64,000 nucleotides of DNA from Nocardioides coralli (GTDB lineage: Bacteria; Actinomycetota; Actinomycetes; Propionibacteriales; Nocardioidaceae), in the NCBI RefSeq assembly GCF_019880385.1, contig NZ_CP082273.1, positions 434,001 to 498,000 on the forward strand, read 5' to 3'. The translations under genes and the position numbers were made by a program. The number at the start of each line of letters is the position of its first letter. The stretch's first letter is position 1. The notes below the pieces were generated by a model. The model saw only the letters and a program-made list of their open reading frames with translations, was not told where the DNA came from and searched no databases. This document shows positions 1-64,000 of the stretch, in pieces.

Positions 1-42
1 TACGCCGCAGAACACAGCAGCACCAGACCCGAAGGACTTCCC

Positions 43-213
43 GTGGCCAGCAAGAGCTCCGACGTTCGCCCCAAGATCACGCTCGCCTGCCAGGAGTGCA
101 AGGAGCGCAACTACATCACCAAGAAGAACCGGCGCAACGATCCCGACCGGATCGAGCTGTCGAAGTTCTGCCCGCGCTGCCGCACGCACACGGTCCACAA
201 GGAGACCCGCTGA
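43..213 (+). CDS. rpmG: 50S ribosomal protein L33 (bL33)
   Basis: Component of the large ribosomal subunit, 56 aa and very basic, the usual family length. The GTG start is set by a GAAGGA ribosome site at 31-36, six bases upstream. Two cysteine pairs, Cys16/Cys19 (CQEC) and Cys43/Cys46 (CPRC), form the zinc ribbon, so this is the zinc-containing form; a cysteine-free paralogue made under zinc starvation would be expected elsewhere in an actinobacterial genome (family knowledge). It heads the conserved order rpmG, hadA-like, hadB-like found in mycobacteria. Only 42 bases of upstream sequence are present, so its promoter cannot be judged. Confidence 0.96.
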
Positions 214-274
214 CGCGGACCCAGACTCACGCCGACGGGCGGTCACCCCAGCGGGGTGGCCGCCCGTCGCGCAC

Positions 275-280
275 TAGGGT
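275..280 (+). promoter_or_regulatory. -10 element of a probable leaderless promoter for the hadA-like gene
   Basis: TAGGGT fits the actinobacterial TANNNT -10 consensus and ends seven bases before the ATG at 288, so transcription would begin at or next to the start codon. No clear -35 element is visible. A GGTGGAG stretch overlaps the same bases and could instead act as a ribosome site if transcription starts further upstream. Confidence 0.4.
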
Positions 281-287
281 GGAGAAC

Positions 288-689
288 ATGCCAGTGGACC
301 AGTCCCTCGTCGGCCGCAGCTTCCCGCCGACCGCCCCGCGCGAGGTCACCGAGGACCACGTGCGTGCCTTCGCCGAGGCCACCGGCGGCAGCTACGACGG
401 CGGGCCGGCCCCGGCGACGTACCCGATCGTGCTGGCCTTCGACGCCATGAACGCCTTCCTCGCCGCCGAGGGCATCGACCTGTTCCGGATCGTCCACGGC
501 GAGCAGAAGTTCTCCTACCGCCGACCGGTGGTCCCCGGCGACGAGCTCACCGCGACCCTGACCGTCGCCAGCCTGCGCCAGATCGGCGGTGCCGACATCG
601 TCGGCACCAGCAGCGAGATCACCGACGCCGACGGCGAGCTGGTCTGCACCGCCCACGCCACGCTGGTCCACCGGGGTGAGCAGTCGTGA
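288..689 (+). CDS. MaoC-like dehydratase subunit, N-terminal FAS1-type domain (HadA-like)
   Basis: Hot-dog fold protein of 133 aa resembling the non-catalytic HadA-type subunit of (3R)-hydroxyacyl dehydratases. It has the FAS1-like MaoC start (LVGRSFPPT, then a long helix over a central strand) but lacks the D-x4-H catalytic motif that the next gene carries. The ATG was chosen because it follows a -10-like element and a GGTGGAG stretch; the frame is open further upstream but runs through rpmG out of register. It overlaps the downstream gene by four bases (GTGA), implying coupled translation of a heterodimer. In mycobacteria the equivalent complex serves mycolic-acid FAS-II; in a non-mycolate organism the substrate is unknown. 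Confidence 0.85.
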   Translation: MPVDQSLVGRSFPPTAPREVTEDHVRAFAEATGGSYDGGPAPATYPIVLAFDAMNAFLAAEGIDLFRIVHGEQKFSYRRPVVPGDELTATLTVASLRQIGGADIVGTSSEITDADGELVCTAHATLVHRGEQS

Positions 690-1075
690 ACCCGGGGGAG
701 AGCCTCGAGCCGCGCGAGTTCGTCGTCACGCGCACCGACCTGGTCCGGTACGCCGAGACCAGCGGCGACCACAACCCGATCCATCAGGACGAGTCGGTGG
801 CGCACTCCGTCGGCCTGCCCGGCGTGATCGCCCACGGGATGTACACCCTGGCCCTCGCCGCGCGCGCCGTGGCTGAGTGGACCGACGGGGCGGAGGTCGT
901 AGACCTCGGCTGCAAGTTCACCAACCCCGTGGTGGTCCCGGGTGAGCACGGCGCCCACGTCAGCGTCGGCGGCACGGTGAAGTCGGTCGAGGACGGGCTG
1001 GTGACCATCGCCCTCGAGGTGACCTGCGAGGGACAGAAGGTGCTCGGGATGCCGAGGGCCGTGGTCCGTGGCTGA
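686..1075 (+). CDS. MaoC-like (R)-hydroxyacyl dehydratase/hydratase, catalytic subunit (HadB-like)
   Basis: A 129 aa single hot-dog hydratase. The motif GDHNPIH places the catalytic Asp28 and His33 in the D-x4-H arrangement of R-specific enoyl hydratases, followed by GVIAHGMYT of the active-site helix. The GTG start overlaps the stop of the HadA-like gene, and its own end overlaps murB by eight bases, so the three are read as one translationally coupled unit. The likely reaction is reversible hydration/dehydration of an acyl-thioester; chain length and carrier (CoA or ACP) cannot be told from sequence. Confidence 0.88.
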   Translation: MNPGESLEPREFVVTRTDLVRYAETSGDHNPIHQDESVAHSVGLPGVIAHGMYTLALAARAVAEWTDGAEVVDLGCKFTNPVVVPGEHGAHVSVGGTVKSVEDGLVTIALEVTCEGQKVLGMPRAVVRG

Positions 1076-2108
1076 GCAGCTCCGCGACCACACGACGTTG
1101 CGGCTGGGCGGTCCGGCGCGCCACTGGGTCGAGGCCACCACCGAGGACCAGCTGGTCGACGCCGTGCGCCAGGCCGACGAGGCCGACGAGCCCGTGCTGG
1201 TGCTCGCCGGGGGCAGCAACGTCGTCGTGGCCGACGACGGGTTCCCCGGCACCGTCGTGCTGGTGGCCACGCGCGGGGTCGTGGCCGACCGCGATCCTGG
1301 CGACGACCCGTCGTGCTCGGGGGTGACGGTGACCGTCGCCGCGGGGGAGGACTGGGACGCCTTCGTGGCGCTCGCGGTCGAGCGCGGCTGGACCGGCATC
1401 GAGGCGCTCTCGGGGATCCCGGGCTCCGTCGGGGCGACCCCCATCCAGAACGTCGGCGCCTACGGCCAGGAAGTGTCGCAGACCATCGCCCGGGTCCGGG
1501 TCTGGGACCGGGTGCTGCAGGGCGTCCGCAGCTTCGCCGCCGCCGACTGCGACTTCGGCTACCGGCACAGCCGGTTCAAGGCCGACCCCGGTCGCCACGT
1601 GGTCCTCGACGTCACCTTCCAGTTCCGGGAGGGGACGCTGGGTGCGCCGGTGCGGTACGCCGAGCTGGCGCGCGCCCTCGGCGTGGAGCTGGGGGAGCGG
1701 GCCCCGCTGGTCGACGTCCGGGAGGCGGTGCTCGGGCTCCGTCGCGGCAAGGGCATGGTGCTCGACGCCGGTGACCACGACACGTGGAGCGCCGGCTCGT
1801 TCTTCACCAACCCCGTGGTCGAGCCGTCCCGGGTGCCCGCGGGGGCGCCCACGTGGCCGGTGGCCGACGGTCGGGTGAAGACCAGCGCCGCGTGGCTGAT
1901 CGAGCACGCGGGCTTCGAGAAGGGCTACGAGCTCGAGCCGGGCGCGCCGGCATCCCTCTCGTCCAAGCACACCCTGGCGCTGACCAACCGCGGCTCGGCC
2001 ACCACCGCCGACCTGCTGCGGCTCGCCCGTGAGCTGCGCGACGGGGTGGAGGCGGCGTACGGCATCCGGCTGGTGAACGAACCGGTGCTGGTCGGCTGCG
2101 AGCTGTGA
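1068..2108 (+). CDS. murB: UDP-N-acetylenolpyruvoylglucosamine reductase
   Basis: Cytoplasmic FAD/NADPH enzyme making UDP-MurNAc for peptidoglycan, 346 aa. The FAD-binding segment LAGGSNVVV lies near residue 45 and the family signature ALSGIPGSVG near residue 115. SAGSFFTNP carries catalytic Ser244, which donates the proton in the MurB mechanism, and the C-terminal NEPVLVG carries the conserved glutamate. The GTG start lies inside the end of the hadB-like gene (8-base overlap). The link of murB to the dehydratase genes, rather than to a mur/fts cluster, is typical for actinobacteria. Confidence 0.96.
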   Translation: MAEQLRDHTTLRLGGPARHWVEATTEDQLVDAVRQADEADEPVLVLAGGSNVVVADDGFPGTVVLVATRGVVADRDPGDDPSCSGVTVTVAAGEDWDAFVALAVERGWTGIEALSGIPGSVGATPIQNVGAYGQEVSQTIARVRVWDRVLQGVRSFAAADCDFGYRHSRFKADPGRHVVLDVTFQFREGTLGAPVRYAELARALGVELGERAPLVDVREAVLGLRRGKGMVLDAGDHDTWSAGSFFTNPVVEPSRVPAGAPTWPVADGRVKTSAAWLIEHAGFEKGYELEPGAPASLSSKHTLALTNRGSATTADLLRLARELRDGVEAAYGIRLVNEPVLVGCEL

Positions 2109-2120
2109 GCGACGGGGTCG

Positions 2121-2138
2121 GCCGCCCTAGGTGGCGGC
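2121..2138. terminator. short GC hairpin between convergent murB and add
   Basis: GCCGCC and GGCGGC form a 6-bp stem around a six-base loop, overlapping the stop codon of add. There is no T-run on either side. The position between two convergent genes fits a weak bidirectional terminator, but the stem is short. Confidence 0.3.
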
Positions 2139-3170
2139 TCCTGCCCCTGGCGAGCCCGCCAGCCACTCGTCGATGTCGGCCAGTGCCTGCTTGACCAGGT
2201 CGGTGGGCGCCCGCGAGGCCCGGAAGGACATCCTCGCCAGCTCGGCGAGCTGCTCGTCGGTCAGCTCGTGGGCGGCCCGCATCGTGGCGTACTGCCCGGC
2301 CAGCCGCGAGCCGAAGAGCAGCGGGTCGTCGGCGCCGAGCGCGACGGTGGCGCCCGCGTCGAGCAGCTCCGGCAGCGGGACCGAGGTGAGGTCGGAGTAG
2401 ACGCCGAGGGCGACGTTGGAGACCGGGCACACCTCCAGGGCGATGCCGGCCGCCACGATCCGGTCCAGCAGCTCCGGGTCCTCCACCGACCGGACGCCGT
2501 GGCCGAGCCGGCCTGGGTGCAGCGTGTCGAGGCAGAGCCGCACGTGCTCGGGTCCACGGAGCTCGCCGCCGTGCGGGACGAGCAGCAGGTCAGCGCGCTC
2601 GGCGATCGCGAAGGCGGGCCCGAAGTCCGCGGTGGAGCCGCGACGCTCGTCGTTGGAGAGCCCGAACCCGACGACCCCGCGGCCGGCGTACTGCGCGGCC
2701 AGCCGCGCCAGGGTGCGGGCGTCGAGCGGGTGCCGGGTCCGGTTGGCGGCGATCACCAGCGCGATGCCGAGGCCGGTCTCGCGTGACGCGTCGTCGACGG
2801 CGTCGAGCACCAGGTCCGTGAAGGCGGTGATGCCGCCGAACCGGGCTGCGTAACCGGAGGGGTCGACCTGGATCTCCAGCCAGCGCCCGCCGTCGCGCAC
2901 GTCGTCCTCGGCCGCCTCCCGGACCAGGCGGCGCACGTCCTCGGGGGTCCGGAGCACCGACCGTGCGACGTCATAGAGCCGCTGGAAGCGGAACCAGCCC
3001 TTCTCGTCGGCCGCCGAGAGCCGGGGCGGCCACTCCGACACCAGGGCGTCGGGCAGGTGGATCGCGTCGCGCTCGGCCAGCTCCAGCAAGGTGCCGTGAC
3101 GCATCGAGCCGGTGAAGTGGAGGTGCAGGTGCGCCTTCGGCAGCGCCGCGAGCGGCCGACGAGTCCTCAT
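2127..3170 (-). CDS. add: adenosine deaminase
   Basis: Zinc enzyme of purine salvage converting adenosine to inosine, 347 aa. Visible family motifs in order: KAHLHLHFTGS (metal-binding His pair, residues ~12-22), GLSNDERRG, VPHGGE (His/Glu), GHGVRSVEDP (catalytic His region), EVCPVSN and GADDP (the paired aspartates). The ATG at 3170 was chosen; an in-frame GTG at 3179 would add three residues. Upstream, the aspC stop codon contains a GAGGTGA stretch 24 bases before this ATG, so translation is probably coupled to aspC. Adenine or aminofutalosine deaminase activity within the same superfamily is less likely but not excluded. Confidence 0.9.
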   Translation of the reverse strand: MRTRRPLAALPKAHLHLHFTGSMRHGTLLELAERDAIHLPDALVSEWPPRLSAADEKGWFRFQRLYDVARSVLRTPEDVRRLVREAAEDDVRDGGRWLEIQVDPSGYAARFGGITAFTDLVLDAVDDASRETGLGIALVIAANRTRHPLDARTLARLAAQYAGRGVVGFGLSNDERRGSTADFGPAFAIAERADLLLVPHGGELRGPEHVRLCLDTLHPGRLGHGVRSVEDPELLDRIVAAGIALEVCPVSNVALGVYSDLTSVPLPELLDAGATVALGADDPLLFGSRLAGQYATMRAAHELTDEQLAELARMSFRASRAPTDLVKQALADIDEWLAGSPGAGAAT

Positions 3171-3197
3171 GACGACCACCGCGCGCAGTCGGTCACC

Positions 3198-4415
3198 TCA
3201 GGCGAAGAGCTTCTGCAGGCGGGTGATCCCCTCGACGAGGTCGTCGTCCCCCAGGGCGTAGGAGAGGCGGAGGTAGCCGGGGGAGCCGAACGCCTCGCCG
3301 GGCACCACGGCCACCTCGACGCGGTCCAGGACGAACTCGGCCAGCTCGGCGGAGGTCGAGAGGCGGACGCCGTCGTGCTCACGCCCCAGCAGGTCCTTGA
3401 CCGACGGGTAGGCGTAGAACGCGCCCTGCGGCGTCGGGCAGACGACCCCCTCGATCTCGTTGAGCATCGAGACGATGGTCCGACGGCGCCGGTCGAAGGC
3501 ATCCTTCATCTCGTTGACGGCCGACAGGTCGCCGGACACGGCCGCGATCGCCGCCCGCTGGGCGACGTTGGCGACGTTGGAGGTGGCGTGCGACTGCAGG
3601 TTGGTGGCGGCCTTCACGAGGTCGGCCGGGCCGATCATCCAGCCGACGCGCCAGCCGGTCATCGCGTAGGTCTTGGCCACCCCGTTGACGACGACGCAGT
3701 GGTCGGCCAGGTCCGGGCACAGCACCGGCAGCGAGCCCGTGTCGACGTCGTCGTAGACGAGGTGCTCGTAGATCTCGTCCGTGAGCACCCACAGCTGGTG
3801 GTCCTCGACCCAGCGGCCGATCTCGCGGATCTCGTCGCTGGTGTAGACGGCGCCGGTCGGGTTCGAGGGCGAGACGAAGAGCAGCACCTTGGTCCGCTCG
3901 GTGCGCGCGGCCTCGAGCTGGTCGACGGTGACCTTGTAGTCCTGGGTGTCGTCGGCCAGCACCTCCACCGGCACGCCGCCGGCCAACCGGATCGCCTCCG
4001 GGTAGGTGGTCCAGTACGGCGCGGGGACGATGACCTCGTCGCCCGGGTCGAGCATCGCGGCGAAGGCGTCGTAGATCGCGTGCTTGCCGCCGTTGGTGAC
4101 CAGGACCTGGTTGGTCTCGACCTCGTAGCCGCTGTCACGCCGGGTCTTCTCGACGATCGCCTGCTTCAGCTCGGGAAGCCCCCCGGCGGGGGAGTAGCGG
4201 TGGTTGCGGGGGTCGCGGCACGCCTCAACCGCGGCCTCGACGACGTAGTCGGGGGTGGGGAAGTCGGGCTCGCCTGCGCCGAACCCGATCACCGGCCGGC
4301 CCTCTGCCTTCAGCGCCTTGGCCTTGGCGTCCACCTTCAAGGTCGCCGACTCGGCGATGCTGCCGAGCCGCTGCGAGACGCGACGGTCGCGGGGCGAGGA
4401 GGATCCGGTCGTCAT
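3198..4415 (-). CDS. aspC: pyridoxal-phosphate-dependent aspartate aminotransferase (class I/II)
   Basis: Transfers the amino group of aspartate to 2-oxoglutarate, 405 aa. [10 protein letters not shown] near residue 45 binds substrate, [10 protein letters not shown] near 180 is the family core, and [13 protein letters not shown] holds the Schiff-base lysine. The ATG at 4415 is preferred over the longer frame because conserved sequence begins just after it and a TACGAT -10 element ends six bases upstream. It lies upstream of add on the same strand. Together the two genes interrupt the ancestral murB to tRNA-Trp spacing. Confidence 0.92.
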
Positions 4416-4421
4416 GGGGCC

Positions 4422-4427
4422 ATCGTA
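4422..4427 (-). promoter_or_regulatory. -10 element of a probable leaderless promoter for aspC
   Basis: On the minus strand this reads TACGAT and is followed after six bases by the ATG at 4415. No Shine-Dalgarno sequence lies between them, which supports a leaderless transcript. Confidence 0.45.
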
Positions 4428-4548
4428 GGCACGGGAGGCGTTTGGACGCGGGTGAGGATCACCCCGTAGACTCAACCATCGGTGGTTTCTCCCCATGCTT
4501 CGGCATGCCCTGACCCGGGTGGCCCCGGGCCGGGAGTGGACACCGTGG

Positions 4549-4621
4549 AGGGCACTAGCTCAACTGGCAGAGCATCGGTCTCCAAAACCGAAGGTTGGGG
4601 GTTCAAGTCCCTCGTGCCCTG
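4549..4621 (+). tRNA. trpT: tRNA-Trp (anticodon CCA)
   Basis: The 73-base cloverleaf has a perfect seven-pair acceptor stem (AGGGCAC at 4549-4555 with GTGCCCT at 4614-4620) and G discriminator at 4621. The loop CTCCAAA holds anticodon CCA at 4582-4584, and GTTCAAGTC forms the T-loop. The 3' CCA is not encoded (GCA follows). Its position immediately before secE is the classic actinobacterial arrangement. Confidence 0.97.
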
Positions 4622-4675
4622 CAAGGACCTGACGGTCACCGTGAACGAGACGACACGACACAGGAAGGTGGCGAG

Positions 4676-4912
4676 ATGACGGACAGCCGAGCAGATCGCC
4701 GCGAGACCACCGAGGAGCGGACCAGCCCGGTCACGTTCTACCGACAGGTGGTCGCGGAGCTGCGCAAGGTCGTCTGGCCGACGCAGGAGCAGCTGGTCAC
4801 CTACTTCATCGTGACCCTGGTCTTCGTCACCTTCTTCATGCTGCTGGTCTCGGCCCTCGACCTGGGCTTCAACCGGCTCGTGTTCGAGGTGTTCACCGGC
4901 GGTGGCCAGTGA
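4676..4912 (+). CDS. secE: preprotein translocase subunit SecE
   Basis: Single-span subunit of the SecYEG channel, 78 aa. The N-terminal ~20 residues are hydrophilic, the conserved amphipathic segment [16 protein letters not shown] follows, and one transmembrane helix spans roughly residues 42-66. The short form is normal for Gram-positives. A GGAAGG ribosome site lies about ten bases before the ATG. The stop overlaps the GTG of nusG (GTGA), the conserved secE-nusG coupling. Confidence 0.96.
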
Positions 4913-5802
4913 CCGAGGCGAACCCGATGGACGACATGACGGAGCAGCAGGTGCCCGAGCAGCACGACGACGTAGACCAGGCCGAGCCGGCCGCGGACGA
5001 GGCCGCCGAGGAGACGGCCCCGGAGACCGCTGAGGAGACCCCCGAGGTCGACGAGGCCACCGCCGAGGAGCCGGTCGTCGAGGACGAGCCGGCCGCGCAG
5101 AGCGAGGCCGCCGAGGTCGCGGACGAGGAGCCGGCCGCCGAGTCGGGCGAGACCGAGGCCGACGCCGACACCGACGACGACCCGCTGGAGGCCTTCCGTC
5201 GCGAGCTGTGGGCCAAGCCGGGTGACTGGTTCGTGGTCCACACCTACTCCGGCATGGAGAAGCGGGTGAAGTCCAACCTCGAGAACCGGATCCACTCGCT
5301 CAACATGGAGGACTACATCCACGAGGTCGTGGTCCCCACCGAGGACGTCGCGGAGATCAAGAACGGCCAGCGCAAGATGGTCAACCGGACCCGCTTCGCC
5401 GGCTACGTGCTGGTCCGCATGGACCTCACCGACGAGTCCTGGGCAGCGGTCCGGCACACCCCGTCGGTCACCGGCTTCGTGGGCCACGCCCACCAGCCGG
5501 TCCCGCTGAGCATGGCCGAGGTCGAGAACTGGCTGGCGCCGACGTTCGCGGCCCCCGAGGCCGAGCCTGCCGCTGCCGGCGGTCAGGCAGCCGAGGGCGC
5601 GGTGGCGACGCAGAAGCGCACCGTCGAGGTCGCCGACTTCGACGTGTCCGACTCCGTCATGGTGGTCGACGGCCCGTTCGCCACCCTCCACGCGACGATC
5701 ACCGAGATCAACGCCGAGTCCCAGCGGGTCAAGGCGCTGGTCGAGATCTTCGGCCGCGAGACGCCCGTCGAGCTCAGCTTCAGCCAGATCCAGAAGGTCT
5801 GA
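4909..5802 (+). CDS. nusG: transcription termination/antitermination factor NusG
   Basis: Binds the RNA polymerase clamp helices and links transcription to Rho or the ribosome, 297 aa. The first ~100 residues are an acidic, Ala/Glu/Pro-rich low-complexity extension. The NGN domain follows from WFVVHTYSG to the conserved [10 protein letters not shown] and TGFVG segments, then a ~35-residue linker, then the KOW domain ([17 protein letters not shown], residues ~245-297). E. coli NusG is about 180 aa, so the extension is large; long acidic N-termini are known in actinobacterial NusG. The GTG start overlaps secE; ATG codons seven and ten codons in are alternatives. A hairpin begins over the stop codon. 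Confidence 0.95.
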
Positions 5803-5833
5803 GCGGACGGAGCCTGCTCCGGCCCGCTCAGAC
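5797..5833 (+). terminator. 15-bp hairpin straddling the nusG stop codon
   Basis: GTCTGAGCGG (5797-5806) pairs perfectly with CCGCTCAGAC (5824-5833), and CGGAG (5808-5812) with CTCCG (5817-5821) extends it across a small asymmetric bulge. The TGA of nusG (5800-5802) is in the lower stem. No T-run follows, so it may act as a partial terminator, an RNA-processing site, or a ribosome-sensitive element separating secE-nusG from rplK-rplA. Confidence 0.6.
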
Positions 5834-5942
5834 GGCTGGATTTCGGGATGGAGCAGGACCCGGCCCACAATGGGCCACAGCAACACGGCAACACCAGTGG
5901 CAGGGGAGTCCCCCCGTCGTGACCACGAGAGAGAGAAGAAGG

Positions 5943-6371
5943 ATGCCTCCCAAGAAGAAGGTGGCTGCGCTCGTCAAGGTGCAGCTCCAGGCTGGCGCAG
6001 CGACTCCGGCTCCGCCGGTGGGTACCGCACTCGGTCCCCACGGCGTGAACATCATGGACTTCTGCAAGGCCTACAACGCCCAGACCGAGTCGATGCGCGG
6101 CAACGTGATCCCCGTCGAGATCACGATCTACGAGGACCGCTCGTTCGACTTCATCACCAAGACCCCGCCGGCCGCCGAGCTGATCAAGAAGGCTGCCGGT
6201 CTGCAGAAGGGCTCGGGCGTCCCGCACAAGGAGAAGGTCGGCAAGCTGACCAAGGACCAGGTGCGCGAGATCGCCGAGACCAAGATGCCGGACCTCAACG
6301 CCAACGACGTCGAGGCCGCCATGAAGATCGTCGAGGGCACTGCCCGCTCCATGGGCGTCACCACCGACTGA
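5943..6371 (+). CDS. rplK: 50S ribosomal protein L11 (uL11)
   Basis: Component of the GTPase-associated stalk base, 142 aa, the usual length. The N-terminal domain carries [16 protein letters not shown] with the prolines contacted by thiopeptide antibiotics, then [12 protein letters not shown]; the C-terminal RNA-binding domain runs from about residue 75. The ATG was chosen over an in-frame upstream start because it begins the conserved MPPKKK and sits directly after a purine-rich GAAGAAGG stretch. It is cotranscribed with rplA. Confidence 0.97.
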
Positions 6372-6445
6372 TCGCACCCTCCTGCACCGTGGCAGGGCCG
6401 CGCTGGCCCGACTGACCACACCCTCTTCGAGAAACGAGAACTGAC

Positions 6446-7174
6446 ATGCAGCGCAGCAAGACCTACCGCGCCGCGGCCGACCTCTTCGACAAGGACGAGC
6501 TGCACGCGCCGCTGGCCGCGATCAAGATCGCCAAGAACGGCTCCCGGAAGAAGTTCGACGAGACCGTCGACGTCGTGATGCGCCTCGGGGTCGACCCCCG
6601 CAAGGCCGACCAGATGGTCCGTGGCACCGTCAACCTGCCCCACGGCACCGGCAAGACCGCCCGGGTGCTCGTGTTCGCGAACGCCGACAAGGCCGACGCC
6701 GCCCGTGAGGCCGGTGCCGACGTCGTCGGTGGCGACGAGCTGATCGAGAAGGTGGCCGGTGGCTGGCTCGACTTCGACGCCGTCGTCGCCACGCCCGACA
6801 TGATGGGCAAGGTCGGTCGCCTCGGTCGGGTGCTCGGCCCGCGCGGCCTCATGCCCAACCCGAAGACCGGGACGGTGACCCCCGACCCGGCCAAGGCCGT
6901 CTCCGACATCAAGGGCGGCAAGATCGAGTTCCGGGTGGACCGGCACGCCAACCTGCACTTCATCATCGGCAAGGCCTCCTTCTCCGAGGTCCAGCTGGCC
7001 GAGAACTACGCGGCCGCCCTCGAGGAGGTGCTGAGGCTCAAGCCTGCCAGCTCCAAGGGCCGCTACATCAAGAAGGTGACCGTCTCGACGACCATGGGCC
7101 CCGGCGTCCAGGTCGACCCGAACCGCACCAAGAACGTCGCCTCGGACGACGGCGGGGACACCGCCGCCGAGTGA
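6446..7174 (+). CDS. rplA: 50S ribosomal protein L1 (uL1)
   Basis: Forms the mobile L1 stalk and, in many bacteria, represses its own operon by binding a leader that mimics its rRNA site. 242 aa, with the N-terminal [13 protein letters not shown] segment, the PHGTGK loop near residue 68, the signature [15 protein letters not shown] near 130, and a C-terminal Asp/Ala tail longer than in E. coli. It lies 74 bases after rplK and is followed by a strong hairpin. Confidence 0.97.
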
Positions 7175-7188
7175 CCCCGACGTCCTCC

Positions 7189-7228
7189 ACGACGGCCCGG
7201 CCCGCCCTGTGCGGTGCCGGGCCGTCGT
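7189..7228 (+). terminator. terminator of rplK-rplA
   Basis: ACGACGGCCCGGC (7189-7201) pairs without mismatch with GCCGGGCCGTCGT (7216-7228), and CCGC/GCGG inside adds four pairs, giving about 17 pairs around a five-base loop. There is no long T-run, as is common for actinobacterial terminators. Confidence 0.75.
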
Positions 7229-7246
7229 CGTCCCGGCCCCGCGGAT

Positions 7247-7276
7247 TTGGTCCGGCCTCCCGGCCGCCCGTAGAGT
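7247..7276 (+). promoter_or_regulatory. rplJp: candidate promoter for rplJ-rplL
   Basis: TTGGTC at 7247-7252 and TAGAGT at 7271-7276 are separated by 18 bases, a fair match to a housekeeping-sigma promoter. It lies just after the rplA terminator and just before the structured L10 leader, as expected for an independent rplJL promoter. Confidence 0.5.
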
Positions 7277-7282
7277 GCCGCC

Positions 7283-7407
7283 CGTAACCAGAGACCGCCG
7301 GTGATCCCTCCAGGGATCGAAGGTTCCGCGGACGCGGACGGCCAGCGCAGGTGACAGAGCCGGATCCCCCTGGGGATCGTGACGCCCTGAGCCTGTGCTC
7401 AGGGCGT
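7283..7407 (+). promoter_or_regulatory. L10 leader with attenuator-like hairpin
   Basis: The untranslated region before rplJ looks like the L10 leader that binds the L10-(L12)4 complex to repress rplJL. Two near-identical small hairpins, GATCCCT/AGGGATC (7303-7318) and GATCCCC/GGGGATC (7363-7378), flank a segment with CGCAGGTGACAGAGCC, which I recognise from actinobacterial L10 leaders. It ends in ACGCCCTGAGC (7382-7392) pairing perfectly with GCTCAGGGCGT (7397-7407) around CTGT, followed by TTCGTCGTC, which resembles an attenuator. Assignment to the L10 leader is from memory of the family and its position. Confidence 0.65.
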
Positions 7408-7454
7408 TCGTCGTCTCCGGGGTCAGGTGGTCTCACCAGTCCGGAAGGAGACCC

Positions 7455-8105
7455 ATGGCGCGGGCAGACAAGCAAGCGGCCGTCGCTGAGATCGTTGAGT
7501 CCTTCAACGAGGCGACCGGCGCCGTGCTGACCGAGTACCGCGGTCTCACCGTGAAGGAGCTGCAGGACCTGCGGCGCTCTCTCGGTGCGAACGCCAACTA
7601 CGCCGTGGTCAAGAACACGCTCGCCAAGATCGCCGCCACCGAGGCCGGCATCGACGGCTTCGACGACCTGCTGACCGGCCCGACGGCCATCGCCTTCATC
7701 AACGGCGACATCGTCGAGGCGGCGAAGGGTCTGCGTGACTTTGCCAAGGCGAACCCCACCCTGGTCATCAAGGGTGGCGTCCTGGACGGCAAGCCCCTCG
7801 ACCCGGCCGAGATCGCCAAGCTGGCGGACCTCGAGTCGCGCGAGGTGCTCATGGGCAAGCTGGCCGGCGCGATGCTGGCCTCGCTGACCCAGGCCGTGCA
7901 GCTGCTCAACGCCCCGATCTCGCAGGCTGCCCGGCTCGCCGGCGCCCTGCAGAGCGCGGCGGAGCAGGACCCCTCGATCCTCGCAGGTGGTGCGGGCACG
8001 CCCGTCGCTGACGCTGCCGAGGAGGCCCCGGCCACCGAGGAGGCCGCCACGGAGGACGACTCCGAGGCGACCGCCGAGGCCGAGGCCGACACCACCGAGG
8101 CCTGA
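7455..8105 (+). CDS. rplJ: 50S ribosomal protein L10 (uL10)
   Basis: Anchors the L7/L12 dimers on the ribosome stalk, 216 aa. The ATG is fixed by GGAAGGAG at 7443-7450 and the conserved MARADK start; the open frame further upstream crosses the leader hairpin and is not coding. Conserved segments include [13 protein letters not shown] and [10 protein letters not shown], and helix 8, which binds L12, lies near residues 140-175. The C-terminal ~40 residues are an Ala/Glu/Asp-rich tail beyond the usual ~175 aa length, similar in composition to the NusG N-terminus. Confidence 0.96.
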
Positions 8106-8160
8106 GCCCAGGCCGACGTACACCACCTGATTCACAGCACTACTGGAAGGAACAGCCATC

Positions 8161-8559
8161 ATGGCGAAGCTCACCACCGACGAGCTGCTCGACGCGTTCA
8201 AGGAGATGACCCTCATTGAGCTGAGCGAGTTCGTGAAGCAGTTCGAGGACACCTTCGGCGTCACCGCCGCCGCCCCGGTCGCCGTCGCGGCTGCCCCGGG
8301 CGCCGCTGCTGCCGGCGGCGACGCCGGTGCCGCCGCCGGTGAGGACAAGGACGAGTTCGAGGTCGTCCTGGAGTCCGCCGGCGACAAGAAGATCAACGTC
8401 ATCAAGGAGGTGCGCGCGCTCACGTCCCTCGGCCTGAAGGAGGCCAAGGACCTCGTCGAGTCCGCCCCCAAGACGGTTCTCGAGAACGCCACCAAGGAGG
8501 CGGCCGAGAAGGCGAAGGAGGCCCTCGAGGGCGCCGGCGCCACCGTCACCCTCAAGTGA
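8161..8559 (+). CDS. rplL: 50S ribosomal protein L7/L12 (bL12)
   Basis: Stalk protein that recruits translational GTPases, 132 aa. N-terminal dimerisation domain (residues ~1-38, [18 protein letters not shown]), an Ala/Gly-rich hinge (~40-62), and the C-terminal factor-binding domain with [27 protein letters not shown] ribosome site precedes the ATG. Coupled to rplJ by a 55-base gap. Confidence 0.97.
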
Positions 8560-8578
8560 CGACCTGCTGATCGCACGC

Positions 8579-8614
8579 CAGGGGCGGGCATCCCTCCGGG
8601 GATGTCCGCCCCTG
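8579..8614 (+). terminator. terminator of rplJ-rplL
   Basis: A 16-pair stem (8579-8594 with 8599-8614, one G-U pair) closes on a four-base TCCG loop, followed by a TG-rich stretch. It separates the ribosomal operon from the Mce operon. Confidence 0.75.
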
Positions 8615-8639
8615 TGTGTGAACCGTGTGTTTGAACCCT

Positions 8640-8654
8640 CTTCCCGCGGGGAAG
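8640..8654. other. inverted repeat in the 5' region of the Mce operon
   Basis: CTTCCC-GCG-GGGAAG is a perfect inverted repeat in the 200-base gap between the rplL terminator and the Mce ATPase. It could be an operator for a repressor of the Mce operon. I could not identify a convincing promoter here, and the motif does not match the KstR or FadR-type sites I know. Confidence 0.25.
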
Positions 8655-8813
8655 CATTCGCCGCAGGCCACACGTGACGCGCGGGGGATTCATGCGTAAC
8701 CTCGCGTCTCGGTCGACGTTGTTACCGACGAGTGGGACGCGCAGGGGGGATGTCGCGACCACATCCGGTGCTGGCAGCGGCACGACCCCGACGGCGATGG
8801 AGGGAGACGACAG

Positions 8814-9767
8814 GTGGGCGTGGAGATCCAGGTCGACGACCTGACGAAGTCCTTCGGCAAGCAGCTGATCTGGGGCGACGTCACCCTCACCATCCCGGCC
8901 GGCGAGATCTGCGTCATGCTCGGTCCCTCCGGCACCGGCAAGTCGGTCTTCCTCAAGACCCTCATCGGTCTGCTCAAGCCCGACCGTGGCTCGATCGTCA
9001 TCGAGGGCACCGACATCGCCACCTGCTCCGAGAAGGAGCTCTACGAGATCCGCAAGCTGTTCGGTGTGCTGTTCCAGGACGGCGCGATGTTCGGCTCGAT
9101 GAACCTCTACGACAACGTCGCCTTCCCGCTGCGGGAGCACACCAAGAAGTCCGAGTCCGAGATCCGCGACATCGTCATGGAGAAGATGGACCTCGTCGGC
9201 CTCCTCGGCGCCGAGGACAAGCTGCCCGGCGAGATCTCCGGCGGCATGCGGAAGCGAGCGGGTCTGGCCAGGGCGCTGGTCCTCGACCCCGAGATCGTGC
9301 TCTTCGACGAGCCCGACTCCGGTCTCGACCCCGTCCGCACGGCCTTCCTCAACCAGCTGATCGTCGACCTCAACGCCCAGATCGACGCGACGTTCCTCAT
9401 CGTCACCCACGACATCAACACCGCCCGGACCGTCCCGGACAACATCGGCCTCCTCTACCACCGCCACCTGGCGATGTTCGGTCCGCGCGAGATGCTGCTG
9501 TCATCCGAGGAGCCGGTGGTCCGGCAGTTCCTCAACGCCCAGAAGGTGGGCCCGATCGGCATGTCGGAGGAGAAGGACGCCGACGAGCTCGAGGCCGAGA
9601 AGGACCAGGACCTCCCGCCGCTGCCGCCGATCCCGCACCAGCTCGAGCCCTCCAACGGCATCCCGCGACGTAGCCAGCGCGAGCCGGGCTCGTGGTGCCG
9701 TGAGAACGGCGTGACCCCGCCCCCGGGGTCCTTCGAGGAGAACATGTCCATGGCCACGGGTGGCTGA
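8814..9767 (+). CDS. Mce transporter ATPase (MceG/Mkl-type, MlaF family)
   Basis: Cytoplasmic ABC ATPase that powers the lipid import machinery built from the two YrbE permeases and six MCE proteins downstream. 317 aa. Walker A GPSGTGKS near residue 42, Q-loop LFQDGAMFG near 93, signature ISGGMRKRAGLARAL near 145, Walker B VLFDEPDSGLDP near 167, and VTHD switch near 200. The C-terminal ~70 residues are a hydrophilic extension, typical of Mkl and needed for its stability in mycobacteria (family knowledge). The GTG start has GAGGGAGA upstream. In M. tuberculosis mkl also lies between rplL and rpoB but apart from any mce operon; here it leads the operon. Confidence 0.93.
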   Translation: MGVEIQVDDLTKSFGKQLIWGDVTLTIPAGEICVMLGPSGTGKSVFLKTLIGLLKPDRGSIVIEGTDIATCSEKELYEIRKLFGVLFQDGAMFGSMNLYDNVAFPLREHTKKSESEIRDIVMEKMDLVGLLGAEDKLPGEISGGMRKRAGLARALVLDPEIVLFDEPDSGLDPVRTAFLNQLIVDLNAQIDATFLIVTHDINTARTVPDNIGLLYHRHLAMFGPREMLLSSEEPVVRQFLNAQKVGPIGMSEEKDADELEAEKDQDLPPLPPIPHQLEPSNGIPRRSQREPGSWCRENGVTPPPGSFEENMSMATGG

Positions 9768-9770
9768 TCG

Positions 9771-10556
9771 ATGGCCTCCCTGACCGCCTCGCGGGCGCTG
9801 GCGCCCATCGGGACCGCCGGCAAGCTCTTCGCCTTCGGCCTCGACGTCGGCCGCAACCTGTTCCGCCGGCCCTTCCAGCTCCGGGAGTTCCTGCAGCAGG
9901 CGTGGTTCATCGCCTCGGTGACGATCATCCCCACCGCCCTCGTCGCCATCCCCTTCGGTGCCGTCATCGCGCTGCAGGTCGGCGGGCTGATCAAGCAGTT
10001 CGGTGCCCAGTCGTTCACGGGCTCCGCGTCGGTCCTCGCCGTGGTCCAGCAGGCGGCCCCCATCGGGACCGCGCTGCTGATCGCCGGCGCCGGCGGATCG
10101 GCGATCGCCGCCGACCTCGGTGCCCGCAAGATCCGCGAGGAGCTGGACGCGATGATGGTGCTGGGCATCGACCCCATCCAGCGCCTCGTCGTCCCGCGGG
10201 TGCTGGCCTGCATGCTGGTCGCCTTCTTCCTCAACGGCATGGTGAGCGTGGTCGGAGTCGCCGGTGGCTACGTCTTCAACGTCGTCCTCCAGGACGGCAC
10301 CCCTGGTGCCTACCTCGCCAGCTTCACCGCGCTCGCGCAGCTGCCCGATCTCTGGATCGGCCTCATCAAGGCGCTGATCTTCGGCCTGATCGCCGCCATC
10401 GTCGCCTCCTACAAGGGCATGAACGCCGCCGGCGGACCCAAGGGCGTGGGTGACGCGGTCAACGAGTCCGTGGTCATCACGTTCCTGCTCCTGTTCATCG
10501 TCAACTTCGTCCTGAGCACGATCTACCTGCAGGTCGTGCCCCCGAAGACGGGCTGA
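9771..10556 (+). CDS. YrbE/MlaE family permease, first subunit (YrbEA position)
   Basis: Inner-membrane permease half of the Mce importer, 261 aa with about five to six transmembrane spans. After an amphipathic N-terminal helix (GRNLFRRPFQLREFLQQAWF), the MlaE core includes the conserved GSASVLAVVQQAAPIGTALL and GIDPIQRLVVPRVLAC, where the EE/D-containing coupling helix ARKIREELDAMMVLGIDP meets the ATPase. It starts four bases after the ATPase stop. It pairs with the next gene as a heterodimer. Confidence 0.93.
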   Translation: MASLTASRALAPIGTAGKLFAFGLDVGRNLFRRPFQLREFLQQAWFIASVTIIPTALVAIPFGAVIALQVGGLIKQFGAQSFTGSASVLAVVQQAAPIGTALLIAGAGGSAIAADLGARKIREELDAMMVLGIDPIQRLVVPRVLACMLVAFFLNGMVSVVGVAGGYVFNVVLQDGTPGAYLASFTALAQLPDLWIGLIKALIFGLIAAIVASYKGMNAAGGPKGVGDAVNESVVITFLLLFIVNFVLSTIYLQVVPPKTG

Positions 10557-10560
10557 GTCG

Positions 10561-11388
10561 ATGGCGAACCTCAAGAGCACGGCCCAGAAGCCGCTGAACT
10601 CGCTCGACGACCTCGGCGAGCAGCTGTCGTTCTACATCGGCGTCGTCGCGGCCACGCCGCGCGCGGTGTCCCACTACCCCCGGGAGATCCTCCGGATCCT
10701 CGCCGAGGTGACGCTGGGCCGCGGGGCGCTGGCCGTCATCGGCGGCACCGTCGGCGTCATCCTCGGGATGACGTTCTTCACCGGGGCCCAGGTCGGGCTC
10801 TCCGGGTACGCCGCCCTCAACCAGCTCGGCACGGCGGCCTTCTCCGGCTTCGTGTCCGCCTACTTCAACACCCGCGAGATCGCACCCCTCGTGGCCGGCA
10901 TCGCCCTGGCCGCCACGGTGGGGTGCGGCTTCACCGCGCAGCTGGGTGCGATGCGGATCTCCGAGGAGGTCGACGCGCTCGAGGTGATGGCGATCCCGTC
11001 GATGCCCTTCCTCGTCGCGACCCGGGTCGTGGGCGGCCTGATCGCGATCATCCCCCTCTACGTCGTGGGCCTGCTCTCGTCGTACTTCGCCAGTCGCGTG
11101 GTGGTCACGCAGTTCTACGGTCAGTCGGCCGGGACCTATGACCACTACTTCAACACCTTCCTGCCTCCAGGAGACGTGCTGTGGTCCTTCGGCAAGGTTC
11201 TGGTCTTCGCCGTCACCGTGATCCTCATCCACTGCTACCACGGCTACAACGCCAGCGGTGGGCCAGCCGGCGTGGGTGTGGCCGTCGGACGTGCGGTGCG
11301 GACCAGCATCGTGGCGGTGAACGTGCTCGACCTGTTCCTGTCGATGGCGATCTGGGGCACCACGACCACCGTCAGGTTGGCGGGGTGA
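10561..11388 (+). CDS. YrbE/MlaE family permease, second subunit (YrbEB position)
   Basis: Second permease subunit, 275 aa, homologous to the preceding protein along its length. It shows the coupling helix AMRISEEVDALEVMAIPS and GGPAGVGVAVGRAVRTS near the C-terminus. The start follows the previous stop by four bases (TGAGTCGATG), so production is coupled. Such YrbEA/YrbEB pairs are the hallmark of actinobacterial mce operons. Confidence 0.93.
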   Translation: MANLKSTAQKPLNSLDDLGEQLSFYIGVVAATPRAVSHYPREILRILAEVTLGRGALAVIGGTVGVILGMTFFTGAQVGLSGYAALNQLGTAAFSGFVSAYFNTREIAPLVAGIALAATVGCGFTAQLGAMRISEEVDALEVMAIPSMPFLVATRVVGGLIAIIPLYVVGLLSSYFASRVVVTQFYGQSAGTYDHYFNTFLPPGDVLWSFGKVLVFAVTVILIHCYHGYNASGGPAGVGVAVGRAVRTSIVAVNVLDLFLSMAIWGTTTTVRLAG

Positions 11389-11395
11389 TCACGAC

Positions 11396-12688
11396 ATGAG
11401 ACTCGCCGCCGTGCCCCACAAGGTGCTGGGGATCCTCTTCATCTGCCTGCTGCTGCTGGGTGTCTGGTTCACCTACGCCATCTTCAACAAGACCTTCGCC
11501 GACTACGACGAGGTGACGCTGCAGACCAGCAAGATCGGTCTGCAGCTGCCCGAGCGCGCGGACGTCAAGGTGCGGGGCGTCATCGTCGGCGAGGTCCTCG
11601 ACTTCGAGCCGAACGCCGACGGCGCCGAGCTCACCCTCGGTCTCTACCCCGGCGAGATCGACCAGGTGCCCGCCGACGTGACCGGATCGATCATCCCCAA
11701 GACGCTCTTCGGCGAGAAGTACGTCTCCCTCGAGATCCCGGAGGGGAGCACCCCCAGCAGCAGCGAGTCGCTGCAAGTCGGCCAGAACATCGACCGCACC
11801 GAGGTCTCGATCGAGGTCGAGAAGGTCCTCTCCGAGCTCTACCCCTTGCTCCGCACGGTCCAGCCGGCCGAGCTCAACATGACCCTCAACGCGATCGCCA
11901 CCGCGCTCGAGGGACGCGGTGAGATCCTCGGTGAGAACCTCGAGACGCTCGACAGCTACCTTAAGCGGCTCAACCCGCAGATCCCGCTGATCGTGGAGGA
12001 CCTCCGGATGACCGCCGAGGTCTCCGACCTCTACGCCGACGTGATGCCCGAGATCGCCGCGATCCTGCGCAACAGCATCACGACGACGGGCACGTTCGAG
12101 GACCAGGACGAGAAGGTCCGGGCGCTCTACCAGGACGTCGGGGCCTTCTCCGCCACCTCGCGCGAGTTCCTCGACGAGAACGGCGACAACCTGATCCGGC
12201 TCGCCGACCTCGGCTCGCAGCAGCTGCGCACGTTCGCCAAGTACGCGCCGGGCTACCCCTGCCTGCTCAAGGGCATCGTCAACGCCGGCCCGTTGCAGGC
12301 GGAGGCCTTCCGCGGGTTCATGCTCCACATCGTGCTCGAGACGCTGCCCAACCAGCCGCGCGGCTACAACTCCAAGGACACCCCGCGCTTCGGTGAGGAC
12401 CGTGGGCCGAGCTGCCTGCAGCTGCCCAACCCGCCGTGGTCCCAGAACAACCCGGTGCGCCACCAGCCCGACTTCGACGACGGCGTCGACGAGCCCACCG
12501 GCAAGGGCACCAGCCGGGTCGCCCCCGGCTGGAGCAGCGGCGCGGGCTACGCCGGCAGCACGTCCGAGGCGATGCTGCTGAAGTCGTTGCTGGCTCCGTC
12601 GATGGGCGTGGCCGCCGAGGACGTCTCCGACCTGGGCGTGCTGCTCGTCGCCCCCATGGCCCGCGGGGCGGAGGTGAGCCTGCGATGA
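11396..12688 (+). CDS. MCE family protein, MceA position
   Basis: Membrane-anchored lipid-transfer subunit, 430 aa. One transmembrane helix (about residues 7-27) exports the rest; the MCE domain (~38-115) starts at DEVTLQTSKIGLQL and contains VKVRGVIVGEV; a long helical region follows to about residue 300, thought in this family to form the periplasmic tunnel. The C-terminal ~130 residues are Pro/Gly-rich with several cysteines and resemble the Mce C-terminal unique segment. It begins seven bases after the second permease. Confidence 0.92.
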   Translation: MRLAAVPHKVLGILFICLLLLGVWFTYAIFNKTFADYDEVTLQTSKIGLQLPERADVKVRGVIVGEVLDFEPNADGAELTLGLYPGEIDQVPADVTGSIIPKTLFGEKYVSLEIPEGSTPSSSESLQVGQNIDRTEVSIEVEKVLSELYPLLRTVQPAELNMTLNAIATALEGRGEILGENLETLDSYLKRLNPQIPLIVEDLRMTAEVSDLYADVMPEIAAILRNSITTTGTFEDQDEKVRALYQDVGAFSATSREFLDENGDNLIRLADLGSQQLRTFAKYAPGYPCLLKGIVNAGPLQAEAFRGFMLHIVLETLPNQPRGYNSKDTPRFGEDRGPSCLQLPNPPWSQNNPVRHQPDFDDGVDEPTGKGTSRVAPGWSSGAGYAGSTSEAMLLKSLLAPSMGVAAEDVSDLGVLLVAPMARGAEVSLR

Positions 12689-13728
12689 CCGGACTCGACG
12701 CGAAGACGATGGGCTCGCTGGTCAGGCTGCTCATCTTCATCCTGGTCACCACGCTCGCCACGGGTGTGCTGATCGTGACCATCGGCAACGTCTCCTTTGG
12801 TGGCACCAAGGAGTACAAGGCGGAGTTCGTCGACGCCACCGGCGTCGTGCCGGGCGACGACATCCGCATCGCCGGCGTGAAGGTCGGGGCCGTGGAGGAG
12901 GTCGAGATCGTCGACCGCACCCGGGCCCTGGTTACTTTCGCCGTCGACGAGGAAACCACGCTGAGCCGGGCCACCCACGCGGCGATCCGCTACCGCAACC
13001 TGGTGGGACAGCGCTACATCTCCCTCAGCGAGACCATCGGTGACACCTCCGCGATGGAGGAGGGGTCGACCATCCCGGTGGGGCAGACCTCGCCGGCGCT
13101 CGACCTCACCGTGCTGTTCAACGGCTTCAAGCCGCTCTTCCAGGCGCTCTCGCCCGAGGACCTCAACCAGCTGTCCTACGAGATCATCCAGGTCTTCCAG
13201 GGTGAGGGCGGGACGTTCGAGGGGTTGCTGGCGAGCACCGCCTCGGTCACGCAGACCCTGGCCGACCGTGACCAGGTCATCTCCGACCTGATCGACAACC
13301 TCAACGAGGTGCTGGCCAACGTCGGCGCCCGCGACGAGCAGCTGTCCGAGCTGATCGTGTCCTTCCGCACCTTCATCGGCGGGCTCAAGGACGACCGGCA
13401 GGCGATCCTCGGCTCGCTGGAGGAGATCTCCGCGCTGTCGGTGGAGACGGCGGGCATGGTCAAGGGCATCCGCAAGCCGTTCGTCGAGGACATCGCCCAG
13501 CTGCGGCGGCTGGCCGGCAACATCGACCGCAACAAGGCCGAGCTCGACCGGGCCCTGCAGGTGCTGCCGATCAAGCTGACCAAGGTGGGACGGACCGCGA
13601 TCTACGGCTCCTTCTTCAACTTCTACCTCTGCGAGTTCACCGGCAGCGTCCGGGTGCCCGGCGTCGGCCCGCTCGACGTCAACTACCCGGCCGCCGGGAC
13701 CAAGGTCGCCGACAGGTGTGATCTCTGA
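12685..13728 (+). CDS. MCE family protein, MceB position
   Basis: 347 aa with an N-terminal transmembrane helix (about 13-33), MCE domain (~42-118; EYKAEFVDATGVVPGDDIRIAGVKVG) and helical coiled region. The ATG overlaps the previous stop (ATGA). The much longer open frame upstream is an out-of-frame shadow of MceA. Acts with the five other MCE proteins as a hetero-hexamer in models of the family. Confidence 0.92.
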   Translation: MTGLDAKTMGSLVRLLIFILVTTLATGVLIVTIGNVSFGGTKEYKAEFVDATGVVPGDDIRIAGVKVGAVEEVEIVDRTRALVTFAVDEETTLSRATHAAIRYRNLVGQRYISLSETIGDTSAMEEGSTIPVGQTSPALDLTVLFNGFKPLFQALSPEDLNQLSYEIIQVFQGEGGTFEGLLASTASVTQTLADRDQVISDLIDNLNEVLANVGARDEQLSELIVSFRTFIGGLKDDRQAILGSLEEISALSVETAGMVKGIRKPFVEDIAQLRRLAGNIDRNKAELDRALQVLPIKLTKVGRTAIYGSFFNFYLCEFTGSVRVPGVGPLDVNYPAAGTKVADRCDL

Positions 13729-14696
13729 TGAGCATCCCGTTCCGTGAGCGCAACCCCGTGGTGGTCGGCGCGATCAGCCTCGCCGTGATCGTCGCCCTCA
13801 TCGCGATGGCCTTCAAGGCGTCCTCGCTGCCGGTCATCGGCGGCGGCGACGTCTACCACGCCGCCTTCAGCGAGGCCGGCGGCCTCAAGGAGGGCGACGA
13901 GGTCCGGATCGCCGGCGTCCGCGTCGGCAAGGTCGAGGAGGTCGCCCTGGCGGGTGACCACGTCCGGGTCTCCTTCCGCGTCGACCAGGACGCCGACTTC
14001 GGGCAGGAGACCAACGCCGCCATCAAGGTCAAGACCGTGCTCGGCGCCATGTTCCTGGCCCTCGAGCCCGCGGGCGACGGCCAGATGAACGAGGGGAGCG
14101 AGATCCCGGTCGAGCGGACCACCTCGCCCTTCGACACCGTCGAGGCCTTCACCGGCCTGGCCGAGACGTCGGAGGCGATCGACACCGACCAGCTGGCCGA
14201 GTCGCTCACGACGATGGCCGACCTGAGCCGCAACACGCCGGAGGAGTTCCGCGAGGCACTCAAGGGTGTCTCGGCGCTGTCGGCCAACGTGGCGGAGAAG
14301 AACGAGCAGATCGGCACCCTGCTGCAGAACCTGGAGAAGGTCTCGACCGTGCTCGACGAGCGCGACGAGGACATCATCGCCCTGATGCGCGATGCCGACG
14401 TCCTCTTCCGCGCGCTCGTCGCCCGACGCGACGCGGTCCACGACCTGCTGGTGGCGACCTCGGAGCTCTCGCGCGAGCTCACCGCCCTGGTGCGTCAGAG
14501 CCGCGAGGACCTCCGGCCCGCCCTCACCAAGCTCGAGAGCGTGGTGCAGGTGCTCAACAAGAACGAGGACAACATCGACAACAGCCTGCGGCTGATGGCG
14601 CCGTTCTACCGGGTGTTCGCCAACACCCTCGGCAACGGCCCCTGGTTCGACACCTACATCCAGAACATGCCCCCGGTGCCGCAGGTGGGGGGCTGA
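13728..14696 (+). CDS. MCE family protein, MceC position
   Basis: 322 aa, shortest of the six. Short cytoplasmic stub, one transmembrane helix (about 9-28), MCE domain (YHAAFSEAGGLKEGDEVRIA, ~38-115), then a long predicted helix ending near ALTKLESVVQVLNKNEDNI. Start and previous stop share one base (TGATG). No C-terminal tail like that of MceA or MceE. Confidence 0.92.
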   Translation: MSIPFRERNPVVVGAISLAVIVALIAMAFKASSLPVIGGGDVYHAAFSEAGGLKEGDEVRIAGVRVGKVEEVALAGDHVRVSFRVDQDADFGQETNAAIKVKTVLGAMFLALEPAGDGQMNEGSEIPVERTTSPFDTVEAFTGLAETSEAIDTDQLAESLTTMADLSRNTPEEFREALKGVSALSANVAEKNEQIGTLLQNLEKVSTVLDERDEDIIALMRDADVLFRALVARRDAVHDLLVATSELSRELTALVRQSREDLRPALTKLESVVQVLNKNEDNIDNSLRLMAPFYRVFANTLGNGPWFDTYIQNMPPVPQVGG

Positions 14697-14701
14697 GGAC
14701 C

Positions 14702-15835
14702 ATGAAGAAGCTGATCGTCCCCGGCGTGCTGCTCGCCCTGCTCGCGGCCGCTGCCGTGACCATGCTCGGCGGCGAGGACCAGAAGACGCTGACCGCCAAG
14801 TTCCCGCGCACCATCTCGGTCTACGAGGGCAGCGACGTCCGCGTGCTGGGCGTCCCCGTCGGCACCGTCGACACGGTGACCCCGTCGGGCACCGAGGTGG
14901 TCGTCACCATGTCCTACGACCGCGAGGTCACCCTGCCCGCCGACGCGAAGGCCGTCATCATCTCCCCGTCGGTGGTCGGTGACCGCTACGTCCAGCTGAC
15001 GCCCACCTACGGCGGTGGCGAGAAGCTCGCCGACGGCGCGACCCTGGAGGTCGAGCAGACCGCGGTGCCGCTGGAGCTCGACGAGATCTACGACAACCTC
15101 GACAAGCTCAACGTCGCGCTGGGCCCCACCGGTGCCAACCGGGAGGGTGCCCTCTCCGACCTGCTCCAGGTCACGGCCGACAACTTCGGTGGCCAGGGCG
15201 AGAAGTTCAACGAGACCATCCGCAACTTCGGCAGGTTCAGCGAGACGCTGGCCGACAACCGCCAGGAGTTCTTCGGGTCGATGCGGGCGCTGCAGGGGTT
15301 CATCAGCACGCTGGCCTCCAACGACGAGACCGTCCGCGACTTCAACGACTCGCTCTCCGAGGTCTCCTCGATGCTCTCCGGCGAGCGGCAGGAGCTCAAG
15401 GCGGCGCTGGAGAACCTGTCGGTGGCCATGGGCGAGGTCTCCACCTTCGTCCAGGAGAACCGCGACATCCTCGGGCGCAACATCCGGGGGCTCAACCGGG
15501 TCAGCAAGGTGCTCGCCAAGCAGCGCGGCGCGCTCGACGAGATCCTCTCGGCTGCCCCCGTGGCGCTCAACAACCTCGCGCTCACCTACAACCCGCAGGC
15601 GGGCACGCTCGACACGCGCGCCAACCTCGGTGAGCTCGACTACCAGATCACCTCCGACCCGGCCGTGTTCCTGTGCGGCATCGTCAACCAGGCCGACACC
15701 TCCGGTGACACCTGTGACGCCATCGAGGCGGCGTTCCCGCGGGCGGGTGCGCTGCGCACGATGCAGGGCAAGAACCCACGCTGGCAGGACGAGTCCGACC
15801 CGTCCCTCGGAGGACTGGTGGAGGTGACCCGATGA
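14702..15835 (+). CDS. MCE family protein, MceD position
   Basis: 377 aa. An N-terminal signal-anchor (KKLIVPGVLLALLAAAAVTML) is followed by the MCE domain (TAKFPRTISVYEGSDVRVLG, ~30-110) and a helical stretch rich in Asn/Leu/Glu heptads. The tail contains two cysteines (VFLCGIVNQADTSGDTCDAI). It overlaps the lipoprotein gene by four bases (ATGA). Confidence 0.92.
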   Translation: MKKLIVPGVLLALLAAAAVTMLGGEDQKTLTAKFPRTISVYEGSDVRVLGVPVGTVDTVTPSGTEVVVTMSYDREVTLPADAKAVIISPSVVGDRYVQLTPTYGGGEKLADGATLEVEQTAVPLELDEIYDNLDKLNVALGPTGANREGALSDLLQVTADNFGGQGEKFNETIRNFGRFSETLADNRQEFFGSMRALQGFISTLASNDETVRDFNDSLSEVSSMLSGERQELKAALENLSVAMGEVSTFVQENRDILGRNIRGLNRVSKVLAKQRGALDEILSAAPVALNNLALTYNPQAGTLDTRANLGELDYQITSDPAVFLCGIVNQADTSGDTCDAIEAAFPRAGALRTMQGKNPRWQDESDPSLGGLVEVTR

Positions 15836-17343
15836 GGCGCGTCCCGCTCCTGCTCAAGGCGCTGCTGGGCACTCTCTGCGGTGCCCTGGTCCTGACCGGC
15901 TGCAGCTTCAGCGTCTACGACATGCCGCTGCCGGGTGGCACCGACGTCGGCGACGAGCCGATGGAGGTGACGGCCGAGTTCACCGACGTCATGGACCTCG
16001 TGCCGCAGTCGACGGTCAAGGTCAACGACGTCAGCGTCGGCAAGATCACCGAGATCGACCTCGACGGCGAGACCGCACTGGTCACCATGGAGCTGCCGCA
16101 GGACATCGAGCTGCCGGCCAACTCCACCGCGCAGATCCGGCAGACCAGCCTCCTGGGCGAGAAGTTCATCTCGCTGGAGCCTCCCGCGTCGGGGGCCAGC
16201 TCCTCCACGCTCGCCGACGGCGCGACCATCCCCCTCGACGCCACCGGTCGCAACCCGGAGGTCGAGGAGGTTCTGGGCGCGCTCAGCCTGCTGCTCAACG
16301 GCGGCGGCGTGGCGCAGATGAAGACCATCGCGACCGAGCTCAACAAGGCCCTGGAGGGTCGCGAGGACTCCGCGAAGTCGGTGTTCCGGCAGATCCGCCA
16401 GTTCATGGGCCAGCTCGACGACAACAAGCGCGACATCGTCGCGGCCATCGAGGGCCTCAATCGCCTCTCGATCGAGGCCAACGCGCAGATCGAGACCATC
16501 GACGCCGCGCTCGAGGAGCTGCCCAGCGCGCTGAACACCCTCGACGCGCAGCGCCGCGACCTGGTGCGGATGCTCAAGCAGCTCAACCGGCTGGGCGACG
16601 TCGGGGTCCGCGTGATCCGGACCTCCAAGAAGGCGACCATCGACTCCTTCCGGCAGCTCGTCCCGGTGCTGACCCAGCTCTCGGAGTCCGGTGACGCGTT
16701 CGTCGACGCCTTCCACGTGTTCCTGACCTACCCGTTCGTCGACGAGGTCGTGGGCCGCGACCCGCAGGTGGCCCGCAACCTCCACATGGGCGACTACACC
16801 AACCTGTCGGTGACGTTCGACATCGCGCTCAACGACGACGAGGGCGACACCGTCAATCCGCCGGTCGACCCGGGCGAGGCCTGCACCACCCTGCGTGACG
16901 TACGCCGGGAGCTCGGCAAGAACGTGCCTCTCGACGAGCTGATCGACTACCTCGAGAGCCTCGAGGACCTTTGCGACGGCGCCGAGCAGGCCATCAACAA
17001 GTGCCTGGCCAAGCCGGACATCGACAAGCTCGTCAACTGCCTGGAGAAGCGGCTGGGCGTCACGATCCAGAAGGTCACCCAGGGCGTGCTCGACAACACC
17101 TGCCAGCTCCTCGGCATCCCGCAGAACCAGTGCCCCGACGTCAACGGCGGTGGCGGCGGTGGCGGCGGTGGCGGCGGTGGCGGCGGCCTGCCCGACCTGC
17201 CCGACATCCAGCTGCCGCGTGCGCCGTTCGGTCCCGACACGTCCGTCGACGCCGACCGGGGTCCGACGATGGGCCAGCTCAGCGCCCACTACGACCCTGC
17301 CCTGGTCTCGCTCCTCGTGCCCGGGATGGTGGTGACCCGATGA
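15832..17343 (+). CDS. MCE family lipoprotein, MceE position
   Basis: 503 aa. The signal peptide ends in the lipobox LTGC, so Cys24 should be lipidated, as in the LprK-type MceE lipoproteins. The MCE domain (~40-120) begins MEVTAEFTDVMDLVPQSTV. A helical domain follows, and a C-terminal region (residues ~340-480) with eight cysteines and a run of 14 glycines at 17146-17187. The tail is longer than in most MceE proteins, and the glycine run looks like a flexible linker. Confidence 0.92.
   Translation: MRRVPLLLKALLGTLCGALVLTGCSFSVYDMPLPGGTDVGDEPMEVTAEFTDVMDLVPQSTVKVNDVSVGKITEIDLDGETALVTMELPQDIELPANSTAQIRQTSLLGEKFISLEPPASGASSSTLADGATIPLDATGRNPEVEEVLGALSLLLNGGGVAQMKTIATELNKALEGREDSAKSVFRQIRQFMGQLDDNKRDIVAAIEGLNRLSIEANAQIETIDAALEELPSALNTLDAQRRDLVRMLKQLNRLGDVGVRVIRTSKKATIDSFRQLVPVLTQLSESGDAFVDAFHVFLTYPFVDEVVGRDPQVARNLHMGDYTNLSVTFDIALNDDEGDTVNPPVDPGEACTTLRDVRRELGKNVPLDELIDYLESLEDLCDGAEQAINKCLAKPDIDKLVNCLEKRLGVTIQKVTQGVLDNTCQLLGIPQNQCPDVNGGGGGGGGGGGGGGLPDLPDIQLPRAPFGPDTSVDADRGPTMGQLSAHYDPALVSLLVPGMVVTR
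17146..17187 (+). repeat. glycine-codon microsatellite inside the MceE-position gene
   Basis: Fourteen consecutive Gly codons made of GGC and GGT in a nine-base register (GGC GGT GGC). Slipped-strand change by nine bases would alter linker length in frame; single- or two-base slippage would break the gene and the coupled MceF start. Confidence 0.85.
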
Positions 17344-18617
17344 TCGACAGTCGTACCAAGACCCAGCTGCTGATCTTCGTGATCATCACCTTGGTCGGTG
17401 TGAGCTTCGTCGGCGCGCGCTACGCCCGCCTCGACCGGCTCGTCCGCGACGACACCTTCACCGTCGTGGCGCACTTCGCCCAGTCCGGCGGCATCTTCTC
17501 CGGCGGCGAGGTGACCTACCGCGGGGTCAAGATCGGGCAGGTCGAGCGCATGGAGCTGACCGACGACGGCGTCGACCTCCACCTGGCCATCGACAAGGAC
17601 CACGACGACATCCCGGCCGACGCCGTGGCGCTGGTCGGCAACCGCTCCGCTGTCGGTGAGCAGTACGTCGAGCTGCAGCCGCAGAGCGACGGCGAGCCCT
17701 TCCTCGCCGAGGACTCCGAGATCGCGGTCGAGAACACCCGCACGCCGATCCAGGTCAAGACGTTCCTGACCAACCTGTCCAACACGGTGGAGTCGGTCGA
17801 CAAGAAGGCGCTGCGCACGACGGTGACCGAGCTCGGCGCCGCGTTCGGTGGCACCGGCGAGGACCTGCAGCGCATCATCGACACGGGCAACGCCTTCATC
17901 GAGGACGCCAACGCCAACTTCGACGTGACGACCGCTCTCATCCGAGACAGCAACGTCGTGCTCAAGGGTCAGCTCGCCAAGGCGAGCGCCATCCGGAACT
18001 TCGCTCGGGAGATGTCGCGGTTCACCGGGACCCTCGCGGCCAACGACGACGACCTGCGCAACGTCATCGACGCCGGGTCGACGACGGCCAACGAGCTCCG
18101 TCGCTTCCTCGAGGACAACGAGGTCGACCTGGCCGAGCTGGTCAACAACCTGGTGACCACGGGTGAGGTGACCGTCGCCAACCTCGACGGCATCGAGCAG
18201 GTGCTCGCCATCTACCCCTACGTCGTCGAGGGCGGCTTCACGGTGGTCTCGAAGTCCCCGGACGGTCTCTACGACGCCCACTTCGGGATGATCGAGACCT
18301 CCGAGCCGCACGTGTGCACCCACGGCTACGAGAGCACCGACCGGCGTCCGCCGCAGGACGGCAGCAACCGGCCGATGAACATGAAGGCGCGCTGCGCCGA
18401 GCCGGCGACGAAGAGCAACCCGCGCGGCGCCCAGCACGCCCCACGTCGGGCAGCCGCCGACTACGAGGCGCCCGTGGTCGCCTACTACGACCAGGGCACC
18501 GACGAGGTCCTGTGGGGTGACGACGTCCCCGCCGAGTTGCGGACTCCCGGTACGTTGGCGCCCAGCACGTTCGGAGAGGAGTCGTGGAAGTGGCTGTTCC
18601 TCCAGCCCATGACCTAG
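17340..18617 (+). CDS. MCE family protein, MceF position
   Basis: 425 aa, sixth MCE subunit. N-terminal transmembrane helix (about 9-27), MCE domain (FTVVAHFAQSGGIFSGGEVT, ~38-118), helical domain, and a Pro/Arg-rich tail with cysteines and a Tyr/Asp-rich end. The ATG overlaps the MceE stop (ATGA). Its last 34 bases overlap the first Mce-associated gene. Confidence 0.92.
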   Translation: MIDSRTKTQLLIFVIITLVGVSFVGARYARLDRLVRDDTFTVVAHFAQSGGIFSGGEVTYRGVKIGQVERMELTDDGVDLHLAIDKDHDDIPADAVALVGNRSAVGEQYVELQPQSDGEPFLAEDSEIAVENTRTPIQVKTFLTNLSNTVESVDKKALRTTVTELGAAFGGTGEDLQRIIDTGNAFIEDANANFDVTTALIRDSNVVLKGQLAKASAIRNFAREMSRFTGTLAANDDDLRNVIDAGSTTANELRRFLEDNEVDLAELVNNLVTTGEVTVANLDGIEQVLAIYPYVVEGGFTVVSKSPDGLYDAHFGMIETSEPHVCTHGYESTDRRPPQDGSNRPMNMKARCAEPATKSNPRGAQHAPRRAAADYEAPVVAYYDQGTDEVLWGDDVPAELRTPGTLAPSTFGEESWKWLFLQPMT

Positions 18618-19210
18618 GCGACGGAGCAACGGACCCCACCACCCCCCACGGCACGGCACGCCCGAGCGGGCTGCGGCCCGTCCTGCTCGCGGTGTGCGCC
18701 GTGGTGGCCGTGGTCGCACTCGCCACGAGTGGGTGGCTGATCTCCTCGCGGGGCTTCTCGGCCGTCGGCATCGACGCCGGACCCAGCCAGGTGCAGGCCG
18801 AGCGGGACGCGGTGATGTCGCAGTCACGGCAGTTCATGCTGCGGATGGGCACCTACGGCCCCGACCAGCTGGAGGACGGACAGCTCCCCGAGTACCGCGA
18901 GCTGGTCACCGAGGTGATCACGCCCAAGTTCGCCACCTCGTTCGAGCAGTCGGTGACCGCAGCGGAGCAGATCGTGGCCCAGGCGGGTGCGGCACGGGAG
19001 ACCGAGGTCCTCTCCACCGGGGTGTCCACCCTCTCCGACACCTCCGCCACCGCCCTCGTGGCCGGCGCCTTCGTCAACTCCTACCCCAGCCGGGGCGGCG
19101 AGCTGGTCCCCCAGGAGCCGGTGCCGTTCCGGATGGAGCTGACGCTGCAGAAGATCGACGGTGAGTGGCTCGTGGACGACTTCACCCCGGTGACGGGAGC
19201 CGAGCAGTGA
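18584..19210 (+). CDS. Mce-associated membrane protein (Mas-type)
   Basis: 208 aa. A 32-residue cytoplasmic, Pro/Asp-rich N-terminus, one transmembrane helix (about 33-55), then an extracytoplasmic NTF2-like domain ending LTLQKIDGEWLVDDF, the signature of Mce-associated proteins. The GTG start is fixed by GGAGAGGAG just upstream and lies 34 bases inside the MceF gene. In mycobacteria such proteins (Mam, OmamA) stabilise MCE complexes; the same role is inferred here. Confidence 0.85.
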   Translation: MEVAVPPAHDLGDGATDPTTPHGTARPSGLRPVLLAVCAVVAVVALATSGWLISSRGFSAVGIDAGPSQVQAERDAVMSQSRQFMLRMGTYGPDQLEDGQLPEYRELVTEVITPKFATSFEQSVTAAEQIVAQAGAARETEVLSTGVSTLSDTSATALVAGAFVNSYPSRGGELVPQEPVPFRMELTLQKIDGEWLVDDFTPVTGAEQ

Positions 19211-20046
19211 CCAGCGGCCCGAACTACTACGACGTCCTCGACGTCGACCCCGGTGCGAGCAGCGAGGAGATCCGCGACGCCTGGCGAGCCGCGATCGCCG
19301 ACCTCACCCCGGCCGACCGGCGCTTCCGCCTCTACAACCAGGCTGCCGAGGTGCTGCTCGACGACGAGCGGCGGGCCGCCTACGACGCCCAGCTGGCCGC
19401 CGAGGTGGCCGACCGGCCCGAGGCCACGCAGGACGCCGACGAGGCCGGGGCCACGGTGCCGGCCGAGCCTGCGGCGCCTGCCGCTGCCGCGCCCGCAGCC
19501 GCCACCGGACCGGTCGCCGAACGACCCACGCCTGCGTGGCGCGATCGTCCGGTGCCCACCTGGCTGCTGGTCGCCGTTGCCCTGCTGGCCGTGCTCTCCG
19601 TCGGCCTGATGTCCTACCTCTTCACCCAACCGTCGGAGGCCTCGGTCGAGGAGGCGGCCGCCAGTGCCCGCAGCGCCGCCGAGGAGGCGATCGTGCCGGT
19701 GCTCTCCTACGACTACCGGACCCTCGAGGAGGACCAGGCGGCCGCCCACGCCTTCCTGACCGACGACTACCGCCAGGAGTACGACCGGTTCATGGAGGAC
19801 GTCGTCACGGCCAATGCCGAGCGGACGGAGGCGGCCGTCGAGGTGGAGGTCGTGACCTCCGCGGTCGTGCGTGCCTCGGCGGACCGGGCAGAGGTGCTGC
19901 TCTTCGTCAACCGGCCCACCACCAACGCCGAGACCGAGGAGCCGAAGGTCTTCAAGGACCAGGTCCGGGTCCGGCTGGAGAAGGTGGACGGCGAGTGGCT
20001 GGTGGACTGCCTTATCACCGCACCGGACGGCAGCTGCGGATCCTGA
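19207..20046 (+). CDS. J-domain-like/Mce-associated membrane protein fusion
   Basis: 279 aa. Residues ~6-65 match the DnaJ J-domain at its start (NYYDVLDVDPGASSEEIRDA) and end (LLDDERRAAYDAQL), but the HPD tripeptide needed to stimulate DnaK is absent; the loop reads ADLTPADRR. An Ala/Pro linker, a transmembrane helix (about 115-138), and an NTF2-like extracytoplasmic domain ending VRLEKVDGEWLVDCL follow, homologous to the preceding gene. The GTG at 19207 overlaps the previous stop (GTGA); a longer in-frame start exists but would overlap by 46 bases. The J-like domain sits in the cytoplasm, where it might contact the ATPase or permease. Confidence 0.8.
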   Translation: MTSGPNYYDVLDVDPGASSEEIRDAWRAAIADLTPADRRFRLYNQAAEVLLDDERRAAYDAQLAAEVADRPEATQDADEAGATVPAEPAAPAAAAPAAATGPVAERPTPAWRDRPVPTWLLVAVALLAVLSVGLMSYLFTQPSEASVEEAAASARSAAEEAIVPVLSYDYRTLEEDQAAAHAFLTDDYRQEYDRFMEDVVTANAERTEAAVEVEVVTSAVVRASADRAEVLLFVNRPTTNAETEEPKVFKDQVRVRLEKVDGEWLVDCLITAPDGSCGS

Positions 20047-20158
20047 CCACACGCCCGGGATCCGCCGCTGCTTGACCTGGACGTGGGCCTGCGTCCATCA
20101 TCTACGCAACGTCGCGGACCGCTGGCCGGGAGCACCGAGCGCGGTCTTGACGCCGATG

Positions 20159-20187
20159 TTGTGTCGTGCCCACGGCTGGGGTACTCT
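20159..20187 (+). promoter_or_regulatory. candidate rpoBC promoter
   Basis: TTGTGT (20159-20164) and TACTCT (20182-20187) are separated by exactly 17 bases, in the 242-base gap before rpoB. A second weaker pair, TTGACC (20072-20077) with CATCAT (20096-20101), lies upstream. The remaining leader of about 95 bases before rpoB shows no strong hairpin that I can see. Confidence 0.45.
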
Positions 20188-20288
20188 TCACGTTCGCACC
20201 CGTTCTCAAATGCGCTTCCGCCTGCCCGGTGGCGGATGTGTGGTGATCGGGTGTCACTTCCCAGAGCGACCCGTGAAAAGGACACCTC

Positions 20289-23789
<3,501 letters not shown>

Positions 23790-23822
23790 GGGACTACGGG
23801 TTTTTAGGAGAGTTGGACGACA

Positions 23823-27701
<3,879 letters not shown>

Positions 27702-27716
27702 GCGAGTCTGCGTCGA

Positions 27717-27753
27717 CGACGGCCCCCTCCCGCCCGGCGGGAGGGGGCCGTCG
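27717..27753 (+). terminator. terminator of rpoBC
   Basis: A 17-pair perfect GC-rich stem (27717-27733 with 27737-27753) on a three-base loop, 16 bases after the rpoC stop. No T-run follows. It is the strongest hairpin in the window. Confidence 0.85.
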
Positions 27754-27768
27754 CGGTCCACCGACGCC

Positions 27769-27973
27769 GAGCCGTCATTCCAGGTGGTTGAGATGGCGCC
27801 GAGCCGTCATTCCAGCTGGTTGAGATGGCGCCGAGCCGTCACGTACAGGGGATCGGTCCCGACGCGGTCGACGGCTTGGGGAGAAGCGCACCAGCAGGAG
27901 TGACGGCTCAGCGGGTGGTGAACCTGCAGAAGTGACGGCTCAGCGGGTTGTGAACCAGCAGTGGTGACGGCTC
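27769..27973. repeat. array of 9-base motifs in 32-base phase, in two opposed blocks
   Basis: GAGCCGTCA occurs at 27769, 27801 and 27833, exactly 32 bases apart. Its reverse complement TGACGGCTC occurs at 27901, 27933 and 27965, again 32 apart, with a degenerate copy CGACGGCTT at 27869 in the same phase. The 23-base intervals are also related: the first two forward units differ at one position only, and reverse-block intervals share AGCGGGT and GTGAACC. The array fills the gap between the rpoBC terminator and the end of the convergent SnoaL-like gene; the last motif lies seven bases from that gene's stop. Function unknown: three helical turns per unit would put the motifs on one DNA face. Confidence 0.85.
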
Positions 27974-27979
27974 GGCAGG

Positions 27980-28345
27980 TCAGAGGGTGCGCGGGCGGTA
28001 GCCGGAGCACATGATGCGCAGGTGACCGATGCCGTCGGGACCGGTGCGGTAGTAGGCCTGCTGCTCGGCGACGTGCGCGCCGTCGGGGTTCTCCAGGGCG
28101 AACCGGTAGCCGATGCGCCGGGTGTCGGCGACCTCGTCCTCGACCACGCCGAGCAGCTCGACGATCCGGTCCTTCTCGCCGAACCAGTGGCCCAGCACGA
28201 CATCGACCACACCCTGCGGCGAGGACGCCTCCCAGAGCCTGCCCGGGGTGAGACCCTTGAAGTCGACGGTCGGGGACAGCGGGCGCGCCAGCCCTTCCGG
28301 GTCGTGCCTCACGATCGCTGCCACGAACTGCCGTGCCTCGTCCAC
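27980..28345 (-). CDS. SnoaL/NTF2-like small protein of unknown function
   Basis: About 121 aa from the GTG at 28345. Pattern and length fit an NTF2-like fold: N-terminal helix (ARQFVAAIVRHDPEGL), FKGLTPGRLWEA, and a C-terminal strand pair ending RIMCSGYRPR. No catalytic residues can be named. The start is uncertain: a TTG at 28357 and an ATG at 28429 are in frame, the latter overlapping the divergent DUF429 gene. No ribosome site is obvious at any of them. Confidence 0.6.
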   Translation of the reverse strand: MDEARQFVAAIVRHDPEGLARPLSPTVDFKGLTPGRLWEASSPQGVVDVVLGHWFGEKDRIVELLGVVEDEVADTRRIGYRFALENPDGAHVAEQQAYYRTGPDGIGHLRIMCSGYRPRTL

Positions 28346-28414
28346 GAGGACATCCAAGCACCGCCGGGGTCTCGGCGGGAGGCTGCCAGCAGGTTCAGCT
28401 GCTGACCCGAGCCC

Positions 28415-28420
28415 TACGCT
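28415..28420 (+). promoter_or_regulatory. -10 element of a probable leaderless promoter for the DUF429 gene
   Basis: TACGCT ends seven bases before the ATG at 28428, with no Shine-Dalgarno sequence between. Confidence 0.45.
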
Positions 28421-28427
28421 GGCGCCC

Positions 28428-29117
28428 ATGTCGCGGCGTGTCGTCCTCGGGGTCGACGGCTGCCGCGCCGGCTGGGTCGGCGCGCTGCTGGTCGGCAGTG
28501 AGGTCAAAGTGCTGGTGGAGCCCGACATCACGACCCTGGTGGCCACCGCGGGGCGGACGCACCCGCCGGCGGTGGTCGGGATCGACATCCCCATCGGGCT
28601 GCCCGACGACGGGCCCCGGGTGGCGGACGTCGCCGCGCGCCGCGAGCTGCCGGTCGGACGCAAGTCCTCGGTCTTCCCCACGCCGGTCCGGGCTGCGGTG
28701 GCGTCGGCGAGCCACCCCGAGGCCAACGCCGCCCAGCGGGCTGCGACCGGCAAGGGGCTCAGCGTCCAGGGGTTCCACCTGTGCGCCAAGATCGCCGAGG
28801 TCGACCGGTGGGTGCGGCTCGGCCCCGAGGTCCCCGTGCTGGAGGTCCACCCGGAGGTGAGCTTCGCGGCCATGGGGGCCGACACCGTCCCCTCGAAGCG
28901 GACCGCGGCCGGACGCGCGGTCCGGCTGGCCGCGCTGCGCGGGGCCGGCATCACGCCACCGGCGCGGCTGGACGGCCCCGGTCACGGCGCCGACGACCTG
29001 CTGGACGCCTGCGCCGTGGCCTGGACCGCCCGACGTCACCTCACCGGTGCCTCACGCTCGCTGCCCGCCGACCCCGAGGTGTTCTCCGACGGGCTGCCGG
29101 CCGCCATCCACGTGTGA
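28428..29117 (+). CDS. DUF429 family protein (predicted RNase H-like fold nuclease)
   Basis: 229 aa. Begins with VVLGVDGCRAGWVGALL, the DUF429 signature whose Asp sits where RNase H-fold enzymes bind metal; GIDIPIGLPDDGPR near residue 48 and EVHPEVSFAAM near 140 carry further conserved acids, and HGADDLLDACAVAW near 195 the last. The family is predicted to be a nuclease; no member function is assured. Its last 66 bases overlap the convergent membrane protein gene. Confidence 0.8.
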   Translation: MSRRVVLGVDGCRAGWVGALLVGSEVKVLVEPDITTLVATAGRTHPPAVVGIDIPIGLPDDGPRVADVAARRELPVGRKSSVFPTPVRAAVASASHPEANAAQRAATGKGLSVQGFHLCAKIAEVDRWVRLGPEVPVLEVHPEVSFAAMGADTVPSKRTAAGRAVRLAALRGAGITPPARLDGPGHGADDLLDACAVAWTARRHLTGASRSLPADPEVFSDGLPAAIHV

Positions 29118-29738
29118 GCGGGCCCGGATCTCGAGGGCGAGTGCCCAGAAGGCGGCACCGAGGAGCAGCACCGCGAGGTACGACGCCAGCGGGCTGACGG
29201 CGCTCAGCCCGAACTCGAGCACGAGGAACGCCCAGACGGCGGGCCCCACCCACCGCGGCCCGGTCCGGGTCCGGAACAGGCCGATGGAGAGCAGCAGCTC
29301 GCCGAGGACCGTCCCCAGCAGCCCGGCGACGGCGAAGACCATGACCGGCGAGCTCTCGACGTCGGCCATCAGCCCGGCGTACGTCGCCCGGTTGGCCTCG
29401 TCGTGGGCCATCACGAGGTAGGCCATCGAGAGGCCGCCGAACACCACGTGCCCGAAGCAGCCGACGACCGCGAGGGCGGTGCCCCAGGCCGAGAGGCGGC
29501 GGGCGCCCGGGAGCAGCAGCCGACCGATCGCCAGGAAGGCCACCAGCATCGGCAGCTGCATCACCGTGAAGGCGGTGGCCGAGACGGTGGGGGCCCACCC
29601 GTCGGCGAACCCGGCCAGCCGGTCGACGGGGTCGTCCGGGAAGGGCGGGCTGAGGGCCACGAACAGCAGGGCGAGGACCGGGCTGGCCAGCAGCGACAGC
29701 TCGGCGGCGAGGCGACGGGACGGGGTGTCGGGCAGCAT
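29052..29738 (-). CDS. multi-pass membrane protein of unknown function
   Basis: 228 aa with about six or seven hydrophobic segments (LLASPVLALLFVALS, MLVAFLAIGRLLL, GTALAVVGCFGHVVFGG, and three more). The ATG at 29738 has AGGAG nine bases upstream, so it is preferred over a longer frame. It is divergent from a NarL-type two-component system 145 bases away, which may regulate it. The 3' end overlaps DUF429 by 66 bases tail to tail. I do not recognise the family with certainty. Confidence 0.75.
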   Translation of the reverse strand: MLPDTPSRRLAAELSLLASPVLALLFVALSPPFPDDPVDRLAGFADGWAPTVSATAFTVMQLPMLVAFLAIGRLLLPGARRLSAWGTALAVVGCFGHVVFGGLSMAYLVMAHDEANRATYAGLMADVESSPVMVFAVAGLLGTVLGELLLSIGLFRTRTGPRWVGPAVWAFLVLEFGLSAVSPLASYLAVLLLGAAFWALALEIRARSHVDGGRQPVGEHLGVGGQRA

Positions 29739-29871
29739 GGCGGCTCCTCGTTTCGGTGGCCCGGCGGGCCGGTTGGCACCCAGCACACCGGGCGTGGCCC
29801 GTTCCGCGCATCGGCCGCAGGTCGCGGCAGGTGTCGACTCCAGATGACTGTCCGGACCCCCTCGGGAGCAC

Positions 29872-29877
29872 TACCGT
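29872..29877 (+). promoter_or_regulatory. -10 element of a probable leaderless promoter for the histidine kinase
   Basis: TACCGT ends six bases before the GTG at 29884. Only a weak -35-like CTGTCC lies 18 bases upstream. No ribosome site intervenes. Confidence 0.4.
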
Positions 29878-29883
29878 CGACGC

Positions 29884-31032
29884 GTGGAGATCCTGCGGGG
29901 GAGGCCCCGTCTCGTCGAGCTGGTGGCCGCCGGGCTGCTCGGCGTGCTCGGCGTCGGCGAGGTGCTGGTGCCCTTCGGCTCCCGGGTCGGGTCGGGGTCG
30001 GAGGTCGCGTCCGCGGCCGCCGCGGCCGTCGTCGCGGTCTCCCTGCTGTGGTGCCGGCGCGTCCCCTGGCTGCCGGCCGTGGTGTTCGCCGTCGCCTGGC
30101 CGCTGGCGCTGCTGCCGACCGGTTCGGTCTTCATCCTGTTCTACGGTCAGCTGGCGCCGCTGCTGGTGGTGCTCTTCCTCACGGTGAGGTACGGCGAGGG
30201 ACGGGTCCCGGCCCTGGGGGCCGGCGTGGTCGTGGCGTCGTTCGTGGCCATCGACGTGTTCAGCACCGAGATGCGGTCGCCGGGCGAGCTGTTCTTCCAC
30301 TGGACGGTCGGGCTGCTGACCGCCAGCGCCGCCGTCGGGCTGCGTCGGCTGGAGGGCCGGGCCCGCGCGTCGACCCGGCGGGCGATCGAGGCCGAGGTGG
30401 GGGCAGCGGAGCAGGCGATGCGCGCCGTGGTCGACGAGCGGACGCGGATCGCACGGGAGCTGCACGACATCGTCGCGCACGCGGTGACCTCGATGGTGGT
30501 GCAGGCGGGAGCCGCGCAGCAGGCCGACGGCGACCGCGCGTTCGTGGACACCGCCCTCGACGCCATCCGGCGCACCGGCAACGACGCGCTGGCCGAGATG
30601 CGTCGGCTCGTCGGCATGCTCCGGGAGGAGAGCGATGCGCCGCTGGCACCGCAGCCCCGGCTCGAGGCGCTCCCGGCCCTCATCGCGGCTGCCTCGACCG
30701 AGGGACCGGCGACGAGGCTGGAGGTGGTCGGAGCCGAGCGGGAGCTGCCGGTCGGCCTCGACCTCGCCGTCTACCGCATCGTGCAGGAGGCGCTGACCAA
30801 CGTGCGCAAGCACGCGCAGGCCAGCGAGTGCGTGGTCCGGCTGGAGTACCACCCCGACGAAGTGCGGCTCGAGGTCGTCGACGACGGCCGGGGCGGGTCG
30901 GCGCGGGAGCCGGGTGGGCACGGGCTGGTGGGCATGCGCGAGCGGGTCGGCATGTACGGCGGCCGGTTCACGGCCGGCCCGGAGCGCGACCGCGGCTTCG
31001 CCGTCCGGGCCGTGCTGCCGGTGGCCACGTGA
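29884..31032 (+). CDS. NarL-type sensor histidine kinase
   Basis: 382 aa membrane kinase. About five transmembrane segments fill residues 10-150 with no large external domain. HisKA_3 motif RIARELHDIVAHAV carries the phospho-accepting His194. The HATPase domain (~290-380) has DDGRGGSAREPGGHGLVGM. The stop overlaps the response-regulator GTG (GTGA), so the two are a pair. Kinases of this shape often sense envelope stress; the stimulus is unknown. Confidence 0.92.
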   Translation: MEILRGRPRLVELVAAGLLGVLGVGEVLVPFGSRVGSGSEVASAAAAAVVAVSLLWCRRVPWLPAVVFAVAWPLALLPTGSVFILFYGQLAPLLVVLFLTVRYGEGRVPALGAGVVVASFVAIDVFSTEMRSPGELFFHWTVGLLTASAAVGLRRLEGRARASTRRAIEAEVGAAEQAMRAVVDERTRIARELHDIVAHAVTSMVVQAGAAQQADGDRAFVDTALDAIRRTGNDALAEMRRLVGMLREESDAPLAPQPRLEALPALIAAASTEGPATRLEVVGAERELPVGLDLAVYRIVQEALTNVRKHAQASECVVRLEYHPDEVRLEVVDDGRGGSAREPGGHGLVGMRERVGMYGGRFTAGPERDRGFAVRAVLPVAT

Positions 31033-31691
31033 CCGCGGCGGCGACCCGGGCGCTGGTGGTCGACGACCAGGAGCTGGTGCGGGTCGGCTTCCGGATGATC
31101 CTCGAACGCGGGGGTGTGGAGGTCGTCGGGGAGGCGGCCGACGGCCTCGAGGCCGTCGAGGCCGCCGCCACCCTGGCGCCGGACGTGGTGCTCATGGACG
31201 TGCGGATGCCCCGGCTCGACGGCATCGAGGCCACCCGCCGGGTGGTGGCCCACGACCCCGCCGTGCGGGTCGTGGTGCTGACGACGTTCGACCTCGACGA
31301 GTACGTCATGCAGGCCGTGCGGGCGGGCGCCAGCGGCTTCCTGCTCAAGGACATCCCGCCGGCCGACCTGGTGCACGCCGTCGGGGTCGTGGCCCGCGGT
31401 GACGCCCTGCTCGCCCCGGCGCTGACCCGCCGGCTGCTGGAGCGCTTCGCCGAGCAGCCCGAGACGGTCGCCGACCCGCGGGTCGAGGGTCTCAGCGCGC
31501 GCGAGCGCGAGGTGATGCTGGCCGTCGCGTCGGGGCAGTCGAACGCGGAGATCGGCGGTCGGCTCCACCTGAGCGAGGCCACCGTGAAGACCTACGTGTC
31601 GCGGCTGCTGACCAAGCTCGACGTCCGCGACCGGGTGCAGCTGACCGTCCTGGCCTACGAGTCGGGGCTGGTCGTGCCCCGCGGCGGGTGA
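31029..31691 (+). CDS. NarL/LuxR-family response regulator
   Basis: 220 aa. Receiver domain residues ~8-125 with VVDDQELVR at the acidic pocket, phospho-acceptor Asp57 (LMDVRMPRLDG) and the conserved Lys in LLKDIPPADL. The C-terminal LuxR helix-turn-helix (~150-210) reads LSAREREVMLAVASGQSN then LSEATVKTYVSRLLTKL. Coupled to the upstream kinase. The likely target is the divergent membrane protein gene or the kinase operon itself. Confidence 0.94.
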   Translation: MTAAATRALVVDDQELVRVGFRMILERGGVEVVGEAADGLEAVEAAATLAPDVVLMDVRMPRLDGIEATRRVVAHDPAVRVVVLTTFDLDEYVMQAVRAGASGFLLKDIPPADLVHAVGVVARGDALLAPALTRRLLERFAEQPETVADPRVEGLSAREREVMLAVASGQSNAEIGGRLHLSEATVKTYVSRLLTKLDVRDRVQLTVLAYESGLVVPRGG

Positions 31692-31702
31692 GCGGCGCTC
31701 AC
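31688..31702. terminator. small hairpin between convergent response regulator and CcdA-like genes
   Basis: GTGAGC-GGC-GCTCAC spans the response-regulator stop and touches the end of the CcdA-like gene. Six pairs and no T-run make it a weak candidate for a bidirectional terminator. Confidence 0.3.
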
Positions 31703-32466
31703 GGCGCGAGGGCGTCGACCCACTCGGCCAGCGTCCGCTGGATCCGGGCGGCGAGGTCGATGACCGGGTCGGCGGGGTCGTCACCGCCCAGCACGCGCAG
31801 CTCCCAGGCGCCGTACCACGCCACGTAGGCACCGACCACGAGCAGCAGCACGCCGGCGACCCGCGGCACCCACCGACCGGTGCGCCGCAGCCCCGTGACC
31901 AGCCCGCGACGGGCGACCGCGACCGCCACGGCCGCGACGCCGACCAACAGGCCCATGCCGGCCGCGTAGCCGACGTAGAGCAGGACGCCCTCGCCGACCG
32001 AGCCTGCCCGGAAGCCGGCGACGACCACCGCCAGGAACGGGGCGATGGTGCAGGTCAGCGACGCGACGGCGTACGACGCCCCGAAACCCACCATGGCGGG
32101 GGCGGTCCGGGTGACGGCCTTGCCGCTGCCGGTGCCGATCCGCAGCTGCGGCAGCTCGCGTCCGAGCGCCAGCCACACGCCGGCGAGGGCGACAAGGACA
32201 CCGAAGACCACGGTGAACCAGGGCAGGTACTGCTGGACCTGGGAGGCCACCGGCGAGATGACCAGTCCGAAGATGCCGAAGACGGCCACGAAACCCAGGG
32301 TCATCCACCCGGTGAGGGCCAGCGCACGACCGACGGCGCGTCCCGTGCCGGGGGAGTCGTCACCCAGCACCAGCACCGAGAGGTACGCCGGCAGCAGGGC
32401 GAAGCCGCACGGGTTCACCGCGGCCAGCATGCCGGCGGCCACCGCCAGCGTCAGGGTGTCGCCCAC
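31699..32466 (-). CDS. CcdA/DsbD-type membrane thiol-electron transporter
   Basis: 255 aa, about six transmembrane helices. The two redox cysteines sit in the family's expected places: AAVNPCGFALLPAYLS in the first helix and SLTCTIAPFLAVV in the fourth. Moves reducing equivalents from cytoplasmic thioredoxin to extracytoplasmic partners. The GTG start follows the TlpA-like stop by four bases, with GGGGTGA as ribosome site overlapping it, so its partner is the thioredoxin-like lipoprotein just upstream. A role in cytochrome c maturation is possible, but no ccs genes are in the window. Confidence 0.88.
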   Translation of the reverse strand: MGDTLTLAVAAGMLAAVNPCGFALLPAYLSVLVLGDDSPGTGRAVGRALALTGWMTLGFVAVFGIFGLVISPVASQVQQYLPWFTVVFGVLVALAGVWLALGRELPQLRIGTGSGKAVTRTAPAMVGFGASYAVASLTCTIAPFLAVVVAGFRAGSVGEGVLLYVGYAAGMGLLVGVAAVAVAVARRGLVTGLRRTGRWVPRVAGVLLLVVGAYVAWYGAWELRVLGGDDPADPVIDLAARIQRTLAEWVDALAP

Positions 32467-32470
32467 GCGG

Positions 32471-33055
32471 TCACCCCACGGCGTCGGCGACCCGGTCGCC
32501 GAGCTCGTCCGAGCCTCCGTACCCGGTCCGGAAGGCCTCCGACCCGTCGCTGTCCAGGAGCACGAAGGAGGACTGCTCGCTGACGCCGAAACGCTTCCAG
32601 AGCTCGCCGTCGGCGTCCTCGAGGTGGGTGACGCCGTCGACGTCGCCGGCGAACCCCGCGATGGCCTCGGCGCTGTCGAGCGATCCCACGCCGACCACGT
32701 TGAGCTCGCCGTCGTACTGCTCGGCGAGGCCCTCGACCTGGGGGATCTGGCCGCGGCAGCTGGGACACCAGGGCGCCCAGAACCACAGCAGGGTGGGTCG
32801 ACCCGCGAGCGTCGCGCCCTCGAACTCGGCCCCGGCCACGGTGGTGCCCGTGAAGTCGAGGGAGTCGGGGACCGCCTCGGGCTCGGCCTCGGGCTCGAGC
32901 TGCTGGCCCCCGGTGGACTCCTGCGCCTCGGGGGACTCCTCGGGGCTGGCCGAGGTCGCTGACGGGGTCGGCTCGGCCGCCGTCTCGGTGGCGGAGCCAC
33001 CGCACCCGCTGAGCACGAGCACGGCGAGGATCGCGAGGACGAGGGGCCGCGGCAT
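32471..33055 (-). CDS. TlpA-like thioredoxin-fold lipoprotein
   Basis: 194 aa. Signal peptide with lipobox LSGC (Cys18), a Pro/Glu/Ser-rich linker (~20-65), then a TlpA/ResA-like thioredoxin domain with active site WCPSC (Cys97, Cys100). Membrane-anchored thiol-disulfide reductase expected to be reduced by the CcdA-like protein encoded next. A -10-like CAGGAT ends six bases before the ATG. Confidence 0.9.
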   Translation of the reverse strand: MPRPLVLAILAVLVLSGCGGSATETAAEPTPSATSASPEESPEAQESTGGQQLEPEAEPEAVPDSLDFTGTTVAGAEFEGATLAGRPTLLWFWAPWCPSCRGQIPQVEGLAEQYDGELNVVGVGSLDSAEAIAGFAGDVDGVTHLEDADGELWKRFGVSEQSSFVLLDSDGSEAFRTGYGGSDELGDRVADAVG

Positions 33056-33150
33056 GGACCCATCCTGACAGCCGACGTCGGCGGGGAACCGTGTCCGCGC
33101 TCACTGTCAGCGCTTCGTAACACTGTCCGGGTCGGTGGCTCCGTGGCAGG

Positions 33151-33184
33151 GTGACAGGCATGGGTGACAGGCATGGGTGACAGG
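33151..33184 (+). repeat. 13-base tandem repeat at the start of the PCD-VOC gene
   Basis: GTGACAGGCATGG occurs at 33151-33163 and 33164-33176 and partly again at 33177-33184. It duplicates the ATG: the copy at 33160 opens only six codons, while the copy at 33173 starts the long frame. Because 13 is not divisible by three, copy-number change would move the start between frames. Confidence 0.8.
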
Positions 33185-33826
33185 GACACGCTCACCGGCG
33201 ACCAGGTGATGGCCGAGGGGCTGGCCGACTGGCGGCCGATCCTCGGCACCATCCGGGCCCGCTTCGCTACCGGCGACTTCGTCACCGGGCGGACGCTCGT
33301 CGACCGGGTCACCGACGCCGCGGAGGAGATGAACCACCACCCGGACCTCGACCTCCGCTACCCCTACGTCGACGTCACGCTCTCCAGCCACGACGTCGGC
33401 GGGATCACCGACCGCGACCTGCGGCTCGCCCGCCGCATCAGCGAGATCGCCGCCGAGCTCGGCGCGTCCGCCGACCCGGTGGCACGGCAGCTCCTGGAGC
33501 TGACGATCGACACGTGGGACGCCGAGCAGATCCGTCCCTTCTGGGTGGCGGTCCTCGGCGGCGAGGTCCGCGACGGCGAGGTCGTCGACCCCTCCGGCCA
33601 GCTGCCGACGCTCTGGTTCCAGGGGACCGACCGGCACGACGTCCCGCGGCAGCGCTACCACCCCGACGTGTGGGTGGCGCCCGACGCGGCGCGGGAGCGG
33701 GTCGACGCCGCCCTGGCGGCGGGCGGGGTGCTGGAGTCCGACGACGAGGCGCCCAGCTTCTGGGTGCTGGCCGACGCCCAGGGCAACCGGGTCTGCGTCT
33801 GCACCAGCCTCCAGCGCGGGTCCTGA
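33173..33826 (+). CDS. fusion of pterin-4a-carbinolamine dehydratase and VOC (glyoxalase-like) domain
   Basis: 217 aa. Residues ~1-95 are a PCD domain: EEMNHHPDLDLRYPYVDV carries the catalytic His-His and SSHDVGGITDRDLRLARRI the third conserved His. Residues ~105-217 form a glyoxalase-like VOC domain (PFWVAVLGGEV to FWVLADAQGNRVCVC). PCD recycles tetrahydrobiopterin or stabilises partners (DCoH). No aromatic hydroxylase gene is nearby, so the substrate is open. The ATG at 33173 is preferred; a GTG at 33164 is in frame. Confidence 0.8.
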   Translation: MGDRDTLTGDQVMAEGLADWRPILGTIRARFATGDFVTGRTLVDRVTDAAEEMNHHPDLDLRYPYVDVTLSSHDVGGITDRDLRLARRISEIAAELGASADPVARQLLELTIDTWDAEQIRPFWVAVLGGEVRDGEVVDPSGQLPTLWFQGTDRHDVPRQRYHPDVWVAPDAARERVDAALAAGGVLESDDEAPSFWVLADAQGNRVCVCTSLQRGS

Positions 33827-33874
33827 CCCCGGCACCGCCGGCGTCCGGATTGGGTGCGCCCTTCGGGCCCCTGA

Positions 33875-33880
33875 GAGAAT
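33875..33880 (+). promoter_or_regulatory. -10-like element upstream of the GGR-family gene
   Basis: GAGAAT, one base off TANNNT, ends six bases before the GTG at 33887. Weak evidence for leaderless transcription. Confidence 0.3.
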
Positions 33881-33886
33881 CGGGGG

Positions 33887-35122
33887 GTGAGCACCCCCAC
33901 CCGCACCGACGTCCTCGTCGTCGGCGCCGGCCCCGCCGGGTCGGCTGCCGCCGCGTGGGCCGCCCGCGCCGGGCTGGACACCGTGCTGGTGGACGCGGCC
34001 GTCTTCCCGCGCGACAAGACCTGCGGCGACGGCCTCACCCCGCGCGCGATCGGCGAGCTCCAGCGGCTGGGCCTCGAGGACTGGCTGCGGGCCCACGCGG
34101 TCAACCAGGGGTTGCGGGCCCACGGCTTCGGCCAGACCCTGCTGCTGCGCTGGCCGGGTGGGTCGCTCCCCGACTGGGGCTCCGCCGTCGCGCGCACCGA
34201 GCTCGACGACCACCTGCGCACCACGGCCATCAAGGCCGGCGCCACCGCCGTCGACGGCGTGCGGGCCGTCGACGTCCGGATGGACGGCGGCCGGGTGGCC
34301 GCCGTCGTCCTGCAGGGCGCCGAGGAGCGGTTCGAGATCGCCTGCGAGCGGCTGGTGGTCGCCGACGGCGTGCGCTCGCCGTTGGGCAAGCGGCTGGGGC
34401 GGGAGTGGCACCGCGACACCGTCTACGCCGTCGCCGGCCGGACCTACGTCGACTCGACCATGTCGGACGACCCGTGGATCAGCTCCCACCTGGAGCTGCG
34501 TGACGAGGCGGGCCAGATCCTCAGCGGCTACGGCTGGGTCTTCCCCCTCGGCAACGGCTCGGTCAACCTCGGTGCCGGCACCCTGGCCACCGCGAAGCGG
34601 CCGGCGGAGGTCGCGATCAAGCCCCTCATGCAGGTGTACGCCGACACGATCCGCGACGACTTCGGTCTCGCGGAGGAGCTGCGGGCTCCCACCTCCGCGC
34701 TGCTCCCCATGGGCGGGGCGGTCTCCCGCGTGGCCGGCCGCAACTGGGCGCTGGTCGGTGACGCGGCCGCGCTCGTGAACCCGCTCAACGGTGAGGGCAT
34801 CGACTACGGCCTGGAGTCGGGCCGTCTCGTCGTCGACACGATGCTGGCCCACGACGACCTCGCCCGCTCGTGGCCCGCGCTGCTGAGCGAGCACTACGGC
34901 GAGGCGTTCTCGATCGCCCGCCGGCTCGCCGGGCTGGTCACCGTCCCCGGCGTCCTCAGGGCGCTCGGCCCGGCGGGCATGCGCTCGGACTGGCTGATGA
35001 CGCTGGCGCTGCGGTGGATGGGCAACCTCGTGACCGACGACGACCGTGACCGGGCTGCCCGGGTCTGGCGCTGGGCCGGTCGCCGGTCCCTGGCGCGCGA
35101 CGCCCGGCCGCCCTTCGCCTGA
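33887..35122 (+). CDS. geranylgeranyl reductase family FAD-dependent oxidoreductase
   Basis: 411 aa. N-terminal FAD Rossmann motif VVGAGPAGSAAA (~10-21), the family signature DKTCGDGLTPRAI (~44-56), and the second FAD contact GDAAALVNPLNGEGIDYGLESG (~290-311). The family reduces isoprenoid double bonds. In actinobacteria the nearest characterised role is menaquinone side-chain saturation (MenJ); carotenoid or archaeal-type lipid roles are alternatives. Followed after 11 bases by an acyltransferase gene. Confidence 0.85.
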   Translation: MSTPTRTDVLVVGAGPAGSAAAAWAARAGLDTVLVDAAVFPRDKTCGDGLTPRAIGELQRLGLEDWLRAHAVNQGLRAHGFGQTLLLRWPGGSLPDWGSAVARTELDDHLRTTAIKAGATAVDGVRAVDVRMDGGRVAAVVLQGAEERFEIACERLVVADGVRSPLGKRLGREWHRDTVYAVAGRTYVDSTMSDDPWISSHLELRDEAGQILSGYGWVFPLGNGSVNLGAGTLATAKRPAEVAIKPLMQVYADTIRDDFGLAEELRAPTSALLPMGGAVSRVAGRNWALVGDAAALVNPLNGEGIDYGLESGRLVVDTMLAHDDLARSWPALLSEHYGEAFSIARRLAGLVTVPGVLRALGPAGMRSDWLMTLALRWMGNLVTDDDRDRAARVWRWAGRRSLARDARPPFA

Positions 35123-35133
35123 GCGCCGCGACG

Positions 35134-35922
35134 GTGCCTGACGACGGGTGGTACCGCGCCACCGTGCTGCTCGGACGGCTCGCCCTGCGCGCCGTCGACC
35201 TGCGCACCAGCGTCGAGGGCGCCCACCACCTCCCCGCGAGCGGGCCGGTGATCCTGGCGGCCACCCACGTGGCCTACCCGGACTTCCTGACCCTGGCGCA
35301 GGCCGCCCTGACCCGGGGCCGCCGCGTCCGGTTCCTGACCCGGCACGACGTTTGGGACGTGCCGGTGGTGGGACGGGCGATGACCGGCATGCGACACGTG
35401 CCGGTGGACCGGGAGGCCCCGGCGGCGGCGTACCTGGGGGCCCGGCGGCTGTTGCGGGAGGGAGAGGCCGTCGGGGTCTTCCCGGAGGCGGGCATCAGCT
35501 ACTCCTACACCGTCCGGTCGCTGATGCCCGGGGTGGCCCGACTGGCGCAGGAGACCGGTGCGCCGGTGGTGCCGGTGGTGCAGTGGGGCATCCAGCGGCT
35601 GTGGAGCGTCGCCCGTCCGGTCGACGGCCGCCAGCCACGGCCGCGACCCCGCCGGGGGATCCGCAACGACCTGCGTTTCGGGCCCCCGCTGCGCGTGCCG
35701 CCCACCGCGGACCCGCGGGAGTGGACCGCCCGCCTCGGAGGGGTGCTCACCGAGCTCCTCGAGGACCTGCAGCGTCGGCCCCACCACCGGCCGCGGCCCG
35801 GCGAGCACGCACCGTGGTACCCGGCCCACCTCGGCGGCCACGCTCCCGACCGGGTGGAGGCCCGGGGCCTGGACGTGGTGCCGCGCAGCGCCGTGCCGCC
35901 CAGCTGGGGCCCGGCCCACTAG
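35134..35922 (+). CDS. 1-acyl-sn-glycerol-3-phosphate acyltransferase family (PlsC-like)
   Basis: 262 aa. HX4D motif in THVAYPD (~45-51) is the catalytic pair, and FPEAGIS (~120) is the glycerol-phosphate-binding block. PVVPVVQWG supports the family fold. Short and mainly soluble with membrane-associating N-terminus. GTG start 11 bases after the flavoprotein gene implies one transcript; shared membrane-lipid function is likely. A polyprenyl or glycolipid acceptor cannot be excluded. Confidence 0.85.
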   Translation: MPDDGWYRATVLLGRLALRAVDLRTSVEGAHHLPASGPVILAATHVAYPDFLTLAQAALTRGRRVRFLTRHDVWDVPVVGRAMTGMRHVPVDREAPAAAYLGARRLLREGEAVGVFPEAGISYSYTVRSLMPGVARLAQETGAPVVPVVQWGIQRLWSVARPVDGRQPRPRPRRGIRNDLRFGPPLRVPPTADPREWTARLGGVLTELLEDLQRRPHHRPRPGEHAPWYPAHLGGHAPDRVEARGLDVVPRSAVPPSWGPAH

Positions 35923-35925
35923 GTT
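35920..35925 (+). promoter_or_regulatory. -10 element of a probable leaderless promoter for the Nudix gene
   Basis: TAGGTT begins on the stop codon of the acyltransferase and ends six bases before the GTG at 35932. Confidence 0.4.
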
Positions 35926-35931
35926 GTCAGG

Positions 35932-36816
35932 GTGGCCCGGACCCCCAAGCGGCAGCGCGTCGCGGCGTACGCCGTGATCGTGCGCGACGACGAGATCCTG
36001 CTCAGCAGGCTCTCGCCGCTGGTCACGACCGACGAGCTCTGGACGCTGCCCGGGGGCGGCGTCGACCACGGGGAGGACCCCCGCGACGCCGTGGTCCGCG
36101 AGGTCGCCGAGGAGACCGGGCTGACCGCCCGGATCAGCGACACCGCCCGCGTCTACTCCGCCCACATGCCCTCGGCGTGGCGGGGCGGTCGCCGGGTCAA
36201 TGCCCACGCGCTGCGGATCGTCTACGAGGGCTGGGTGCCGCCCGGCTCGCCCGCCCCGCGCGTGGTGGAGGTCGACGGATCCACGATCGAGTCGGCGTGG
36301 CAGCCGCTCTCGCGGATCCTCGACGGCAGCCTGCCGGTCGCGCCGCTGGTGGCCGAGGCCCTCGCCGACCACCAGCTCCACCGGCGGCAGCGGGTCGCGG
36401 CGTACGCCGTCGTGCGGCGGGGGTCCCGGTTGCTGCTGACCAGGATCTCCGAGCAGGGCGCCCACACCGGCGAGTGGACCCTTCCCGGGGGCGGTGTCGA
36501 CCACGGCGAGACGCCGGCGACCGCGGTGGTGCGCGAGGTGCACGAGGAGACCGGGCTCGTCGCGACCGTCGACCACCTGCTGGGGGTCCACGACACCCAC
36601 TTCACCGGCACCGCGCCCACGGGTCGGCGCGAGGACTACCACGGCATCCACCTGGTCTACGGCGCCACGGTGCCGGACGGCGCGGAGCCGGTCGCGGAGC
36701 ACGACGGCACCACCGACGCCGCCGCGTGGGTCGAGGTCGCCGACATCGAGTCGGGCGCGGTCCCCGTCCTCGACCTGGTCAGGCACGTGCTGGGACTCAC
36801 CACGGACAGTCGCTGA
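35932..36816 (+). CDS. tandem Nudix hydrolase
   Basis: 294 aa made of two full Nudix domains. Nudix boxes: GGGVDHGEDPRDAVVREV then AEETGL (~48-71), and GGGVDHGETPATAVVREV then HEETGL (~188-211), both complete in their metal-binding glutamates. The halves share RQRVAAYAV and LPGGGVDHGE, so the gene arose by internal duplication. Substrate (nucleotide-sugar, oxidised dNTP or cofactor) cannot be told. Same strand as neighbours but probably with its own promoter. Confidence 0.88.
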   Translation: MARTPKRQRVAAYAVIVRDDEILLSRLSPLVTTDELWTLPGGGVDHGEDPRDAVVREVAEETGLTARISDTARVYSAHMPSAWRGGRRVNAHALRIVYEGWVPPGSPAPRVVEVDGSTIESAWQPLSRILDGSLPVAPLVAEALADHQLHRRQRVAAYAVVRRGSRLLLTRISEQGAHTGEWTLPGGGVDHGETPATAVVREVHEETGLVATVDHLLGVHDTHFTGTAPTGRREDYHGIHLVYGATVPDGAEPVAEHDGTTDAAAWVEVADIESGAVPVLDLVRHVLGLTTDSR

Positions 36817-36833
36817 CCCCCTCGGGAGGACGC

Positions 36834-38096
36834 ATGAGCGAGACGGTCTTCACCTACGCCGCGCCGGGCCTCAAGTTCGGTCCCGGCGCCTCTGCCGAGA
36901 TCGGGCACGACCTGGCGGCGCTGGGCGTGCGCCGGGTGCTGCTGGTGACCGACCCGGGGGTCGCCGCGACCGGCCACCCCGCCCGGATCGCCGAACAGCT
37001 GGAGCGTCACGGGCTCACCGTCACGACGTACGACGCCGCGCGGGTCGAGCCGACCGACGCCTCCCTCGCGGACGCCATCGCGTTCGCCCGCGACGCCGGT
37101 CCGCTCGATGCCGTGGTGGCGGTCGGTGGCGGCTCGGCGATCGACACCGCCAAGGCCGTCAACCTGCTCACCACCAACCCCGGCGAGCTGATGGACTACG
37201 TCAACCCTCCGGTCGGCGGCGGCCGCGCGCCGAGCCGGCCGCTGCTGCCGCTGGTCGCGGTGCCGACCACCACCGGGACGGGGAGCGAGAGCACCACCAT
37301 CTGCGTCCTCGACGTGCTGGCCCAGCACGTGAAGACCGGGATCAGCCACCCTGCCCTGCGGCCCACCCACGCCGTCGTCGACCCCGACCTCACGCTCACC
37401 CAGCCGCCGATGGTGACGGCGGCCGCGGGGATGGACATCCTCTGCCACGCGCTGGAGAGCTACACCGCGCGCTGGTTCGCCGACTTCGACGCCAAGCAGC
37501 CCGAGGAGCGGGTGCCCTACTGCGGGGCCAACCCGATCGCCGACCTGTGGTCGGAGCGGGCGATGTCGCTGCTGGCCGGGGCCTTCCGCGCCACGGTGCG
37601 CGACGGGTCCGACCGTGGGGCGCGCGAGCAGATGGCGCTCGCGGCGACCTTCGCCGGGCTCGGGTTCGGCAACGCGGGCGTTCACGTCCCGCACGCCTGC
37701 GCCTACCCGATCGCGGGCCGGGTCCGCGACTTCCGCCCGGCCGACTACCCCGGCGACGAGCCGATCGTCCCCCACGGCATGGCGGTGTCGCTGACGGCGC
37801 CGGCGGCGTTCCGGTTCACCTTCGCGGCCGCGCCCGAGCGCCACCTGCGTGCGGCCCGGCTGCTCGACCCCGGCTGCTCCGGCGAGGGGCCGGAGACGCT
37901 GCCGGACGTCCTGGTCGACCTGATGCGCGACGTGGGCCTGCCGCGCGGGCTGGCCGAGGTCGGGTACGCCGAGGCCGACGTGCCCGACCTGGTCGAGGGC
38001 ACCCTCAAGCAACAACGGCTCCTCGCGACCGCGCCGCGGGAGGTCACGGCCGAGGACCTGGCCGGGATCGTCGGCGCGTCGCTGGAGAACTGGTGA
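36834..38096 (+). CDS. hydroxyacid-oxoacid transhydrogenase (ADHFE1-like iron alcohol dehydrogenase)
   Basis: 420 aa. The N-terminal ETVFTYAAPGLKFGPGA is characteristic of the ADHFE1/HOT branch of iron-containing alcohol dehydrogenases. NAD(H)-binding GGGSAIDTAKA (~103) and TTTGTGSES (~144), and metal-binding His residues in DILCHALESY, VPHACAYPIAG and VPHGMAVS are present. HOT oxidises 4-hydroxybutyrate to succinate semialdehyde while reducing 2-oxoglutarate to D-2-hydroxyglutarate. GGGAGGA ribosome site. Its stop overlaps the next gene (GTGA), whose product could re-oxidise that D-2-hydroxyacid. Confidence 0.85.
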   Translation: MSETVFTYAAPGLKFGPGASAEIGHDLAALGVRRVLLVTDPGVAATGHPARIAEQLERHGLTVTTYDAARVEPTDASLADAIAFARDAGPLDAVVAVGGGSAIDTAKAVNLLTTNPGELMDYVNPPVGGGRAPSRPLLPLVAVPTTTGTGSESTTICVLDVLAQHVKTGISHPALRPTHAVVDPDLTLTQPPMVTAAAGMDILCHALESYTARWFADFDAKQPEERVPYCGANPIADLWSERAMSLLAGAFRATVRDGSDRGAREQMALAATFAGLGFGNAGVHVPHACAYPIAGRVRDFRPADYPGDEPIVPHGMAVSLTAPAAFRFTFAAAPERHLRAARLLDPGCSGEGPETLPDVLVDLMRDVGLPRGLAEVGYAEADVPDLVEGTLKQQRLLATAPREVTAEDLAGIVGASLENW

Positions 38097-40798
38097 AGCC
38101 ACAGCCGGCCGAGCTGCTGGCCGAGCTGCGCCGCCGCGGGGTCACCGACACCTCCGACGCGACGCTCGACCGCGCGCTCTACTCCTCCGACGCCTCCCTC
38201 TACCGGGTGGTGCCGCAAGCCGTCGCCCGGCCCCGGCACCCCGACGAGCTGCACGCGATCCTCGACGTCGCGCGCGAGTACTCGGTCCCGGTCACGATGC
38301 GGGGGGCAGGCACCTCGATCGCCGGCAACGCGGTCGGCCCGGGGCTGGTGGTCGACACCGTGCGCCACCTCGGGCGGATCCTCGAGGTCGACCCGGAGGC
38401 ACGCACCGCCCGGGTGGAGCCGGGCGTGGTCCACGCGTCGCTGCAGCGGGCCGCCGCACCCCACGGGCTGCGCTTCGGGCCGGACCCGTCGACCCATCCC
38501 CGCTGCACGATCGGCGGGATGATCGGCAACAACGCCTGCGGTTCACGGGCACTCGGCTACGGGCGGACCAGCGACAACGTGGCCGACCTGCGCCTCGCGT
38601 GGCTCGTCGACGACGCCACCGACCGGCTCGCCGGGCTCGTCGACGCCCGGCTCGCACACGTGCGGACGCACTTCGGACGCTTCTCCCGGCAGGTGAGCGG
38701 CTACGCCCTCGAGCACCTGCTGCCCGAGCGCGGGCGGCGGCTCGACCGCTTCCTCGTCGGGTCGGAGGGGACGCTGGCGGTGGTGACCGAGGCGACGGTG
38801 TCGCTGGTGCCTGAGGAGCCGCGCCGGCTGACGGTGCTCGGCTACCCGTCGATGGCCGAGGCGGCCGACGCGGTGCCGACGCTGCTGGCCGGCGGCAACC
38901 GGCTCGTGGCGTGCGAGGGCCTCGACGCGCGCATCGTCGACCTGGTGCGCGCCGCCGGGAGACCCGTGCCCGCCCTGCCGCGTGGCGCCGGCTGGCTCTT
39001 CGTCGAGGTGGCGGGGGAGGAGCCGGTGGTGGCGGCCGGCGAGCTCGACCGGCGCACCGTCGACGACCCCCGCGAGGCCGCCGCCCTGTGGCGGATCCGG
39101 GAGGCCGGGGCGGGGCTGGCCGCGCGGAGCCTGGCGCGGCCGGCGTACCCCGGCTGGGAGGACGCCGCCGTCCCGCCCGAGCACCTCGGGGCGTGGCTGC
39201 GTGATTTCGAGCGGCTCCTGGCCGACCACGGCCTCACCACCGTCCCCTACGGGCACTTCGGCGACGGCTGCGTCCACGCCCGGATCGACTTCCCCCTCGG
39301 CGACGACCGGGGCCGGCAGCGGTTCCGGGACTTCCTCCTCGCCTCCGCGTCCGCGCTGCGCACCTACGGCGGCTCGATCTCCGGCGAGCACGGTGACGGG
39401 CGGGCCCGCTCGGAGCTGCTGCCGCTGATGTACGACGCCGAGTCGCTCGCCCTCTTCAGCCAGGTCAAGCGGGCCTGCGACCCCGACGGCTTGCTCAACC
39501 CGGGAGTGCTCGTGGACCCGGCGCCGGTCGACGCCGACCTGCGGCCAGCCCGACCGGTCGGCTCCGTGCGCACCGCGCTGCGGCTCACCCACGACGAGTC
39601 GCTCGGGGCTGCCGTCCACCGGTGCACCGGCGTCGGTGCGTGCGTGGCGCCTGCGGCCGTCGGGGTGATGTGCCCGTCCTACGTGGCCACACGGGAGGAG
39701 AGGGACAGCACCCGGGGACGCGCCCGGGTGCTGCAGGAGGCGCTCGACGGGACCCTCGTCCAAGGGCTGCGCGACCCGGCGGTGACCGAGGCGCTCGACC
39801 TCTGCCTGTCCTGCAAGGGGTGCGTGTCCGACTGCCCGACCGGCGTCGACATGGCCACCTACAAGGCCGAGGTCCTGCACCAGCAGTACGCCGGACGACG
39901 CCGTCCCCGGAGCCACTACACCCTCGGGCGGTTGCCGGCGTGGCTGGACCGGACCCCGGGGTGGGCCCGGCGGCTGGCGGGTGCCGGCCCGGTCGCAACG
40001 GTCGCCAAGGCGGTGGCCGGCGTCGACCGGCGACGGACGCTGCCGCGTCCCGCGCCACGCCGGCTGGCGCGTCCGGCGTCCGGACCGCAGCCCGACGTGT
40101 GGCTGTGGGCCGACACCTTCACCGACCACTTCGGTCCGGGGATCGCCGCCGCTGCCGGCGCGCTCCTCGACCGGGCGGGGCTGTCCGCCCGGGTGATCCC
40201 CGAGCCCGCCTGCTGTGCCCTCACCTGGATCACGACCGGGCAGCTCGACCGGGCCCGGGAGATCGTCGCCGGGACGGTCTCGACGCTCGCGCCGTACGTC
40301 GCCAGCGGGATCCCGGTGGTCGGGCTCGAGCCGTCCTGCCTGGCCACGCTGCGGACCGACGCTGCCGAGCTGGTCGACCCGGGCGGGGCTGCCGCCCTCG
40401 CGTCCGGTGTGATGACCTTCGCCGAGCTCGCCGAGCGGCTCGACCTGCCGTTGCCCGACCTCGCGGGCACCCGCGTCGTCGCCCAGCCCCACTGCCACCA
40501 CGCCTCCGTGCTCGGGTGGGAGGCCGACGAGCGGCTGCTGAGGCGCGCCGGCGCCACGGTGGTCCGGGTCCCGGGCTGCTGTGGCCTCGCCGGGAACTTC
40601 GGCATGGAGCGCGGCCACTACGAGGTCTCGGTCGCGGTGGCCGAGTCCGCGCTGCTGCCGGCCCTGCGCGCCGACCCCGACGCGGTCGTCCTGGCCGACG
40701 GCCTGTCCTGTCGCCACCAGCTGGCCGACCTCGCGGGGGTGAGGGCGCTGCACCTCGTGGAGCTGCTGGCGGACCGGCACCCCGCACTGCCTCGATAG
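38093..40798 (+). CDS. FAD- and Fe-S-binding D-2-hydroxyacid dehydrogenase (YdiJ/D2HGDH-like)
   Basis: 901 aa, three parts: FAD-binding type 4 domain (~40-215; VTMRGAGTSIAGNAVG, STHPRCTIGGMIGNNACGS), FAD-oxidase C-terminal domain (~230-480; SISGEHGDGRAR), and an Fe-S/CCG region (~500-890) with CTGVGACVAPAAVGVMCPSY, CLSCKGCVSDCPTG and CCG-type PGCCGLAGNFGMERGHYE. The layout is that of YdiJ, a D-2-hydroxyglutarate dehydrogenase in E. coli; D-lactate or glycolate are alternative substrates. The GTG start overlaps the HOT gene. Confidence 0.85.
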   Translation: MKPQPAELLAELRRRGVTDTSDATLDRALYSSDASLYRVVPQAVARPRHPDELHAILDVAREYSVPVTMRGAGTSIAGNAVGPGLVVDTVRHLGRILEVDPEARTARVEPGVVHASLQRAAAPHGLRFGPDPSTHPRCTIGGMIGNNACGSRALGYGRTSDNVADLRLAWLVDDATDRLAGLVDARLAHVRTHFGRFSRQVSGYALEHLLPERGRRLDRFLVGSEGTLAVVTEATVSLVPEEPRRLTVLGYPSMAEAADAVPTLLAGGNRLVACEGLDARIVDLVRAAGRPVPALPRGAGWLFVEVAGEEPVVAAGELDRRTVDDPREAAALWRIREAGAGLAARSLARPAYPGWEDAAVPPEHLGAWLRDFERLLADHGLTTVPYGHFGDGCVHARIDFPLGDDRGRQRFRDFLLASASALRTYGGSISGEHGDGRARSELLPLMYDAESLALFSQVKRACDPDGLLNPGVLVDPAPVDADLRPARPVGSVRTALRLTHDESLGAAVHRCTGVGACVAPAAVGVMCPSYVATREERDSTRGRARVLQEALDGTLVQGLRDPAVTEALDLCLSCKGCVSDCPTGVDMATYKAEVLHQQYAGRRRPRSHYTLGRLPAWLDRTPGWARRLAGAGPVATVAKAVAGVDRRRTLPRPAPRRLARPASGPQPDVWLWADTFTDHFGPGIAAAAGALLDRAGLSARVIPEPACCALTWITTGQLDRAREIVAGTVSTLAPYVASGIPVVGLEPSCLATLRTDAAELVDPGGAAALASGVMTFAELAERLDLPLPDLAGTRVVAQPHCHHASVLGWEADERLLRRAGATVVRVPGCCGLAGNFGMERGHYEVSVAVAESALLPALRADPDAVVLADGLSCRHQLADLAGVRALHLVELLADRHPALPR

Positions 40799-40807
40799 GA
40801 TCGCGGC

Positions 40808-40891
40808 GTGAATCCCCGCCACCGCCGCCTCGTGATCCCCGTGGCGCTGGGGGCGCTGCTGCTGCTCGTCGTCGTCGCGGCGGTCCTCTAG
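40808..40891 (+). CDS. 27-residue single-span membrane miniprotein (putative)
   Basis: GTG-started frame with five charged/basic residues (NPRHRR) followed by an uninterrupted hydrophobic helix of about 18 residues rich in Leu/Val/Ala. AGGA at 40797-40800 gives a fair ribosome site seven bases upstream. Its TAG overlaps the GTG of the methyltransferase gene by one base, so it may couple translation between the flanking genes. Too short for homology by eye. Confidence 0.4.
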   Translation: MNPRHRRLVIPVALGALLLLVVVAAVL

Positions 40892-42108
40892 TGGCGCAGC
40901 CGCTGACCGACGTGCTGGAGCAGGTCCGCGGGATGGCCCTCGACCCGGCCACGCTGGTGCGGGTCGTCGCGGCCGGACGGCAGAAGGGGGCCCGCCCGCC
41001 GTGGCGACGGGTCGAGCTGCGCTACGTCGACCTGAAGGCCGGGCGACACCTGCAGCTCACGGCCTACGACGACACCCAGGCCCACACCAGCAACCACCCG
41101 CTCGGGGAGCCGGCGGCCCGCGCCGTCGACGACCTGCTCGGCCAGCCCTTCGGCAACTGGCACGTGGACACCGTCACGGCGTCCCACCAGGTGCGGGTGA
41201 CCAAGAAGGGGGACGCCCACGTCCACACCCGGTCACGTGCCGAGGTGGTGGTGGCCGACCGCGAGCACGACCGCGAGAAGCGACGCCTGCTGCCCGAGGG
41301 CGACCCGGTGCTGGCGGCCCTGGGCATCGCCGACGACCGTGGTCGCATCAAGCCGAGCCGGCAGGCCAAGTACCGCCAGGTGGAGGAGTTCCTCCGGATC
41401 CTGGAGGCCTCCGTGTCCGACGCGCTCGAGCAGGGTCACCTGCGACGGCCGACGCCGGAGGACCCGCTGCGCGTGGTCGACCTCGGCTGCGGCAACGCCT
41501 ACCTGACCTTCGCCGCCCACCGCTACCTGGCCGACGTGCGCGGGCTGCCTGTCCGGCTGGTCGGGGTCGACGTGAAGCAGCAGTCCCGCGACCACAACAC
41601 GCGCGTGGCCGCCGACCTCGGCATCACGGCCGACTTCGTCGTGGGTTCCATCGCCGACGCGGAGGTCGACCCCGCACCCGAGGTGGTGCTGGCCCTCCAC
41701 GCCTGCGACACCGCCACCGACGAGGCGCTGGCCCGAGCGGTCGAGTGGGAGGCCACCCTGGTCCTGGCCGCCCCGTGCTGCCACCACGACATCGCTGCCC
41801 AGCTGCGCCGCAGCGAGACGCCGGCGCCGTACTCGATGCTGACCCGTCACGGAATCCTGCGCGAGCGGTTCGCGGACACCCTCACCGACGCCGTTCGCGC
41901 CTCGCTGCTGCGACTGCAGGGATACCGTGTCGAGGTCATGCAGTTCGTCGAGAGCCGGCACACGCCCCGCAACACGCTGGTGCGCGCGACCCGGACCGGC
42001 GAGCCACCGGGGGGAGGTGCCGTGCGCGAGGAGTACGACGAGCTCGTCCGGAGCTGGGGCATCGCGCCCCGGCTCGCGGAGCTGCTGGAGCGCGATGGGC
42101 GCGCGTGA
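40891..42108 (+). CDS. class I SAM-dependent methyltransferase (Methyltransf_32-like)
   Basis: 405 aa. N-terminal ~170 residues of unknown fold (RYVDLKAGRHLQLTAYDD, then KKGDAHVHT). The SAM domain follows: motif I VVDLGCGNAYLTFAAHRYL (~194), GVDVKQQS at the second strand, and LALHACDTATDEAL (~268) with PCCHHD, the pattern of the Methyltransf_32 family that includes eukaryotic METTL25/RRNAD1-like proteins. Substrate unknown, RNA or protein suspected. Overlaps the next gene by 14 bases. Confidence 0.8.
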   Translation: MAQPLTDVLEQVRGMALDPATLVRVVAAGRQKGARPPWRRVELRYVDLKAGRHLQLTAYDDTQAHTSNHPLGEPAARAVDDLLGQPFGNWHVDTVTASHQVRVTKKGDAHVHTRSRAEVVVADREHDREKRRLLPEGDPVLAALGIADDRGRIKPSRQAKYRQVEEFLRILEASVSDALEQGHLRRPTPEDPLRVVDLGCGNAYLTFAAHRYLADVRGLPVRLVGVDVKQQSRDHNTRVAADLGITADFVVGSIADAEVDPAPEVVLALHACDTATDEALARAVEWEATLVLAAPCCHHDIAAQLRRSETPAPYSMLTRHGILRERFADTLTDAVRASLLRLQGYRVEVMQFVESRHTPRNTLVRATRTGEPPGGGAVREEYDELVRSWGIAPRLAELLERDGRA

Positions 42109-43099
42109 GGCGGTCGTGGCGCTCGCCGTGGCGGCGCCGTTCGCCCTCGGGCTGAGCGCCGCCTCGGTCGAGCAGGAGCCGCAGCCGTGGTTCCGGTTCG
42201 AGGACCCCGCCATCGTCGAGTCGAGCGGTGTCGCCCTCGTCTTCGGGATGATGGTCACGGTCAACGACTCCGGTGACGAGGCCCGGCTCTTCGTCGTCGA
42301 CCCCGAGACCGGGGAGACCGTCGGCACCACCCGGTGGGACGCGGAGGTGGAGGACGTCGAGGCGCTCGCGCCGGCGCTGGACGGCCGCGTGTGGGTGGGC
42401 GACATCGGCGACAACGCCAAGGCCCGCGACACGATCTCCCTCACCCGGCTCAGCGTCGGGAGCGGCGACTTGACCGTCGCCGGCGACACCTTCGAGCTGG
42501 CCTACCCCGACGGTCCTGCCGACGCCGAGGCGCTCCTCGCCCACCCGACCACGGGCCGGCTGGTGGTGGTCACCAAGAACCCCCTCGGCGGCCGCTTCTT
42601 CCTGGCACCCCGCAGCCTCGACCCCCGGGCGACCAACGAGCTCCGGCCACGCGACCGCGCACTCCCCCTCGTCACCGGCGGTGAGTTCTTCCCCGACGGG
42701 CGCCACCTGGTGCTGCGCAACTACGGCAGGGCGCAGGTCTACTCGTGGCCCGGGCTGCAGCCGGTCGGCGACCTCATCGACCTGCCCAGCCAGGAGCAGG
42801 GCGAGGCCCTGACGGTCCTGCCCGACGGCACCCTCGTCCTGACCTCGGAGGGTGCGCGGGCCCCGGTGCTGCGGGTGCCGCTGCCGGCGTCGGTGACGCG
42901 CGAGGTCGGCCTCCAGCCGACCGACGCAGCCGAGCCGTCGCCGCTGCCGGAGGACCCGAGCCCGTCGACCCGGTCCCGCGTGGGAGAGGAGCTGCCCGAG
43001 GAGGAACCGGGACCGCGTGACCCCACCCAGTGGCTCATCGGTGGCGGCATCCTCGCCGCCGTGCTGCTCGTGCTGTGGCGGGCGCTGCGGCCCCGCTGA
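42095..43099 (+). CDS. exported beta-propeller-like protein with C-terminal membrane anchor
   Basis: 334 aa. Signal sequence (VVALAVAAPFALGLSAASV), then repeated strand blades such as ARLFVVDPETGETVG, RVWVGDIGDNAKARD and RLVVVTKNPLGGRF, a Pro/Glu-rich stalk (~290-310), and a final transmembrane helix (WLIGGGILAAVLLVLW) with basic tail. Likely sits on the outer face of the membrane. No enzymatic motif is seen. The ATG lies inside the methyltransferase end. Confidence 0.65.
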   Translation: MGAREAVVALAVAAPFALGLSAASVEQEPQPWFRFEDPAIVESSGVALVFGMMVTVNDSGDEARLFVVDPETGETVGTTRWDAEVEDVEALAPALDGRVWVGDIGDNAKARDTISLTRLSVGSGDLTVAGDTFELAYPDGPADAEALLAHPTTGRLVVVTKNPLGGRFFLAPRSLDPRATNELRPRDRALPLVTGGEFFPDGRHLVLRNYGRAQVYSWPGLQPVGDLIDLPSQEQGEALTVLPDGTLVLTSEGARAPVLRVPLPASVTREVGLQPTDAAEPSPLPEDPSPSTRSRVGEELPEEEPGPRDPTQWLIGGGILAAVLLVLWRALRPR

Positions 43100-43139
43100 T
43101 CCCGACGATCGGGTGAGCCGTCCTCGCCCACGGCCCGTC

Positions 43140-43145
43140 TACGCT
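43140..43145 (+). promoter_or_regulatory. -10 element of a probable leaderless promoter for topoisomerase IB
   Basis: TACGCT ends seven bases before the ATG at 43153; no ribosome site lies between. Confidence 0.45.
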
Positions 43146-43152
43146 CCGTGGC

Positions 43153-44154
43153 ATGCCGCGGTTGCGACGTACCTCCCCCGACGACCCGGGCTGGACCCGC
43201 CGCCGGTCCGGCCGCGGCTTCGTCTACCTCGACCAGGACGGCAACCGGCTCGCCGAGGTCGACGTCGAGCGCTGCAAGAAGCTCGTGATCCCGCCAGCCT
43301 GGCGCGAGGTGTGGATCTGCCCGGCGGAGAACGGCCACCTGCAGGCGGTCGGGACCGACGACGCCGGCCGCCGCCAGTACCTCTACCACCCCGTGTGGCG
43401 CGAGCAGCGCGACAGCGCCAAGCACGTGCGCGTGCTCGGCTTCGGCAAGGTGCTGTCGCGGGCGCGCGAGAAGATCCTCGTCGACCTCGGAGCCGCCGGG
43501 ATGACCCAGGACCGTGCCTGCGCGGTCGCGGTTCGGCTGCTGGACCTCGGCTACTTCCGCATCGGCAACGACGTCTACGCCGACCAGCACGGGAGCTTCG
43601 GCCTGACCACGCTGCAGCGGCGGCACGTCCGCCGGCGGGGGGACCGGCTGCAGTTCCGGTTCGAGGGCAAGTCGGGGATCGAGCACCAGATCGAGATCGA
43701 CGATCCCGCGGTGGTCGAGGCTGTCGAGGCGATGCGCCGCCGTCGCGGCAGCGAGCAGCTCATGGCCTGGAAGGACGGCCGCCATTGGCGCGAGCTCGAC
43801 TCACGCCAGGTCAACGACTACCTGCGGCGGACGACGGGGGACGACTACACCGCCAAGGACTTCCGCACCTGGCACGCCACCGTGCTCGCCGCCACGGCGC
43901 TCGCGATGTCCGACGAGCCGGGAGAGACCAAGGCGTCGCGCAAGCGGGCCGTGGCGGCGGCCATGAAGGAGGTCGCGGAGTTCCTGGGCAACACGCCCAC
44001 GCTCGCCCGCAACTCCTACGTCGACCCCCGGGTCGTCGACGCCTACGAGGAGGGGCGGACCATCGCGACCACCGCGCGCCGCCGGCACCGCACCCCCGAC
44101 GAGCGGCAGTCGGCCCTCGAACGGGCCGTCCTGAGGCTGCTGCGCGACGCCTGA
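43153..44154 (+). CDS. DNA topoisomerase IB (poxvirus-type)
   Basis: 333 aa. Relaxes supercoils through a 3'-phosphotyrosyl link. Catalytic residues: YFRIGND (Arg, ~137), the Lys in KSGIEHQ, TAKDFRTWHAT (Arg/His, ~238), and Tyr289 in ARNSYVDPRV. N-terminal domain GWTRRRSGRGFVYLD and VIPPAWREVWICP are typical of bacterial TopIB. Non-essential in bacteria that have it. Confidence 0.92.
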   Translation: MPRLRRTSPDDPGWTRRRSGRGFVYLDQDGNRLAEVDVERCKKLVIPPAWREVWICPAENGHLQAVGTDDAGRRQYLYHPVWREQRDSAKHVRVLGFGKVLSRAREKILVDLGAAGMTQDRACAVAVRLLDLGYFRIGNDVYADQHGSFGLTTLQRRHVRRRGDRLQFRFEGKSGIEHQIEIDDPAVVEAVEAMRRRRGSEQLMAWKDGRHWRELDSRQVNDYLRRTTGDDYTAKDFRTWHATVLAATALAMSDEPGETKASRKRAVAAAMKEVAEFLGNTPTLARNSYVDPRVVDAYEEGRTIATTARRRHRTPDERQSALERAVLRLLRDA

Positions 44155-44174
44155 CCCGTGCCACGATGGCGGGC

Positions 44175-44672
44175 ATGGACCTCACCGTGGTGCACGGCGA
44201 CATCACCGAGCAGGTGGTGGACGCGGTCGTCAACGCCGCCAACCGGGCGATGCGCGGCGGGGGAGGCGTGGACGGCGCGATCCACGCGGCCGGGGGACCG
44301 GCGGTCCTCGAGGACTGCGTCCGCCGGTTCCCGGACGGCCTCGCGACGGGCGAGGCCGGCTGGACCACGGCCGGCGCGATGGCCGCCCGCTGGGTCATCC
44401 ACGTGGTCGGGCCGAACTTCCGGGCCGGCGAGACCGACCGGGGGTTGCTGACCTCCTGCTACCGGCGGGCGCTCGAGGTCGCCGACGAGCTCGGCGCGCG
44501 GACGGTCGCCTTCCCGCTGGTCAGCGCCGGCATCTACGGCTGGCCCAAGGACGACGCGGTCGCGGCAGCCGTCGAGACGCTCCGGACGACGCCGACGGAG
44601 GTCAGCGAGGCCCGGCTGGTGGCCTACGACCGTGCCACCCACGACGTGATCGCGGCAGCGCTGGGCGGCTAG
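44175..44672 (+). CDS. macrodomain protein (O-acetyl-ADP-ribose deacetylase, YmdB-like)
   Basis: 165 aa single macrodomain. Motifs VVHGDITEQ (Asp for adenine), VNAANRAMRGGGGVDGAIH (catalytic Asn/Asp loop) and PLVSAGIYGWPKDD (phosphate loop) are complete. Removes ADP-ribose from proteins or deacetylates O-acetyl-ADP-ribose, a sirtuin product; a sirtuin gene lies at 55547. ATG 44175 was chosen because CACGAT lies seven bases upstream; ATG 44166 is in frame. Confidence 0.9.
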   Translation: MDLTVVHGDITEQVVDAVVNAANRAMRGGGGVDGAIHAAGGPAVLEDCVRRFPDGLATGEAGWTTAGAMAARWVIHVVGPNFRAGETDRGLLTSCYRRALEVADELGARTVAFPLVSAGIYGWPKDDAVAAAVETLRTTPTEVSEARLVAYDRATHDVIAAALGG

Positions 44673-44691
44673 CCACCCCCGCTGCCGCTCG

Positions 44692-46332
<1,641 letters not shown>

Positions 46333-46352
<20 letters not shown>

Positions 46353-46836
46353 GCTGCGGATCGAGCAGGTGGGCTTCGCCCACCCGGACGCGATGCGGCT
46401 GATCGAGGCCGTGCAGGGGGAGTACGTCGTCCGCTACGGCGGCCGCGACGACACCCCGCTCGACCCGCTGATGTTCGAGCCGCCCGACGGCAGCTTCTTC
46501 GTGGGCTACGTCGGCGAGGAGCCGGTCGCGTCCGGGGCGTGGCGGCGACGCGACGACGTCGAGGCCTTCGGCACCACCAACGCCGCGGAGATCAAGCGGA
46601 TGTACGTCGTGCCCGAGGCCCGCGGCGCGGGTCACGCGCGGGCGATCCTGGCCCACCTCGAGCGCACGGCCACCGCAGCCGGCGCGGCGGTGATGATCCT
46701 GGAGACGGGTGCGGAGCAGCCCGAGGCGATCGCCCTCTACGAGTCCTCGGGCTACGTCCGGATCGGGTCGTTCGGCCACTACGGCTGGTCACCCCTGCAG
46801 CGCTGCTTCGCCAGGCGGCTCCCCTCGATCTCCTGA
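46333..46836 (+). CDS. GNAT family N-acetyltransferase
   Basis: 167 aa. Acetyl-CoA fold with strand beta4 and motif A as AAEIKRMYVVPEARGAGHAR and motif B ALYESSGYVRIG. The GTG at 46333 is the chosen start; TTG 46345 is an alternative, and both lie within the end of the preceding gene. Substrate unknown. Confidence 0.85.
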
Positions 46837-46895
46837 CACGAGCGGCGACCCGACATACCCTCGATGGGCCCCAACACCCCCCGGAAGGGCTTCTC

Positions 46896-47450
46896 ATGTC
46901 ACGCCTGCTCGTGGCCGCCGTGACGGCCGCGCTCCTGCTCTCGTCCGCTCCCGCCCTCGCTCAGGACATCGAGGGCTACGCCGGCTACCAGCCGCAGACG
47001 AAGTGCTCGCCCAAGGCCAAGGCCGGCACCAAGGTGCTGGCCCGCTGGATCGTGCGGAACCAGGGTGGCGGCTACGGCCCCATCTCCCGCAAGTGCCGCA
47101 TCGGCGGCACCTCCGAGCACAAGGAGGGCCGGGCGTTCGACTGGATGCTGGACGCGGACCGGAAGCGGGACCGCGTGCGGGCCCGCGAGCTCCTGACCCT
47201 CGTGCGGAAGCAGGACCGTGCGGGCAACGCCGACGCCAGGGCGCGCCGGATGGGCATCATGTACATCATCTGGAACGACCACATGTACGCGTCGTGGAAC
47301 GAGTTCGCCAAGGAGGACTACCTCTCCTCCTCGTGCAAGAAGCGCAAGAAGTGCTCCAAGACCCTGCGCCACCGCGACCACATGCACATCTCGCTGAGCC
47401 GCCCCGGCGGCAAGGGTCGGACCAGCTGGTACGACGGCCGGCTGGGCTGA
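46896..47450 (+). CDS. secreted M15-like metallopeptidase-fold protein
   Basis: 184 aa. Cleavable signal peptide (ends APALA). The segment SEHKEGRAFDW fits the SxHxxGxAxD zinc motif of M15 D-Ala-D-Ala carboxypeptidases, and RDHMHISLS supplies the HxH. The rest matches a family of small actinobacterial secreted proteins with CSPKAKAGTK near the mature N-terminus. Peptidoglycan hydrolysis is inferred. GGAAGGG ribosome site. Confidence 0.75.
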   Translation: MSRLLVAAVTAALLLSSAPALAQDIEGYAGYQPQTKCSPKAKAGTKVLARWIVRNQGGGYGPISRKCRIGGTSEHKEGRAFDWMLDADRKRDRVRARELLTLVRKQDRAGNADARARRMGIMYIIWNDHMYASWNEFAKEDYLSSSCKKRKKCSKTLRHRDHMHISLSRPGGKGRTSWYDGRLG

Positions 47451-47467
47451 CCGTCACCGGGTGGGCG

Positions 47468-48061
47468 TCAGGGGCCGCTGACCACGAGGTAGCGGTCGTC
47501 GCTGACCGGACCACCCCAGAAGACCGGCTCGGGCATCCGGCGCAGCCTCGCCTCCCGGCCGGCTGCCTCGACCAGCGCCACCGTCTCCTCGGCGGTGAGT
47601 CCGGCCCCGGTGGACCAGCTGCCCTCGACCAGCACCAGGCGTCCACCCGGGGCGAGCAGGTCGATCCATCGCGCCAGCGCCGCGGCGGGGGACGGCATGG
47701 CCCACAGCACGTGGCGGCTCAGCACGACGTCGTGGGCCGCCGGCTCCAGCGGCGGGCTGGCGGCGTCGCCGACGACGAACTCCGCCAGCGACCCCGCCTT
47801 GGCCCGGGCCCGGCGCACCATCTCGGGGGAGAAGTCGACCCCCGTCACCGTGTAGCCCTCCTCGGCCAGCAGCCTCGACAGCGTGCCCGTGCCGCACCCG
47901 AGGTCGGCCACCCGTGCGGGAGCCGGCGGCAGGGCCTCCAGCAACAGCTCGCGCCACGCCGCCCGGCACGTGGGGTCGGCCAGGCCGTGGTCGGCCGCCT
48001 CGTCGAACGTCTCCGCCTCGCGGTCCCACAGGGCGATCTGGGGGGCGATCTCGTCGGTCAC
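47468..48061 (-). CDS. class I SAM-dependent methyltransferase
   Basis: 197 aa. Motif I VADLGCGTGTLSRLL (~50), motif II GVDFSPEMVRRARA (~72), and HDVVLSRHVLWAMPSP motif IV. Typical small-molecule methyltransferase of the Methyltransf_11/25 type. GTG 48061 was preferred; TTG 48073 is in frame. Divergent from the VOC gene. Confidence 0.85.
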   Translation of the reverse strand: MTDEIAPQIALWDREAETFDEAADHGLADPTCRAAWRELLLEALPPAPARVADLGCGTGTLSRLLAEEGYTVTGVDFSPEMVRRARAKAGSLAEFVVGDAASPPLEPAAHDVVLSRHVLWAMPSPAAALARWIDLLAPGGRLVLVEGSWSTGAGLTAEETVALVEAAGREARLRRMPEPVFWGGPVSDDRYLVVSGP

Positions 48062-48093
48062 GGCGCCAGCCAACCACGCCCCGCCGACACGGC

Positions 48094-48099
48094 TACGGT
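48094..48099 (+). promoter_or_regulatory. -10 element of a probable leaderless promoter for the VOC gene
   Basis: TACGGT ends six bases before the ATG at 48106. Confidence 0.4.
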
Positions 48100-48105
48100 G
48101 GGTCG

Positions 48106-48507
48106 ATGATCACCGCGCTCCACACCCTCGTCTACGCCGACGACCCCGACGCCGCCCGCGCCTTCTTCCGCGACGTCCTGCGGCTGCCCGGTGTCGACAC
48201 CGGTGGCGGCTGGCTGATCTTCCGGACCGGCCCGAGCGAGCTCGGTGTGCACCCGGCGTCGTGGGAGGACGTCGGCGGCGGCTCGATCGGCACCGGGCAG
48301 CACTTCGACCTCTCGCTGATGTGCGACGACCTCGAGGCGACGATGGCCGAGCTGGGGGAGCGCGGTGCGGAGTTCGACGGCGAGGTGGAGCAGCAGCCCT
48401 GGGGACGCACCGTCCGGCTGCGCGTGCCCGGCGCCCGGTCGATGCTGCTCTACCAGCCGGCCTACCGGCCGCCGGCCTTCGAGGACGAGCCCGAGCCGAT
48501 GTGGTGA
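48106..48507 (+). CDS. VOC family (glyoxalase-like) protein
   Basis: 133 aa with two beta-alpha-beta-beta-beta modules: ALHTLVYADDPDAARAFFRD and the second from HFDLSLMCDDLEATMAELGE. Ends in a Pro-rich tail. Metal ligands are not clear, so activity is unknown. Confidence 0.82.
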   Translation: MITALHTLVYADDPDAARAFFRDVLRLPGVDTGGGWLIFRTGPSELGVHPASWEDVGGGSIGTGQHFDLSLMCDDLEATMAELGERGAEFDGEVEQQPWGRTVRLRVPGARSMLLYQPAYRPPAFEDEPEPMW

Positions 48508-48516
48508 CCGCCCGGG

Positions 48517-49053
48517 TCAGGACGGCGTGATCTCGTAGACCACCTCGCCGCGCCAGGCTCCGGGCAGCGGGTCCTCCCACTCGCCCTGGTAGGTGCGCAC
48601 GTGCCGCATCCCGAGCCGCTCCATCACGCCCCGCGAACGGGTGTTCACCGCCATCGTCTGCGCCCACACCCGCTGCAGGCCGAGCGTCTCGAACGCGTGG
48701 TCCAGCAGCACCCGTGACCCCTCCGTGGCGTAGCCGTGCCCCCAGGCCGTACGCCGCAGCCGGTAGCCGAGCTCGGCGGCCGCCTCGTCGGTCTCGTCGA
48801 CGGCGAGGCACCACCACCCGAGCCAGTCGCCGTCGGCGTCGTACCCCATCTAGGTGCCGCGACCGAGGTCGTCGGTGCGGAGCCGCCGCGGGGCGGAGTC
48901 GGTCAGCACCTCCTTCCGCGTCAGGGCCCGGCCGACGATGTGGCGAAGCACCTCCGGGTCGCTGTCGAGCTCGACCAGGAGCTCGAGGTGGTCCTCGGTG
49001 AGCGGTTCGAGCCGCAGCCGCTCGGTGTGGAGGGTCGGCCTCAGCGTGCCCAC
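48517..49053 (-). pseudogene. GNAT acetyltransferase interrupted by an in-frame TAG
   Basis: A continuous reading frame encodes a RimJ/RimL-type acetyltransferase from GTG 49053 (TLHTERLRLEPLTEDH start) to the C-terminal half ending at 48517 (AWGHGYATEGSRVLLDHAF, motif A). Codon 68 is TAG (48852-48850), between RRLRTDDLGRGT and MGYDADGDWLGWWCL. The gap fits a lost tryptophan (TGG to TAG, one G-to-A change). The frame is otherwise intact, so the event is recent, a sequencing error, or the halves are made separately (an ATG follows the TAG directly). The 5' end overlaps citrate synthase by 13 bases. Confidence 0.8.
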
Positions 49054-50153
49054 GCCTCGTCCCAGCCGTCGACCTCGGCGGCGGGACGCTCGGTGGGCCC
49101 GGCGTAGACGGCGGAGGGGCGGATCAGCCGACCGGTCTGCTTCTGCTCCAGGATGTGGGCCGACCAGCCACCGGTGCGGGCGCAGGTGAACATCGCGGTG
49201 AACATCGGGGCGGGCACCTGGGCGAAGTCGAGGACGATCGCCGCCCAGAACTCCACGTTGGTCTCGAGCACCCGGTCCGGTCGTCGTTCGCGCAGCTCGG
49301 CGAGCGCGGCCTGCTCCAGCTCCTCGGCGACCTGGTAGCGCGGCGCGTCGAGCTCCTTGGCGGTGCGCCGCAGCACCCGGGCCCGCGGGTCCTCCGCGCG
49401 GTAGACCCGGTGGCCGAAGCCCATCAGCCGCTCCTTGTTGTCGAGCAGCTCCTTGACGTAGGCCCGGGCGTCTCCCCGCTGCTCGACCTGCTCGATCATG
49501 CCGAGCACCCTCGAGGGTGCGCCGCCGTGGAGCGGGCCGCTCATGGCGCCGATCGCCCCGGAGAACGCCGCGGCGACGTCGGCGCCGGTGGAGGTGATCA
49601 CCCGCGCGGTGAAGGTGGAGGCGTTCATGCCGTGCTCGGCGGCCGAGGACCAGTAGGCGTCGATGGCGCGCACGTGGGCGGGGTCGGCCTCGCCGCGCCA
49701 GCGGATCAGGAACCGCTCGGCCAGCGACGTTCCGCGATCGACCTCGCGCTGCGGCACGACCGGCTTGCCGATGCCGCGGGCCGCCTGCGCGGCGTAGGAC
49801 AGCACCATCACCGCCACGCGTGAGAGGTCCTCGCGGGCGGCCTCGTCGGAGATGTCGTAGGTCTGCCCCATGCCCAGCAGCGGCGCCAGCATCGCCACGC
49901 TCGCCTGCACGTCGGCGCGGACGTCGCCGGTGTGGATGGCGATGTTGTAGGGCTCCGCCGGGGGCAGCCCCGGCGTGTAGCTCCCGTCGACCAGGAGCCC
50001 CCAGACGTTCTCGAAGGGGACCCGACCCACGAGCTCCTCGATGTCGACCCCGCGGTAGCGCAGCGCGGAGCCCTCCTTGTCGGGCTCTGCGATCTGCGAC
50101 TCGAAGGCGACCACGCCCTCCAGGCCGTGGTGGACGGTCGGCTGCTCGGGCAT
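49041..50153 (-). CDS. citA: citrate synthase 2
   Basis: 370 aa, condensing oxaloacetate and acetyl-CoA (or propionyl-CoA if a methylcitrate synthase). Active-site residues: His in MSGPLHGGAP, His in MGFGHRVYR, and Asp in IVLDFAQVPAPMF. RYRGVDIEELV at the N-terminus and ILEQKQTGRLIRP near the C-terminus match the actinobacterial CitA type. ATG with GAAGGAG ribosome site. Confidence 0.93.
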   Translation of the reverse strand: MPEQPTVHHGLEGVVAFESQIAEPDKEGSALRYRGVDIEELVGRVPFENVWGLLVDGSYTPGLPPAEPYNIAIHTGDVRADVQASVAMLAPLLGMGQTYDISDEAAREDLSRVAVMVLSYAAQAARGIGKPVVPQREVDRGTSLAERFLIRWRGEADPAHVRAIDAYWSSAAEHGMNASTFTARVITSTGADVAAAFSGAIGAMSGPLHGGAPSRVLGMIEQVEQRGDARAYVKELLDNKERLMGFGHRVYRAEDPRARVLRRTAKELDAPRYQVAEELEQAALAELRERRPDRVLETNVEFWAAIVLDFAQVPAPMFTAMFTCARTGGWSAHILEQKQTGRLIRPSAVYAGPTERPAAEVDGWDEAWAR

Positions 50154-50215
50154 GGGACTCCTTCGTCTCGGTGCGCTGGAGCATTCTGCACCCCGCTCGG
50201 GGTGGCGTCACCGTC

Positions 50216-50221
50216 TAGGGT
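50216..50221 (+). promoter_or_regulatory. -10 element of a probable leaderless promoter for pdxH
   Basis: TAGGGT ends seven bases before the ATG at 50229 in the 75-base gap between divergent citA and pdxH. Confidence 0.45.
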
Positions 50222-50228
50222 CGCCGAC

Positions 50229-50870
50229 ATGGACGACGAGATCGCCGGGCTCCGACGCGAGTACGCCGACGCGGGTCTCACCGAGGCCGACCTGGACCCC
50301 GACCCGATCGCCATGTTCCGGCGCTGGTTCGAGGAGGCCCGGGAGGCCGGGCTCTACGAGCCGAACGCGATGGTCGTCTCGACGGTCTCGGTCGACGGGA
50401 GGCCCTCGTCGCGGATGGTGCTGCTCAAGGGTGTGAGCGAGGCGGGGTTCGTCTTCTTCACCAACACCGGCTCCCGCAAGGGGGTCGAGCTGGCGGCCAA
50501 CCCGCGGTGCGCGCTGCTCTTCCCCTGGCACCCGCTCGAGCGCCAGGTGCGGGTCGACGGGACCGCCACCCGGCTGCCCCAGGAGGCGGTCGAGGCCTAC
50601 TTCGGGTCGCGCCCCGAGCGCTCGCGGCTCGGCGCGCACGCCTCGCGCCAGTCGCGGCCGGTGGCGGACCGGGCCGAGCTCCAGGCGGCGTACGACGCCG
50701 CGGAGGCCAGGTACGCCGACGGGGAGGTCCCGGTGCCCGAGGAGTGGGGCGGCTACCGGGTGGCGCCGGCGGCGATCGAGTTCTGGCAGGGGCGGCCGGG
50801 CCGGATGCACGACCGGCTCGTCTACACCCGTGGCGGCGAGGGCTGGACGGTCCAGCGGCTCGCACCGTGA
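50229..50870 (+). CDS. pdxH: pyridoxamine 5'-phosphate oxidase
   Basis: 213 aa FMN enzyme making pyridoxal phosphate. PNAMVVSTVSVDGRPSSRMV (~45), FFTNTGSRKGVEL (~75) and the FMN-binding GAHASRQS (~137) are present, and the C-terminal PNPOx dimerisation motif IEFWQGRPGRMHDR ends the protein. Supplies PLP for aspC and serC among others. Confidence 0.95.
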   Translation: MDDEIAGLRREYADAGLTEADLDPDPIAMFRRWFEEAREAGLYEPNAMVVSTVSVDGRPSSRMVLLKGVSEAGFVFFTNTGSRKGVELAANPRCALLFPWHPLERQVRVDGTATRLPQEAVEAYFGSRPERSRLGAHASRQSRPVADRAELQAAYDAAEARYADGEVPVPEEWGGYRVAPAAIEFWQGRPGRMHDRLVYTRGGEGWTVQRLAP

Positions 50871-50879
50871 ACAAATCCC

Positions 50880-50909
50880 TTGTCGCCCCTTGAACCGCCG
50901 ACCTACCGT
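50880..50909 (+). promoter_or_regulatory. candidate promoter of the orphan short ORF/structured RNA
   Basis: TTGTCG (50880-50885) and TACCGT (50904-50909) with an 18-base spacer, beginning ten bases after the pdxH stop. A start near 50916 would give a transcript opening directly at the Shine-Dalgarno sequence. Confidence 0.4.
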
Positions 50910-50941
50910 GGTCGCACACGGGAAAGGAGGTGGTCCGAGGA

Positions 50942-50980
50942 ATGAATTCTTGTTGGACGCGTGAGGTGGCTGCCCGTTAG
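50942..50980 (+). CDS. orphan 12-residue ORF with very strong ribosome-binding site
   Basis: ATG to TAG frame encoding MNSCWTREVAAR. GGAAAGGAGGTGGTCC at 50921-50936 is complementary at all but one position to the 3' end of 16S rRNA, far longer than a normal Shine-Dalgarno sequence, and its AGGAGG core is 11 bases before the ATG. The stop codon lies in a hairpin loop (GGCTGC/GCAGCC, 50968-50985). No gene follows on this strand before the convergent glucosidase, so it is not a classic leader peptide. I recall similar sequences in actinobacteria but cannot name the family. Confidence 0.4.
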   Translation: MNSCWTREVAAR

Positions 50981-51116
50981 CAGCCCGTAGCACCGTCGGG
51001 TGGGACCACCCGACACGGCTGCTGCGAATCCACAGCAGTCACCCGGCCCGCAGGTGATCCGGACACGTCCTCCGGAGCGGCGACCCTGTCCTCAGGGGAG
51101 CCACACCTGCGGGCTG
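50968..51116 (+). ncRNA. region of four consecutive hairpins, possible structured RNA
   Basis: Stems in order: GGCTGC/GCAGCC (50968-50985); GTCGGGTGG/CCACCCGAC (50995-51014); an 8-pair stem built on CTGCTG/CAGCAG (51017-51040); and a 13-pair stem with one G-U (51044-51056 with 51104-51116) enclosing two small hairpins. All pair on the plus strand after the 12-codon ORF. The last stem could serve as terminator towards the convergent glucosidase. No known RNA family was recognised. Confidence 0.4.
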
Positions 51117-51133
51117 TCCGCATTTCCGGCGTC

Positions 51134-52723
51134 TCAGGCCCCGCGCAGCCAGACCGCGGTGTCCCCCGGCAGCTTGTCGCCCTCGACCGGGCCGCTGGCC
51201 ACGAGCACCTCGGTGCCGGCGGGCAGCCCGACCGGGCTGTCGCCGCAGTTGAGCACCACCTGCAGCGCGCCGCGCGTGAACGACAGCACCTCTCCGTCGA
51301 CGTCGGCCAGGTCGACGTCGGGCCCGGCGGGCACGGCGTGCTCGCGACGGCACCGCAGCGCCTCGCGGTAGAAGGCCAGCGTGGAGTCGTCGCGCTCGGC
51401 CTGGGCGGCGACGGTGACGGTGGCCCAGTCGTCGGGCTGGGGGATCCACGGCTGACCCTCGCCCGGCCCGAACCCGTACGGCGCCTCGCTGCCGCCCCAG
51501 GGGAGCGGGACCCGGCAGCCGTCGCGGCCGGCCCGGCCCATCCGCAGCGCGGCGGGGTCCTGCCAGTGCTCCTCGGCCACGTCGACCTCCTCCAGCCCGA
51601 GCTCCTCGCCCTGATAGAGGTAGGCAGAGCCGGGGAGCGCCAGCATCGCCAGCGTCGCGGCCCGGGCCCGGGCCAGGCCGCGCTCGCCGCCGCCGTACCG
51701 GGTCACGTGGCGCACCACGTCGTGGTTGGACAGCACCCAGGTCGGGGCGGCGTCGACCGGAGTGAGCGCGTCGAGGGTGCCGCGGACGACGTCGTGGAAC
51801 TGGTCGGCCGACCACTCCGCCAGCAGCCAGGCGAAGTTGAAGCTCTGCTGCAGCTCGTCGGGCCGGACGTAGCGGGCCATCGACTCGGCGGTCCGGGTCC
51901 ACGCCTCGGCCACGGCCATCCGGTCGCCCTCGTAGTCGGCGAGGACGCGGTGCCAGCGACGGTAGACGTCGTGGACCTCGGGCTGGTCCCACATCGGCTC
52001 GTCGTCGCCGACGCGCTCGACCATCGAGTGCTCCTCCTCGGCTGCGTCCTGCTCGGGCAGCACCTGGTCGCGCAGGCTCTCCTCCTTGAGCAGGCCGTGG
52101 GCGACGTCGATGCGGAAGCCGTCGACGCCGCGGTCGAGCCAGAAGCGCAGCGCTCCCTCGAGCAGGTCACCGACCTCGGGGTTGCGCCAGTCGAGGTCGG
52201 GCTGCGTGGTGTCGAAGAGGTGGAGGTACCACTGGCCGTCCGGGACACGGGTCCAGGCGGGGCCGCCGAAGACCGAGGCCCAGTTGTTGGGCGGGAGCTC
52301 GCCGTGCTCGCCGCGACCGTCGCGGAAGAGGTAGCGGGCACGCTCGGGGCTGCCCGGCGCGGCCGCCAGCGCGGCCTGGAACCAGGCGTGCTCGTTCGAG
52401 GTGTGGTTGGGCACCACGTCGACGATCACGCGGAGCCCGTGCTCGTGCGCGCGGGCGATGAGCCGGTCGGCGTCGGCGAGCTCGCCGAAGAGGGGGTCGA
52501 CGTCGCAGTAGTCGGCCACGTCGTAGCCGTGGTCGTGCTGCGGGCTGGTGTAGAAGGGCGTGATCCAGAGCGCGTCGACGCCGAGGTCGCGCAGGTAGGG
52601 CAGCCGGGCAGTGATGCCCGGCAGGTCGCCGACGCCGTCACCGTCGGAGTCCGCGAAGCTGCGCACGTAGACCTGGTAGACCGCTGCGTACTGCCACCAC
52701 GGGTTTGGATCGTTCAAAGCCAT
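51134..52723 (-). CDS. GH13 alpha-glucosidase / oligo-glucosidase
   Basis: 529 aa cytoplasmic alpha-amylase-family enzyme. (beta/alpha)8 barrel with VVPNHTS (region I, ~105), GVDGFRIDVAHGL (nucleophile Asp, region II), AVAEAW (acid/base Glu, region III) and LSNHDVVRH (region IV Asp). A small C-terminal beta domain follows. Likely hydrolyses alpha-1,4 or 1,6 gluco-oligosaccharides; trehalose synthase is less likely given the length. ATG 52723 begins the conserved MALNDPNPWWQ. Confidence 0.9.
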   Translation of the reverse strand: MALNDPNPWWQYAAVYQVYVRSFADSDGDGVGDLPGITARLPYLRDLGVDALWITPFYTSPQHDHGYDVADYCDVDPLFGELADADRLIARAHEHGLRVIVDVVPNHTSNEHAWFQAALAAAPGSPERARYLFRDGRGEHGELPPNNWASVFGGPAWTRVPDGQWYLHLFDTTQPDLDWRNPEVGDLLEGALRFWLDRGVDGFRIDVAHGLLKEESLRDQVLPEQDAAEEEHSMVERVGDDEPMWDQPEVHDVYRRWHRVLADYEGDRMAVAEAWTRTAESMARYVRPDELQQSFNFAWLLAEWSADQFHDVVRGTLDALTPVDAAPTWVLSNHDVVRHVTRYGGGERGLARARAATLAMLALPGSAYLYQGEELGLEEVDVAEEHWQDPAALRMGRAGRDGCRVPLPWGGSEAPYGFGPGEGQPWIPQPDDWATVTVAAQAERDDSTLAFYREALRCRREHAVPAGPDVDLADVDGEVLSFTRGALQVVLNCGDSPVGLPAGTEVLVASGPVEGDKLPGDTAVWLRGA

Positions 52724-52769
52724 GGGGGGAGTCTTCTCGTCGGGGGCGGGTCCGGTCAAACCCGCAGTC

Positions 52770-53498
52770 TCAGGAGAAGGCCGCGGGGTCGACCGCGAAC
52801 CACACGTGCTCGGCCGTCCCGACCAGGCGTCCGTCGCCGTCGTAGAGGGAGGCGGCCGTGAAGGTCTTGCGGCCGTCGCGGCCGCGCGCGCCCCCGACGA
52901 CGACGTGCTCCACGCCGACCCGCGGCAGGTCGGTGAGGCGCGCCGTCATCCGGCCGAGCACCATCAGCCGCTCGGTCAGGTCGCCGGCCCACCCGCCGAC
53001 GCAGTCGAGCGCTGCCCAGGCGACCGCGACCGGGACGCGGCCCCGCTCGTCGAGGCTCGGGTCGGGGGTCCACGTCGAGGCCACCCGGGTCCGGCCGGAG
53101 GGGTCGGCCGTGACCTCGCCGGGGAAGATCCGCAGCCCGTCACCGGGCCCGCGGCCGGTGCCGCAGGCGAAGCAGGACGGGAAGGGGTGGCTGGTCAGCC
53201 CGGGGTAGGTCGCCATCGCGGCCGAGGCCTCGGTGACAGGGACCGGGTCGACCGGCTCCAGGTCCCGCTCGAGGGGGACCGCCTCGGCGACGACGTCCTC
53301 ACCGTCGCGCGCGGCGCCGTCGGCGACGGGCATCGAGGTGTCGAGCGGCGGCGGGCCCCGCAGGGTCACCTGCACCGCCGGAGCCGCCTCCCCCACGGGG
53401 TCGGCGACGGCCAGCGCGGCCAGGGCACCGGCGGTCCAGCCGCCGTTGCCGGAGGAGGCCGGGCCGCGGAACCGGGTCGGCACGAGCAGCTCGGTCAT
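52770..53498 (-). CDS. acyl-CoA thioesterase-like double hot-dog protein
   Basis: 242 aa. Two hot-dog halves: RFRGPASSGNGGWTAGALA at the start and VAVAWAALDCVGGWAGDL in the second half; a conserved HPFPSCFACGTGR lies between. The pattern is that of actinobacterial thioesterase-like proteins of unproven substrate. Its ATG overlaps the photolyase stop (ATGA), so it is co-translated with it. Confidence 0.7.
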   Translation of the reverse strand: MTELLVPTRFRGPASSGNGGWTAGALAALAVADPVGEAAPAVQVTLRGPPPLDTSMPVADGAARDGEDVVAEAVPLERDLEPVDPVPVTEASAAMATYPGLTSHPFPSCFACGTGRGPGDGLRIFPGEVTADPSGRTRVASTWTPDPSLDERGRVPVAVAWAALDCVGGWAGDLTERLMVLGRMTARLTDLPRVGVEHVVVGGARGRDGRKTFTAASLYDGDGRLVGTAEHVWFAVDPAAFS

Positions 53499-54826
53499 CC
53501 GCGGATCCGCTCCCAGCGGTCGAGCGCCTCACGGCGCTCCTCGGCGTGGTCGACGATCGGGTCGACCGGCTCGTGGGGGTCCTCGGCGTCGGCGAGCTCG
53601 GGCACCCACCGGCGTACGTAAGCGCCGTCGGGGTCGAACTTGCGGCCCTGGCTGACGGGGTTGAAGACCCGGAAGAACGGCGCCGCGTCGGTGCCGCACC
53701 CCGCGGTCCACTGCCAGCCGTGCTGGTTGGAGGCGAGGTCACCGTCGACGAGCCACTCCATGAAGTGGCGGGCGCCGTGCTGCCACTCGACGTGGAGGTC
53801 CTTGACCAGGAAGCTGGCCACGATCATCCGGGCCCGGTTGTGCATCCAGCCGGTGGCGCGCAGCTGTCGCATCGCGGCATCGACGACCGGGAAACCGGTG
53901 CGGCCCTGCTGCCACTTCTCGAACAGCTCGCCCGGCTCGTCGTACTCCATGCGCGCGAACTCCTGCTTGTAGTAGTCGCGCGCCGTCTCGGGCCGGTGGT
54001 GCAGGACGTGGGCGTAGAACTCGCGCCACGCCAGCTCCGACCGGTAGGTCTGGGTGCCCTTGCCGCCGCGCTCGCTGATGTCGGCGAGCATCGTGCGCGG
54101 GTGGATCTCGCCCCACTTGAGGTGGACACTCATCCGCGAGGTCCCGTCGACCCCCGGCTTGTCGCGGTCACGCGCATAGTCGGTCAGCGGCCCGTCGAGG
54201 AACGCCCGCCACCGCCGTCGCGCCGCGTCCTCGCCGGCGGTCGGGAGGGACAGCCCGTCGGGCCGCTGGAGATCGGGGATGCCGCTGGTGTCGGCGAGGG
54301 TGAGGTAGCGCACGCGGCGCGGCGGGTCGATGGGGCCGCGCCAGCCGTGCTCCGCCCAGGCCCGGCTGAAGGGCGTGAACACCCAGTAGGGGGTGCCGTC
54401 CTTCTTGAGGACGCGCCCCGGCGAGACGGCGTACGGCGATCCCGTGCGCACCAGCTCGATGTCGTGCCGCGCCAGTGCCTCCTCGACCGCCGCGTCCCGC
54501 TCGGAGCCGTAGGGGCCGTGGTCGGCGGCCACGTGGACCCGCGAGGCGCCCACCTCGCGGGCCGCCGCCACCACCCGGCGCACCGGGTCACCCCGGACCA
54601 CCTGCAGTCCACCGCTGCCGCCCTCGCGGTCGCGGAGGGAGGCGTCGAGCGCGCGCAGCGAGTCGCCGAGGTAGAGCCTGCGGGAGATGCCCGCCGTCCC
54701 CCACAGCCGCGGGTCGAGCACGAAGAGCGGCAGCACCCCGCCGTCCCCGCCGTCAGCCGCGGCCTCGACCAGGGCAGGGTTGTCACCGAGGCGCAGGTCG
54801 CGCCGGAACCACATCACCGCCGTCAT
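53495..54826 (-). CDS. phr: deoxyribodipyrimidine photolyase (class I CPD photolyase)
   Basis: 443 aa. N-terminal antenna-binding domain (VMWFRRDLRLGDNPAL, residues ~4-19) and C-terminal FAD domain with ELAWREFYAHVL (~275), GWMHNRARMIVASFL (~335) and GWQWTAGCGTDAAPFFRVFN (~380). Uses light to split pyrimidine dimers. ATG 54826 was chosen as conserved sequence begins there. Confidence 0.93.
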   Translation of the reverse strand: MTAVMWFRRDLRLGDNPALVEAAADGGDGGVLPLFVLDPRLWGTAGISRRLYLGDSLRALDASLRDREGGSGGLQVVRGDPVRRVVAAAREVGASRVHVAADHGPYGSERDAAVEEALARHDIELVRTGSPYAVSPGRVLKKDGTPYWVFTPFSRAWAEHGWRGPIDPPRRVRYLTLADTSGIPDLQRPDGLSLPTAGEDAARRRWRAFLDGPLTDYARDRDKPGVDGTSRMSVHLKWGEIHPRTMLADISERGGKGTQTYRSELAWREFYAHVLHHRPETARDYYKQEFARMEYDEPGELFEKWQQGRTGFPVVDAAMRQLRATGWMHNRARMIVASFLVKDLHVEWQHGARHFMEWLVDGDLASNQHGWQWTAGCGTDAAPFFRVFNPVSQGRKFDPDGAYVRRWVPELADAEDPHEPVDPIVDHAEERREALDRWERIRG

Positions 54827-54861
54827 CGGTGTCCACTCTGCCATCGCTGTGGGCGATGGGT

Positions 54862-54867
54862 GAGAAT
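54862..54867 (+). promoter_or_regulatory. -10-like element upstream of the DtxR/IdeR gene
   Basis: GAGAAT ends six bases before the GTG at 54874; it differs from TANNNT at the first base. Lies in the 47-base gap to divergent photolyase. Confidence 0.3.
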
Positions 54868-54873
54868 GGCGAG

Positions 54874-55560
54874 GTGAGCGACCTGATCGACACCACCGAG
54901 ATGTACCTCCGGACCATCTACGAGCTGGTCGAGGAGGGCATCGTCCCGCTGCGGGCCAGGATCGCCGAGCGGCTCCACCAGAGCGGCCCGACGGTCTCGC
55001 AGACCGTGGCCCGGATGGAGCGCGACGGGTTGCTGACCGTCGAGGGCGACCGCCACCTCGAGCTGACGGCCGAGGGCGAGCGGCTGGCCACCCGCGTGAT
55101 GCGCAAGCACCGCCTCGCGGAACGGCTGCTGGTGGACGTGATCGGTCTCGACTGGGAGCTCGTGCACGCCGAGGCGTGCCGCTGGGAGCACGTGATGTCG
55201 GAGACCGTCGAACGCCGGCTGATCGAGCTGCTCGACCATCCCACCGAGTCGCCCTACGGCAACCCGATCCCCGGCCTCGACGAGCTCGGGGAGACGCCCC
55301 ACGACGAGGAGTTCATGTCCGGCGTCACGCCGCTCTCCGACGTCGGGGCGGACGGGGAGGCCCGGGTCCACGTCCGGCGGATCTCCGAGGAGATGCAGAA
55401 GGACGAGGAGCTCATGGGTGCGCTGCGCCGCGTCGGCGCCCTCCCCGACAAGACCGTCACCGTGGCCCGCACCGAGGAGGGGGTGCTGGTCGGCTCCGGC
55501 GGCGAGACCGCCGAGATCCTTCCCGACGCGGCCGACCACATCTTCGTCAAGGTGCTGTGA
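54874..55560 (+). CDS. DtxR/IdeR-family metal-dependent transcriptional repressor
   Basis: 228 aa. Winged helix-turn-helix (MYLRTIYELVEEGIVPLRAR to SGPTVSQTVARMERDG, ~10-55), dimerisation/metal domain with EACRWEHVMS supplying Cys, Glu and His of the primary metal site, DHPTESPYGNPIPG, and a C-terminal SH3-like domain (~145-228). This is the iron-responsive IdeR/DtxR layout. GTG 54874 gives the expected N-terminus; ATG 54856 is in frame. Its 3' end overlaps the sirtuin gene by 14 bases. Confidence 0.92.
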   Translation: MSDLIDTTEMYLRTIYELVEEGIVPLRARIAERLHQSGPTVSQTVARMERDGLLTVEGDRHLELTAEGERLATRVMRKHRLAERLLVDVIGLDWELVHAEACRWEHVMSETVERRLIELLDHPTESPYGNPIPGLDELGETPHDEEFMSGVTPLSDVGADGEARVHVRRISEEMQKDEELMGALRRVGALPDKTVTVARTEEGVLVGSGGETAEILPDAADHIFVKVL

Positions 55561-56377
55561 GGCTGAGCTCGTCGAGGAACTCGCTGCACCCCACCTCGAG
55601 CTTGCAGGTCGCCAGCGGGTCACCCCGGGTGGGCCCGCGGTTGACGACGACGACCGGGACCCCGGCCTTCGCGGCCCGCTTGACGAAGCGCAGTCCTGAC
55701 ATCACCGCCAGCGACGAGCCCGCCACCAGCAACGCCCCTCCGGTGTCCGTCAGGGCGTCGACGGCCGCGTAGCAGCGCTCGACCCGCGGCCCCGGCACGT
55801 TCTCGCCGAAGAAGACCACGTCGGGCTTCAGCACCCCGCCGCAGTCCTCGCAGTCGGCCACGACGAAGCCCGCCCAGTCGACGAGGTCGACGTCGCCGTC
55901 GGGACGCAGCGCGAGGTCGGCGTACCGCTCCGCCCAGCCGTGGTTGAGGTCCGCGAGGCGGCGTTCCAGGGCGGCGCGCGACGAGGTCGCGCGGCACCCG
56001 AGGCAGATGACGTCGGAGATCCGGCCGTGCAGCGCGACCAGCCGCCGCGAGCCGGCGGCCTCGTGGAGACCGTCGACGTTCTGGGTGATCAGCAGCTCGG
56101 GGTCGAGCCGTGCGAGGGCGAGGTGCCCGGCGTTGGGGGTCGCGGCGTGGAACCGGCCGAAGCCCGTGTGGACCCGCGCCCAGTACCGCTGCCGCGCCTC
56201 GGGGCCCGCGACGAACTGCTGGTAGGTCATCGGCGTCCGGGGCACGGACCCGGGTCCGCGGTAGTCGGGGATCCCCGAGTCGGTGGACAGGCCGGCGCCG
56301 GTGAGCACGACCAGCGGCCGGTCCCGCAGCAGGTCGAGGGCGGCCGCGACGCGGTCGGCCGCCGGGGCCAGGGTCAT
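55547..56377 (-). CDS. Sir2-family NAD-dependent protein deacylase
   Basis: 276 aa. GAGLSTDSGIPDYRG (~26), TQNVDGLHE (~97), catalytic His in LVALHGRI (~115), zinc cysteines CLGC and CEDC, FFGENVP and GSSLAV are all present. The zinc pairs are about 50 residues apart, a longer insertion than in minimal sirtuins. Produces O-acetyl-ADP-ribose, which the macrodomain protein at 44175 could process. Coupled to DUF2277 by ATGA. Confidence 0.92.
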   Translation of the reverse strand: MTLAPAADRVAAALDLLRDRPLVVLTGAGLSTDSGIPDYRGPGSVPRTPMTYQQFVAGPEARQRYWARVHTGFGRFHAATPNAGHLALARLDPELLITQNVDGLHEAAGSRRLVALHGRISDVICLGCRATSSRAALERRLADLNHGWAERYADLALRPDGDVDLVDWAGFVVADCEDCGGVLKPDVVFFGENVPGPRVERCYAAVDALTDTGGALLVAGSSLAVMSGLRFVKRAAKAGVPVVVVNRGPTRGDPLATCKLEVGCSEFLDELSLTAP

Positions 56378-56643
56378 CCGGCGTACCGGGCCGCGGCCCG
56401 GGCTCGGCGCTTCTCGGCCTCGACCTCGCGGTTCTTCGGCGGCGCCTGGGTCACCAGCTCCTCCAGCAGGTGCCGCGTGGCGTGGGTGATCTCCGCGACC
56501 GCCCGGTCGAAGGCCGCCTGGTTGGCCTGCGACGGCTTCGTCGAGCCGCTCACCTTGCGCACGAACTGCAGTGCGGCGGCCGCCACCTCGTCCTCGGTGG
56601 CCGGCGGCTCGAAGTTGTGGAGGGGTCGGATGTTGCGGCACAT
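56374..56643 (-). CDS. DUF2277 family protein
   Basis: 89 aa. Starts MCRNIRPLHNFEPPATEDE, the DUF2277 signature, with helix AAALQFVRKVSGSTKPSQAN. Fully helical and basic at the C-terminus. Function unknown. It precedes and overlaps the sirtuin gene (ATGA), so the two are co-translated. Confidence 0.9.
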   Translation of the reverse strand: MCRNIRPLHNFEPPATEDEVAAAALQFVRKVSGSTKPSQANQAAFDRAVAEITHATRHLLEELVTQAPPKNREVEAEKRRARAAARYAG

Positions 56644-56650
56644 GCTCACG

Positions 56651-56656
56651 AGCGTA
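56651..56656 (-). promoter_or_regulatory. -10 element of a probable leaderless promoter for DUF2277-sirtuin
   Basis: Reads TACGCT on the minus strand and ends seven bases before the ATG at 56643. Confidence 0.45.
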
Positions 56657-56707
56657 CGCCGACGAGGGTGGCGCGGCCCCGGGTCAGCCGTCGGGTCGGA
56701 CGTCGGG

Positions 56708-58636
56708 TCAGACCTCGAAGAAGGAGATGTCGTCGCCGGTGAGCAGCACCACCCGGTCGTCGGGGAGCGGGACCAGCCGGATCGCGTCGACGTCGGAGCC
56801 GTGGGCCACCTCGACCATCCGGTTGTCGAGCTGGTCGCCCGCGACACGCAGCACGGAGACCCAGCCGGTACGACCGGTCCAGCCGTCGGTGACCACGGTG
56901 AGGGCGGTCTCCCGACCCGGCAGCCAGGTGAACTGCCGCGGGTCCGTGGCCGCTCCGGCGACCGAGCCCTTCCGATAGGTGACGACGTCGGTCCGTCGCG
57001 GGTCGGTGAGGTCGCTGATGTCGAAGAGCGCCGCCTGCGCCCCGCGCAGGCGGCCTTGCAGGGTGGCGTCCTGGCCCATGCCGATGAGCCGCTGCCCGGA
57101 GATCGGGTGGAGGTACTCGGAGAAGCCGGGGATCTTCAGCTCACCGAGCAGCTCGGGGTCGGCGGGGTCGGTGAGGTCGATCGCGTAGAGCGGGTCGATC
57201 TGCCGGAACGTCACCACGACGGCGAGGCCGTCGAACCACCGGACCGACTTGATCTCCTCGTTCACCCCCAGCTTGTCGACGCGGCCGATCTCCTCGAGGT
57301 CGTCGCCGTCCTCCCGGAGGGTGAGCACCGAGCTGAAGTTCCCGGTCTCGTGGCTCGGACCCACGGCCACCCGCAGCACGCCGTCGTGCTCGTCCATCGA
57401 CCAGCGGTCACGGATCACCCCGTCGACCACGCCCGAGGCGACGTAGGTGGCGTCGGTGCCGTCGAGCTCGAAGGCGTAGAGGCGGCTGCGGCCCTGGTCG
57501 CCCGGGACGACCGGCCGTCCGACCGGCCCTCCGACCGGGCCGTCCCAGCAGCAGCCCCAGCCGCTCCATCCGCTGGTGGCGAGGTAGAGCCGGGTCGGCG
57601 AGAAGTAGGCGAGCCCCGTGTCGGTGGCCACCGCGAGGGTGTCGGTGTCGGCCGGGTCGTCGGCGTCGAAGCCGACCAGCGTCATCGTGCCCAGGGCGGC
57701 GTCCTCGTGGCTCGGCACGGTGACCCGCGAGCAGTCGACGAGTCGCTGGGTGCCGGTCTCGGAGCCGTCGGCGTCGTACGTCGTCACCGAGGGGAGCCAG
57801 TCGTCCAGGGTGCTGCGCCGGACGGCGTCGCGGTTGCGCTCCAGGGCGCCGTCGTCGTCACGCCACCAGCGGGGCTGGACGAAGTCGAGGTCGGGCAGCC
57901 CGCTGGTCAGCACCAGTCGGACGTCGTCGCCGTGCTGGACCGCGCGCACCAGCCCGGCGTCGACGGAGCGGTGGTCCACCAGGCGCGGCGAGGCCGGGTC
58001 GGAGATGTCGTAGGTCACCACGTGGGTGGTCCGCTCGCGGACGTGCCACGGCGCGTCGGTCGACTCGCCGGTGACCACGACCGTCCCGCCCGCGAGCAGC
58101 AGCTCTGCGGCGGCGAGGCCGTCGGGGAGGTCGGTGTCGCCCTGGCCCACCGGGCGCGTGCCGGTGACGTCGTGGACCAGCAGCTCACCGTCCCGGACGC
58201 GGACCAGCACCTCTCCGTCGGTCTTGACCACGTCGGGCTCGTCCACCCCGGTCTCCTGCACGTTGGTGCCGGTGGCGCTGCTGCCCTGCTCGACCACGCC
58301 GCGGTCGACCGGTGCCGCCTCCTCCGCCACCGCGCCCGAACCCACGCTCGCCTCCGCGCGGCCCATCAGCTCGACCACCGAGTCCCAGCCGTAGGGCCCC
58401 ACCCGGTCGAGCCCGCGCTCGACGTAGGAGTCCAGCAGCGCCTCGCACGATCCGGGCGCGGTCAGGTCCGCGTTGACGAGCCGGATCGGCAGGTCCGCGC
58501 TCGTCGGGGCCCGGCCGATCGGGGGGTCCGCCACCGGCTCGAAGGCGCCGGCCACGACCATGCCCGTGAGGAAGGACGCGCCGAGTCCGGCGACGGCGGC
58601 GACGGCGAGTCCGGCCTGTCCGGGTGTGCTGCTCAT
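56708..58636 (-). CDS. secreted beta-propeller domain protein (PF09826-type)
   Basis: 642 aa. N-terminal signal-anchor (AGLAVAAVAGLGASFLTGMVV), a Ser/Thr/Pro stalk, then TNVQETGVDEPDVVKTDG, the hallmark start of the Beta_propel family, and about 450 residues of blade repeats such as HVVTYDISDPASPRLVDHR and LYAIDLTDPADPELLGEL. ATG 58636 has GGAGGGAG upstream. Probably cell-surface attached; function unknown. Confidence 0.88.
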   Translation of the reverse strand: MSSTPGQAGLAVAAVAGLGASFLTGMVVAGAFEPVADPPIGRAPTSADLPIRLVNADLTAPGSCEALLDSYVERGLDRVGPYGWDSVVELMGRAEASVGSGAVAEEAAPVDRGVVEQGSSATGTNVQETGVDEPDVVKTDGEVLVRVRDGELLVHDVTGTRPVGQGDTDLPDGLAAAELLLAGGTVVVTGESTDAPWHVRERTTHVVTYDISDPASPRLVDHRSVDAGLVRAVQHGDDVRLVLTSGLPDLDFVQPRWWRDDDGALERNRDAVRRSTLDDWLPSVTTYDADGSETGTQRLVDCSRVTVPSHEDAALGTMTLVGFDADDPADTDTLAVATDTGLAYFSPTRLYLATSGWSGWGCCWDGPVGGPVGRPVVPGDQGRSRLYAFELDGTDATYVASGVVDGVIRDRWSMDEHDGVLRVAVGPSHETGNFSSVLTLREDGDDLEEIGRVDKLGVNEEIKSVRWFDGLAVVVTFRQIDPLYAIDLTDPADPELLGELKIPGFSEYLHPISGQRLIGMGQDATLQGRLRGAQAALFDISDLTDPRRTDVVTYRKGSVAGAATDPRQFTWLPGRETALTVVTDGWTGRTGWVSVLRVAGDQLDNRMVEVAHGSDVDAIRLVPLPDDRVVLLTGDDISFFEV

Positions 58637-58729
58637 GGTTGCTCCCTCCACTGGCCGTTGTCGGCTGGGCAGTTCGGGGATCGGACGCCCCGGGCGCCGG
58701 ATCGGTTCCACGGCTGGGAGCATGAACCC

Positions 58730-59902
58730 ATGCCGACCCCCCGCGACCTCGACCTCGTCCTCGTCGGAGCCACCGGCTTCACCGGCGGCCTGACCGCCGA
58801 CTACCTGGCCCGTCATGCACCGTCGGGGCTGCGGTGGGCCCTGGCGGGACGCAACGCCGAGAAGCTGGCCGCCGTCCGCGACCGGCTCGCCGGCATCGAC
58901 GCGGGACTGGCGAAGCTGGAGTTGATCGAGGCCGACGCGGGTGACCGGAGCGCCCTGGACGCCCTCGCCGCCCGCACCCGGGTCGTGGCCACGACCGTGG
59001 GGCCCTACCTCGAGCACGGCGCGGAGCTGGTCGCCGCCTGCGCGGCGGCCGGCACCGACTACGTCGACCTGACCGGGGAGTCCGAGTTCGTCGACCGCAT
59101 GTACGTCGAGCACCACGAGACCGCCCGCCGCTCGGGGGCGCGCCTGGTGCACAGCTGCGGCTTCGACTCCATCCCCTACGACCTCGGCGTCTACTACACC
59201 GTGACGCAGCTTCCCGACGACCAGCCCATCAGCGTCCGCGGGGTCGTGCGTGCCGGCGGGAGGCCCTCCGGCGGGACGTTCCAGTCCGCCCTGACGCAGC
59301 TGGGCCGCGCCCGCCAGATGCGGGCCGCCAGCACCGCTCGACGGCAGGCCGAGGAGCGCACCGGGAGCCGGTCCTCGCGGGCGGTCCGCGGCAGGCCGGG
59401 GCGTGACTCGCTGCTCGGTTACTGGCTGCTGCCGCTGCCGACCATCGACCCGTTGGTGGTCGCCCGCAGCGGCCGGGCACTGCCGGCGTACGGGCCGCGG
59501 TTCCGCTACTCGCACTTCGCGGGCACGAAGACCCTGCGGCACGCCGCGGCCGGCGCAGCCGTGGCCACCGGCATCGGTGTGATGGCCCAGCTCCCGCCGT
59601 TGCGCAAGCGGGCGGCTCGACTGATCCCCGCGGGTGAGGGCCCTGACGACGCCGTGCGGGAGAAGTCGTGGTTCACCGTCGACATCGTGGCCGAGTGCGG
59701 CGAGCGGGTGCTCCACACGCGGGTGTCGGGTGGCGACCCCGGCTATACCGAGACGGCGACCATGCTCGCCGAGTCGGCGCTCTGCCTCGCGCTGGACGAC
59801 AACCCCGACACCTCCGGTCAGGTCACCCCCGCGGTGGCGATGGGGGACCGGCTGCTCGCCCGCCTCCAGGAGGCCGGCATCCGCTTCGACAACGTGGAGT
59901 AG
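58730..59902 (+). CDS. saccharopine-dehydrogenase-like / trans-acting enoyl reductase family protein
   Basis: 390 aa. NAD(P)-binding Rossmann start LVLVGATGFTGGLTADYL (~9), TVGPYLEHGAELVAACAAAG (~90), YVDLTGESEF and HSCGFDSIPYDLGV match mycobacterial trans-acting enoyl reductases (Rv2953 type) and saccharopine dehydrogenase-like oxidoreductases. In mycobacteria relatives act on polyketide lipids; here no PKS is near. GAGCAT lies six bases before the ATG. Confidence 0.82.
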   Translation: MPTPRDLDLVLVGATGFTGGLTADYLARHAPSGLRWALAGRNAEKLAAVRDRLAGIDAGLAKLELIEADAGDRSALDALAARTRVVATTVGPYLEHGAELVAACAAAGTDYVDLTGESEFVDRMYVEHHETARRSGARLVHSCGFDSIPYDLGVYYTVTQLPDDQPISVRGVVRAGGRPSGGTFQSALTQLGRARQMRAASTARRQAEERTGSRSSRAVRGRPGRDSLLGYWLLPLPTIDPLVVARSGRALPAYGPRFRYSHFAGTKTLRHAAAGAAVATGIGVMAQLPPLRKRAARLIPAGEGPDDAVREKSWFTVDIVAECGERVLHTRVSGGDPGYTETATMLAESALCLALDDNPDTSGQVTPAVAMGDRLLARLQEAGIRFDNVE

Positions 59903-60034
59903 GCAGACATCACCCAGAGTGGGCTTGTGGGCGCCGCACCCGGGGTGCAGACTTCCCGTGCGCACCTGCGACTGACGTGGCGGTGGGCCCGAGTCGGGGG
60001 GCTAGGGCCTGCCGCCCTCTGACGTCGGGGGCCG

Positions 60035-60310
60035 TCACTCCAGCGACGAGCGCAGGCGCACCAGCATCTCCCCGACCTCGGGGCCCGGGGTCGCCGTGCC
60101 GGCCCGGATGTGCTGCTCGAGCTCCAGGGCGATCTGCGAGCCCTCCGGTCTGCCGTAGGAGCCGAGGGACCCGGCCAGCTTGTGGGCCGCCGTCAGCGCC
60201 TCGTCGTCCGCGCCGTGCCCGTCCGCCCAGGACTCGAGGACGGCGAGGTGGTCGGTCGCCCGGTGGCGGAAGCGCTGCCAGAGCGCCGCGATGATCGCCT
60301 CGTCGTTCAT
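60035..60310 (-). CDS. HPt phosphotransfer protein
   Basis: 91 aa, a single four-helix Hpt domain. AAHKLAGSLGSYG holds the phospho-accepting His43 with the expected small residues around it. The ATG has AGGAG upstream and overlaps the stop of the REC-glycosyltransferase gene (ATGA), so the two are made together, and the receiver of that fusion is the obvious partner. No kinase gene is adjacent. Confidence 0.88.
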   Translation of the reverse strand: MNDEAIIAALWQRFRHRATDHLAVLESWADGHGADDEALTAAHKLAGSLGSYGRPEGSQIALELEQHIRAGTATPGPEVGEMLVRLRSSLE

Positions 60311-62634
60311 GCCGCACTCCTGGTCGGTACCGCTTCCGGGCGTGTGGAGACCTGCCGTGGGGTCACGACCCAACGGCGTTCGCCCGCCAGCTCCTTCAGC
60401 TGGGCGACCCGGGCGATGACGTTCTTGAACTCGGTGTAGAAGAGGGAGGCGACCACCAGGTAGGCCCAGAACCAGGCACGGCGCTGCCGGATCTCGGGTG
60501 CGCCGAGCAGGTAGGCGAACAGCACCTGTCCGGGACCGACCGACAGCGTGAAGATGGTGGTCAGCACGAAGACCGGGATGACCCAGTCGAGCTGCTCCTG
60601 ACCGCCCTCGCGCCAGATCATGAAGGCCACGAGCGGGAACATCTGGATCGACAGCCACGGGTAGATCTCGCGCCAGCCGAGCAGGAAGAAGAGCCCGAGC
60701 TTGTTGCGCAGCGAGAGGTGGGAGGCCTTCCACCCGCGGAGCAGGTGCCGCATCGACACCTGGAACCAGCCCTGGGCCCACCGCATCCGCTGGTGCCACA
60801 GGGCCTTCCACGTCGTCGGCGCCAGCTCGCGGCTGAGCAGCCCCGGGTCGGAGGCGATCCGACGCCCGTTCTGCAGGGCCCGCATGCTCGAGTCGATGTC
60901 CTCGGTGAGCATCCGTCCCTGCATGCGCGCGTGCCGCAGCGCCTGGGTGCGCCAGTAGCCGTTGGAGCCACCGAAGATGCCGAAGCCGTGCAGGCGGGCG
61001 CGGCCCGGGTGGCTGACGGCGTAGATCGCCTCGAACTCGACCGCGACGGTCTGCGCGGTGAGCGTGGTGTCGCCGTTGCGGACGACGCAGTGTCCCTGCA
61101 CGACGTCGTAGCCGTGGGAGAGCCAGCGCCAGGCGCGCTGGAAGGAGCCGGGGTCGGGGTGGTGGTCGGCGTCGAAGACGCCGGTGATCTCGCCGTCGAC
61201 GATCGCCAGGGCGGTGTTGACGTTCTGGGCCTTGGAGGTGCTGCCGTCGACGCGGAAGGGCACGAACCGGTGGTCGCGTCGGGCGAGGTCGGCCAGGCGA
61301 TCCTCGATCGGCATCGGGTGCGGGGTGTTGTAGGCGAGGACGACCTGCAGCCCGCCGGGGTAGTCCAGGGACAGGAAGTGCTCGACGGTGTCCATGACGG
61401 TGGCGGCCTCGTTGGGCAGGTAGGCCGCGATGATGGCCGAGGCTCGCGGTGGGGGACCGGCAGCCTCCCGCGGTGGTCCGGTGGCCCCGAGGGCCAGGAA
61501 GCCCTCGGTCCAGATCAGTGCGGCGGTGACCACCAGCGAGAGCACGACCACCGGGTAGGCGACGCCGACCGGGTCGATGCCGAACCTGTGCAGCAGCAGG
61601 TAGCCGGCGAACGGCACCGCGAGCCCGATCATCAGCGTCACGAGGACCTGCACCGGGGTGGCGAGGTTGACCCGGTCGCGCCGCCCGGCCCGGGTGGCCT
61701 CCACGAAGGCCTGGAGCTCCGGCGACCAGCGGATCGGCATCAGGTCGAGGTGGGCGCTGGCCTGGTCGGCCGCGAGGGCGGCGCGCTCGATCGCCCGGCT
61801 GGGGTCGCGGTCGAGCGGCACGTCGCCGGCTGTCGTCCACCCGGTCACCGGCGTGACGTTGACGTGCTCGTCGTGCACGGTGAACGGGTCGGCGGCGATC
61901 GCCGAGGCGACCTCGGCCAGCCGGCGGGCGGCGTCCTCCGCCGGGGTGTCGGGCAGCACGAGCAGCAGCCCGAGCTCGCCCGATCCCCGACCGGGCAGCA
62001 GACCCGCCAGGTCGAGCGGACCGAGCCTGCCCTGCGCGACCTGTGCCGCCATCCGGACCACGTCCACCAGGCCCTGGCGCCCGAACCTCTCGGCCAGTGC
62101 CTGCTGCTCGGCGAAGTGCAGCACGGCGACCGCGGCCGACCGGAGCCCACCCTCGGAGCGACGCAGCTCCCGCTCGAGCTCGAGGACGATCCGGTCCGCG
62201 GTCAGCACCCCGACCTTGCGCGCCTCGGAAAAACCCGCCACGGACACTGGCGGCCGGTCGATGCGGGTCTGGACACGCGCCACGAGCTCGCCGAGGTCGA
62301 AGGGCTTGCGCACGTAGTCGTCGGCACCGAGCCGCAGCCCGCTCACGACGTGCTCCGGGTCGCTGAGGGTGGTCATCACCACGACGGGGACCGCGCTGGT
62401 CTCCGGGTCGGCGCGGACCTGCTCGAGCAGGCCGAACCCGTCGAGCCGGGGCATCTGGACGTCGGTGACCACGAGGTCGACGGGCGTGGAGCGCAGGTGC
62501 GCGAGCGCCTCGACGCCGTCGCCGGCGAGGAGGACGTGGTGGCCCTTGTCCTCGAGCCCGGCCGCGACGAGCTCCCGGATCATCTCGTCGTCGTCGACGA
62601 CGAGGACCCGGCCGTGGCTGGCCTCGCGCTCCAT
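60307..62634 (-). CDS. fusion: receiver domain, degenerate GGDEF, membrane family-2 glycosyltransferase
   Basis: 775 aa. Receiver (~9-125): VVDDDEMI, phospho-acceptor Asp58 (VVTDVQMP), Lys110. Residues ~150-300 resemble a GGDEF fold (AEQQALAERFGRQGLVDVVR, then VLPDTPAEDAARRLAE), but the GG(D/E)EF signature reads GRGSGELG, so cyclase activity is unlikely. Two transmembrane helices (~322-378) precede a GT2 catalytic domain: TSKAQNVNTAL, FDADHHPDPGSF (DxD), TEDIDSSMRA (base) and QRMRWAQGW (QxxRW), then about four more spans. GT2 enzymes of this shape polymerise and export polysaccharides such as cellulose or hyaluronan. Phosphorylation through the coupled HPt could control synthesis directly. 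Confidence 0.9.
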   Translation of the reverse strand: MEREASHGRVLVVDDDEMIRELVAAGLEDKGHHVLLAGDGVEALAHLRSTPVDLVVTDVQMPRLDGFGLLEQVRADPETSAVPVVVMTTLSDPEHVVSGLRLGADDYVRKPFDLGELVARVQTRIDRPPVSVAGFSEARKVGVLTADRIVLELERELRRSEGGLRSAAVAVLHFAEQQALAERFGRQGLVDVVRMAAQVAQGRLGPLDLAGLLPGRGSGELGLLLVLPDTPAEDAARRLAEVASAIAADPFTVHDEHVNVTPVTGWTTAGDVPLDRDPSRAIERAALAADQASAHLDLMPIRWSPELQAFVEATRAGRRDRVNLATPVQVLVTLMIGLAVPFAGYLLLHRFGIDPVGVAYPVVVLSLVVTAALIWTEGFLALGATGPPREAAGPPPRASAIIAAYLPNEAATVMDTVEHFLSLDYPGGLQVVLAYNTPHPMPIEDRLADLARRDHRFVPFRVDGSTSKAQNVNTALAIVDGEITGVFDADHHPDPGSFQRAWRWLSHGYDVVQGHCVVRNGDTTLTAQTVAVEFEAIYAVSHPGRARLHGFGIFGGSNGYWRTQALRHARMQGRMLTEDIDSSMRALQNGRRIASDPGLLSRELAPTTWKALWHQRMRWAQGWFQVSMRHLLRGWKASHLSLRNKLGLFFLLGWREIYPWLSIQMFPLVAFMIWREGGQEQLDWVIPVFVLTTIFTLSVGPGQVLFAYLLGAPEIRQRRAWFWAYLVVASLFYTEFKNVIARVAQLKELAGERRWVVTPRQVSTRPEAVPTRSAA

Positions 62635-62691
62635 GTCGACAGCGTAGACAGCGTCTTTGCCGTCGCGTGCCGAATCGCGGCATCGCGCCTG

Positions 62692-62764
62692 TGCCCCAGG
62701 TAGGAGTCGAACCTACGACCTTTCGCTTAGGAGGCGGCTGCTCTATCCACTGAGCTACTGGGGC
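62692..62764 (-). tRNA. tRNA-Arg (anticodon CCU)
   Basis: 73-base cloverleaf: acceptor GCCCCAG/CTGGGGC, D-arm GCTC/GAGC, loop CTCCTAA with anticodon CCT, T-arm GTAGG/CCTAC, discriminator A. CCA is not encoded. The anticodon stem GCCGC/GCGAA pairs only in its three lower positions; the top two pairs are G-A and C-A mismatches. Reads AGG codons. Confidence 0.93.
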
Positions 62765-62810
62765 TGGGACGGCGCACTGACCCGCACATCCTGTCAGGCC
62801 GCCCGCGGGT

Positions 62811-62840
62811 TTGTCGGATCGAGGTCACCCGGGCGATATT
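62811..62840 (+). promoter_or_regulatory. candidate promoter of the LCP gene
   Basis: TTGTCG (62811-62816) and GATATT (62835-62840) with an 18-base spacer. Transcription would begin close to the palindrome at 62848. Confidence 0.4.
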
Positions 62841-62847
62841 GGGACCT

Positions 62848-62863
62848 TGCACCCTAGGGTGCA
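62848..62863. promoter_or_regulatory. 16-base perfect palindrome upstream of the LCP gene (possible operator)
   Basis: TGCACCCTAGGGTGCA is fully self-complementary, with no loop, and lies at the expected transcription start of the LCP gene, 30 bases before its ATG. Perfect short palindromes at that place are typical of dimeric repressor sites; no regulator can be named. Confidence 0.4.
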
Positions 62864-62893
62864 CGTGACCGCCCACACACCGAGGTACCACCG

Positions 62894-64000
62894 ATGACCG
62901 ATCCCGTCGCGCCCGAGCCCGAGCGCGAGGTCGACGGTCCCAAGCGGCGGGGGATGACCCGCCGCAAGCACACGGTGCTGAAGGTGCTGCTGGCCAGCTC
63001 GCTGGTGCTCGCGCTGCTCACCAGCCTGGGCGTGGTCTACCTCTACCGCCACCTCAACGGGAACCTCACGGTCGTCGACATCGAGGGGCAGCTCACCGAC
63101 CGGCCCGACAAGGAGTCGGTGGACGAGCCGCAGCAGCCGCTCAACATCCTGGTCATGGGGTCCGACGACCGCGACCAGGAGGGCAACAACATCGACGGCC
63201 TCACCGGTGGGGGGCAGCGGTCGGACACCACCATCCTCTTCCACCTCTCCGGCGACCGCGAGCGCGCCTACGGCGTCAGCATCCCCCGCGACACCATCGT
63301 CGACCGGCCCGACTGCATCGACGCCCAGGGAGAGACGATCCCGGGCGCCACCGACGCGATGTGGAACGAGGCCTTCAACGTCGGCGGGCCGACCTGCACC
63401 GTCCAGCAGTTCGAGGAGCTCACCGACGTCTTCATCGACCACATCGTGGTGGTCGACTTCGCCGGGTTCGAGGACATGGTGGACGCCATCGACGGGGTGC
63501 CGGTCTGCATCCCCGAGGACATCAACGACCCCGCCCACGGCATCAACATCCCCGCCGGCACCCGCGAGATCGAGGGTCGCGAGGCCCTCAACTACGTGCG
63601 CGCCCGCTACACCCTCGGCGACGGCTCCGACATCAGCCGGATCAAGCGGCAGCAGGCCTTCATCGCCGCGATGGCCAAGAAGGTGATCTCGGCCGACACC
63701 CTGGCCCGCGTCGACCGGCTGGTCGGCTTCCTCAACGCGGCCACCCAGTCGCTCACGGTGGACGAGGACCTCGAGAACGTCGTCAAGATCGCCCGGATCG
63801 GCGTCGGCTTCAACGGCATCGGGCTCGACAACATCAAGTTCCTCACCGCACCCAACGCCTACTACCCGACCGACTCGGAGTTCTCCGGCCGGGTCTACCT
63901 CGAGAAGTCGGCCGACCGGCTCTGGCGCGAGCTCGCGGCCGACGAGCCGCTGAGCAAGCGGTTCACCGGCGACGCCATCAGCGCAGGCAAGGTGCCCGGC
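62894..64000 (+). CDS. LytR-CpsA-Psr (LCP) family cell-wall glycopolymer ligase, 3' truncated by window end
   Basis: 369 codons present, no stop before the window ends. Cytoplasmic basic N-terminus (GPKRRGMTRRKHT), one transmembrane helix (about 27-49), then the extracytoplasmic LCP domain: NILVMGSDDRD (~85), RSDTTILFHLSGDRERA (~110), VSIPRDTIV with the catalytic Arg, and NYVRARYTLGDGSDISRIKR (~235). LCP enzymes attach glycopolymers from lipid carriers to peptidoglycan. It lies beside, but divergent from, the REC-glycosyltransferase gene, with tRNA-Arg between. Confidence 0.93.
   Translation, partial: MTDPVAPEPEREVDGPKRRGMTRRKHTVLKVLLASSLVLALLTSLGVVYLYRHLNGNLTVVDIEGQLTDRPDKESVDEPQQPLNILVMGSDDRDQEGNNIDGLTGGGQRSDTTILFHLSGDRERAYGVSIPRDTIVDRPDCIDAQGETIPGATDAMWNEAFNVGGPTCTVQQFEELTDVFIDHIVVVDFAGFEDMVDAIDGVPVCIPEDINDPAHGINIPAGTREIEGREALNYVRARYTLGDGSDISRIKRQQAFIAAMAKKVISADTLARVDRLVGFLNAATQSLTVDEDLENVVKIARIGVGFNGIGLDNIKFLTAPNAYYPTDSEFSGRVYLEKSADRLWRELAADEPLSKRFTGDAISAGKVPG

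Follow-up and report, generated by a model that had tools for sequence, protein, structure and literature searches.

The window analysed here is a stretch of 64,000 nucleotides from Nocardioides coralli (contig NZ_CP082273.1, positions 434,001 to 498,000). Two overlapping genes on its reverse strand encode a protein that joins a receiver (REC), a degenerate GGDEF domain and a membrane GT2 glycosyltransferase, hereafter the synthase, and a separate small HPt phosphotransfer protein (Table 1). The preliminary description, made from the DNA letters, had proposed this layout, and domain search and structure model agree with it. The HPt gene scored well above the Pfam cut-off of 24.6 bits, and an alignment of nine chosen HPts contained 13 invariant columns including H43. 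Every active-site residue of the window receiver and HPt is intact, and both reading frames are open.

Table 1. Position of the synthase gene, its encoded parts and the HPt gene in the window.
Feature	Position	Strand	Basis
REC - degenerate GGDEF - membrane GT2 synthase gene, 775 aa	60307..62634	-	
Receiver domain, residues 10-122, with D14, D15, D58, T88 and K110	62269..62607	-	
Codon of Asp58, predicted phospho-acceptor	62461..62463	-	
GGDEF-fold domain, catalytically degenerate, residues 135-313	61696..62232	-	
Long helix out of the GGDEF-fold domain and two N-terminal membrane helices, residues 305-382	61489..61722	-	DSSP of model (helices 305-350, 356-382); hydropathy peaks start at 322 and 351
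GT2 catalytic domain, residues 396-671 (SKAQN, DAD, TED, QRMRW)	60622..61449	-	Pfam; motifs; structure match
C-terminal helices, residues 685-749	60388..60582	-	Model secondary structure; structure match
HPt phosphotransfer protein, 91 aa	60035..60310	-	Pfam Hpt, 40.5 bits; overlap with synthase gene, ATGA
Codon of HPt His43, predicted phospho-acceptor	60182..60184	-	

A tRNA-Arg(CCT) gene (62691-62764, reverse strand) precedes the synthase start by 56 bases in the same orientation; the two may share a transcript, or the tRNA may mark an insertion site. The only other receiver match within the window (31053-31382, forward strand) reads by eye as a receiver followed by a LuxR/NarL-type HTH. The LCP-like gene of the window was ruled out as a component of the system, as its query matched only one of 80 loci (L026), and there on the strand opposite the synthase.

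Domains and conservation of the synthase

The first domain of the window protein has the receiver fold, with the phospho-acceptor aspartate and its acidic pair, the threonine/serine and the lysine, and the second takes the GGDEF fold in the structure model. By E-value, the top Foldseek matches for the model were diguanylate cyclases of the PleD type (REC-REC-GGDEF) and the DgcR type (REC-GGDEF), in which the GGDEF fold follows the receiver as it does here. The window family differs from these cyclases in lacking the GGDEF signature (120 of 120 listed members) and in its output, a membrane GT2. The GT2 domain carries the DxD, TED and QxxRW motifs of processive polysaccharide synthases and matched PcManGT, hyaluronan synthase and BcsA in structure; we regard the window enzyme as a putative processive polysaccharide synthase, a polymer being its presumed product. 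Its C-terminal helices are read as membrane helices by their likeness to BcsA and hyaluronan synthase; a simple hydropathy scan of the synthase marked only 322 and 351 and left the C-terminal helices unmarked. While PgaC/IcaA and BcsA are controlled through PilZ or PgaD and c-di-GMP, the window synthase has a receiver and a GGDEF fold instead, and Pfam matches up to E 1 included no PilZ domain. The preliminary description had gone further and set the GGDEF domain in the place of PilZ. This does not hold, because the GGDEF fold is N-terminal and the PilZ domain of BcsA is C-terminal.

The whole-protein search returned 2097 matches, of which the best 120, the window protein included, were used for motif counts. 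Among these 120, Asp58 was retained in 119 and Lys110 in 117, and SKAQN (with A or S), DAD, TED and QRxRW were present in all, the M of QRMRW being variable. The GG[DE]EF signature, already reported missing from the window protein, occurred in none of the 120, which rules out an active diguanylate cyclase; loss of cyclase activity is predicted for the GGDEF-fold domain of every listed member and not for that of the window protein alone. Receiver and GT2 on separate genes, named in the preliminary description as evidence against its reading, were not encountered: all 30 aligned homologues carry both, in a search that admits only proteins of 0.55-1.75 times the query length. In some relatives the REC-GGDEF-like unit is repeated before one GT2, and Pfam found two receivers in five of six scanned proteins of more than 1000 aa. 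Among the sources of the homologues listed are Geodermatophilus, Blastococcus, Cellulomonas, Kineococcus, Streptomyces and Chloroflexi MAGs, and the REC-GGDEF-GT2 fusion forms an old family. One MAG contig labelled Paracoccaceae (L030) encodes a double-receiver synthase with a kinase and a receiver; Actinobacteria and Chloroflexi labels prevail among the other loci, and this contig is possibly misbinned or transferred.

The retention of the GGDEF fold in the family could mean that control really resides in this domain, through the binding of c-di-GMP, GTP or some other nucleotide, and that the receiver merely tunes it. It precedes the first membrane helix, and remnants of the fold persist in synthases without a receiver. 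We nevertheless consider this unlikely, as the usual nucleotide sites look lost: besides the absent signature, at the column matched by hand to the I-site arginine of PleD, only 16 of the 120 listed homologues have Arg, and the RxxD-GG spacing was seen in one.

Relay genes beside related synthases

A scan of the genome collection yielded 180 synthase relatives, and the best 80 were fetched as loci. All frames of these loci were searched with an HPt profile grown from the window HPt. An HPt gene on the synthase strand was present near the synthase gene in 13 of the 80; the HPt neighbour noted at the window recurs among homologues. The 13 loci represent about eight lineages: Cellulomonas, Mycolicibacterium, Cryobacterium (five loci), Demequina (two) and four MAGs assigned to Acidimicrobiia, Nitriliruptoraceae, Frankiales and Actinomycetota.

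Eleven of these loci share the gene order synthase, a PAS or GAF/PAS histidine kinase (HisKA-HATPase), a single-domain receiver and HPt, and these 11 loci contain all four elements of a four-step phosphorelay operon (kinase, intermediate receiver, HPt and terminal receiver). Successive genes of the 11 operons overlap by 4 or 8 bases, with a single exception, a 1-base gap in L026; as the script took the start codon nearest the previous stop, an overlap of exactly 4 bases is partly a matter of choice. The H-box SHELR[ST]PL was found in all 11 operon kinases examined. The two remaining loci are ordered differently: L014 reads synthase, REC, HPt and hybrid kinase, and L025 (the Frankiales MAG) reads acyltransferase, synthase and tandem HPts (4094-4584), followed by the sensor part of a kinase. 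Pfam was used to check the kinases of L007, L021 and L014, the single receivers of L003, L007 and L026, and the acyltransferases of L003, L017 and L079, and the other operon genes were called with HMMs grown from these loci. An acyltransferase-3 gene follows the operon in three of the 13 HPt loci and precedes it in one (L025); on the synthase strand, acyltransferase-3 matches were present in 56 of the 80 loci.

The 11-locus operon would encode a complete His-Asp-His-Asp relay whose last receiver sits on the synthase, given the presumed direction of phosphate flow. The ATGA-coupled pair of the window corresponds to a shortened form of this operon: the synthase with its terminal receiver is followed directly by the HPt, and the kinase and intermediate receiver that separate them in the relatives are absent from the site. 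These loci strengthen the view, first put forward for the window, that a phosphorelay acts on a polysaccharide synthase: in 11 of them, the genes between synthase and HPt are those for a kinase and a single receiver. A class-wide survey covered 394 genomes, of which 16 had the synthase, 7 matched the HPt model and 3 had both. It was rejected as independent evidence, since the HPt model had been built from synthase-linked HPts; moreover, two of the three double matches (G337 and G390) are records of L007 and L008 and the third is the window itself, and G308 is a record of L038.

A histidine kinase core or an HPt lay on the synthase strand within the set distance limits in 18 of the 80 loci. Five of the 80 (L005, L013, L027, L030 and L032) have a same-strand kinase and no same-strand HPt, weak opposite-strand HPt matches in L027 and L030 (24 and 22 bits) being left uncounted. 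There the kinase alone seems enough, which would suit an HPt that works mainly backwards, draining the synthase receiver or the single receiver and thereby keeping the synthase off or resetting it, with the receiver charged directly by the kinase. HPt steps are indeed reversible. Forward relays such as Spo0F/Spo0B, however, have the very arrangement that dominates here, HK-REC-HPt with a separate single receiver, and a mainly backward HPt seems to us quite improbable.

As in the sporulation phosphorelay (KinA-Spo0F-Spo0B-Spo0A) and other HPt relays, the full operon supplies a kinase, a single receiver, a phosphotransferase and a final receiver. While the Spo0-type relay ends on a transcription factor, the operon of the relatives ends on the receiver of a membrane enzyme. 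In the open-licence literature, no paper on a receiver-GGDEF-GT2 protein or on the surrounding relay operon was found. The earlier remark that no described pathway with this layout was known needs a correction for the output part: one or two receivers fused to a BcsA-like glycosyltransferase (PF13641; MTH_548 type) are already catalogued for three archaeal genera of Methanobacteriaceae in a passage of PMC5847659. That passage mentions neither a GGDEF-like domain nor a relay operon for the archaeal fusions, whereas the window synthase has a GGDEF fold. Relay and enzymatic response regulator are thus joined here in a way not seen in the literature searched, although both parts were already known.

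Receiver loss and the missing relay steps

Receiver state was compared with relay neighbours in a table of 80 rows, from which L073 (its contig starts inside the gene) was left out and to which the window was added. L018 was coded as not intact (Lys110 replaced by Arg, Asp58 kept), L004 and L031 were kept though they stop no more than about 550 bases past the GT2 domain, and the count leaves aside kinases encoded on the opposite strand (L022, L078) or farther off than the limit allowed (L006). The receiver is intact in every one of the 18 rows that have a kinase or HPt neighbour on the synthase strand, the window included, and none of the 49 rows without an intact receiver has such a neighbour. 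Among the 31 receiver-intact rows, 13 have no counted neighbour, nine of them Chloroflexi MAGs. In L006 a same-strand kinase and receiver lie about 5 kb upstream, past the limit; the Asp-less L078 has a kinase and receivers upstream on the opposite strand, a possible exception hidden by the same-strand rule. On the tree, receiver state changed at least five times and relay neighbours at least seven times, both in a clustered manner, and an independent-pairs test of the two traits found only three supported pairs and was not significant (p = 1).

Loss of Asp58 in relatives had been named beforehand as evidence against receiver control. The residue is nearly universal in the best 120 homologues listed, as given above; it is lost, or the receiver is absent, in a Streptomyces/Actinomadura clade and several other lineages. 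Since the aspartate or the whole receiver is missing there, the predicted phosphorylation control can hold only in the receiver-intact branch. The Streptomyces/Actinomadura relatives resemble aspartate-less receivers (ALR) in likewise keeping an Asp-less receiver fold; a term search of the main text of the ALR paper (PMC4395418) found no word beginning 'glycosyl'. Loci L033-L077 (without L044 and L073) and L081 share a conserved two-gene unit of a GT2 with an Asp-less or missing receiver and an acyltransferase-3, under Streptomyces, Actinomadura and Pseudonocardiaceae names. Within the genus of the window organism, four synthase relatives (L120-L123) have no receiver, and the contig of L124 ends inside the gene.

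The genome of the window organism is a single contig of 3,527,132 bases with two HPt domains only, the second of which lies within a PAS-HisKA-REC-HPt hybrid kinase (C1:3143100-3145928). The best of 24 own matches to the operon kinase of L007 is C1:1064537-1065586 (246 bits, the next 174), and the best of 22 own matches to the operon receiver of L003 is C1:1065616-1065981 (106 bits, the next 60.7). Both belong to one gene pair (G000:C1:1063514-1065990), about 570 kb from the synthase, with the receiver directly behind the kinase in a GTGA overlap. The earlier statement that no kinase is nearby is thus true of the site, and a related kinase-receiver pair exists elsewhere on the chromosome. By sequence likeness, this pair is the leading candidate for the kinase and receiver absent from the site, which would then be supplied from a distance. 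The candidate receiver ranks 28th of 36 by general Pfam receiver score. The candidate kinase has about seven membrane-like stretches, while the same simple scan marked none in the 11 operon kinases examined. The second-best own kinase (C1:1198805-1200394, GAF-PAS-HisKA) has an operon-like layout and no adjoining receiver, and is a candidate as well; six of the 24 own kinase matches, those inside L102-L105, were viewed in context. Own-genome matches to the L003 acyltransferase were weak (40.5 bits at best).

Close relatives of the candidate receiver (1e-30 or better) occurred in five of 57 other genomes, none with a synthase match: three belong to the same genus and have a nearby kinase but nothing that matches HPt, and the other two, from the same order, have an HPt adjoining the receiver. 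In the latter two (L118, L119) the HPt-receiver pair is divergent from a kinase and the synthase is absent; these sets are putative relays of the same type with another output. Proteins of about 195 aa, similar by eye, are encoded at L115:6937-7521(-), L116:4948-5532(-) and L118:9980-10570(+), in two same-genus genomes and one same-order genome that have a kinase and the same single-receiver type near by and no synthase.

The window pair might also be a decaying remnant, its kinase and receiver genes deleted and its own receiver and HPt wired to nothing. The absence of the two genes that lie between synthase and HPt in relatives would fit such decay, as would the four receiver-less synthases of the same genus and the repeated changes of receiver state on the tree. 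Against it stand the intact active sites, the open frames, the ATGA overlap and the related kinase-receiver pair elsewhere in the genome, and we hold decay to be rather improbable. It is highly improbable that the HPt is part of some unrelated relay and just happens to overlap the synthase gene: HPt-receiver pairs without a synthase do occur in L118 and L119, but a same-strand HPt was found in 13 of 80 loci against about 0.4 of 80 expected within 8 kb (assuming the HPt density of this genome, two in 3.53 Mb, elsewhere), and the conservation of the operon disfavours chance.

A proposed relay onto the synthase

We propose, with a probability of roughly 0.65, that the window pair is the output end of a phosphorelay which regulates a cell-surface polysaccharide synthase directly, by acting on the protein itself. 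In the full operon form, a cytosolic signal would act on the soluble PAS or GAF/PAS histidine kinase, which would place phosphate on the single-domain receiver; this would hand it to the HPt at a histidine equivalent to His43 of the window protein, and the HPt to Asp58 of the synthase-fused receiver. Phospho-receivers typically pair up. The change in the receiver would travel along the dead GGDEF domain and the long helix that leaves it, reach the first membrane helix and thereby switch the GT2 site. In the genome of the window organism itself, kinase and single receiver for the pair would be provided from another locus. We infer the direction of phosphate flow, the switch itself and the polymer; the enzyme probably makes an extracellular polysaccharide, which may be O-acylated in loci with an acyltransferase-3 gene close by. 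The broader statement is that actinobacteria share a conserved operon in which a complete His-Asp-His-Asp phosphorelay ends directly on a membrane polysaccharide synthase, with the dead GGDEF domain as a mechanical transmitter; we regard it as evenly balanced between right and wrong.

Among bacterial polymer synthases, the best-known ones are under the control of c-di-GMP or are regulated through gene expression. If the proposed relay exists, sensing would be connected to a surface polymer without transcription and without c-di-GMP, and the synthase polypeptide itself would be the terminal response regulator of the relay. Such a role would also explain the survival of the GGDEF fold without its chemistry. 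Relatives with an intact receiver and relay genes, set against those with an Asp-less receiver and none, form natural pairs for testing it, and the Streptomyces-like relatives would then have made the system independent of phosphorylation.
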